From positions 1-31,495 of the IMG/VR virus record IMGVR_UViG_3300046698_000519: 31,495 nt of DNA, one strand, 5' to 3'. This stretch comes from a virus. A program made the position numbers and the translations under genes. The notes under the pieces are model-generated. The model was not told the DNA's origin, ran no database searches, and saw only the letters and a list, made by a program, of their open reading frames with translations. Shown here one piece after another: positions 1-31,495 of the stretch (its first letter is position 1; every line of letters starts with the position of its first letter).

Positions 1-36
1 AGAATCGTTCGCCGATTCCTGAATCTGCGCGCGCGA

Positions 37-132
37 TTTCACAAGCCGGAATTATACGGAAAGAGCCGGAAAGAGCCGGAAAACAAAGGGTTTTGTTGAG
101 GTCGTAGCCGGAAGGGCTGGTTTCACAAGCCG
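37..132. repeat. 12-bp direct repeats near window start
   Basis: TTTCACAAGCCG occurs at 37-48 and again at 121-132. Between them AAAGAGCCGG is repeated in tandem (about 60-80). The repeats lie beyond the distal end of the transposase operon. In Mu-type phages the genome ends carry repeated transposase-binding sites, so these are candidates for such sites, but no end boundary or host junction is visible. A GAATCG/CGATTC inverted repeat lies at 2-18. Confidence 0.4.
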
Positions 133-177
133 AGCCGCCAAAAAGGCCGGTATTGAAATGGTTTGTACCGTGTTCAT
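52..177 (-). CDS. Possible small hypothetical protein (41 aa)
   Basis: This small open frame was found by reading the minus strand. Its ATG (175-177) overlaps the TGA of the upstream gene at 174-176 in the ATGA arrangement used throughout this operon, and it ends in TAA at 52-54. The product (begins MNTVQTISIPAF) is hydrophobic and Ala/Pro-rich, with no recognisable domain. It runs across the short direct repeats of this end, so it may be chance. The ATGA junction is the only real support. Confidence 0.25.
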   Translation of the reverse strand: MNTVQTISIPAFLAARLVKPALPATTSTKPFVFRLFPALSV

Positions 178-692
178 GACAGTTTTAGCTCCAAGTTGAC
201 AGCGGCTTTAACGTCGCTTTTAACCTTCCGTTTAGAGCCTACCATCAGACGGGCGGCCAGTGCAAGCTCACGGACCGGATCAGGCCGCGCCTGGGAGCTT
301 TTACCGGCCATCAGGAGGGCATGGTCGGCAAGGTTACGAACTGACTTTGCCTGTTCGTAATACTCCTCGCCATGTATCTTCCAATGGCTCTGAATGACCA
401 TCCGCAGCCAAGCCGGGCGATAGGTAATGCGGTCGCTGGAACGGTGGGCATCAGCCTGGAGGAACGTCTTAAAAAATATCTCCCGGTAGGCATCGCCGTG
501 AATCGTGACGCCCCGGTTATTCAGCCAGGAAGCCGGCCACAAAACCACCCAAGTCAGCAACCGGCTTTTGTCCTGGCAAAAGCACTTCTCGTCGCCGGGC
601 TGATTGTAGAATTTCCGGCGCAGAAAATCGAGCAACGCATCGGTGAGTTCACTCGGCGTCGGCTGTTTCAGGCGTTGAAATTTAGGCTTCAA
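174..692 (-). CDS. Conserved-looking phage hypothetical protein, end of early operon
   Basis: I do not recognise a named family. The product is soluble, Trp/Tyr-rich and mostly helical, with a central block around LLTWVVLWPASWL and a HGEEYYEQAK segment that look constrained. The start is uncertain. A GTG at 747-749 would overlap the upstream gene by about 60 bases, whereas a TTG at 690-692 overlaps its TGA by two bases (TTGA), so I prefer the TTG. Neither has a clear ribosome-binding site. It sits last or second-last in the leftward early operon, where Mu-like phages keep accessory genes not needed for transposition. Function unknown. Confidence 0.65.
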   Translation of the reverse strand: MKPKFQRLKQPTPSELTDALLDFLRRKFYNQPGDEKCFCQDKSRLLTWVVLWPASWLNNRGVTIHGDAYREIFFKTFLQADAHRSSDRITYRPAWLRMVIQSHWKIHGEEYYEQAKSVRNLADHALLMAGKSSQARPDPVRELALAARLMVGSKRKVKSDVKAAVNLELKLS

Positions 693-907
693 TTGGAGAG
701 TAAATTCACGGGGGTATAAACGAGCGTGCAGGCGTGTTGCCGGCACCACTCCAGGGCGGCCTCAGCCTTGGGAAAATCCATGACACTTTCCTGTCGCAGG
801 CCACCATTATTTGTGACTAGCGAGGCGGCGGGATTTCCTTCCATGTAGAACATCGTTTTGAGGATCGTTGTTGGTTTGAAAATTCGCGGTTTTCGGTTCG
901 TTGCCAT
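689..907 (-). CDS. Small hypothetical protein (72 aa)
   Basis: An ATG at 905-907 opens a 72-residue frame ending in TGA at 689-691. The N-terminus is basic (MATNRKPRIFKP) and is followed by a segment beginning MEGNPAASLVTNNGG and a short Cys-containing tail (EWCRQHACTLVY). No domain is recognised. It lies about 20 bases downstream of the small basic protein gene and overlaps the next gene, so it belongs to the same leftward operon. The leader has no Shine-Dalgarno, as with many genes here. Confidence 0.55.
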   Translation of the reverse strand: MATNRKPRIFKPTTILKTMFYMEGNPAASLVTNNGGLRQESVMDFPKAEAALEWCRQHACTLVYTPVNLLSN

Positions 908-930
908 AGGGAGAATTGACGGGTTTCAGG

Positions 931-1110
931 TCATAACAAATTCATACGGATTTGACCTTCGGCCAGGTCGAGAAGGTTCTGAAAACTGACAATGCGTTCC
1001 TTGCGGCGCCGGCCACGGCGGAAATGCAATCCATCCTTGCGATTGAGCGCGAATCGGACGTTGGAACCGTCAATGCGCCGGATGATTCCGCGATATTTTT
1101 TCTTAGCCAT
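931..1110 (-). CDS. Small basic protein (59 aa) behind a poly-C tract
   Basis: The product begins MAKKKYRGIIRR and continues with dense Arg/Lys clusters (LHFRRGRRRKERI), suggesting nucleic-acid binding; no family is recognised. The ATG is at 1108-1110 and the stop at 931-933. There is no Shine-Dalgarno. Instead a run of 11 C (minus strand) lies just upstream. Another ATG at 1143-1145, only 4 bases after the preceding stop, is in a different frame from this gene. A change of the run to 12 or 9 C would put it in frame, giving a protein of about 70 residues starting MKAEIL followed by prolines. The true start is therefore open, and length variation at the run could alter expression. Confidence 0.6.
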   Translation of the reverse strand: MAKKKYRGIIRRIDGSNVRFALNRKDGLHFRRGRRRKERIVSFQNLLDLAEGQIRMNLL

Positions 1111-1116
1111 TTTCGC

Positions 1117-1127
1117 GGGGGGGGGGG
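1117..1127. repeat. G11/C11 homopolymer tract
   Basis: Eleven consecutive G on the plus strand (C on the coding strand) lie between two possible start codons of the small basic protein gene. Such tracts are prone to slipped-strand change and to sequencing error. Length 12 or 9 would join the upstream ATG to the gene's frame. Confidence 0.9.
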
Positions 1128-1149
1128 TAAAATTTCAGCCTTCATAATT

Positions 1150-1821
1150 TCAGAATGGCACTTCGATATTCGCGTCCGCCGGCACTCCAGGCAGCACGAC
1201 CATGACCGGACGCCGAGGCCCGCACTGAGAGCAGTGGCAGGGAACGTGCGCCTTGGTTTTCATCTGGTGGATCGTGTCGCCGGCCTCGTTGCGTTTGACG
1301 TTGAGGCGCGCCGACAGTGTGTATTGGAACTGCTCAAGCTGACTGGGCCACTGCTTCAACTCGCCGGTTTTTTTGTCGCGCCGAAAGATCGGTTTTGCGT
1401 CGAGGTCCATGATGCTGATGTCGCGCGCAGGCCGGTCAATTTTCCACCAACGATTCTTGTCCTCCATGATGGCAGTCAGATAGCCGCGCAGGTCCTCGAC
1501 GTAGAGTTCCAGACAGGGGATGATCTCCGTCAAAATCTGGTTTCTTAAAACGCGGGCGCGATTGATTGTTAGGTCCTCGGATTCAATGCCGGCGGCAACG
1601 CTCTCGCCGACCAAGATGAGCAGCTCGTTGAGAACCTTGGTGAAGCCGTCCACGCGGTCAACTTTGGTGAGCGAATCGAAACCGCACCGCGCCAGGAACT
1701 CCTTGCGCTTGACATCAATCTCAGCGGCGCTCATACCGGCAGCGCGCGTCCAACCCTGGGCTTTGCACGCCCGCGCCCATTCACGCCAGAACCGTTGAAC
1801 TTGTGGAGCAGTCAGATTCAT
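1150..1821 (-). CDS. Hypothetical early protein, possibly GemA-like, with C-terminal Cys cluster
   Basis: A 223-residue protein. The N-terminal half is helical (QVQRFWREWARACKAQGW, then a CGFDSLTKVDRVDGF stretch) and loosely recalls DUF1018/GemA proteins, which sit near the end of the Mu early/middle region; this is a weak resemblance. Near the C-terminus is CHCSQCG, a compact Cys/His cluster that could bind zinc. The start ATG at 1819-1821 overlaps the stop of the upstream HTH gene as ATGA, fixing the start. It may modulate host transcription or DNA topology if the GemA likeness is real; otherwise function is unknown. Confidence 0.6.
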   Translation of the reverse strand: MNLTAPQVQRFWREWARACKAQGWTRAAGMSAAEIDVKRKEFLARCGFDSLTKVDRVDGFTKVLNELLILVGESVAAGIESEDLTINRARVLRNQILTEIIPCLELYVEDLRGYLTAIMEDKNRWWKIDRPARDISIMDLDAKPIFRRDKKTGELKQWPSQLEQFQYTLSARLNVKRNEAGDTIHQMKTKAHVPCHCSQCGPRRPVMVVLPGVPADANIEVPF

Positions 1822-2039
1822 AGGACAGGCAGTGCGGGCACTTTGCCGACGAATGAGTTCTTGGAACCGTCAAACTCGATTTCGTAGCCGAGACGATCCC
1901 GCATGAACTCAATATCCCTCCCGACGGTTTTGCGGTTGACCTCCAACTCCTGGGCGAGGGATAGAGCGTTGAACGATTCTCTGCGCAGGATTTTGCGCCG
2001 GATAAAAGCCATGCGAGCGATGGGAGCTCGTGTCAACAT
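1818..2039 (-). CDS. DeoR/WYL-type helix-turn-helix protein (73 aa)
   Basis: The product is essentially one winged helix-turn-helix. The stretch NALSLAQELEVNRKTVGRDI is the classic HTH of DeoR/HTH_11 proteins (recognition helix around VNRKTVGRDI), followed by FMRDRLGYEIEFD and the wing. This is the N-terminal domain of WYL-type regulators without the WYL ligand domain. It is probably DNA-binding. From its place near the end of the early operon, where Mu encodes Mor, it could activate the late operon; that role is inferred. The start ATG at 2037-2039 overlaps the upstream stop (ATGTTGA). A second Met, ten residues in, is an alternative start. Confidence 0.7.
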   Translation of the reverse strand: MLTRAPIARMAFIRRKILRRESFNALSLAQELEVNRKTVGRDIEFMRDRLGYEIEFDGSKNSFVGKVPALPVL

Positions 2040-2188
2040 GGCCGGGTGATGTTGATCTGGTCAATCCAAAGCGCGCAGCGGTCCTCCAGCCATTCCCAGG
2101 CGAGCAGTGATGCCACCGCACCGAGCAGACAAATGGCCAGCATGGGCGGGACATTCAGAACAGACCACAATGCGCGGGTGAGATTCAT
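2033..2188 (-). CDS. Small membrane protein (51 aa)
   Basis: This frame runs from ATG at 2186-2188 to TGA at 2033-2035. It has one clear transmembrane helix (around PPMLAICLLGAVASLLAW), followed by a charged tail ending in Cys. The start lies one base after the stop of the upstream gene, and its own stop overlaps the start of the HTH gene, so the three are translationally linked. Function is unknown. Small one-helix proteins in early phage operons often act on the host membrane, but nothing here proves it. Confidence 0.6.
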   Translation of the reverse strand: MNLTRALWSVLNVPPMLAICLLGAVASLLAWEWLEDRCALWIDQINITRPC

Positions 2189-2189
2189 A

Positions 2190-2534
2190 TCAGCGCCAGC
2201 TCACCCAGTGGGGCTTGCCGGGCAGCGGGAAGCCGTAGGTTGAACGGAAGAAGGTCCGCAGTTCTGCCGCGTTGGAGAAGCCGTCGTTTACTGCCAGTTG
2301 GTTTTCCTCGGCCACGGTCAACCGCTGTTTGCCCAGGACGATTTGTTTTGCCGTGACCTGGTAGGTGTTGGGAATGAGCAGCGGGTACTGCCGGACCAGC
2401 GCGATGCCGATCTGGACGGCTGAGAACCGGCCGTTCCAGGCAAAGACAACGCGGCGGATGCCACCCGCGACACCGCCGCGTTTGAATATGAGTTCCCTGA
2501 TGGCCGCAATGCGGCTGTCCTCCATTTGAGACAT
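2190..2534 (-). CDS. Phage hypothetical protein with ASCH-like C-terminus
   Basis: A 114-residue soluble protein. Its C-terminal part (NDGFSNAAELRTFFRSTYG, then PLPGKPHWVSW) resembles the end of ASCH-domain phage proteins, where a DGF...F...YG..F.G...W pattern recurs. The N-terminal β-part is less clear. ASCH domains bind RNA or nucleotides, so a nucleic-acid role is possible. The ATG at 2532-2534 follows the pentapeptide gene by 12 bases; an internal Met (MEDS) is an alternative start. The stop abuts the next small membrane gene. Confidence 0.5.
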   Translation of the reverse strand: MSQMEDSRIAAIRELIFKRGGVAGGIRRVVFAWNGRFSAVQIGIALVRQYPLLIPNTYQVTAKQIVLGKQRLTVAEENQLAVNDGFSNAAELRTFFRSTYGFPLPGKPHWVSWR

Positions 2535-2546
2535 GATGCGATAAAC

Positions 2547-3245
2547 TCATTTCACTTTGGGCCACAGCTTGAAGTGCGCTTCGATCAATGTGATCGCCGC
2601 CTCATATTCAATAGCGTGCGTATTGTCTTTATGTCTAATTTTCAGTTTTGCTCTGAAGTCGGCAACTGATCCAAAGAAACAACCCGTGCGCAGCCGAATG
2701 CCTTTGTCAGTGAGATGGGCAACGAAATATCGTGCCGCCGAACCGAGTCCGCCAAGCTGAAAGATGGGGCGCTCGCACTTTGAAATTTTCGATCCGTCGT
2801 CGAGGCTTGCTCCGTCGAGGCGTGCTCCGACGAGGCTTGCTCCGTCGAGGCGTGCTCCGTCGAGGCGTGCTCCGTCGAGGCGTGCTCCGACGAGGCTTGC
2901 TCCGTCGAGGCGTGCTCCGACGAGGCTTGCTCCGACGAGGCTTGCTCCGACGAGGCTTGCTCCGACGAGGCTTGCTCCGTCGAGGCTTGCTCCGTCGAGG
3001 CGTGCTCCGACGAGGCTTGCTCCGTCGAGGCGTGCTCCGACGAGGCTTGCTCCGTCGAGGCGTGCTCCGTCGAGGCTTGCTCCGTCGAGGCTTGCTCCGT
3101 CGAGGCTTGCTCCGACGAGGCGTGCTCCGTCGAGGCGTGCTCGCGCTTTGACAGCCGCTTCGACTGTCAGCTTGATAGTATTTTTTTCGGCGTCGTGCTC
3201 AAAGAGCACGCCGCCGGTGCACCAGTGTTTGATTTCGATTTTCAT
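2547..3245 (-). CDS. Pentapeptide-repeat protein
   Basis: A 232-residue protein in three parts: an N-terminal β-region (residues 1-35, MKIEIKHWCTGGVLFEHDAE), 23 uninterrupted A(S/R)L(D/V)G pentapeptides (about 36-150), and a C-terminal region (151-232) with LGGLGSAARYF and RTGCFFGSVADF. The flanks match a recurrent phage family in which a right-handed β-helix sits between short domains. Pentapeptide proteins can mimic DNA (e.g. MfpA/Qnr on gyrase), but these repeats lack the usual aromatic ladder, so the partner is unknown. The start ATG is at 3243-3245, downstream of an A-rich leader with no Shine-Dalgarno. The DNA repeats are nearly identical, unlike most such genes, which points to recent expansion. 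Confidence 0.85.
   Translation of the reverse strand: MKIEIKHWCTGGVLFEHDAEKNTIKLTVEAAVKARARLDGARLVGASLDGASLDGASLDGARLDGASLVGARLDGASLVGARLDGASLDGASLVGASLVGASLVGASLVGARLDGASLVGARLDGARLDGARLDGASLVGARLDGASLDDGSKISKCERPIFQLGGLGSAARYFVAHLTDKGIRLRTGCFFGSVADFRAKLKIRHKDNTHAIEYEAAITLIEAHFKLWPKVK
2796..3140. repeat. 23 tandem 15-bp units (minisatellite in pentapeptide gene)
   Basis: Plus-strand units read CGAGGC(T/G)TGCTCCG(T/A). Only two positions vary, each with two states: one selects Ser or Arg, the other Asp or Val. By protein order I count nine Arg-Asp, eight Ser-Val, five Ser-Asp and one Arg-Val units. The unit length equals five codons, so gain or loss of units keeps the frame. The opposite strand is also open in two frames across the array. 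Confidence 0.95.
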
Positions 3246-3283
3246 GATTATGTTGATAGTTTTTGGACTTTGAATCTCGTTGG

Positions 3284-3796
3284 TTACTCCTTTTCCGTCG
3301 CGTCCTGGAGCAGGGCGGTGACGATCTTGTCCACGTTGGTGTCGGTGGGGCGGATGACGACTTCGTCGGCAGTGTTGACTACAGTGCAGCCGAGTTTTTT
3401 CAGGTCTTCGACCGGCAGATCGGCCAGCATCCTTTTGTCGGGCTTCTCCGTCACATGGATGAGGCCGAGAGCGTCGGCGCCGTAATGGTCTCGAATGCGC
3501 TTCAATACCTTGTCGGCGTCGTCGAACTCGATGCCGCCTTTGCCTTTTTGCAGGCCGATTCTAATGCCATAGAAAACGACGGTGCGCGGTTGAATGAATA
3601 GGTCGGGATTACCTTCGATGGCGGCGCGCAGGTTGGATTCGCGTTCGTTGGCGCGGGCCACCAGCTCGCGTATGACGGGCAACTTTTTGCGCAGGATGGA
3701 ATCTTGTTCGCGTTTAACTTCGGTGACGACTTCGGCCAGTTGGCCGCGCACGTCGGCATAGGGTTTGGTGAGGCGTTGGAGTTCGGTTAATTGCAT
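3284..3796 (-). CDS. gam: Mu Gam-like host-nuclease inhibitor
   Basis: A 170-residue protein with the Gam layout: a long N-terminal helix (about 1-60, with VVTEVKREQDSILRK), then a β-region (RTVVFYGIRIGLQKGKGGIE) and a C-terminal part in which LPVEDLKKLGCTVV precedes DEVVIRP. Gam binds free double-stranded DNA ends as a Ku-like dimer and shields transposition intermediates from exonucleases. The assignment is by pattern, and the location downstream of MuA and MuB supports it. ATG at 3794-3796 follows a leader with two AACCATCAAC-like words and no Shine-Dalgarno. Stop TAA is at 3284-3286. Confidence 0.75.
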   Translation of the reverse strand: MQLTELQRLTKPYADVRGQLAEVVTEVKREQDSILRKKLPVIRELVARANERESNLRAAIEGNPDLFIQPRTVVFYGIRIGLQKGKGGIEFDDADKVLKRIRDHYGADALGLIHVTEKPDKRMLADLPVEDLKKLGCTVVNTADEVVIRPTDTNVDKIVTALLQDATEKE

Positions 3797-3823
3797 GATG
3801 ACTATTGGTTGATGGTTGATGGT

Positions 3824-4126
3824 TTACTCAATGTGATGGTGAACGCCGTGCTCGTCGGCTGGCACCCATTTGCGGGCTTCGCAAATTTTCAGTTTGGCTT
3901 CGGCGTTTTGCAGTAACGCGGCGGCGGAAATTTCATGCATAGCAGCAGCACCGAACAACAGGATGGTCACATCAGCCCATTCCATCGGGTCGTCGGGGTT
4001 GGCGCGCAGCTCGGCAACCTCGCGGGCCAGATGCGCGAACTTGCCGGCCAGCTTCTGTTCCGGGAACCGGCTGCGCTGGAAAGCTTCAATGCGGTCCTGG
4101 AGGGCTTGGAAGTCGGTGATGCTCAT
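3824..4126 (-). CDS. DUF550/MazG-like nucleotide pyrophosphohydrolase
   Basis: A 100-residue protein fitting the DUF550 group of all-α NTP pyrophosphohydrolases. Metal-binding residues appear in order: E36 and E39 (HLAREVAEL), then E49 and D52 (EWADVTILLFG). After them come a KLKICEARKW helix end and a His-rich C-terminus. The family hydrolyses dNTPs to dNMP plus pyrophosphate, so the enzyme probably adjusts or sanitises nucleotide pools during replicative transposition. A TTG twelve bases further upstream is possible, but ATG at 4124-4126 overlaps the previous stop as ATGA and is preferred. Specificity for dATP, dGTP or another nucleotide cannot be told from sequence alone. Confidence 0.7.
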   Translation of the reverse strand: MSITDFQALQDRIEAFQRSRFPEQKLAGKFAHLAREVAELRANPDDPMEWADVTILLFGAAAMHEISAAALLQNAEAKLKICEARKWVPADEHGVHHHIE

Positions 4127-4338
4127 TGTTTGACCCAAGGGAAAACGTTTGAATCTGGTGCTCTGGACTCGACAAGAGCCAAGTGACTAACCGGCCTAGC
4201 GACAACAATGGCCGCGTTGTAAATCAGCGCGATGCCGGCGGAATTGATGCTGTGGATAAAGTATTCAGAGCCGAAATGGTCACGAACGCGATCTCCCTCA
4301 CCAATTGCCAGTCCGCTTCTATTTGTGAAAAGTTTCAT
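4123..4338 (-). CDS. Small hypothetical protein (71 aa)
   Basis: The product begins MKLFTNRSGLAIGEGDRVRDHFG and looks like a small β-barrel-like protein, but no family is recognised. It has one of the clearest ribosome-binding sites of the operon: GGAGG five bases before the ATG at 4336-4338. The stop overlaps the DUF550 gene start (ATGA), so the two are likely co-translated. Confidence 0.65.
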   Translation of the reverse strand: MKLFTNRSGLAIGEGDRVRDHFGSEYFIHSINSAGIALIYNAAIVVARPVSHLALVESRAPDSNVFPWVKQ

Positions 4339-4352
4339 TTTTCCTCCGATGG

Positions 4353-4748
4353 TTAACTGATGGCCAGGTCGGCCTGCTGAGGCGCGACTGGCCGGTTATT
4401 GCGGCGAAGAAATTCCTCCGCCACCGAACGGGAGCAAAGGCGGTGAACATCCACCCAACGACCTTTGCTCTTCTCGCGTTCGGATTTGACCCGTTCCTGG
4501 TAAAAGACCTGGCCAACGAATACGCCGACGGGTTCAATGACGTTGGCGTTGGTGAGTTGCGTGATGACCGATCCTGCCGTTCCGCTGCCGGTGCCGCGAT
4601 CCGAGTCGGGCACGATGTCGGTGGTGAACTTGTTGACCCCGGCCCCGAGCAGCGCGAGCGCGTTCTCAATCAGCGATATGGAGAAAGCGAGCATCTCATC
4701 GTTCTTCCAAACGACTTGCTGATCTACTGCTGGGGCCGGGGCAGGCAT
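4353..4748 (-). CDS. Hypothetical protein downstream of MuB (131 aa)
   Basis: ATG at 4746-4748 comes three bases after the MuB stop, so it is translated directly after MuB. The product starts with an Ala/Pro-rich segment (MPAPAPAVDQQVVW), has a central GTGSGTAGSV linker and ends with a basic helical region (KSEREKSKGRWVDVHRLC, then EEFLRRNN). No domain is recognised. Its position next to the transposition genes hints at a replication or transposition accessory role, which is only inference. Confidence 0.6.
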   Translation of the reverse strand: MPAPAPAVDQQVVWKNDEMLAFSISLIENALALLGAGVNKFTTDIVPDSDRGTGSGTAGSVITQLTNANVIEPVGVFVGQVFYQERVKSEREKSKGRWVDVHRLCSRSVAEEFLRRNNRPVAPQQADLAIS

Positions 4749-4751
4749 AAT

Positions 4752-5762
4752 CTACTTTCGCGTTTCGCGGGTCATCTGGCGCTTGGCGGTGGCGAGAGCC
4801 TTGCTCACGTCGCCGGCCTGCGCGCGCGTGACGCCGTCCAGTTCCTTTGCGGCGCGGCGGATCAGGGAGTAGTGGCCAAACAGGTTCGCGTCGCGCGTGA
4901 TGGTCTGGAGCGCCTCGTCCTCCTTGGCGAACTGATCCTTCGGGAAGAACAGGCCGGCATCCTTGGCTTCGATGATGCTGGAATCCACAATCGCGTGCGT
5001 GCGGCGCGCGATCTGGTTGGCCTCGTTCTCGAACCAGGTGAACCATTTATCGTACTCGCCCGGCACGACGAAGATCACCGGCACGATGCGCGTCTTGTTC
5101 AGCAGCAATTTAAGCAGGTTGAGCGCGGCCCGGCCAAAGTGCTCGCCCTCGTCAAAACAGATGACGATCTTGCGCTCGTCGCAAAACTTGATGAGCTTGT
5201 CCTGGGTGCCCGCAATGTTGTTGCCCTTGCCCACCCGCACGCCCAAGCCCTTGCAAATGTCCATAAGCGGCACGAAGCCGGATTTGCTGTCGCGCCAGAT
5301 ATCGCGGACCTCGACGAACCGGGCGCTGACCTTTTCCGCCAGATAATTGCAGGCAAAAGTTTTGCCGCCGCCTGTGGGGCCGAGGTTGACCACGAGCCGT
5401 TCCGGGCCGGGTTTGGCGCTGGCCTCGCGCACGGCAGCCTCCAGGGCGCGTAGCCGTGACGTGACGATGATGTCGCATTCCGTGACGCGCGAGAGTTGCA
5501 GGCGCTTGAGGGGGATGTCTTCCAGGATGTTTTGCAACTCGTCAATCAACTCGGCGCGGACGGTCTCGGACACCTTGTCGAAGTAGCTCTGTTTGAGATT
5601 GTCGTCGAACACGTCCATGATCTGGTCGAATTTGCTCCGACCGAAGGGCAGGAACTTGCGGGCAAAGTCCACGACGGTTTTTTCCCGCTTCGATTCCTCC
5701 AGGAGCGCGAGCAATATTTCGCGCTGCTCTGCATCCGGCTGCCATTTGATTTTTTCGCTCAT
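4752..5762 (-). CDS. MuB-like AAA+ ATPase, transposition target selector
   Basis: A 336-residue ATPase. Walker A is GPTGGGKT at residues 128-135; Walker B is KIVICFDEGEH at about 198-207, with D204-E205. The N-terminal 120 residues include a helical, HTH-like part (REKTVVDFARKFLPFGRSKF), comparable to the MuB N-domain. MuB forms ATP-dependent filaments on DNA, delivers targets to the transposase, stimulates it and gives target immunity. Length is close to Mu MuB (312). The ATG at 5760-5762 has GGAGA upstream. It follows the transposase by a 30-base leader rich in CAAC words, the same gene order as Mu A-B. Confidence 0.85.
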   Translation of the reverse strand: MSEKIKWQPDAEQREILLALLEESKREKTVVDFARKFLPFGRSKFDQIMDVFDDNLKQSYFDKVSETVRAELIDELQNILEDIPLKRLQLSRVTECDIIVTSRLRALEAAVREASAKPGPERLVVNLGPTGGGKTFACNYLAEKVSARFVEVRDIWRDSKSGFVPLMDICKGLGVRVGKGNNIAGTQDKLIKFCDERKIVICFDEGEHFGRAALNLLKLLLNKTRIVPVIFVVPGEYDKWFTWFENEANQIARRTHAIVDSSIIEAKDAGLFFPKDQFAKEDEALQTITRDANLFGHYSLIRRAAKELDGVTRAQAGDVSKALATAKRQMTRETRK

Positions 5763-5792
5763 AGGTCTCCGTTTGATGTTGTTGTGGTTGAC

Positions 5793-8135
5793 TTACTCAA
5801 AACCTTCATCCGCCAGCGCGGGGTTCGCCGCCGCGCGTTTCAAAAGCTGTTCCGTGGAGTCGGGCACCGGCTCGACCTTCGGCGGATTTGTTTCAAAGCT
5901 GGCGCGTTCCGTGCCGGCGTTGCTGATGCCGGCGGCCACGGCATTGCCGCGCTGATCGTCAAGAGCCGGTGGCACGTCGGCGGTGACAACGAATTGCGCG
6001 AGCGACGCATTGTGCTGGCGCATGTCGTCGAGCGCGGCCCGCTGCGGAGCGGCGAGTTCGTTGGCCACGGCCTTGGCCGCTTCGCGGGCGGCATGCGTGT
6101 AACGCATGGCCTTGGCCAGCGCCTCCTGGTCCAGGTAAGCCGTGCGCCCGCGTTGCGCCCAGGTGCCAAGAATGCGGCCGTCGCCGGACGTGAGGTGAAT
6201 GAACTGCGGATCGTCGGGATGGTGATACACGAGGACCTTGGTGCCCGGCGCCAGCGGCACGCCGCCGTTGCAGAACGTGAGCGGCTTGCCGTCCACCTTA
6301 AGCTGGATTTCGCCCTTGACCGAAACGTACTCAACGCGTTCGGTGTGCTCCAGGAACGTGCGGATGATGTCCGGCGAGCAGCGCGTCCATTTGTCCACGC
6401 TGCGGATCAGGCGCATGGCGCGTTCAACGGGCATTTCCATGCGGCGACGGAATTCCGCGCCGGGCGGCGCTGTCTCGCCCGGTTGCCACTTCTGGCCGTC
6501 AAACCATTCCAACACCTGGTCGAAGCCTTCCAGGTTATGTTCGGTGCGGAAATTTTGTTCGAGACAAAACTGCCGGATCACGGCGCGGGCCTGCGTCTGC
6601 AAAACCGTGAGCGGATATTTCTCGTCGCCGCGCTTCGATTCAGGCAGGCACTGGCGCAGTTGCCAGATTTCCCGGCACTCCGCAATGCGCGACTCCAGAT
6701 CGGCGGGCCGGATGCCGTAGTGCGCGCCGGTCTGGCCGGGCAGATACGATCCCTGGGTGTGGAACAGCCGGTTGTGGGCTTCGTGACTGGCCTTGCCGCG
6801 CGAATTGCCCTTGGCCTTCTCGGCGTAACCACGCGGACGCTTGCTGTTGCGCCAGCCGTTTCTCAGGCCGTCGCCAATCATGCTCGTGTAATGGACCTTG
6901 ATTCGGTTATCGAACAGCTCGCCGAGCGCGAGCTTCACGGCTTCGGCCAGCGTGGCCGTGCCGCGTTCGACGACCCAGTGGACCAAGTAAGGCGGCAGCG
7001 GATAGGTTTCAAGCACGTAGGCGACGAGTTCCTTCATCTGCTGCGCGCCGAGATGCGATGCCTTGCCGTTCTCGTCCACGGTGGCCGGGTGCATGACGAA
7101 GCCGAGCACCATTGCCGTGGCTTCGTCGCGGGCGATGAGCAGCCACAACTCTTCGGCCTCGCCGGTCTCGGCGTTGAAGACGAGCCAGTCCATCCGCACG
7201 TCGTCGAAAGTGACCTTTTCCAGAAAGCGGAGATTTTTGCGCGTGCCGAGATGTTGGGGCAGGAATTGACGGGCTGCGGATTCGCTGTCATGGAGCAACG
7301 CGCGCACGCCCTGGGTGAACCGGGCGCGTTTGATGATCTGGCGCGTGATGTTCGAGTAGTGCCAGCCGTCCGGGATGATTTCCGGGTTGCGCTTTTTCCA
7401 GGGCGTGCCGCCCGGCCCACCATCGTAACCGGCAATTGGCTCTTCCACGCCGGCTTCATTGCGCCCGGTTTTCCACTGGCGTTTAAGGCTCAATAAAGCC
7501 TGCCTTTTGCCGTCGGCACGGGCGAATTGACCGAAGCGGATTTCGCACAGCGTGAGAAACTCATCGGGCAGACCGGCGTTGCCCTTGCGCCAGGCGACCG
7601 GCGCTTTGGAGCAGTTGACCAGCACGGTCCAGTCTTTGGCTTTGGCCCACTCATCGTATTTCTGGCGGAACGTCTCCAGCTTCCAATGCCAGTCTTTGTA
7701 AACCCGAATCGCCTCACGGCACGCGGCCTGGACGGAAAATTTATCTTTGACGAGTTTGGCCACGAAGTGGACCGCGCGCACGAGCGCACGAGTTTCGTCC
7801 TGGAGCCGGGCAGGCCGCTTGTTGGGCAACGTGATGAGCAGAGCCTCTTCTCCCAGGTAGTGCGGTTGCGGCGTGCGCTTTTCGAGATATGTCGCGACAT
7901 CGGCAATCGGCTGGATCACCTGGCAGGAGGCAAGGCCGAAGGCGGTGGGCAGGAGCGATTGCGGATCGAACAGATCGCCGCCGGTTAAAGGGAGGGAACT
8001 ACTTGGACTGCCTTGGCACTGCTGCGTTGCCTTTTCACCAGCGGCCCGTGGCACGGTGGCTAATGCGGTCGCAGTCTCGTGTTGGTCCTCGGTCTTAACA
8101 CCGTTCGTTCCCAAAGCGGAAATTTCGGAAATCAC
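5793..8135 (-). CDS. Mu-type DDE transposase (MuA-like)
   Basis: A 780-residue protein, longer than Mu MuA (663), with an extra low-complexity N-terminus (1-60). A helical DNA-binding region (about 70-290) leads into an RNase H-fold core starting at FDDVRMDWLVFN (D311/D312), continuing to VVERGTATLAEA (E390) and KASHEAHNRLFH (E452). These look like the catalytic triad, but the second acid is Glu rather than Asp. A LPGQTGAHYG motif follows at 465-474, and a C-terminal β-region (about 600-690) precedes helices likely to contact MuB. It would pair the phage ends and carry out strand transfer for integration and replicative transposition. The start is GTG at 8133-8135, overlapping the upstream TGA (GTGA). 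Confidence 0.88.
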   Translation of the reverse strand: MISEISALGTNGVKTEDQHETATALATVPRAAGEKATQQCQGSPSSSLPLTGGDLFDPQSLLPTAFGLASCQVIQPIADVATYLEKRTPQPHYLGEEALLITLPNKRPARLQDETRALVRAVHFVAKLVKDKFSVQAACREAIRVYKDWHWKLETFRQKYDEWAKAKDWTVLVNCSKAPVAWRKGNAGLPDEFLTLCEIRFGQFARADGKRQALLSLKRQWKTGRNEAGVEEPIAGYDGGPGGTPWKKRNPEIIPDGWHYSNITRQIIKRARFTQGVRALLHDSESAARQFLPQHLGTRKNLRFLEKVTFDDVRMDWLVFNAETGEAEELWLLIARDEATAMVLGFVMHPATVDENGKASHLGAQQMKELVAYVLETYPLPPYLVHWVVERGTATLAEAVKLALGELFDNRIKVHYTSMIGDGLRNGWRNSKRPRGYAEKAKGNSRGKASHEAHNRLFHTQGSYLPGQTGAHYGIRPADLESRIAECREIWQLRQCLPESKRGDEKYPLTVLQTQARAVIRQFCLEQNFRTEHNLEGFDQVLEWFDGQKWQPGETAPPGAEFRRRMEMPVERAMRLIRSVDKWTRCSPDIIRTFLEHTERVEYVSVKGEIQLKVDGKPLTFCNGGVPLAPGTKVLVYHHPDDPQFIHLTSGDGRILGTWAQRGRTAYLDQEALAKAMRYTHAAREAAKAVANELAAPQRAALDDMRQHNASLAQFVVTADVPPALDDQRGNAVAAGISNAGTERASFETNPPKVEPVPDSTEQLLKRAAANPALADEGFE

Positions 8136-8893
8136 TTGGCATCCCCCTGGCTGGCGGCGACGCGCCGCAGGAAACCGCCCATTGTCTCCACGGCCTCCAG
8201 GAGTTTGGCGCGCGCTTTAACGGGTAACATGCCGGCGTTCTTTGCATCGGCATTTTCCAGCAGTTCATCCGCCGTGTCGCCGGCCCACTCTTCCAGCTCG
8301 TTGAGCCGTTCCTGCTCGGCGCGGGCGGCGGCGCGCTCGCGCTGCTCTTTGGTCAAGCCACTGGAACCTTTGAGGCGACCGCGCTTGGGTTTGTCGCTAT
8401 CCTCGTCGGCCTGCTTGAATTCCCAAAACAACTGGTTCTGCGTCTTGCCATCCACCAGCTCGCAGATTTTATCGTGCAGTGGTTTAACCTCGGCTGGAAC
8501 TTTCTTGTCTTCGATAAGCAGAAAACCGCCGGCAGGCAAATTCCCTATTACAGGGAATTTAGAAACCTTCTTCAAAAACCCACCAATAGTTTTGAACCCA
8601 ACCTTTTCCAGCGCGCCCTTAGTGAGATGCATGTAGGTCGTCAATTGATTTGATGCTTTTGGATTTCCGGTTGCAGAATCCAGGCGGGAAAGTTCCGGCC
8701 GATTGGCCGCCAGCCAAGGGCCCCATTCACCATGCTTGAGTTCATTTTCCTTGAGGTGCCAGGCATACAATCCAAGGGCTATAATTTTCCGCAATCCATG
8801 CTGTGCGTCGTCGAACAATCCAAGCAGTTTGTCGGCTGCGCCAGCATCGCCACCTGATTTGAGTTTGGGAACAATGGTGAGGGCGTTTTTCAT
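8132..8893 (-). CDS. DUF3102-like phage protein
   Basis: A 253-residue protein. The N-terminal half contains HLKENELKHGEWGPWLAANR and a following TTYMHLTKG, matching the DUF3102 pattern (a helical region with K..L.HG.W..W......S.R.A..YM) found in phage and plasmid proteins often placed beside replication genes. The C-terminal half is charged and coiled-coil-like (KEQRERAAARAEQERLNELE). A role in DNA partitioning or replication is possible but not established. The start overlaps the upstream stop (ATGA) and the end overlaps the transposase start (GTGA). A perfect palindrome (8538-8560) falls within the coding sequence at the KFPVIGNLPAGG stretch. Confidence 0.65.
   Translation of the reverse strand: MKNALTIVPKLKSGGDAGAADKLLGLFDDAQHGLRKIIALGLYAWHLKENELKHGEWGPWLAANRPELSRLDSATGNPKASNQLTTYMHLTKGALEKVGFKTIGGFLKKVSKFPVIGNLPAGGFLLIEDKKVPAEVKPLHDKICELVDGKTQNQLFWEFKQADEDSDKPKRGRLKGSSGLTKEQRERAAARAEQERLNELEEWAGDTADELLENADAKNAGMLPVKARAKLLEAVETMGGFLRRVAASQGDAK
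8538..8560. repeat. Perfect palindrome inside a gene
   Basis: AAATTCCCT and AGGGAATTT are nine-base arms around an ATTAC loop. It is more AT-rich than its surroundings and lies within the DUF3102-like gene. It may be a protein-binding site, a small mobile palindrome, or chance. Confidence 0.7.
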
Positions 8894-9105
8894 TTGGCTT
8901 GGATGATGGTTACGTTCTGAAATTTTGCGCCCGCTACTTTGGCAGTGGGCATGAACTGTTTGAGCTTCTCGAACAAGATGTCTGCATCAGCGCAAACCAC
9001 GCAGACCTGGTCTCCGTTTTCATCCTCGAACAGCGAGGCCACACCGGAAAAGCCGTGAAACTTTTTCCGGCGCACATGAAATTCTCCTTTAAGTTGGCTA
9101 CTCAT
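8890..9105 (-). CDS. Small hypothetical protein (71 aa)
   Basis: The product (starts MSSQLKGEFHVRRKKFHGF) is small and β-rich, with a VCVVCADADILFEKL segment containing two cysteines; no family is recognised. Its ATG overlaps the stop of the preceding membrane-protein gene, and its stop overlaps the start of the DUF3102-like gene, both as ATGA, so it is a link in a chain of translationally coupled early genes. Gene reality is well supported by these junctions; function is unknown. Confidence 0.65.
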   Translation of the reverse strand: MSSQLKGEFHVRRKKFHGFSGVASLFEDENGDQVCVVCADADILFEKLKQFMPTAKVAGAKFQNVTIIQAK

Positions 9106-9275
9106 GGCAGGTAATGGAATCGGAGCCAGGTGATGAACGCGATGACCAGGCAGGTGAATCCGACGCCGAACATCGCACCGAAAATTATGCCCTCGACGAT
9201 CCGCACCTTCGGTGCGGTGCGCTTTTCCAGTTCGTCAATGCCGCTGGCGTCGTCGCAAAGAATGTGTTCGATCAT
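9102..9275 (-). CDS. Small single-pass membrane protein (57 aa)
   Basis: This frame runs from ATG at 9273-9275 to TGA at 9102-9104. A charged N-terminus (MIEHILCDDASGIDELEKR) precedes one strong transmembrane helix (IIFGAMFGVGFTCLVIAFI) and a short tail. Both ends form ATGA overlaps with neighbours, good evidence that it is a true gene despite its size. The topology with an acidic cytoplasmic part could suit superinfection exclusion or membrane tethering, but that is inference. Confidence 0.65.
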   Translation of the reverse strand: MIEHILCDDASGIDELEKRTAPKVRIVEGIIFGAMFGVGFTCLVIAFITWLRFHYLP

Positions 9276-9763
9276 ACCATCACCGCCTCTCTGCTTTTAG
9301 CATTTTGCCTTGAGCCTTCAGCCTTCACTTCACGCCCAAGCCAGCGGCGGGATAAAAATCCGACCAGGCTCGCGCGCGTGATGCTGCCCTTGCCGCCGGA
9401 AATCTCTCCGGCCAGGCGCAGGCGCATGATGGTCTGGTGCGAGATCACCCATTCCTGCTCAATCTCGCCGCTGTGGAAATTCTGCTTGCCGCCCAGGATC
9501 AGGCCAATGACCTGCGCGATGGTCTTGTGCGCCGTGGCATCCGGCGCGGTCACCTCATCGGTCCAGAACCGCAGTTCGCGCTTATCGAAGCGCGAATAGG
9601 TCTTGGCCAGCTCGGAACTGAAATCGAACACCCATTTAAGTTTGCCGTCGTCCACCAGGGCAAACACGCTCTCGGCATCCACGCAACGCGCGGCGCGCAC
9701 GGTCTGCACGTCCACCAGCACGGTGCGCGCGGATATAATAAATGGAAGCGGACGTTGGGTCAT
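9272..9763 (-). CDS. HTH-containing early protein (163 aa)
   Basis: The start chosen is ATG at 9761-9763 (MTQRPLPFIISARTVLV), which overlaps the upstream TGA as ATGA; a longer version with 25 extra residues is possible. The C-terminal part ISHQTIMRLRLAGEISGG followed by TRASLVGFL resembles the excisionase-like HTH_17 pattern, with an RLRLAG helix and a wing, so the protein may bind DNA. The last residues (VKAEGSRQNAKS) are encoded by a copy of a dispersed short DNA repeat, suggesting a recently altered C-terminus. It is a candidate regulator, but not a proven repressor. Confidence 0.6.
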   Translation of the reverse strand: MTQRPLPFIISARTVLVDVQTVRAARCVDAESVFALVDDGKLKWVFDFSSELAKTYSRFDKRELRFWTDEVTAPDATAHKTIAQVIGLILGGKQNFHSGEIEQEWVISHQTIMRLRLAGEISGGKGSITRASLVGFLSRRWLGREVKAEGSRQNAKSREAVMV

Positions 9764-10101
9764 GACGGTTGGAGTGTTTTGGTGGATTGCGCCATGAACA
9801 AAGTGAGCTTGATTATTTTCGCGTCCTCCGGTCGGCAATGCAGGTTGAGCGTGTCGCTGAATCCATCCACGGTCACTGTGCCGTTTTCAATCACGCAAAA
9901 GCCGGCGCTGATGGGTTGCTGCCTTACGGCGTCGCAGTGGTTGATGCAACAAGGAATGAGGATGGCCCACGAACCAACCGGACCGGGAACGATCACGTAT
10001 TTGAACCGGCCCCGGAGCTGCACCGGACTGGAGCCTGCGCTCTCAGTCCGGGCAGCCGGGCTTCGCGGTGTTTGGTTCGGGACGTGTCGGGAAGAAATCA
10101 T
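9760..10101 (-). CDS. Hypothetical early protein (113 aa)
   Basis: No family is recognised. The central and C-terminal region (SAGFCVIENGTVTVDGFSDTL, then CRPEDAKIIKLTL) looks ordered and conserved-like, while the first 30 residues are low-complexity and may not be part of the fold. The ATG at 10099-10101 overlaps the upstream stop (ATGA), and its stop overlaps the next start likewise. It is part of the early operon; function is unknown. Confidence 0.6.
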   Translation of the reverse strand: MISSRHVPNQTPRSPAARTESAGSSPVQLRGRFKYVIVPGPVGSWAILIPCCINHCDAVRQQPISAGFCVIENGTVTVDGFSDTLNLHCRPEDAKIIKLTLFMAQSTKTLQPS

Positions 10102-10307
10102 GGTGTGACCTTTTTGAAGGGCAGTTCCTCTTGCAACTTGTCCAGGCCGGCGAGCATGGCTAGTTGCGCGGAAACATTTTTTTGAGCGGGATGGTCGCGG
10201 CGTAACTTTCTGCGAAGCGCCACCAAAATCTGCCGCCGCCGGTCATGCGTGGCGTAGCCTAATGTTTCCCAGGCGGCTTCAAAAATAACTTGGTCAGCGT
10301 CAAACAT
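10098..10307 (-). CDS. Small hypothetical protein (69 aa)
   Basis: The product is a helical, basic protein (MFDADQVIFEAAWETLGYA, then RRRQILVALRRKLRRDHP). No domain is recognised. It has a strong ribosome-binding site, AAGGAG, eight bases before the ATG at 10305-10307, one of the better ones in this window, and overlaps the preceding frame by eight bases. It is the second gene of the leftward operon, so it is probably expressed early and well. Confidence 0.65.
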   Translation of the reverse strand: MFDADQVIFEAAWETLGYATHDRRRQILVALRRKLRRDHPAQKNVSAQLAMLAGLDKLQEELPFKKVTP

Positions 10308-10470
10308 GGTAGGTCTCCTTCAGGGCTTTCACAGCGCGCGGGCAGAGATGCAGATGATATAGTGCCCACCGGCTTTTGCGGACGCGACGGGCGATCTGCG
10401 ACACCTTGTAATCACCCTTGCGGGCAGCGGCCTCGCGGAATTGATTTAAATTGACAGAATCGGTCTTCAC
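10300..10470 (-). CDS. First early gene, small basic protein (56 aa)
   Basis: GTG at 10468-10470 opens a 56-residue frame ending in TGA at 10300-10302. The product starts MKTDSVNLNQFREAAARKG and has a basic helical centre (VSQIARRVRKSRWALY) that could be a small helix-turn-helix, by analogy to Ner or Cro at the head of an early operon. No Shine-Dalgarno is seen. It lies directly downstream of the leftward promoter and operator, consistent with an autoregulatory role, though this is inferred. Confidence 0.5.
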   Translation of the reverse strand: MKTDSVNLNQFREAAARKGDYKVSQIARRVRKSRWALYHLHLCPRAVKALKETYHV

Positions 10471-10483
10471 GGTTACAAGTTTA

Positions 10484-10503
10484 GTTAGCTAACGAAACGT
10501 TAG
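10484..10503. promoter_or_regulatory. Candidate operator: overlapping inverted repeats
   Basis: Two inverted repeats overlap here: GTTAGCTAAC (10484-10493), a perfect 10-base palindrome, and CTAACG-AAA-CGTTAG (10489-10503). They cover the -10 side of the leftward promoter and lie just before the first early gene, the position expected for a repressor-binding site. Confidence 0.6.
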
Positions 10504-10525
10504 TTGAGTTGCAAAACTTTGTCAA
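10497..10525 (-). promoter_or_regulatory. Leftward early promoter
   Basis: On the minus strand a consensus TTGACA (-35) lies at 10520-10525, then a 17-base spacer and TAACGT (weak -10) at 10497-10502. The -10 sits inside the inverted repeat at 10489-10503, so binding there would block transcription. It would drive the whole early operon from about 10,490 leftward. Confidence 0.55.
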
Positions 10526-10960
10526 CATAAAAAGTTAAGTATTTGAACTCGTGAGTTTGACGTACGAAAATTCGAGGCAGGAGGAGTTTTCATTCTGCTG
10601 CTGCGCGTCAAAAAATAATTCTCGACGCGGCGGTGACGGTTGTGATTTAGTCGGCCCCGACGGCGGAGAGCATCCACCTTCGTTCGCGCTTCGGAGCGGG
10701 CAGGGTAGCAAGTTCTCCGCTTTTTTCTTCCCCCTTCAGATTGAGGTCCTGGGGACCTAACACTTCCGCCCGACCTGTGCGCAGAATGCGCGCGTGCTGG
10801 AGAGCATCCAAACCAATTTGAAGGCCGGCGCGCGACGCGCGCACGCTGATGCTCTCCTCCGTCATCGCTGCGGTCCAGCCGCCGCGCCTTCGTTTTGCCG
10901 AAGTTCAAACTCCCCATCAAACCCGGCGGCGCAGCAGCTCCGCCCTACCAGAAAAATCCC
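10526..10960. promoter_or_regulatory. Divergent intergenic control region with hairpins
   Basis: No convincing gene is seen in this stretch. It holds a perfect hairpin AGGTCC-TGG-GGACCT (10744-10758). GGAGAGCATCCA occurs at 10665-10676 and 10799-10810, and GATGCTCTCC (10848-10857) is inverted relative to the latter, giving a 10-base stem whose loop contains a second stem, GCGCGCG-A-CGCGCGC, near 10830. A strong rightward promoter was not found, so late transcription may start here under an activator. The structures could be operator or leader elements. Confidence 0.4.
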
Positions 10961-11605
10961 ATGAAAAAAATCACGACCCTTATCCTCATCGCGGCGGCCG
11001 CTTTGCTTCTGCTTACTGCCGTCAACGCCAACGCGCAAACCGACACCAACACGCCAACGCCACCCACGGTCAACGGGTTGATCAGCACGTTCGGCTCGTG
11101 GATCGGAACGTACAACACCAACCTGTCGTTCCAGGACATCATTATTTGGGACGGGCCGGTTTACGAAAACCAGGTCAACATCGGAAATGAACTTGGCGCC
11201 AGCTACGACGTTTGGCGGCAAACCATCAGCACCAACAACACCGGCCTCGCCAGTGTGGGGAACAAGCTCGGCGGCCAGATGTTTCTCGGCCTGGAAGCGC
11301 GAATCCGCCAGGCCAGCGTGGCCGGTGCGCGCGTCAGCGAAGCCGGCGGTCTTGAGTTTGGCTGGATGAAGTACGACTTCCGCGCCGGCGTTTTTGCCGA
11401 TGGCGTTTACCTGGATCATCCGTCCGTCGTCGGCGTTACCGGCCATGAGCAGGCTGAGTTCGGCATCTTCGCGGAGAAGATGTTATCGCCATCAAGCGCG
11501 CTGGGGATGTTCATCTCGGAACAAACGGGCCAGAAATTCCCAATCATCGGGGCGAACCTCAATGTGAGTTTCGGCAACGGGACGGGGTTTCTCGGACTGT
11601 TTTAA
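10961..11605 (+). CDS. Exported protein, possible outer-membrane type
   Basis: A 214-residue protein with a clear Sec signal: MKKITTLILIAAAALLLLTA, with likely cleavage after VNANA (about residue 25). The mature part is rich in Asn, Gly and Thr and has alternating strands. It ends in a terminal Phe (NGTGFLGLF), the ending expected for an outer-membrane β-barrel recognised by the BAM complex. No family is recognised. It is the first gene of the late operon, next to the lipase. It may alter the cell surface (lysis, exclusion or receptor blocking); all are inferred. The ATG at 10961 was chosen over upstream frames because it gives the signal peptide. Confidence 0.6.
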   Translation: MKKITTLILIAAAALLLLTAVNANAQTDTNTPTPPTVNGLISTFGSWIGTYNTNLSFQDIIIWDGPVYENQVNIGNELGASYDVWRQTISTNNTGLASVGNKLGGQMFLGLEARIRQASVAGARVSEAGGLEFGWMKYDFRAGVFADGVYLDHPSVVGVTGHEQAEFGIFAEKMLSPSSALGMFISEQTGQKFPIIGANLNVSFGNGTGFLGLF

Positions 11606-11619
11606 CATTGGAACTGGAA

Positions 11620-11640
11620 CTGCCGGCAAGATGCCGGCAG
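11620..11640. repeat. Perfect hairpin before the lipase gene
   Basis: CTGCCGGCA and TGCCGGCAG form a nine-base GC-rich stem with an AGA loop, between the exported protein's stop and the preferred lipase ATG. No T-run follows, so a terminator is unlikely. It could modulate translation or be a mobile palindrome. Confidence 0.7.
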
Positions 11641-11649
11641 CACGTTAAA

Positions 11650-12486
11650 ATGCTTTCGCTTGATCCAACTCAGACCGGGTTCACCTGGGCGAACGCGCGG
11701 GCGTGCGCGGAGCGGTGCGCGGCGGCGTATGCTTATACGGATCGGAGCATCCAGGAGAGTGGGGTTAATGGCCGCGTTGTCACCAACGCGGCTACGGACA
11801 CCGAGGCGCTGGTGATCGCGGAAGGTAATTGCATCAGCATCGCTTTTCGCGGTTCGTGTAATTTGCGCGACTGGATTCAAGATTTCAAAGCCCGGATCGA
11901 ACATCCGCGCATCAGGCTGGTCGCCTACGACGGCCGGGCGGCGGAGATACACCAGGGCTTCATGGAAGACGTGGACAGCATTACCGTGGATTTGATCGCC
12001 GCCCTCTGTGATATTGGAGCGCCGGCTTCCAGCACGGCGGCGGGTTCAGGTCGTGCCGTGCTGGAGGCCGGCGTTCCAATCTTTGTAACTGGTCACTCCA
12101 AGGGCGGAGGTGAGGCCATTGACTTTGCGCTCGAACTCCAGCGCCAAGGCCTCCCGATTGCCGGAGTTTACACCTTCGGCCAGCCGCGTGTGGGGAACCG
12201 CGCCTTCGCCAATCTGTACGATGAGACGCTCTACGAGGAAACTTATCGAATCGTAAACCAGAACGATATTGTGCCGCGACTGCCCGGCGCGCTGACAGGC
12301 TACAAACATTGCGGGCAGGAAATGTTCCTGCCCGTCGGCGGCGGCTGGTGTGAGAACCCATCCCTGGCCGAATTGCTGCTCTCGGACGCACTCGGGCTGT
12401 GGGGCGCGTACCGGCACGAGACGGACGTGCTCGTGGCTGACCATCTCATCTCCGCTTACCAAACCCGCATCCAACTTCTCACATGA
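11650..12486 (+). CDS. Class 3 lipase-like α/β hydrolase
   Basis: A 278-residue protein matching the class 3 (fungal-type) lipase core: AFRGSCNLRDWIQDF (about 65-79), nucleophile elbow GHSKGG with Ser150, TFGQPRVGNRAF (175-187), acid NQNDIVPRLPG with Asp206, and a likely catalytic His at ADHLISAY (His265). The triad is complete. It lacks a signal peptide, so it would act in the cytoplasm or leave with a holin. It sits where a lysis cassette is expected, upstream of small membrane proteins, and may attack membrane lipids during lysis. The ATG at 11650 is preferred; an upstream TTG (11608) would read through the hairpin. The end overlaps the next start (ATGA). Confidence 0.8.
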   Translation: MLSLDPTQTGFTWANARACAERCAAAYAYTDRSIQESGVNGRVVTNAATDTEALVIAEGNCISIAFRGSCNLRDWIQDFKARIEHPRIRLVAYDGRAAEIHQGFMEDVDSITVDLIAALCDIGAPASSTAAGSGRAVLEAGVPIFVTGHSKGGGEAIDFALELQRQGLPIAGVYTFGQPRVGNRAFANLYDETLYEETYRIVNQNDIVPRLPGALTGYKHCGQEMFLPVGGGWCENPSLAELLLSDALGLWGAYRHETDVLVADHLISAYQTRIQLLT

Positions 12487-12590
12487 TCAGCATCACCTTC
12501 ACCATCGTCATCACGGGCGCCGCCGTCTCGCTGCTGTGCGTGTGCAAGGCGCTGGACTGCATCGTCAACCTCATTCAAAACCAAAAATAA
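12483..12590 (+). CDS. Tiny membrane protein (35 aa)
   Basis: This frame has ATG at 12483 overlapping the lipase stop (ATGA) and TAA at 12588-12590. The product is one hydrophobic helix (MISITFTIVITGAAVSLLCV) with a short tail. Its size and place between the lipase and a membrane/coiled-coil protein fit a holin-like or spanin-like lysis component, but the family is not recognised. Confidence 0.55.
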   Translation: MISITFTIVITGAAVSLLCVCKALDCIVNLIQNQK

Positions 12591-12592
12591 TT

Positions 12593-12997
12593 ATGATTCT
12601 TGCCCAATCCACCGATCTGCCTTCCGTGCCTGACTCCACATTGAAGTGGGTGCTGATTATTTTGGTGAGCATCGTGCTCATCGCGGCAGCCTTGTACGCC
12701 GCTTTCCACAAAAGCGGTCCGGTGAAGATTGATGACAACCCGCCGCCGGAATATCGCAAGGCGCCCAAGCGATACAATCACGAGCTGGCCGAGCAGCGGA
12801 ACGCGGATATGAACGGCAGATTGACCGCCCACGACGCCGAGCTTGATTCCATTTGGAACACCATGCGCAGCGAGGACCAGAAGATTCGCAACGAGTTGGA
12901 GGTGACCCGGCAGGTGAACGGCGACCGTTTTAACCGCATCTGTTTTGCGCTGGGAAAAATCGCCGAGAAGCTGGGCGTGGATATTGACCCGGCCTGA
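12593..12997 (+). CDS. Membrane-anchored coiled-coil protein
   Basis: A 134-residue protein: a short N-terminal part, one transmembrane helix (WVLIILVSIVLIAAALYAAF, about 19-38), then a charged Pro-containing stretch and a coiled-coil (about 65-115). The plan is that of inner-membrane spanins or of Mu gp25/gp26-like proteins that lie just before gp27 and gp28, the position seen here. Either role is plausible. ATG at 12593 is two bases after the preceding stop. Confidence 0.6.
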   Translation: MILAQSTDLPSVPDSTLKWVLIILVSIVLIAAALYAAFHKSGPVKIDDNPPPEYRKAPKRYNHELAEQRNADMNGRLTAHDAELDSIWNTMRSEDQKIRNELEVTRQVNGDRFNRICFALGKIAEKLGVDIDPA

Positions 12998-13001
12998 TTT
13001 T

Positions 13002-13253
13002 ATGACGCAACGCGAAGCCAAAATTATCAAGGACATCCTGGACGTGCTGCACGAGGCGGATGGCGCGCAGTTCACCGAGCTGCTGTTGCACGCCAAGGTC
13101 TATGAGCACACGCCCTGTTCGCTCCCGGAATTCAACGCGGCCTTTGCCCTGATCAACCAGCTCGGCTGGCTCAACGGCGTGGAAAACCGCACCACCAAAA
13201 AAATGAAGTGGAACATCAACGACGCCGGTGAAGCCGCGCGCCTCGAACTGTGA
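13002..13253 (+). CDS. Small phage protein, winged-helix-like (83 aa)
   Basis: The product starts MTQREAKIIKDILDVLHEAD and has a compact helical fold followed by a strand region ending in KKMKWNINDAGEAARLEL, resembling small winged-helix proteins. No exact family is recognised. The gene lies directly upstream of the gp27-like gene; its stop TGA is adjacent to that ATG, so it is translated in series with the packaging genes. Confidence 0.55.
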   Translation: MTQREAKIIKDILDVLHEADGAQFTELLLHAKVYEHTPCSLPEFNAAFALINQLGWLNGVENRTTKKMKWNINDAGEAARLEL

Positions 13254-13814
13254 ATGAGCGCGAACAAAAAAACGTCCTCCCCGAAACCGCGCTCGGACGC
13301 GGTGCTCAAGAATCTGCCGGACCAGCGTCGGACCGACATCGTGGAATATGCCGCCACACACTCCATCGCCGACACGGTGGCCTGGCTCAAGGCCGATGGC
13401 TTGCGCGTCTCCAATCGTATGGTCTCGGAATTCTTGTCCTGGTCGCAGGACCAGCAGGATTTAGACAACTGCGGAGCGACACTGGAAACCTTCGAGGAGT
13501 TCTGCCGCAAGCGCAACCCGGACTGGTCGCCGGAGAAGGTGCGCGAGACGGCCTGCGCGTTCTTTATCGAACAGTCGGTGGGCCGGAAGGATGCCAAGAC
13601 GTTCAATGTGATTGCCAACCTGGCGCTGCGCGACAAGGAGGGCAAGACCAAGGCGAAGTTCGAGGAGCGGAAAATCTCGGTCACGGAACGGAAGATTGCG
13701 CTGCTGGAAAAGAAGGCGGCGGCCTACGACCAGGCCAGGGGGGTTTTGGAAAACAAGGAACTGACCGAGGACGAGCGCAAAGCCCGGATGCGCGAACTGT
13801 TTGGACTCGCCTGA
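13254..13814 (+). CDS. DUF3486/Mu gp27-like protein, probable small terminase
   Basis: A 186-residue protein with a basic start (MSANKKTSSPKPRSD), an HTH-like stretch (SIADTVAWLKADGLRVSNRM) and a helical C-terminal half ending in ERKARMRELFGLA. This matches the DUF3486 family, which in Mu-like phages precedes the large terminase and acts as a small terminase subunit or DNA-recognition protein. ATG at 13254 follows the previous TGA directly; the stop (13812-13814) overlaps the terminase ATG by one base. Confidence 0.7.
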   Translation: MSANKKTSSPKPRSDAVLKNLPDQRRTDIVEYAATHSIADTVAWLKADGLRVSNRMVSEFLSWSQDQQDLDNCGATLETFEEFCRKRNPDWSPEKVRETACAFFIEQSVGRKDAKTFNVIANLALRDKEGKTKAKFEERKISVTERKIALLEKKAAAYDQARGVLENKELTEDERKARMRELFGLA

Positions 13815-15328
13815 TGGCCCTCAAACCCACCAATTCAAAAAAGCAGGCGCTGGAAAAGTTGCGCGCCGATCTGGAGACCTCGCGCAAAATTGCCGGCGTG
13901 GCGTTGCGCGACGTTCCCCTGGAGGAACTGGAGAAGCGCGTCAAGGGCCACCAGCTCGGCTTGAATGTCAACGGCTGGAAGAATCCCTATCCCGCCGACG
14001 ATCCGCGCAGCCTGCTGCTCGAATACCAGTTTGCGTGGCGCGAGGATAAAAGCCGCTTTAAAGCCGGCCTCATGAGCCGCCAGAGCGGCAAGGACTTTTC
14101 CAGCGAGAGCGAGGCGGCGGAAGATTGCCATGCCCGGCCCAAGACGGAATGGATGATTGCCGCGCCTTCCGAACGCCAGGCGCTCGACTCGCTCGACCAG
14201 GGCAAGGTGTGGGCCGAGGCGTTTGACCTCAAGATTGCTGACTACCAGGAACGGCGCGAGGGCGGCAGTGAAACGCTGCTCAAGAGCGCGGAGATCATTT
14301 TTGCCAACAGCAGCCGCATGCGGGCCGTGCCGGGCAAGCCGGACACCGTTCGCGGGCGCAGCGCGAACCTGCTGCTGACCGAATTCGATTTTTTTGAGAA
14401 CCCGCCCGCCACCTGGCGCGCGGTCCTGCCGAGCATCACCAACCCGCTGCGCGGCGGCGAAAAGAAAGTGCGGCTCATCACCACGCCGAACGGTTCCGGT
14501 TCGGCCATGCACAAAATCTGGACCAAGGGTGATGGCGACAAGATGAAATGGTCGCGGCACCTGGTCACCATTTATCACGCCGTGCTGATGGGCCTGCCGG
14601 TGGACATCGACCAAATCCGCGAGGCGTTCGACGATGCCGATGGTTTTGCCCAGGAGTTCCTCTGCCAGTTCCTGGACGGCTCGAACGTGCTGTTGCCTTA
14701 CGACATCATCTTCATGGCCGAGAGCGCCGACGCCACCGAGGTATGGGAGTTCGAGCAGGCCGGCAGTTTTCATCCGACCTTCCTGGGCATTGACTTCGGA
14801 CGCACGAACGATCCCACCGTCTGTTGGACCCTGCAACAAGTCGGCGATGTGCTGTGGACGCGCGAAGTGCTCGTGCTCAAAAATATCAGTTCGCCGGATC
14901 AGGAACAGATTTTGAAGGACCGCATCCGGGCCAGCCAGCGTACCTGCTTCGATTACACCGGGCCGGGCATCGGCCTGGGTGATTACCTGGTGGACACCAA
15001 ACGCGGCGGCGTGCCGCAATGGAAGCCCGAAGAGCACATGTTCGGGAAACTGGAGCTTTGCACGTTCACGCAGAAGTTCAAACGGCAGTTGTTTCCCAAC
15101 CTGCGCACCGCGTTCAAAGACCCCAAGGGAACCTGCCGGCTGCGCATTCCCATTTCCACGGCCATCCGCGAGGACCTGCACGAGATGATGCAGGTCATCA
15201 CCAACGGCGAATATAACTATTGGTCGCGCCGGACGCGCGAAGGCCATAGCGACCGTTGCACGGCGCTCGGCCTGGCGGTGCGGGCCGCTGGCGCGCCCGG
15301 CGGAGAAATAGGAGCACAAGTCGGATGA
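13814..15328 (+). CDS. Terminase large subunit (Mu gp28-like)
   Basis: A 504-residue packaging motor. A divergent Walker A (SRQSGKD, 88-94), a Walker B-like stretch (LLLTEFDFF, about 186-194), a motif III-like TTPNGSG (223-229) and a nuclease-type acid in GIDFGRTND (D327) are visible. It cuts and pumps phage DNA into the prohead with ATP; Mu-type terminases package by headful from integrated copies. ATG at 13814 is chosen because it overlaps the upstream stop (TGATG) and the longer upstream frame has no protein-like sequence. A long antisense frame opposes it and is rejected. Confidence 0.85.
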   Translation: MALKPTNSKKQALEKLRADLETSRKIAGVALRDVPLEELEKRVKGHQLGLNVNGWKNPYPADDPRSLLLEYQFAWREDKSRFKAGLMSRQSGKDFSSESEAAEDCHARPKTEWMIAAPSERQALDSLDQGKVWAEAFDLKIADYQERREGGSETLLKSAEIIFANSSRMRAVPGKPDTVRGRSANLLLTEFDFFENPPATWRAVLPSITNPLRGGEKKVRLITTPNGSGSAMHKIWTKGDGDKMKWSRHLVTIYHAVLMGLPVDIDQIREAFDDADGFAQEFLCQFLDGSNVLLPYDIIFMAESADATEVWEFEQAGSFHPTFLGIDFGRTNDPTVCWTLQQVGDVLWTREVLVLKNISSPDQEQILKDRIRASQRTCFDYTGPGIGLGDYLVDTKRGGVPQWKPEEHMFGKLELCTFTQKFKRQLFPNLRTAFKDPKGTCRLRIPISTAIREDLHEMMQVITNGEYNYWSRRTREGHSDRCTALGLAVRAAGAPGGEIGAQVG

Positions 15329-15332
15329 ACAC

Positions 15333-15464
15333 ATGAACGCGACCTACAAACCATTTCAAAAACAGGCGTTCCGCGCCAAAGTCCCGTGCCGGGCGTCATC
15401 TCGCCCCCTTAAGCCCTTAAAGAGCTTTAATGAGGCTGTTACAGTGGAGGTGTGGAGTGCCTAA
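15333..15464 (+). CDS. Possible small protein bridging terminase and portal (43 aa)
   Basis: ATG at 15333 opens a frame ending in TAA at 15462-15464. The product starts MNATYKPFQKQAFRAK and is basic, without a recognised domain. Its stop overlaps the preferred portal GTG, and the portal ribosome-binding site lies inside its end, so translating it could feed ribosomes to the portal. It may be only a leader. A TTAAAG-AG-CTTTAA inverted repeat (15417-15430) lies within it. Confidence 0.35.
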   Translation: MNATYKPFQKQAFRAKVPCRASSRPLKPLKSFNEAVTVEVWSA

Positions 15465-17802
15465 ACCGATTTTAGAACGGGTTGGGGATGCCTTCCATGC
15501 CTTGGCCGGGAAATCCGTCGACTCGCCGGACGTGGCCGCCTTCCTCACCGGCACCGATATTGACGACCAGCAGCAGGGCACCAAGCTGGTGAATCCCTAC
15601 GCCCAGTCGGCCTGGATTTTTACGGCCGTCTCCATCCTGGCATCGTCCATCGCTCAGATACCGTTCCGCATTTCCCGCGCCGGCGCGGACAAGGCCAAAC
15701 GCATCCGGGCGCTTCGTGGCTCGGCCAATCCGTTGCATCGCAACTTTTGCCGCCGCGCCCTCGGCAACGACATCATTGATTCCGGCGATGTGGTGGACTT
15801 GTTCAACCGTCCGCACCCGACGATGGACCGCCAATTGTTCTGGGAAATGGTTGTAACCTGGAACGCGCTGCGCGGTGAATTTTTCATTCTGCCGCTCGAC
15901 AACGCCGACCAGCCGGTGGATCTGTCGGATCGTAAACCGCGCATCCAGCGGATGCTCACGCTCGACACGACTTTGTTCTGGCACATGGTCCAGGGTTACA
16001 GTCTTGAAGCCTGGCGTTACACTGGCTCACCACTGCTCACGCCGCTGCCATCGGAAATCCTGATGCCGTCGGAACTGATCCACTCGCGCACACCAAACCC
16101 GTATCTCTACTGGCGCGGACTCTCGCCGCTCATTGTGGCGGGCACTCCGGCGCAAACGGATTTTGCCGGTGAACAATTTCAGAAAGGTCTTTGGGTGAAC
16201 AACGCCGACACCGGCGTCATTGTAACCACGGACCAGCAGGCCACGACCGAGCAACGCGCGGCCATCCTGGCCGCGTTGCGCGAGCGCAAACGCAAGGCCG
16301 GCACCGCCGACCGCCCGCTCTTCCTGTGGGGCGGCGCCAAGATTGAGAAGCCGACGCTCTCCATGATGGACATGCAGTTCCTGGACACGCGCAAATTTTT
16401 GCGCAAGGAAATCTTCGCCATCTTCAAGGTGCCGGAAACGCTGGCCGGTTTCACCGAAGACCTCAACGACGGCGGCAAGGGCGGCTCGATGGACGCGCAG
16501 AAAATCTCCTTCATCGAATCCACGCTCGGCAGTCTCTGCACGAGGCTGGAATCCGCCGTCGAGCCGGTGGTAAAAACTTTCGGCGACGATCTCATCGGCT
16601 GGTTCGACGTGGATAGCCTGCCCATCATGCAGGCCGCGCGCCGCGCCCGGTGGGACACCGCTGGAAAAATGTTCGCCATCGGCGTGCCGCTCAACGACGT
16701 CAACGAGAACCTTGACCTGGGGCTGCCGGAATACAAATGGGGCAAGGACAGTTACCTGCCATTCAACCTGCAAAACGTTTCGCAGCCGGTCGAGCCGCCG
16801 CCTGGTGAGGAAGACCCCAATAACCCGCCGCCGACTGACGACGCTGAAAAGTCCACGCCCTTCAGCAAAATGTTGAAGTGGCTCGGCAGCGTGAAGGCCG
16901 ACCCGGCGCCGGTCAAGGTGAAGAAGCCCGACACGACTGTGCTCTGGAACTCGCACGTCGCCTCGCGGCGCAAGACGGTCAAGCTCCTGCAGGCCAAGGT
17001 CGGCAAGGAGTTGAACCAGTTCCGCGCCAGCACCCTGGCCAAACTCAGCGAAATCCATCTCGAAAAGTATCTGGTCCCCGCTGATACGCAAAATCGCCGG
17101 GCGGCCGTCATGCTGCAAACCCGCAGCCTGGTGGATTTGATTTTCAGCCATTCAGCTTTCGGCGAGGCGCTCGCCGCTGAACTGACCAACCCGATCCTGG
17201 CCACACTCAATCTGGCCGGCGCAGAACTCAACGCCGAACTTGGGCATGACGATCCCTGGCAATACCCGCCCAAGCAGGCGAAGGAATATCTGCTGTCCCG
17301 CACTCAACCCATCATGGGTGTGGGCGGCACGGTGCGCGACCAGCTCAACACGTCGCTGGATCAGGGACTCGACGCCGGAGAAACCTCCGCGCAACTCGCC
17401 GACCGCGTCAAAGCCGTGTTCAACGATCTCACCAGCGGCGAAGCCAGGCGCGTGGCGCAGACGGAAACAAACATGGCCTACAATCACGCGCGGCATCTGG
17501 CCATGACTGAGGCCGGCATCCAATACAAAGCCTGGCTCTCCAGCCACGGCCCGCACGTCCGCGAGGCGCACGCCCAGGCCGAGGAAGATTATATCGACGA
17601 GCCGATCCCCGTGACCGATCCGTTTGAAGTTGGCGGTGAGCAACTCATGTATCCCGGCGATGATTCCCTGGGCGCCAGCGCCGGCAATATCATCAACTGC
17701 CAGTGCATCCAGCTCGCCGCGCAGAAAACCGGCGAGGATGAGGAAACGCTCACCTTCAAAATCTACGGCGTCGGTGAACTCATGTTCTACAAGAAATCAT
17801 GA
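15457..17802 (+). CDS. Portal fused to MuF-type head morphogenesis protein
   Basis: A 781-residue fusion. Residues 1 to about 430 are an HK97-type portal (NPYAQSAWIFTAVSILASSI near the start, and NDGGKGGSMDAQKISFIEST). A Pro-rich linker follows (around PPPGEEDPNNPPPTDD), then a C-terminal MuF (Mu gp30-like) region with RRVAQTETNMAYNHARH and a late NIINCQC. The portal is the DNA channel of the capsid; MuF proteins aid head assembly and may enter the host with the DNA. In Mu these are two genes. GTG at 15457 is preferred because GGAGG lies at 15446-15450 with ideal spacing; an ATG at 15430 is nine codons upstream. The stop overlaps the protease ATG (ATGA). Confidence 0.85.
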   Translation: MPKPILERVGDAFHALAGKSVDSPDVAAFLTGTDIDDQQQGTKLVNPYAQSAWIFTAVSILASSIAQIPFRISRAGADKAKRIRALRGSANPLHRNFCRRALGNDIIDSGDVVDLFNRPHPTMDRQLFWEMVVTWNALRGEFFILPLDNADQPVDLSDRKPRIQRMLTLDTTLFWHMVQGYSLEAWRYTGSPLLTPLPSEILMPSELIHSRTPNPYLYWRGLSPLIVAGTPAQTDFAGEQFQKGLWVNNADTGVIVTTDQQATTEQRAAILAALRERKRKAGTADRPLFLWGGAKIEKPTLSMMDMQFLDTRKFLRKEIFAIFKVPETLAGFTEDLNDGGKGGSMDAQKISFIESTLGSLCTRLESAVEPVVKTFGDDLIGWFDVDSLPIMQAARRARWDTAGKMFAIGVPLNDVNENLDLGLPEYKWGKDSYLPFNLQNVSQPVEPPPGEEDPNNPPPTDDAEKSTPFSKMLKWLGSVKADPAPVKVKKPDTTVLWNSHVASRRKTVKLLQAKVGKELNQFRASTLAKLSEIHLEKYLVPADTQNRRAAVMLQTRSLVDLIFSHSAFGEALAAELTNPILATLNLAGAELNAELGHDDPWQYPPKQAKEYLLSRTQPIMGVGGTVRDQLNTSLDQGLDAGETSAQLADRVKAVFNDLTSGEARRVAQTETNMAYNHARHLAMTEAGIQYKAWLSSHGPHVREAHAQAEEDYIDEPIPVTDPFEVGGEQLMYPGDDSLGASAGNIINCQCIQLAAQKTGEDEETLTFKIYGVGELMFYKKS

Positions 17803-18500
17803 AAACACTTGAACAACTCCAAAAAGAATTCGGCGCGCGACTGGTGAAACTGAACACCGGCGCGGATGGACTGCGCGGCGGCCTCCACTTCACTGTCAAG
17901 GAAGTTGCTGGCGCGGCGGCGCAGATGGATTTCATCGGCAGCGATGGCTCTGTGGACCGCTATAACGAGGTCATTGACCACGCCGCCTGGGGTGATATGA
18001 AAAACTTTCGAGCCAACCCGGTTATTCCCGACTGCCACGATTATTCGAGCATTGGGAAAATTCTGGGCCGGGCCGTGAGCGTTGAAGTCAAGGACGGCAA
18101 GCTTTGCAACCGCGTTGAATTTTGCCTGGACAATCCGATGGGCGCGCTCGCTTTTAAAATGGCGAAGGGCGGTTTCCTCAATTCGCAGAGCGTCGGCTTC
18201 ATCCCGGAAGACTGGCAGTCCGGTGAAGCCGCCGGTGAACCGGACCGCACCTACACCAAATGTGAACTGCTCGAAATCAGCATGGTTGTGGTCCCCGCCA
18301 ATCCCGGCGCGACCGTCGGTCTGGCTTTGAAATCCGGCGCGATTGAACGCGCCGACCTGAAGGCTGTTGCTGAATACTTGAAACAATTTTGCGGTGAAGA
18401 GGCAGACCCCAGCACCCAGGCCGGCGCGTCCGGTGCGGGAATCTTTGACGCGCGTTTGCTGCAACTCGCCAGGGGGCTGCGTGATGTCCTCAAAAATTAA
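17799..18500 (+). CDS. HK97-type prohead protease
   Basis: A 233-residue serine protease of the U35/HK97 type. Likely catalytic His80 lies in DCHDYSSIGK and Ser131 in LNSQSVGF, with the family's acidic β-strand context (EISMVVVPANPGA). It would cleave the scaffold-like N-terminus of the capsid protein during maturation, then itself. In Mu the protease belongs to a different family with a scaffold fusion, so this part of the head module is of HK97 style. It precedes the capsid gene, as usual. Confidence 0.85.
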   Translation: MKTLEQLQKEFGARLVKLNTGADGLRGGLHFTVKEVAGAAAQMDFIGSDGSVDRYNEVIDHAAWGDMKNFRANPVIPDCHDYSSIGKILGRAVSVEVKDGKLCNRVEFCLDNPMGALAFKMAKGGFLNSQSVGFIPEDWQSGEAAGEPDRTYTKCELLEISMVVVPANPGATVGLALKSGAIERADLKAVAEYLKQFCGEEADPSTQAGASGAGIFDARLLQLARGLRDVLKN

Positions 18501-18520
18501 ACCATCAACCAAAGAAAAAT

Positions 18521-20008
18521 ATGACCATGAAAAAAATTCTGAAACCGTATCGGCACCTGACCGCCTTGCTGGCCGTCGGCGTGTTCGCCATTGCGCTCTG
18601 TGCGCTTCACCTCATTCCGGCTGCTGGCTGCCTGTTTATCATTGGCGCCTGGCAACTCCTGCAATTCGCCCAGTCCAGGCGTTGCGGCATGTGCTTCACC
18701 ACCGCGCTCACGCCCGAACAGATCAAGGAATTCGAGGGCATCCTCGACGGCTTCAAGGGTTACAACAGCATGTTCAAGGAACTCGCTGACGTGGCCAAGA
18801 TCGAAGGCGGCTTTGCCGCCATCAAGAAACTGCCCGATCTGTTCAAGGCGATGGGCGAGGACCACGACAAGGTTAAAGCCGACCTCAAGAAACTCCGCAA
18901 GCAGTCCATGTTGCGCGAGGGTGATACAGGTGTGCGTTATATTGGCAACAAGCCTTTCGTGACCGACAGTTGCGCGCTCGCTCTGGCCGGCATGTACCTC
19001 GCCTGCGCCATGCGCCAGGACAAATGGGACACCAAGAAACACGGCGATGCCCAGACCATGCTGGCCAGGGCCGCTGAATGGATCGGCATCGAGAAGGCCG
19101 CGCTCGCCAGCACGGACATCCCGCTGCCCACGATCTACGTTCCGCAGATCATCGAGTTGGTTTACAAGTACGGCCAGTTCCGCCAGTTCGCCACGGTGTT
19201 CCCCCTGGGCGCCGGCACGGTGAACCTGCCTCAGTTGAAATCCGGCGAAGATGCATTCACCTTCCTGGGTGTCGGCACCGCCGGCATGAGCCAATCGCTG
19301 GGCGAAAAGAAAGTCGCCGCGCAGAATGTCACCTTCACCGCCAACAAATGCGGCGGCATCATCCGCATCCCGTCCGAAATCGAGGAGGACACGTTCATCC
19401 CGTTCGGCCAGTTTGTGGCGCGCTACATCTCCCGCCGGTTCGCCAACCTGGAAGACCAGACCGGCTTCCTCGGCGACGGCACCGGGACCTACGCGAACAT
19501 CAAGGGCGTCGGCCCCTACATTGCCGGTGTGGCGCAAACCCCGCAGCTCGTGCAGCTCGGCGCGGGCAAGACCAAACCCACCGACGCGACCATCAATGAC
19601 TTCCGCGCCATGCGCGCCAAGGTCAATGCGGCCGTGCTGCAAACGGGCAATGCGGCTTATTACCTAAACTCCACGATGGAGGCGTTGCTCGTGACGTTCA
19701 ACACGATCAATAACCCCTACATCTACGTCCGGCAGAATGGTTCGCAGCCGGCCACGCTGGATGGCTTCCCGATCCATTGGGTCGGCGTCATGCAGCCTTA
19801 CGCCACGGTGGCGGCCGCCGCCACTTACCTGGCGTTCTTCGGCGACCTTTCCTACTGGTATCTCGGCGAACGCGGCACGCCGCGCGTCGAGACCAGCCGC
19901 GAGGTTTACTTCGTCACTGACGAAATCGGGATGCGCGCCATTGAGCGTATCGATGTCGAGGCGCTCGCGCCCGACGCCATGACGGCCCTGCAAACCGCCG
20001 CCCAATAA
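18521..20008 (+). CDS. Major capsid protein, HK97 fold, with N-terminal membrane segments
   Basis: A 495-residue capsid protein. The C-terminal two thirds show the HK97-type pattern (PQIIELVYKYGQFRQFATV, IRIPSEIEEDTFIPF, FLGDGTGTYANIKG, and the late YLGERGTPRVETSREVYF). Residues about 60-150 are helical, charged and Δ-domain-like. Before them are two hydrophobic stretches (about 13-30 and 31-49) after a basic MKKILKPYRH start. This is odd for a capsid protein and suggests membrane insertion of the precursor. The start could instead be ATG at 18689, which would drop the segment, but no ribosome site precedes it; ATG 18521 or 18527 follows an AACCATCAAC-type leader. The protease upstream could remove the N-terminus. 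Confidence 0.85.
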   Translation: MTMKKILKPYRHLTALLAVGVFAIALCALHLIPAAGCLFIIGAWQLLQFAQSRRCGMCFTTALTPEQIKEFEGILDGFKGYNSMFKELADVAKIEGGFAAIKKLPDLFKAMGEDHDKVKADLKKLRKQSMLREGDTGVRYIGNKPFVTDSCALALAGMYLACAMRQDKWDTKKHGDAQTMLARAAEWIGIEKAALASTDIPLPTIYVPQIIELVYKYGQFRQFATVFPLGAGTVNLPQLKSGEDAFTFLGVGTAGMSQSLGEKKVAAQNVTFTANKCGGIIRIPSEIEEDTFIPFGQFVARYISRRFANLEDQTGFLGDGTGTYANIKGVGPYIAGVAQTPQLVQLGAGKTKPTDATINDFRAMRAKVNAAVLQTGNAAYYLNSTMEALLVTFNTINNPYIYVRQNGSQPATLDGFPIHWVGVMQPYATVAAAATYLAFFGDLSYWYLGERGTPRVETSREVYFVTDEIGMRAIERIDVEALAPDAMTALQTAAQ

Positions 20009-20084
20009 ACTGATCATGGGGGAGGTGACTAACCCCTTTTAAAAACGTCCTAAACCATCCTTTAAACCTAACGAAAGACTGAAC
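20009..20084 (+). other. Short intergenic region with weak stem
   Basis: GGGG (20019-20022) can pair with CCCC (20033-20036), followed by TTTT; the four-base stem is too short to call a terminator with confidence. A perfect GGAGGTGA lies here with no start codon at a suitable distance. It may trim transcription after the capsid gene. Confidence 0.25.
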
Positions 20085-20726
20085 ATGAAAAAAATTCTTT
20101 ACACCGCAGTGGTTGGCCTCGCCGTTTCCGTCGCAGCGTTCGCGGCGTTGCCCACCTATAAAACCGTCTCCGCCGTCGGCAATGCCGTCGCGCCGGCCAC
20201 CGCATACTTCCCGTTTGACGCGAACTCCCAGGTCCGCGTCATCTACGCGAATTACAACACGGACACGAATAATTCCTCGCTGTCCTTTGCCACGGGCGTG
20301 ACGCCCTTCTATGTCACCACCACAAACCAGGCGACCAGCTCTGTCACCAATCTGCTCAACAGCACGAACGGGTTGAGCACCTCGGCGGTCCTTGTGCTCC
20401 AGCATAATGGCACCTGCTATTCCAGCACGGTGGCAAGCTGGTTTAGCAATACCAACGCCGCGCCTTATGGCGGCACGGGTGTCGTGCTGGCCTCCGGCGG
20501 TTGGGGCGTCGCCACGTCGGTCGGCGATGAAGTGGAATTGATGTCATCGGCCACAACGATTCCCGCACCGGCCGCCAGCAGTGGAACCACCACCACTGCG
20601 GCCGTCCTCGGGGATGCGGTATTCGTCGGAAATTATGGGCGCATCGTTTCAGTCACCATCACCCCGGCGCTGGTGACCAACAAGCTCAACTCGGTGAGCG
20701 CCCACTACGACAGCCAATCGCAATAG
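20085..20726 (+). CDS. Exported virion-associated protein, possible capsid decoration
   Basis: A 213-residue protein with a clear signal peptide (MKKILYTAVVGLAVSVAAFA, cleavage about residue 20), then a Ser/Thr/Asn-rich β-structured body. It follows the capsid gene directly, where phages commonly encode the decoration (cement) protein, so that is the best guess by position. A Sec signal is unexpected for a protein that must reach a cytoplasmic capsid. Either it is not a virion part, or assembly is at the membrane. No family is recognised. ATG at 20085 shares its first codons with the capsid gene. Confidence 0.65.
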   Translation: MKKILYTAVVGLAVSVAAFAALPTYKTVSAVGNAVAPATAYFPFDANSQVRVIYANYNTDTNNSSLSFATGVTPFYVTTTNQATSSVTNLLNSTNGLSTSAVLVLQHNGTCYSSTVASWFSNTNAAPYGGTGVVLASGGWGVATSVGDEVELMSSATTIPAPAASSGTTTTAAVLGDAVFVGNYGRIVSVTITPALVTNKLNSVSAHYDSQSQ

Positions 20727-20735
20727 AAATTCGCC

Positions 20736-20933
20736 ATGTTTAATCAGCCGCCACAGGATCGGATGCTCAGACCGCGTGATGCTAACACGCGCGATGAACG
20801 CGCTGTACCCGCAGTGCTGCATCCTGTGGCGGCTTCTCCCCGCCGCGCCACGACTGCTGAAATCATCGGGCGCGATCCGCGTCTCACCAACATCGTCGCC
20901 GGACGCGACGGCATCATTCACCTGGAATCATGA
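20736..20933 (+). CDS. Small hypothetical protein (65 aa)
   Basis: The product (starts MFNQPPQDRMLRPRD) is Arg/Pro-rich and probably poorly folded, with a short end (EIIGRDPRLTNIVAGRDG). It lies between the possible decoration gene and the connector, and its stop overlaps the next ATG (ATGA). No domain is recognised; a small head or connector accessory is possible. Confidence 0.55.
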   Translation: MFNQPPQDRMLRPRDANTRDERAVPAVLHPVAASPRRATTAEIIGRDPRLTNIVAGRDGIIHLES

Positions 20934-21577
20934 ACACCGGCTTATCTAATCTCGATTTTCTGCGTTCACAAATCCTGGCCTCCAGCCAGGCCGGTGATGA
21001 TTCGTTTGACGCCAAGCTCACGGCCGTCGGCCTGGGCGTGGCCGCCGCCTTCGAGAATTATTGCAACCGCAAATTCACCCGCCTGGTCGGCGTCCAGGAA
21101 ATCATCCCCGCCGACCGCTGCCAGTTTTTGCTGTCGCGCTATCCGCTCGAAGTTCTGACCGCCGTGGATTTGAAAGTGAAAGAGTCGGATGGATGGGTGT
21201 CTCAGGACCTGGGCAACATTCTGTCCATTGACCTCGCCAACGGCATCGTCAACTTCACGGAATGCGGCGATGTCGGTCCCTGGTATGCGCAGGTCCGCTT
21301 CACTTTTACGGCCGGGTTTTTCTGGAACACACTCGAACCGGCGGACACCGGCTATCCTACCGCGCAACCAGACGGGTCGGCGGCGCTCCCGCCCGATCTG
21401 CTCGATGCCTGGCTGCTCCAGGTGCGCAAGGAATGGGAGGCCATTGACAAGCTCGGCACCAAGATCACCGATGTCGGCAGCAACACGCGCAACGCCTCCG
21501 AATCGCTGGCCGGCCTGGACTTCGTTCCCCGCGTGAAGGACATGCTGAATCAGTTCGTCCGTTATAACCTGGTATGA
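20930..21577 (+). CDS. Head-tail connector (gp6-like adaptor)
   Basis: A 215-residue protein with the layout of phage gp6/HK97 connectors. An N-terminal helical part includes AAAFENYCNRKFTR, then comes a strand-rich block (YPLEVLTAVDLKV) and a C-terminal helical part with LPPDLLDAWLLQV. Such proteins bind the portal ring and stop DNA leaking before tail joining. The location right after head genes fits. The ATG overlaps the previous stop (ATGA). Confidence 0.7.
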   Translation: MNTGLSNLDFLRSQILASSQAGDDSFDAKLTAVGLGVAAAFENYCNRKFTRLVGVQEIIPADRCQFLLSRYPLEVLTAVDLKVKESDGWVSQDLGNILSIDLANGIVNFTECGDVGPWYAQVRFTFTAGFFWNTLEPADTGYPTAQPDGSAALPPDLLDAWLLQVRKEWEAIDKLGTKITDVGSNTRNASESLAGLDFVPRVKDMLNQFVRYNLV

Positions 21578-22128
21578 GCGCCGACTATTCCATCGAAATT
21601 TCCGGCGATGCCCTGGAGAAAATCCCGCTGTTGCGGGACCAGGCCGGCATCGCCCGCGCGCTCGCCCGCACCACGGACTGCGAGAACCAGCTCACCGTCG
21701 CCTTCATCCAGGAGAACTATTTAAGCTTCCCCAAGGACGGCCCGGTCCAGGAGACCGGCTTGCGCGTCATCTCCAATCGCCTGCGCGGCAGCATTCGCGC
21801 CACGCCCGCCGAGATCACCGCCGATGGCGTCACCTCCAGCATCGGCTCGAACGTCCGCTACGCCGCGATCCACGAGTTCGGTTTCGACGGCAATGAACAG
21901 GTCAGCGCGCACGTCCGGCGCCGGTCCTCCGTCCAGAGCTTTCGTTTCGGCCAGCGCCTGGTCCACCGTAAGGTGCGCGGCGCGGACATCGAGGTGCGCG
22001 GCTTCACCCGCCACATGGTCATGCCCGCGCGCCGGCCCATTGGCCGGGGTATCGAGGAGCGTCTGCCTGCCTACGCGGCGGCGTTTGAAAACTGCATCAC
22101 CAAATTCTGGAACAAGGAGAACCCGTGA
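21574..22128 (+). CDS. Virion morphogenesis/tail completion protein (gpG-like)
   Basis: A 184-residue protein. LRGSIRATPAEITADGVTSS followed by SNVRYAAIHEFG is typical of the phage virion morphogenesis (Phage_tail_S/gpG) and HK97 gp10 families, and the PARRPIGRGIEE stretch recalls their C-terminal PARPF-like end. It would act at the neck, joining head and tail. The gene starts with an ATGA overlap and ends overlapping the next GTG. Confidence 0.7.
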   Translation: MSADYSIEISGDALEKIPLLRDQAGIARALARTTDCENQLTVAFIQENYLSFPKDGPVQETGLRVISNRLRGSIRATPAEITADGVTSSIGSNVRYAAIHEFGFDGNEQVSAHVRRRSSVQSFRFGQRLVHRKVRGADIEVRGFTRHMVMPARRPIGRGIEERLPAYAAAFENCITKFWNKENP

Positions 22129-22877
22129 GCATCAATCTCCTGGATGTCATTGACCGTCTGCCGACCGAGGACGCCGCCCGGCTGGCCAGCGATCCATTCT
22201 TCTCGGACATCCCCGTCATCGTGGCCGACAAGGGCAACGTCAGCGCCGAGGTCGCGCGCGCCCAGGGCATCGTCACCATGAAGTCGGGCAAGCGCGGCGT
22301 GTGCGTCGTGGTCCTCCAACTCGTCGGCGACGATCTGAACCCGAACATCCCCTTCGGGCCGATGCGTCTCTACCCGGCGTTCCAGGTCATTGAGCAGGTC
22401 GAGATGAACAACGACAAAAACGGCACCACGAAATCCGCGCGCCGGGTTGCCCGCCAGATCGTCAAGCTCATCAAAACGCTGCGCCTGGTCGGCGTCGCCA
22501 ATTCGCAGACGCCGGACAAACCCTGCATTGAGCCGATCCGGTTCAAGGATGCCGACGACAAACTGATCGGCTACCAGGTGAACTTTTATTGCGACGAGTC
22601 GGATTCGGAAACCGTCCTGAAAGTCGCCAATCCCGTCTTCGCCCCACCCGGCGGCGCCTCGGCCACGGTCACGCTCACCTGCGCCACAGCCGGCGCGGCC
22701 ATCTGGTATACCACCGACGATACGGCGCCTGATCCGGGCGTGCTCCCCGGCTCGACCGCGAATCTTTATACCGCGCCAATTAACGTGCCGCCTGCCGGCG
22801 TCACGATCCGCGCCTGCGCTTACCTGGCCGGCTCGGTCGCCTCGGACATTGAACGCTTTGCTTTTACCGCACCATGA
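22125..22877 (+). CDS. Tail terminator-like protein fused to a chitobiase C-terminal-type domain
   Basis: A 250-residue protein. The N-terminal half (about 1-165) is in the position of gp37/tail-terminator proteins and has their size. Residues about 171-250 (VFAPPGGASATVTLTC, then AAIWYTTDDTAPDPG) match the CHB_HEX_C_1 domain, a β-sandwich seen at the C-terminus of surface hydrolases and carbohydrate-binding proteins. A terminator carrying such a domain would display it at the tail-head junction, perhaps for surface binding. GTG at 22125 has AAGGAG upstream and overlaps the previous stop. Confidence 0.65.
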   Translation: MSINLLDVIDRLPTEDAARLASDPFFSDIPVIVADKGNVSAEVARAQGIVTMKSGKRGVCVVVLQLVGDDLNPNIPFGPMRLYPAFQVIEQVEMNNDKNGTTKSARRVARQIVKLIKTLRLVGVANSQTPDKPCIEPIRFKDADDKLIGYQVNFYCDESDSETVLKVANPVFAPPGGASATVTLTCATAGAAIWYTTDDTAPDPGVLPGSTANLYTAPINVPPAGVTIRACAYLAGSVASDIERFAFTAP

Positions 22878-22917
22878 CCCATGAACCTCAACACTCAACG
22901 CTCAACCAACAACCAAT

Positions 22918-23880
22918 ATGAATAGAGACTCCATCATCATCGGCGCGGCGCGGTTCGTTTTCAATGCACCCGCCGGCGCAGCCACGTTCTACACGCCGCA
23001 CGAAAACATCACCAAGCTCCCGCTCAAGCCGCAGACATTCAAGGTCGCGGCGGAAGGCGTGCCCATCATGTCCACGCGCCTCAAAGACATGGCGCCCATC
23101 ATTGACGTGACGCCGGACGGCCGTTGGAACGCCGCCATCATCGCCGCGCTCTGGCCTTTTGCCCAGGCGGCCAAGAACCAGCGCATCTTCACCAACACGG
23201 ATCGCACGCTGCTGGCGCACACCCAGGAGAGCCATTTGCTCACCTGCGCCTCGGTGGCGCTTTACAAACAGCCGCAGATTAATTTCAGCCCGGTCAAGTC
23301 GCTCATCGGCCCGGCGCAGATTGCCTTGCTGCGCTCCAACGGCGTGGCCTGGGACACCACCAACTCGCTGCTCACCTACGCCACCAGCGGCGGCACGTTT
23401 GTGGACACCACCTTCGCGGCCTCGTCCATCAAGACGCAGACCTACCTCGGCAATTGGGGCACCAAGACCGGGTTCACCAGCATTGAGACGTTTGAGGATT
23501 CGGGTTTCGTGTTCACGCCCATCCTCTCGCTCAAGCCCGTCCTGCTCACCGGCGCGCGCACCAACAACTACATGGTTACGGAGATTGGCGCGCAGGTCAG
23601 CTTCCGTCCCGCCAACGCGGCCCAGGCGGACATGCTCTCGGCGCTGGCCTTCCAGGGCACCGGCTGTTTGCCGGGCACGGAACTCGGCCAGGGCGGCGGC
23701 GCGGACTTCACCATCACCGGCGCGGACGGCATCAATTATTGCATCGTTAAAAATGCCGTGGCGCAGGAAGGCGGCTTTGCCTTCGGCGGCGAACCGCGCA
23801 ACGACATGATGAGTTTCGTGTCGCAGCCGATTCTGGCTTCCGGCGTGTTCGGCCCGGCCTTCGTCCTGGCCGCGTCATAA
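22918..23880 (+). CDS. Major tail (tube) protein, siphovirus type
   Basis: A 320-residue β-rich protein, soluble and without a signal peptide, next to the tail terminator and upstream of the tape measure. Its size and position fit the major tail tube protein. No tail sheath gene lies beside it, as a Mu-type contractile tail would need, so a non-contractile tail is likely. ATG at 22918 follows a leader with repeated CAAC words and no Shine-Dalgarno. No family-specific motif is recognised, so the call rests on place and general features. Confidence 0.6.
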   Translation: MNRDSIIIGAARFVFNAPAGAATFYTPHENITKLPLKPQTFKVAAEGVPIMSTRLKDMAPIIDVTPDGRWNAAIIAALWPFAQAAKNQRIFTNTDRTLLAHTQESHLLTCASVALYKQPQINFSPVKSLIGPAQIALLRSNGVAWDTTNSLLTYATSGGTFVDTTFAASSIKTQTYLGNWGTKTGFTSIETFEDSGFVFTPILSLKPVLLTGARTNNYMVTEIGAQVSFRPANAAQADMLSALAFQGTGCLPGTELGQGGGADFTITGADGINYCIVKNAVAQEGGFAFGGEPRNDMMSFVSQPILASGVFGPAFVLAAS

Positions 23881-23912
23881 CTCTCAACCATCAACACTCA
23901 ACTAAAAAACCT

Positions 23913-24104
23913 ATGCCTGAAGAAATTGACAAAACAATTCTAACGCCCGCGACCGCCAAGGAGGTGCTCGCCGGCATTGAACCCCTCCTCAAGAAACTTG
24001 AGGGTCTCACCGGCCACGCCGTGAACATCCGCTACAAGCTGGAAGCGGCGCGCGACCTCGCCGGCACCGCCGCAAAATCGGCAATCGTAAATCGGCAATC
24101 GTAA
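23913..24104 (+). CDS. Small helical tail-region protein (63 aa)
   Basis: The product (MPEEIDKTILTPATAKEVLA) is helical. It lies where tail assembly chaperones usually sit between tube and tape measure, but no slippery sequence or frameshifted partner was found. Its last residues (AIVNRQS) and its stop are encoded inside a tandem 14-base duplication (24075-24102), so the C-terminus may be recently extended or truncated. Confidence 0.5.
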   Translation: MPEEIDKTILTPATAKEVLAGIEPLLKKLEGLTGHAVNIRYKLEAARDLAGTAAKSAIVNRQS

Positions 24105-24106
24105 AT
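24075..24106. repeat. Tandem 14-bp repeat at a gene end
   Basis: AAATCGGCAATCGT occurs twice in direct tandem (24075-24088 and 24089-24102), followed by a partial third copy (AAAT). The stop codon of the preceding gene lies in the repeat. The next gene starts four bases later. Confidence 0.85.
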
Positions 24107-24109
24107 AGG

Positions 24110-24553
24110 ATGATCCGGTTCACCTATATCCCGGATGCGCCCGCGCAGCCCATCGTGCTCTCGCAAACGAGCCGCGACTGGATGGAGTGTGACGTGCGGT
24201 TGAATCACCGCCGCATTCACCAGGCGGCGGATTTCTTCCGCGCGCCGTATGGAAGTGGATTCGACCGGGGCAACTGGCGGAACGTGCTTTCGTTCCGCAC
24301 CTGGCGCGGCGTGGATACCAGCGGCGTGAACTTTGTGGATGCCGAGGCGGCGCTGCTGCAACTGCTGGATCACCCGCAATCGTTGCCGGCGCATGGCACA
24401 CTCAAAATTGACGTGATTGGCGCACTCACCAACGCCACGCGCTACCTGCTTGACTGCATGCCGCAGGTCATTGAGGTGCGCGACGACGTGGGCGTGACGC
24501 TTGCCTGGCAATACACCTTCACCGGCGGCGCCCTGGGAGTTTCATCATCATGA
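24110..24553 (+). CDS. Hypothetical tail protein (147 aa)
   Basis: A soluble 147-residue protein with WMECDVRLNHRRIHQAADFF and a later SFRTWRGVDTSGVNFVDAEA. No family is recognised. It is in the tail module and its end overlaps the next start (ATGA). It may be a minor tail or tail-assembly protein; the position is the only guide. Confidence 0.55.
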   Translation: MIRFTYIPDAPAQPIVLSQTSRDWMECDVRLNHRRIHQAADFFRAPYGSGFDRGNWRNVLSFRTWRGVDTSGVNFVDAEAALLQLLDHPQSLPAHGTLKIDVIGALTNATRYLLDCMPQVIEVRDDVGVTLAWQYTFTGGALGVSSS

Positions 24554-25482
24554 GCCAATTCACAAAAATCGTAGTGCGCTGCGCGGTGGACGTCACCAGC
24601 CGCGATCCCTTCAAGGATGTCTTCACCGGGTCCGTGCCCAAGGTCTGGTACGGCGTGGGCGTGGAATTTCAGCTCGCCTTCTTCAAAGGCACCGGCCCCT
24701 CCGCCGCGCTCCTGGATATATCCGACTTTAACCTGGTCAAGGCGCTCATCACTTCCGCGTCCACCAGCAACACCGCCCTGGTGGACCAGCTTGCCACCAC
24801 GCTCGACACCGGCCTGACCCTCGATGAATGGAACTCCGGCGTGAGCGCGCGCACCGGCTTCGAGCGCGCCGCGCACGCCATCATTGACTTCGAGGGTTCG
24901 CAATTGCAGTTCGACCTGGCCGGCGGCGCTTCCAAGGATTTCTGGCTCACCATTCACGGCGCGACCACGGATGACCTGGCCGATCCCGATTGCTTCGGCT
25001 GCACGACGTTCACGATCCTTGCCGATTCATTGCCGCCCGTCGTTGGTCCGTTGGCTGGCGCAAATCTCATCCCGCAAAACGCCGTCTACGATGGCAGCAG
25101 CCATTACACGCTGGCAACGGCCGTCGGCCAGGGCTTGCGTTGGACCAAAGGCGCGAACGATACCAGCGTCACCAACACCGGCGAGACGGTGAACACCAAC
25201 AATGCCGTCTTCTGGGCGCAGGCCGCCACCATCGTCCTCAACGGGACCGCCGGCCAGCCCGTGACGGCCTTCATCTGGTATCCGCCGGCCTTGACTGCCG
25301 ATGAAGTCTTGGCCCTGTTCAATTCCGCTGTCGTCTCGCGCAACGTCACTTCCGGCACCGGCTCGCCGAACGGCGTGGTGACCGGATCGCCCGGCGACCT
25401 TTTCTCACAAATCGAAAACAACGCCCTCGTCCGGCTCTGGACCAAAACCTCCGGCGTGGCAACCAACACAGGATGGACATGA
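24550..25482 (+). CDS. Hypothetical virion protein (310 aa)
   Basis: A 310-residue protein with an N-terminal β-region (VVRCAVDVTSRDPFKDVFTG) and a Gly/Thr/Asn-rich C-terminal half resembling tail-fibre-like or phage structural proteins. No signal peptide. No specific family is recognised. It overlaps both neighbours by short junctions, ending at the start of the next gene. Confidence 0.55.
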   Translation: MSQFTKIVVRCAVDVTSRDPFKDVFTGSVPKVWYGVGVEFQLAFFKGTGPSAALLDISDFNLVKALITSASTSNTALVDQLATTLDTGLTLDEWNSGVSARTGFERAAHAIIDFEGSQLQFDLAGGASKDFWLTIHGATTDDLADPDCFGCTTFTILADSLPPVVGPLAGANLIPQNAVYDGSSHYTLATAVGQGLRWTKGANDTSVTNTGETVNTNNAVFWAQAATIVLNGTAGQPVTAFIWYPPALTADEVLALFNSAVVSRNVTSGTGSPNGVVTGSPGDLFSQIENNALVRLWTKTSGVATNTGWT

Positions 25483-27101
25483 AAACCAAACTCTTTTTTA
25501 GCCTTCAGCTTTTAGCCTTCAGCCTTTGCGCGAGCGCCTGGCAGCTCAGTGGCTGGCCGTCATCGGACTTTGTCGGCACCAACTGGAACAAGGCCACCAA
25601 CGCCGCGCAGCAGCGCGCCTTGCTCGGCCTGGACTCGGCGTCCACCAATCCCGCCAGCGCGTTCGACACCAATGGCGCGGCGTTCTATTGGGCCAATTTC
25701 CAGAGCAACAAGATTGTGGTCGTCATCGTGCCGCCGATGATTGGCGCGTTGAGCAATTGGGTCACCGCCAACTTCGTCGGGACCAATCCGGTCGGCACGG
25801 CCGTATTCAACGGTCAGACCAATGCCGTGAGCCTGCAAAATCCATCCAACTCATTCGCCGGAAATCATACCGGGAATTTTTATGGGCCGCTCTTTGGCGA
25901 TGCCACCAATGCCGACCACGCAAACCTGGCCGACCACGCCAGCGTTGCCGACTACACCAGCGTGGCCGGGTTGGTCGTCCAGTCGAACACGATTGTCATC
26001 ACAGATAATTGTTCCGGCGACGCGGGCGGCAACTACAACGCCGGCTTCTATACCGGACGCATCAGCAATCATTCCAGCCAGACTGTCACCAACGTGCCGG
26101 CTTTCATCTTGAACAATGGGAACACCCACGTGATTTATTACGGCCCGTTTCTGGGCACACTTCGCGCCTCGTCAAATGCCGGGCCGGTTTGGGTGATGGT
26201 GGACCTGTCACTGACTTCGGTGGCGACCAATTCTTCGCCGGTCGGAACTTTTGTCGGCGTCGGCCTGGGAGGTGGAATGTGCTCTTCGTACTCCAGCACC
26301 TACCTCACGGTGCCAGCGTTGACTGACCCGACCGCCTTCGATACGAACGGCGCGGCAGTGGCGGCTGAAGCGATTCTGGTTTCACAATTCTTCGAGTCGA
26401 ACACGATCCCCGCACAAACCGCGCCCTGGGTGACTAGCTTCGTGACCCAGTACTGGTTCACCAATGGCACATCTGGCTCCGCCGTCAGCTCGACCTATTA
26501 TGGTTTTTATAATTACGACGCGCCGCTCTCCACCAATGGCGCGTTGGTCTATACCAACGGCAGCGAGTACCTGGTTTATAACGATCCCAATTGGAGTAAT
26601 GCCTACGGCGACAACATATGGGACCTGGGTGTAAATTATCCCGACACCGGCTACGCCAATTACGCCACGGGCGGCGGTGGCACCGTGGACGGCACCTGGT
26701 TCGCGTCATCGCCGCCCTATGGTGCGCAGCTCAATCTCATTGGCGCTGCCAATGTCACGACCTACACGACAAACTTCATCACCTACAACGGCAAGGGCGC
26801 GACCAACCTGCAATCGGGCAACCTGGTCGGCCCAATCCCTCAAGCCTTGCTGCCGGCCCTGATCTACACTGGCACGACAAATATCCCCGCTACGTCGAAC
26901 ACGCTCACGATTGTTATCGGCGGTCATGTGATGCCGTCCACGAATTACGTGCCGGGCGTCGTGGTTTTCGGCCCGGCGCTGGCCGTCACCAACTTCGTCA
27001 CGTTCACCAGTTGCACGCTCTCGAACTTCGTCGCCAACTTCACCGCCCCGGTCGAGAGCGCCAAAACAAACCTCGGCTGGTCGGTCTTGTTCGCGCCATG
27101 A
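25479..27101 (+). CDS. Large exported tail-module protein (540 aa)
   Basis: The start is taken as ATG at 25479, which overlaps the previous stop as ATGA; ATG 25473 is in frame too. The product begins with a signal peptide (MKTKLFFSLQLLAFSLCASA, likely cleaved after CASA), encoded partly by a dispersed repeat. The body is Asn/Thr/Gly/Tyr-rich and β-structured, like phage fibre or host surface proteins. Functions of this sort include receptor binding or surface display, but a Sec signal is unexpected for a virion protein. Family unknown. Confidence 0.6.
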   Translation: MKTKLFFSLQLLAFSLCASAWQLSGWPSSDFVGTNWNKATNAAQQRALLGLDSASTNPASAFDTNGAAFYWANFQSNKIVVVIVPPMIGALSNWVTANFVGTNPVGTAVFNGQTNAVSLQNPSNSFAGNHTGNFYGPLFGDATNADHANLADHASVADYTSVAGLVVQSNTIVITDNCSGDAGGNYNAGFYTGRISNHSSQTVTNVPAFILNNGNTHVIYYGPFLGTLRASSNAGPVWVMVDLSLTSVATNSSPVGTFVGVGLGGGMCSSYSSTYLTVPALTDPTAFDTNGAAVAAEAILVSQFFESNTIPAQTAPWVTSFVTQYWFTNGTSGSAVSSTYYGFYNYDAPLSTNGALVYTNGSEYLVYNDPNWSNAYGDNIWDLGVNYPDTGYANYATGGGGTVDGTWFASSPPYGAQLNLIGAANVTTYTTNFITYNGKGATNLQSGNLVGPIPQALLPALIYTGTTNIPATSNTLTIVIGGHVMPSTNYVPGVVVFGPALAVTNFVTFTSCTLSNFVANFTAPVESAKTNLGWSVLFAP

Positions 27102-27622
27102 TGCGTTTCTGGACCATCGTCTTTTTGATTGCGACTCTTTGCTTTGCGCTCGGCGGGTGCCTGCTTTGCATTGGCAGCCAGGTCACGCTCGCCTGGAACC
27201 GTTCCACTGAACCCATCGTCGCCGGCTACAATGTTTATTACGGTGGCAAAAGCGGTGCTTACACCAACGAGGTTAGCGCCGGCGCTGACACCAACATCAC
27301 TATCAATGGCCTGGTCGACGGCTCGATTTATTATTTCGCGGCCACCGCCTACAGCGCAGCGGGCGTCGAGAGTCCCTTTTCCGCCGAAGTGGTTTATCGC
27401 ATGCCGCTCTACACGCCGCCAAAAACAAACCATGTCATCCAGGTGACGGCCCGCTTGGTCCAGATCACCACTGCTACCAACCTGGCCGGCCCGTGGTTGG
27501 TCTCCACAAACTTTCGCCTTCAGCCTTCAGCCTTTAGCATTGCCACGCTCACCAATCCACCCGCGCCCATGTGCTTCTGGACCGGCGTCGTGGTCCTGGA
27601 TATCACGCAAACGAATTTCTGA
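27098..27622 (+). CDS. FN3-domain protein with lipoprotein-type signal
   Basis: A 174-residue protein beginning MMRFWTIVFLIATLCFALGG, followed by Cys21: LGGC is a lipobox, so it may be a lipoprotein. Residues about 28-105 are a fibronectin type III domain (VTLAWNRSTEPIVAGYNVYY, later YYFAATAYSAAGVESPFS), common in surface and tail proteins. Its C-terminal part includes a copy of a dispersed short repeat (LQPSAFSIATL). The ATG overlaps the previous stop. It may sit in the outer envelope or in the tail tip; both are inferred. Confidence 0.65.
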   Translation: MMRFWTIVFLIATLCFALGGCLLCIGSQVTLAWNRSTEPIVAGYNVYYGGKSGAYTNEVSAGADTNITINGLVDGSIYYFAATAYSAAGVESPFSAEVVYRMPLYTPPKTNHVIQVTARLVQITTATNLAGPWLVSTNFRLQPSAFSIATLTNPPAPMCFWTGVVVLDITQTNF

Positions 27623-27625
27623 CCC

Positions 27626-29080
27626 ATGCCTGAGCTGAATTACACCATCAAAACCGGCGCCGAACTCGCCGGTGCCCAAGCCGCTGCCGACGCGCTCGAA
27701 CGCCAGATCGGCAAAGCCAGGGCGCTTGGCCAGGATTTCTCTGAGTTACAGCGGCAACATGATCTCGTCACGGAATCAATCAAGAACGCTAAAGTCCCGC
27801 AGGAAGATAATAATGAAGCGATGCGGCAGGGCGGGGTGAGCGCGCGCGGCCTGCATGGCGCTCTCCATCTCATCGCTGCTGAATCCGGTCCGGCAATGGG
27901 CGCGGCAGTCGGCGCGGCTGCCGCTTTGATGACCGGCGGCCTTTTAACTGTGGTGTTCGCGGTGCGCGAATTGTTCAACTGGTTCAAGGAGCTGCAACAA
28001 AAAGCCGAGGAATTCCGTGAGCGCCAGGCTGCGCTCTGGCTGGCGGCGGAAGAGGGCGCGCGGCAGGCCGCCACTGCCGCCCAGGAATTCAACGACAAAC
28101 TGGACGATGAGGCTGAAAAAACAGAAAGCCTGAAAACGAAATTCGGCGATGAAATCAAACTGCTCCATACGCAACTGGCGGCGCACAAACTAATCCTCGA
28201 AGCGATTGAGAAAGAAGAACTGGCCGCCGCCGCTGGTGACAAGGATAAAGAAGCCGCGATCAAGAGCCGCTTCGACCGCCTGAAAAACCAATACGATTTG
28301 GAAGGTGAGCGCCAGAGGATCGCGCTTGAACAGCGGCAACTCGGCGAACTGCAACTGGCCAAATGGGGTGATGACCTGGCCGCCAAAGGTCTCGAAAAAA
28401 TAAAGGAGAACCTCGTCGCGCAAGCACCGCAATTGAAGGCCGCGCTGGATAACGTCACCGAGGAATTCGGCGATCCTAAGAAAATCAAGGCCACCTTTGA
28501 CCAGGCCACCGCGCTGTTGCAAAAAGGATTGTCCACAGGTTCCATGAAAGAATTGCCTGGCGGCGGATTAGAAATAACTGACCTGGCCAAATTCGTCAAT
28601 GGTGGCGGCAGTGAGTATGACCTTTTAAAAATGGGTGGTGCCGGTGGAATTCGCAAGGCGCAGGAAAACTGGGCAAAATACCAGGAGGCCAAGGGCGCGG
28701 TTGACGCCAACGATGCCGGTCTTAGAGAAGTGGATCGCGGCTTGGGAAAAGCCGAGTCGGCGTCAGCGACCGATGGCGGAAGCATTTCCACTCTCACCGC
28801 CAGCATCGCTGAGTTGACTGCGGAACTGAGAGTTCACAGTACCACGGCGGCGCAAAAATCAGTTTTGGACACGAAGGGTGGTAAAGCCGGCGAAGCACTC
28901 GGCCAGTTGGCGGATGAAACTGGAATGTCCTATTCACAAATTGTCGGCCAGGTCACGCGCATCCTTAACCATCAAATGACCGTGCAGCAGGCATTCTCCG
29001 CCTTGGAGCAACGTCAAGCAATTCTGGAGGAGCGGCAAAAACAACTTAATGGTCGCATCCAAGCCAACCAGACGCAATGA
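27626..29080 (+). CDS. Tape measure protein
   Basis: A 484-residue protein: a helical N-terminus, a hydrophobic stretch (about 88-112, AMGAAVGAAAALMTGGLLTV), then long coiled-coil runs (KEEFRERQ-like charge repeats, 120-330). This is the usual tape-measure plan; the protein sets tail length and helps DNA entry. At about 0.15 nm per residue the tail would be roughly 70 nm, short for a siphovirus. Position before the distal tail genes fits. Confidence 0.7.
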   Translation: MPELNYTIKTGAELAGAQAAADALERQIGKARALGQDFSELQRQHDLVTESIKNAKVPQEDNNEAMRQGGVSARGLHGALHLIAAESGPAMGAAVGAAAALMTGGLLTVVFAVRELFNWFKELQQKAEEFRERQAALWLAAEEGARQAATAAQEFNDKLDDEAEKTESLKTKFGDEIKLLHTQLAAHKLILEAIEKEELAAAAGDKDKEAAIKSRFDRLKNQYDLEGERQRIALEQRQLGELQLAKWGDDLAAKGLEKIKENLVAQAPQLKAALDNVTEEFGDPKKIKATFDQATALLQKGLSTGSMKELPGGGLEITDLAKFVNGGGSEYDLLKMGGAGGIRKAQENWAKYQEAKGAVDANDAGLREVDRGLGKAESASATDGGSISTLTASIAELTAELRVHSTTAAQKSVLDTKGGKAGEALGQLADETGMSYSQIVGQVTRILNHQMTVQQAFSALEQRQAILEERQKQLNGRIQANQTQ

Positions 29081-29083
29081 TCC

Positions 29084-31033
29084 ATGCCTGCCACCGTCGA
29101 ATTCACCCTCACCTGGAACGGCGTCGAGAAATCGCTCGCCGACTGGGGCATTGATGATCTCCAATACGAGTGGCAGAACCTCACGCTGCACTTCGTCACC
29201 TTTACCGTAGCTGGTCGCGCCATTGATGCCTCGAACATTTTTCCCTACGGTGCCACGGTCATCATCCAGCAGGACCGCGTCGGGACCGCTGGCGCCTTCT
29301 CCGGCGGCAAGCGTTGGTTCTACGGCCGGGTCGAACCTTGGGACCTCGTAGGCGGCGGTGGCCGCGAAGACCAGATCGGGCGTCTCGTCAACCCTTGGTG
29401 GTATCTCATGCAGAAGGGGTACAAGATGGTTTATACGCAGACGCAGAATGGCGTGAAGACCCAGTTCACCACCTCGCGCGTCGTCCTGGGCATCCTGTTC
29501 AATCAGCAGACCGCGCAGCCCATGCAGATCAATACTGGCGCGCAAATCATCGCCGCGTTGCAATGGGCCATCTCCCAGGGCGCGCCGATCCAGATCGGCA
29601 ACATCGCGCCTTGGGCCTGGCCGCCCACCGATTTCCAGCGCGGCATCTCCTGCGCCGAGGTCATCCAAAAAATGTGGCGGATTGAATCCGACTTCGCAGT
29701 CGTGTGGGATTACACCACGCTGCCTTACCCGACCATCCATTGCCTCAAAGGCTCGATTGCCAATCTTGATCCGTCACTCAGTTCCGGCAACAAAGCCGCG
29801 CTTGTTTTGGCACCCTTAAACATAGATTTAAACGCGGCTAACTGGCTCGAAAAAGTCCACATCAAGCCGCGCCCGGACTGGCAGAAGAGCTACGTCAACA
29901 TTGACTACGACCAGATCAATACCCAGGGCAACAGCCAGTATCTGGCCCTCGGCAACGATCACTGGCCGAACCCGCTGCCCTCGGATACCGAGTCGCTTTT
30001 CCGTGGCGTGGACCTTTACTTCGACCTCGCCGGCTCGAAGGTCAGCAGCAGCAACGAGAGCACCACGCTCACGACCGCGCCGTTCAACATCACCACGCTT
30101 GCCCAATGGCAGGCATGGAAACCGGAGCTGGCCTCGCAAAACATTGCCAGTGTCGCCTTTGCCGCCGTGGATACCACGCATCCCGCGCCGGCCATCATCA
30201 CCCAGGCGGCGGAAAGCGCCTACAACGCCGGAAACAATTGCGAGATACTGGATGGCAATTATCATGACTGGCTCGCCAATGCGCCGAATAACATCACCGC
30301 GCAAAAGCTCCGGGCCAGCGCCTGGATCACCGTCGTTTACAAGGCCGCTCCTGGAAAAAAAGGCCACACGGTTACGAAGCTCATCCATTACGATTTCACG
30401 GCCACCAGTCTGAACACCGCCAACGCGGCCATCACCTACACCCAGACAACGAACACCGTGCAGGCTTATGCCGAGGCGCAGCCTGTCGGCCTGGCTAAGG
30501 TCATGTATTTCGCTTGGCAGTCGCTGGCCGTCGAAGGCACGCTCACCACATTGGAAAAAGAACTGGCCGGGCTGGTGACCTTCGGCAATTGCCTGAACTT
30601 TATCACGCCGCCGCGCCCGGAGTGGGCCACCGTCAATGCCGTCGTCCAGTCCATTACCGGCAGCGCCAAAAAAGGTAACACGAGCGTCAAGTTTGGCGCG
30701 CCGCTCCATCTGACGGCGCAACAGTACATTGATCTCATGCGCGTCACGCGCTACCGCATGCCGAGTGTGGACATTTCATTTCTGTTCGGCGGCGCATTGG
30801 CCACCGGCGGCGGCACGGTCAGGCATCCTCGCAAGAGTCACGCGCACGCTGCCGGCCACGGTGCCGAGGAGCTTAAAGTCACGGCCATCTACGCCTCACA
30901 ACAGCCGGATATTGAGGCTGACACCACAAAACAAGGCAGCATCATTCTCGACCCGACCGTCACCAGCGGCACCGGGCCGGCCATTGGTATCACCGCGCAA
31001 AAAATCCTCGACGCCGATGCCCTGAACACATGA
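29084..31033 (+). CDS. Distal tail/baseplate protein
   Basis: A 649-residue protein after the tape measure, where siphoviruses encode the distal tail and hub proteins. Its start (PATVEFTLTWNGVEKSLADW) and later part (VQSITGSAKKGNTSVKFGA, HLTAQQYIDLMRVTRYR) look like a β-structured hub, but no exact family is recognised. It ends in an ATGA overlap with the next gene. It probably forms the tail tip and may bind the receptor. Confidence 0.6.
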   Translation: MPATVEFTLTWNGVEKSLADWGIDDLQYEWQNLTLHFVTFTVAGRAIDASNIFPYGATVIIQQDRVGTAGAFSGGKRWFYGRVEPWDLVGGGGREDQIGRLVNPWWYLMQKGYKMVYTQTQNGVKTQFTTSRVVLGILFNQQTAQPMQINTGAQIIAALQWAISQGAPIQIGNIAPWAWPPTDFQRGISCAEVIQKMWRIESDFAVVWDYTTLPYPTIHCLKGSIANLDPSLSSGNKAALVLAPLNIDLNAANWLEKVHIKPRPDWQKSYVNIDYDQINTQGNSQYLALGNDHWPNPLPSDTESLFRGVDLYFDLAGSKVSSSNESTTLTTAPFNITTLAQWQAWKPELASQNIASVAFAAVDTTHPAPAIITQAAESAYNAGNNCEILDGNYHDWLANAPNNITAQKLRASAWITVVYKAAPGKKGHTVTKLIHYDFTATSLNTANAAITYTQTTNTVQAYAEAQPVGLAKVMYFAWQSLAVEGTLTTLEKELAGLVTFGNCLNFITPPRPEWATVNAVVQSITGSAKKGNTSVKFGAPLHLTAQQYIDLMRVTRYRMPSVDISFLFGGALATGGGTVRHPRKSHAHAAGHGAEELKVTAIYASQQPDIEADTTKQGSIILDPTVTSGTGPAIGITAQKILDADALNT

Positions 31034-31341
31034 GCCAGATCACCACTGACATGTTCCCGCTGCGGATCAACCTTCCCGGTTATGGTCCCAAGATCATCAC
31101 GGCGCTCATGTCCAATCTGTCCACGACGGACCTCCGCGCCCAGACCTGCGACTTCACCGGTGCCGGCGCTCCCGCTGCCAGCACTCTCCTGGCCGGCAAC
31201 GGCAAATACATCGTCGGCGACCGCTACATCGACACCACGAATACAGCTGCTTACGTTTGCACGGCCGCCGGCAGCAATGCCAGCAGCGTCTGGGCGCAGA
31301 CCGGCAGCAGCGGCGGAGGAGGTAGCAGTGTATGGCTTTAG
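31030..31341 (+). CDS. Small tail-tip protein (103 aa)
   Basis: The product (starts MSQITTDMFPLRINLPGYG) is β-rich and ends with a Gly/Ser-rich linker (GSSGGGGSS), a common way to join or flex tail proteins. No family is recognised. Its ATG overlaps the previous stop and its end overlaps the last gene by ten bases, so it is part of the tail operon. Confidence 0.5.
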   Translation: MSQITTDMFPLRINLPGYGPKIITALMSNLSTTDLRAQTCDFTGAGAPAASTLLAGNGKYIVGDRYIDTTNTAAYVCTAAGSNASSVWAQTGSSGGGGSSVWL

Positions 31342-31495
31342 TTCCATACAAAAATCCCGGCGATTCCCTGACCGCCGACGAGTGGAACACCATCTTCGCC
31401 GCCGCTGATGCCATCCTGACGAATTATCTCGGCGGCTTGTCACCATTGTTCTTTGGCGAGAACGGCGATCCCCGAAAGTTTTTCTTTTTCAACCC
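31332..31495 (+). CDS. Tail-tip gene, truncated by window edge
   Basis: ATG at 31332 opens a frame that runs off the window after about 54 codons (starts MALVPYKNPGDSLTADEWN). The start overlaps the end of the previous gene. TADEWN and later AADAILTNYLGG resemble the start of tail-fibre or tail-tip proteins that pair with an N-terminal anchor, but the family is not certain. Only the N-terminus can be described. Confidence 0.45.
   Translation, partial: MALVPYKNPGDSLTADEWNTIFAAADAILTNYLGGLSPLFFGENGDPRKFFFFN

Follow-up and report, generated by a model that had tools for sequence, protein, structure and literature searches.

Late genes of a Mu-like phage of Verrucomicrobiota and of its relatives begin with predicted export signals, which are conserved and restricted to genes of appendage type, i.e., a decoration-like protein behind the capsid, fibres, esterases and FN3 proteins. 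Judging from the sequences, this trait belongs to a whole phage clade and not to one contig alone. Tailed phages are taken to build their virions wholly in the cytoplasm. The sequence-only reading of the same DNA had already seen a conflict with such purely cytoplasmic assembly, and that conflict held up: several late-module proteins look exported, and the structural proteins of lambda, Mu and D3112 were not flagged by the same rule.

The window, meaning the whole stretch of DNA analysed here, is an entire IMG/VR record of 31,495 bases and represents a Mu-like transposable phage of Verrucomicrobiota. Its minus strand carries the two genes by which such phages were recognised, a MuA-like transposase (PHROG 310, E 6e-7) and a MuB-like ATPase (PHROG 296, E 3e-6), while its plus strand carries lysis genes, terminase, a portal with a Mu F-like domain, an S78 protease and an HK97-type capsid, with further adaptor, neck, tube-like and tape-measure-like genes. 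Mu and D3112 share with it the MuA/MuB-like genes, the lysis-terminase-portal order and the Mu F-like domain, but their structural proteins are without such signals, and the window differs from them in its S78 protease/HK97-type capsid pair, its lysis-block lipase and its exported-type appendages. Also on the minus strand, 23 copies of a 15-bp DNA repeat (2798-3142) encode a pentapeptide-repeat protein (2547-3245). The late genes discussed below, named by their start coordinates, are as follows.

10961-11605, plus strand: exported-type envelope protein of the lysis cassette, predicted cleavage between ANA and QTD, C-terminal F of the kind found in outer-membrane barrels.
17799-18500, plus strand: S78 prohead protease (PF04586, E 7.6e-10).
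18521-20008, plus strand: HK97-fold major capsid protein (PF05065, E 7e-32).
20085-20726, plus strand: capsid-adjacent protein, 213 aa, predicted Sec/SPase I signal and all-beta mature domain (from the ORF, its homologues and AlphaFold2).
20736-20933, plus strand: small cytosolic protein (PPQDRMLRP...), from the ORF and a similar stretch in L014 and L009.
24550-25482, plus strand: tail protein with no signal, ahead of 25473 with a 10-nt overlap.
25473-27101, plus strand: fibre-like protein, 542 aa, predicted Sec/SPase I signal (cleavage between ASA and WQL), positioned as in relatives.
27098-27622, plus strand: FN3 protein, 174 aa, signal with a lipobox-like LGGC and an fn3 domain (PF00041).
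27626-29080, plus strand: signal-free tape-measure-like protein (by position and sequence), its gene separated from the FN3 gene by 3 nt.

Relatives of the window phage were taken from IMG/VR and from MAGs; an IMG/VR scan with gene 29084 and a search with the tube alignment returned nothing useful. None of the cultured phages is close, with capsid matches about 24% identical. Host hints come from MAGs that contain relatives, two of them Verrucomicrobiota (one subdivision 3) and one labelled Patescibacteria, a label that may be a binning error. Two different prophages of the clade (L042, L026) occur on contigs C225 and C255 of a single Verrucomicrobia subdivision 3 MAG (G009).

Signals were scored by a crude n-h-c rule, for which the annotated late gene sets of phages lambda, Mu and D3112 served as calibration. 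The starts of 20085, 25473, 27098 and 10961 all run from a charged n-region through a hydrophobic core to a cleavage site, scoring 45.7, 38.4, 53.4 and 57.4, respectively, so that the convincing Sec or lipoprotein signals first reported for 20085, 25473 and 27098 are indeed present at these open reading frames. None of the other window late genes put through the rule was flagged apart from the capsid, whose score of 62.1 has a different basis (see below). Residue-shuffled proteins scored at least 38 in 0.24% of cases. Of the 93 late genes from the three calibration phages, four reached that score (lom, Rz, the Mu o-spanin and D3112 orf22), and none of these encodes a known structural protein. 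In the relatives, all 21 proteins of the 20085 family have a signal, whereas none was seen in the 146 proteins that the same loci contribute to eight core families (portal, protease, adaptor, neck, 22125, tube, tape-measure and hub); these two counts are the unbiased ones, the list of fibres having been partly selected by signal. On the shuffled controls and this contrast, we reject chance as the origin of the signals taken together.

A conserved signal marks the 20085 family, whose members adjoin the capsid gene directly on its 3' side. The window protein begins MKKILYTAVVGLAVSVAAFA followed by ALPTY, with residues 1-20 as the signal and the predicted site between AFA and ALP, an n-h-c layout with an A-x-A site that is conserved across homologues as expected of a Sec/SPase I preprotein. 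Homologues without signals had been named beforehand as the finding that would refute the export reading; the opposite was found, with 15 of the 21 homologues bearing the signal N-terminally and 6 behind a cytosolic domain and TM segment (the 21 include L006, a fragment close to L007). After the first set had shown signals throughout, 20 more loci were fetched, and every 20085 homologue in them was again signal-bearing. In the six fused homologues (L013, L024, L028, L030, L033 and L047), a soluble domain of about 85 aa ending in (G)xTWH leads into a TM stretch, behind which come an A-x-A-type site and the mature domain common to the family. A small soluble domain ending in GNTWH(WP) also stands alone behind the capsid at L026:11482-11796 and L057:5400-5672. 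The A-x-A-type sites persist at 25-30% sequence identity, even in the fused forms, and the dN/dS of 0.3-0.5 of the signal codons indicates purifying selection; this conservation and selection rule out a mis-chosen start codon. AlphaFold2 modelled the mature part confidently as an all-beta domain and left residues 1-20 disordered (pLDDT 82), and a fold search found no close solved fold in the PDB. Because the mature domain is unmatched there, we call the protein decoration-like by its position only. The domain had no match in 388 Verrucomicrobiota genomes and therefore appears phage-owned; matches in MAGs lie behind phage capsids, and an origin as a host-derived moron is thus unsupported. By tblastn, no match was found in cultured phages.

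The capsid itself poses a separate question. Its hydrophobic start, which had been linked to the export signals, is real, but in place of a cleavable signal, residues 1-56 form a predicted double hydrophobic hairpin (...QLLQFAQSR) that precedes the delta domain and whose end is conserved in the alignment as QLxQxAxSR. Where measurable, the hairpin shows a dN/dS of 0.2-0.5, i.e., purifying selection, yet evolves faster than the capsid body. A mis-chosen capsid start is ruled out, as 20 nt separate the protease gene from the hairpin start and capsids that lack the hairpin begin immediately ahead of the delta domain. Judging from HK97-type biology, the hairpin would be located within the prohead and lost together with the delta domain, and the S78 protease is a candidate for removing the capsid N-terminus. 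About 20 of 28 relatives' capsids carry the hairpin, and six clear cases begin at the delta domain (L010, L012, L025, L042, L054 and L060). In L010, L012, L025 and L054, the hairpin is gone and the 20085 homologue keeps its signal; hairpin and signals are therefore uncoupled, separate traits, and joining them in one story or one system does not survive the comparison. In the MAG-derived L042, no 20085 homologue was seen.

Such hydrophobic starts could nonetheless tether proteins to the inner membrane until a phage or host protease frees them, the capsid hairpin and the appendage signals gathering head, neck and fibres at one membrane site. Besides the frequency of the hairpin, this would account for the TM segments that link cytosolic and exported domains in the six fused 20085 homologues and, likewise, for a fusion in L009 and L014, where a stretch like the small cytosolic protein 20736 is joined via a TM segment to exported-type fibre genes. 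In the window, 20736-20933 stands alone, with a (P)QDRxIKTP...EILG-like motif. We regard membrane-linked assembly as improbable, as all six hairpin-less phages retain signals on other genes where sequence is covered, so that hairpin and signals are not one machine, and as the A-x-A sites favour cleavage over anchoring.

Beyond the 20085 family, the relatives carry one to three large signal-bearing genes between tube and tape measure, or alternatively downstream of the 20085 homologue (L009, L014) or of the hub (L067, L068, L070), so that both fibre and decoration genes sit in the head and tail blocks. The fibre types comprise YadA-like repeats (L019, L016, L058), a beta-helix-like protein (L014) and FN3 proteins, accompanied by signal-bearing GDSL/SGNH hydrolases in L019, L024 and, with a domain match below the cut-off, L009; the beta-helix, YadA-repeat and 'GDTLPVAFxKxN' fibre-motif labels were read from the sequence, with no database match. 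The n-h-c rule flagged 28 of 29 fibre-like genes in 17 phage genomes, a list selected by place and signal and thus not an unbiased count. Two of the signal-bearing proteins match PHROG families, a 'tail fiber protein' (E 0.0012) and a 'virion structural protein' (E 1e-12); matches to known virion proteins were found for the relatives' fibres and not for 20085 or 25473. In ten signal-bearing fibre genes, a domain of about 100 aa begins at the predicted cleavage site or immediately beside it. Its model (pLDDT 75) has as nearest folds the Bxb1 tail tip (TM 0.63/0.74), the A-1(L) neck fibre and the XM1 neck (PDB 9d93, 8keg, 7kjk), at an identity of 11-18%. On this model, the domain looks like a virion fibre anchor, and the relatives' genes look like virion fibres with an export signal ahead of the part that would hold them to the particle. 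Right-end tail proteins with a Cys/Gly-rich start (MFGGCGCGRN..., KCGCRCAG...) in L019 (2184-3143, minus strand), L071 (3893-4774), L067 and L070 are conserved in place and have no signals.

Proteins with such signals might instead act on the infected cell and not in the virion, coating or trimming its surface late, blocking superinfection and keeping progeny off debris; esterases would strip polysaccharide, and adhesins and lipoproteins would mask receptors. Phage surface lipoproteins such as Cor and Llp are known and fit such an action, as do the export-type signals, the SGNH esterase domains and the lipobox-like FN3 proteins. It also agrees with a suggestion made for Porphyromonas phages (PMC10367356). 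Though action on the cell surface would explain export, the anchor-like domain matches virion tail-tip and neck folds, the genes are located in the tail and head blocks, and L016, L057 and L058 show no other fibre gene within the sequence covered; we therefore consider it rather unlikely.

In the window's own tail block, the 25473 protein begins MDMKTKLFFSLQLLAFSLCASA followed by WQLSG, again an n-h-c layout with an A-x-A site, and a second ATG of its gene at 25479 gives 540 aa. It occupies the same place as the signal-bearing fibre/SGNH genes of relatives and has a short match to the L014 fibre. No homologue was found in IMG/VR scans or by tblastn in cultured phages, and its conservation is one of position and type only. 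It matched neither the fibre anchor domain of the relatives nor, by homology or fold, known virion proteins. Heptanucleotide repeats (TTTTAGC/CTTCAGC type) at 25496-25527 encode the hydrophobic core of its signal; with a repeat-encoded core and neither homologue nor anchor match, a chance origin is possible for 25473. Two other fibre signals (L048:7576, L028:9005) are likewise made of host-type short repeats. These three cases agree with a reading in which the signals are of little function, acquired from host genes or low-complexity repeats, with the proteins made and assembled in the cytoplasm, a reading we hold to be very improbable since 21/21 versus 0/146, recurrence in 17 genomes and purifying selection are hard to get by chance. 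Heptanucleotide repeats also encode a stretch of the FN3 gene (27518-27538) and occur in L008, L010, L011 and L016. Gain or loss of one 7-nt unit would shift the frame, and phase variation at these repeats is therefore possible.

The signal-free 24550 protein is possibly a non-exported fibre; a frameshift fusion of 24550 and 25473 is ruled out, as L013 has a gap and no overlap at that place. Downstream, 27098 starts with MMRFWTIVFLIATLCFALGGC, a hydrophobic stretch with the lipobox-like LGGC and the FN3 domain (E 8.8e-7, residues 27-98) directly behind. LGGC fits a lipobox, whereas the n-h-c rule preferred a later site inside an FN3 strand. Relatives occupy the same place in L019 (LIGC; homologue, E ~1e-9) and L024 (CVGC). 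The gene is tightly packed with its neighbours, overlapping 25473 by 4 nt and ending 3 nt before the tape measure. Repeated spacers (CAACNNTCAACNCTCAAC; AAATCGGCAATCGT) lie directly ahead of tail genes at 22889-22906, 23885-23902 and 24075-24106, and for the first of them the chance expectation is none. No clear Shine-Dalgarno sequences were seen ahead of the listed late genes of the window.

The 10961 protein, which had been counted with the others as the first late gene with a signal, is a case apart. Its signal stands (MKKITTLILIAAAALLLLTAVNANA followed by QTDTN), but it lies in the lysis cassette, upstream of the class-3 lipase, and is an ordinary envelope protein of that cassette, where signals are normal. 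Equivalents in L012 and L013 have a signal and terminal F, and those in L005 and L014 are lipoproteins. In the lysis block (10961-12486 in the window), here and in L005, L012, L013 and L014, a class-3 lipase preceded by an outer-membrane-barrel-like protein or lipoproteins lies where Mu has its endolysin, and the window proteins that were scanned included no recognisable peptidoglycan hydrolase. Many phage lysis proteins are known to be exported by Sec, e.g., spanins, SAR endolysins and Lys44 of fOg44 (PMC6116005). They resemble the proteins described here as late phage proteins that use the host Sec system, but they act in lysis, whereas the window signals sit on head- and tail-block proteins, 10961 alone fitting the lysis class.

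We propose, at just short of an even chance, that the appendage proteins are Sec-exported and join the particles at or after lysis. The outward-facing proteins (20085 along with the fibres, esterases and FN3 proteins, 25473 and 27098 among them) would be synthesised as Sec preproteins and cleaved by signal peptidase I or, in the case of the FN3 protein, II. They would accumulate beyond the cytoplasm, in which heads and tails are meanwhile built; appendages would then join particles once the cell is opened at lysis. Export and cleavage, the virion location of the mature proteins and the timing are thus what we infer, and we prefer export with joining at lysis because it most simply unites the exported look of these proteins with their look of virion appendages. 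Counter to it, some relatives and the window (24550) have signal-free tail proteins, which could be the real receptor binders. Somewhat more tentatively, assembly might be divided between two compartments, with the core head and tail cytoplasmic, the head decoration, neck/tail fibres and esterases Sec-exported and added outside, and an inner-membrane tether on the capsid precursor in most phages of the clade. The earlier idea that these genes serve as envelope cargo found no support.

A partial precedent exists in Porphyromonas gingivalis phages (proposed Nixviridae), for which predicted Sec signals are described on the major capsid and several unknown proteins, removal of the capsid signal being attributed to the prohead protease (PMC10367356). 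These are other phages (tRNA-inserting) of another host phylum, and the passages covered report no fibre or decoration families that are exported and keep their signals, as proposed here (PMC10367356). Nor is the trait general to phages of Verrucomicrobia: in the cultured verrucophage P8625, a tailed phage, no protein has a signal peptide, which rules out a property of all verrucophages (PMC4642752). Absence of signal peptides has even been taken as support for a phage origin of diversified (DGR) proteins (PMC6199706). In the literature searched, which was largely open-access, no description of a tailed phage with exported fibres came up. If the appendage genes described here are truly Sec-targeted, either virions could be finished outside the cytoplasm or exported fibre-like proteins would be kept for the host surface, and in either case the way of recognising fibre genes in uncultured phages would change.
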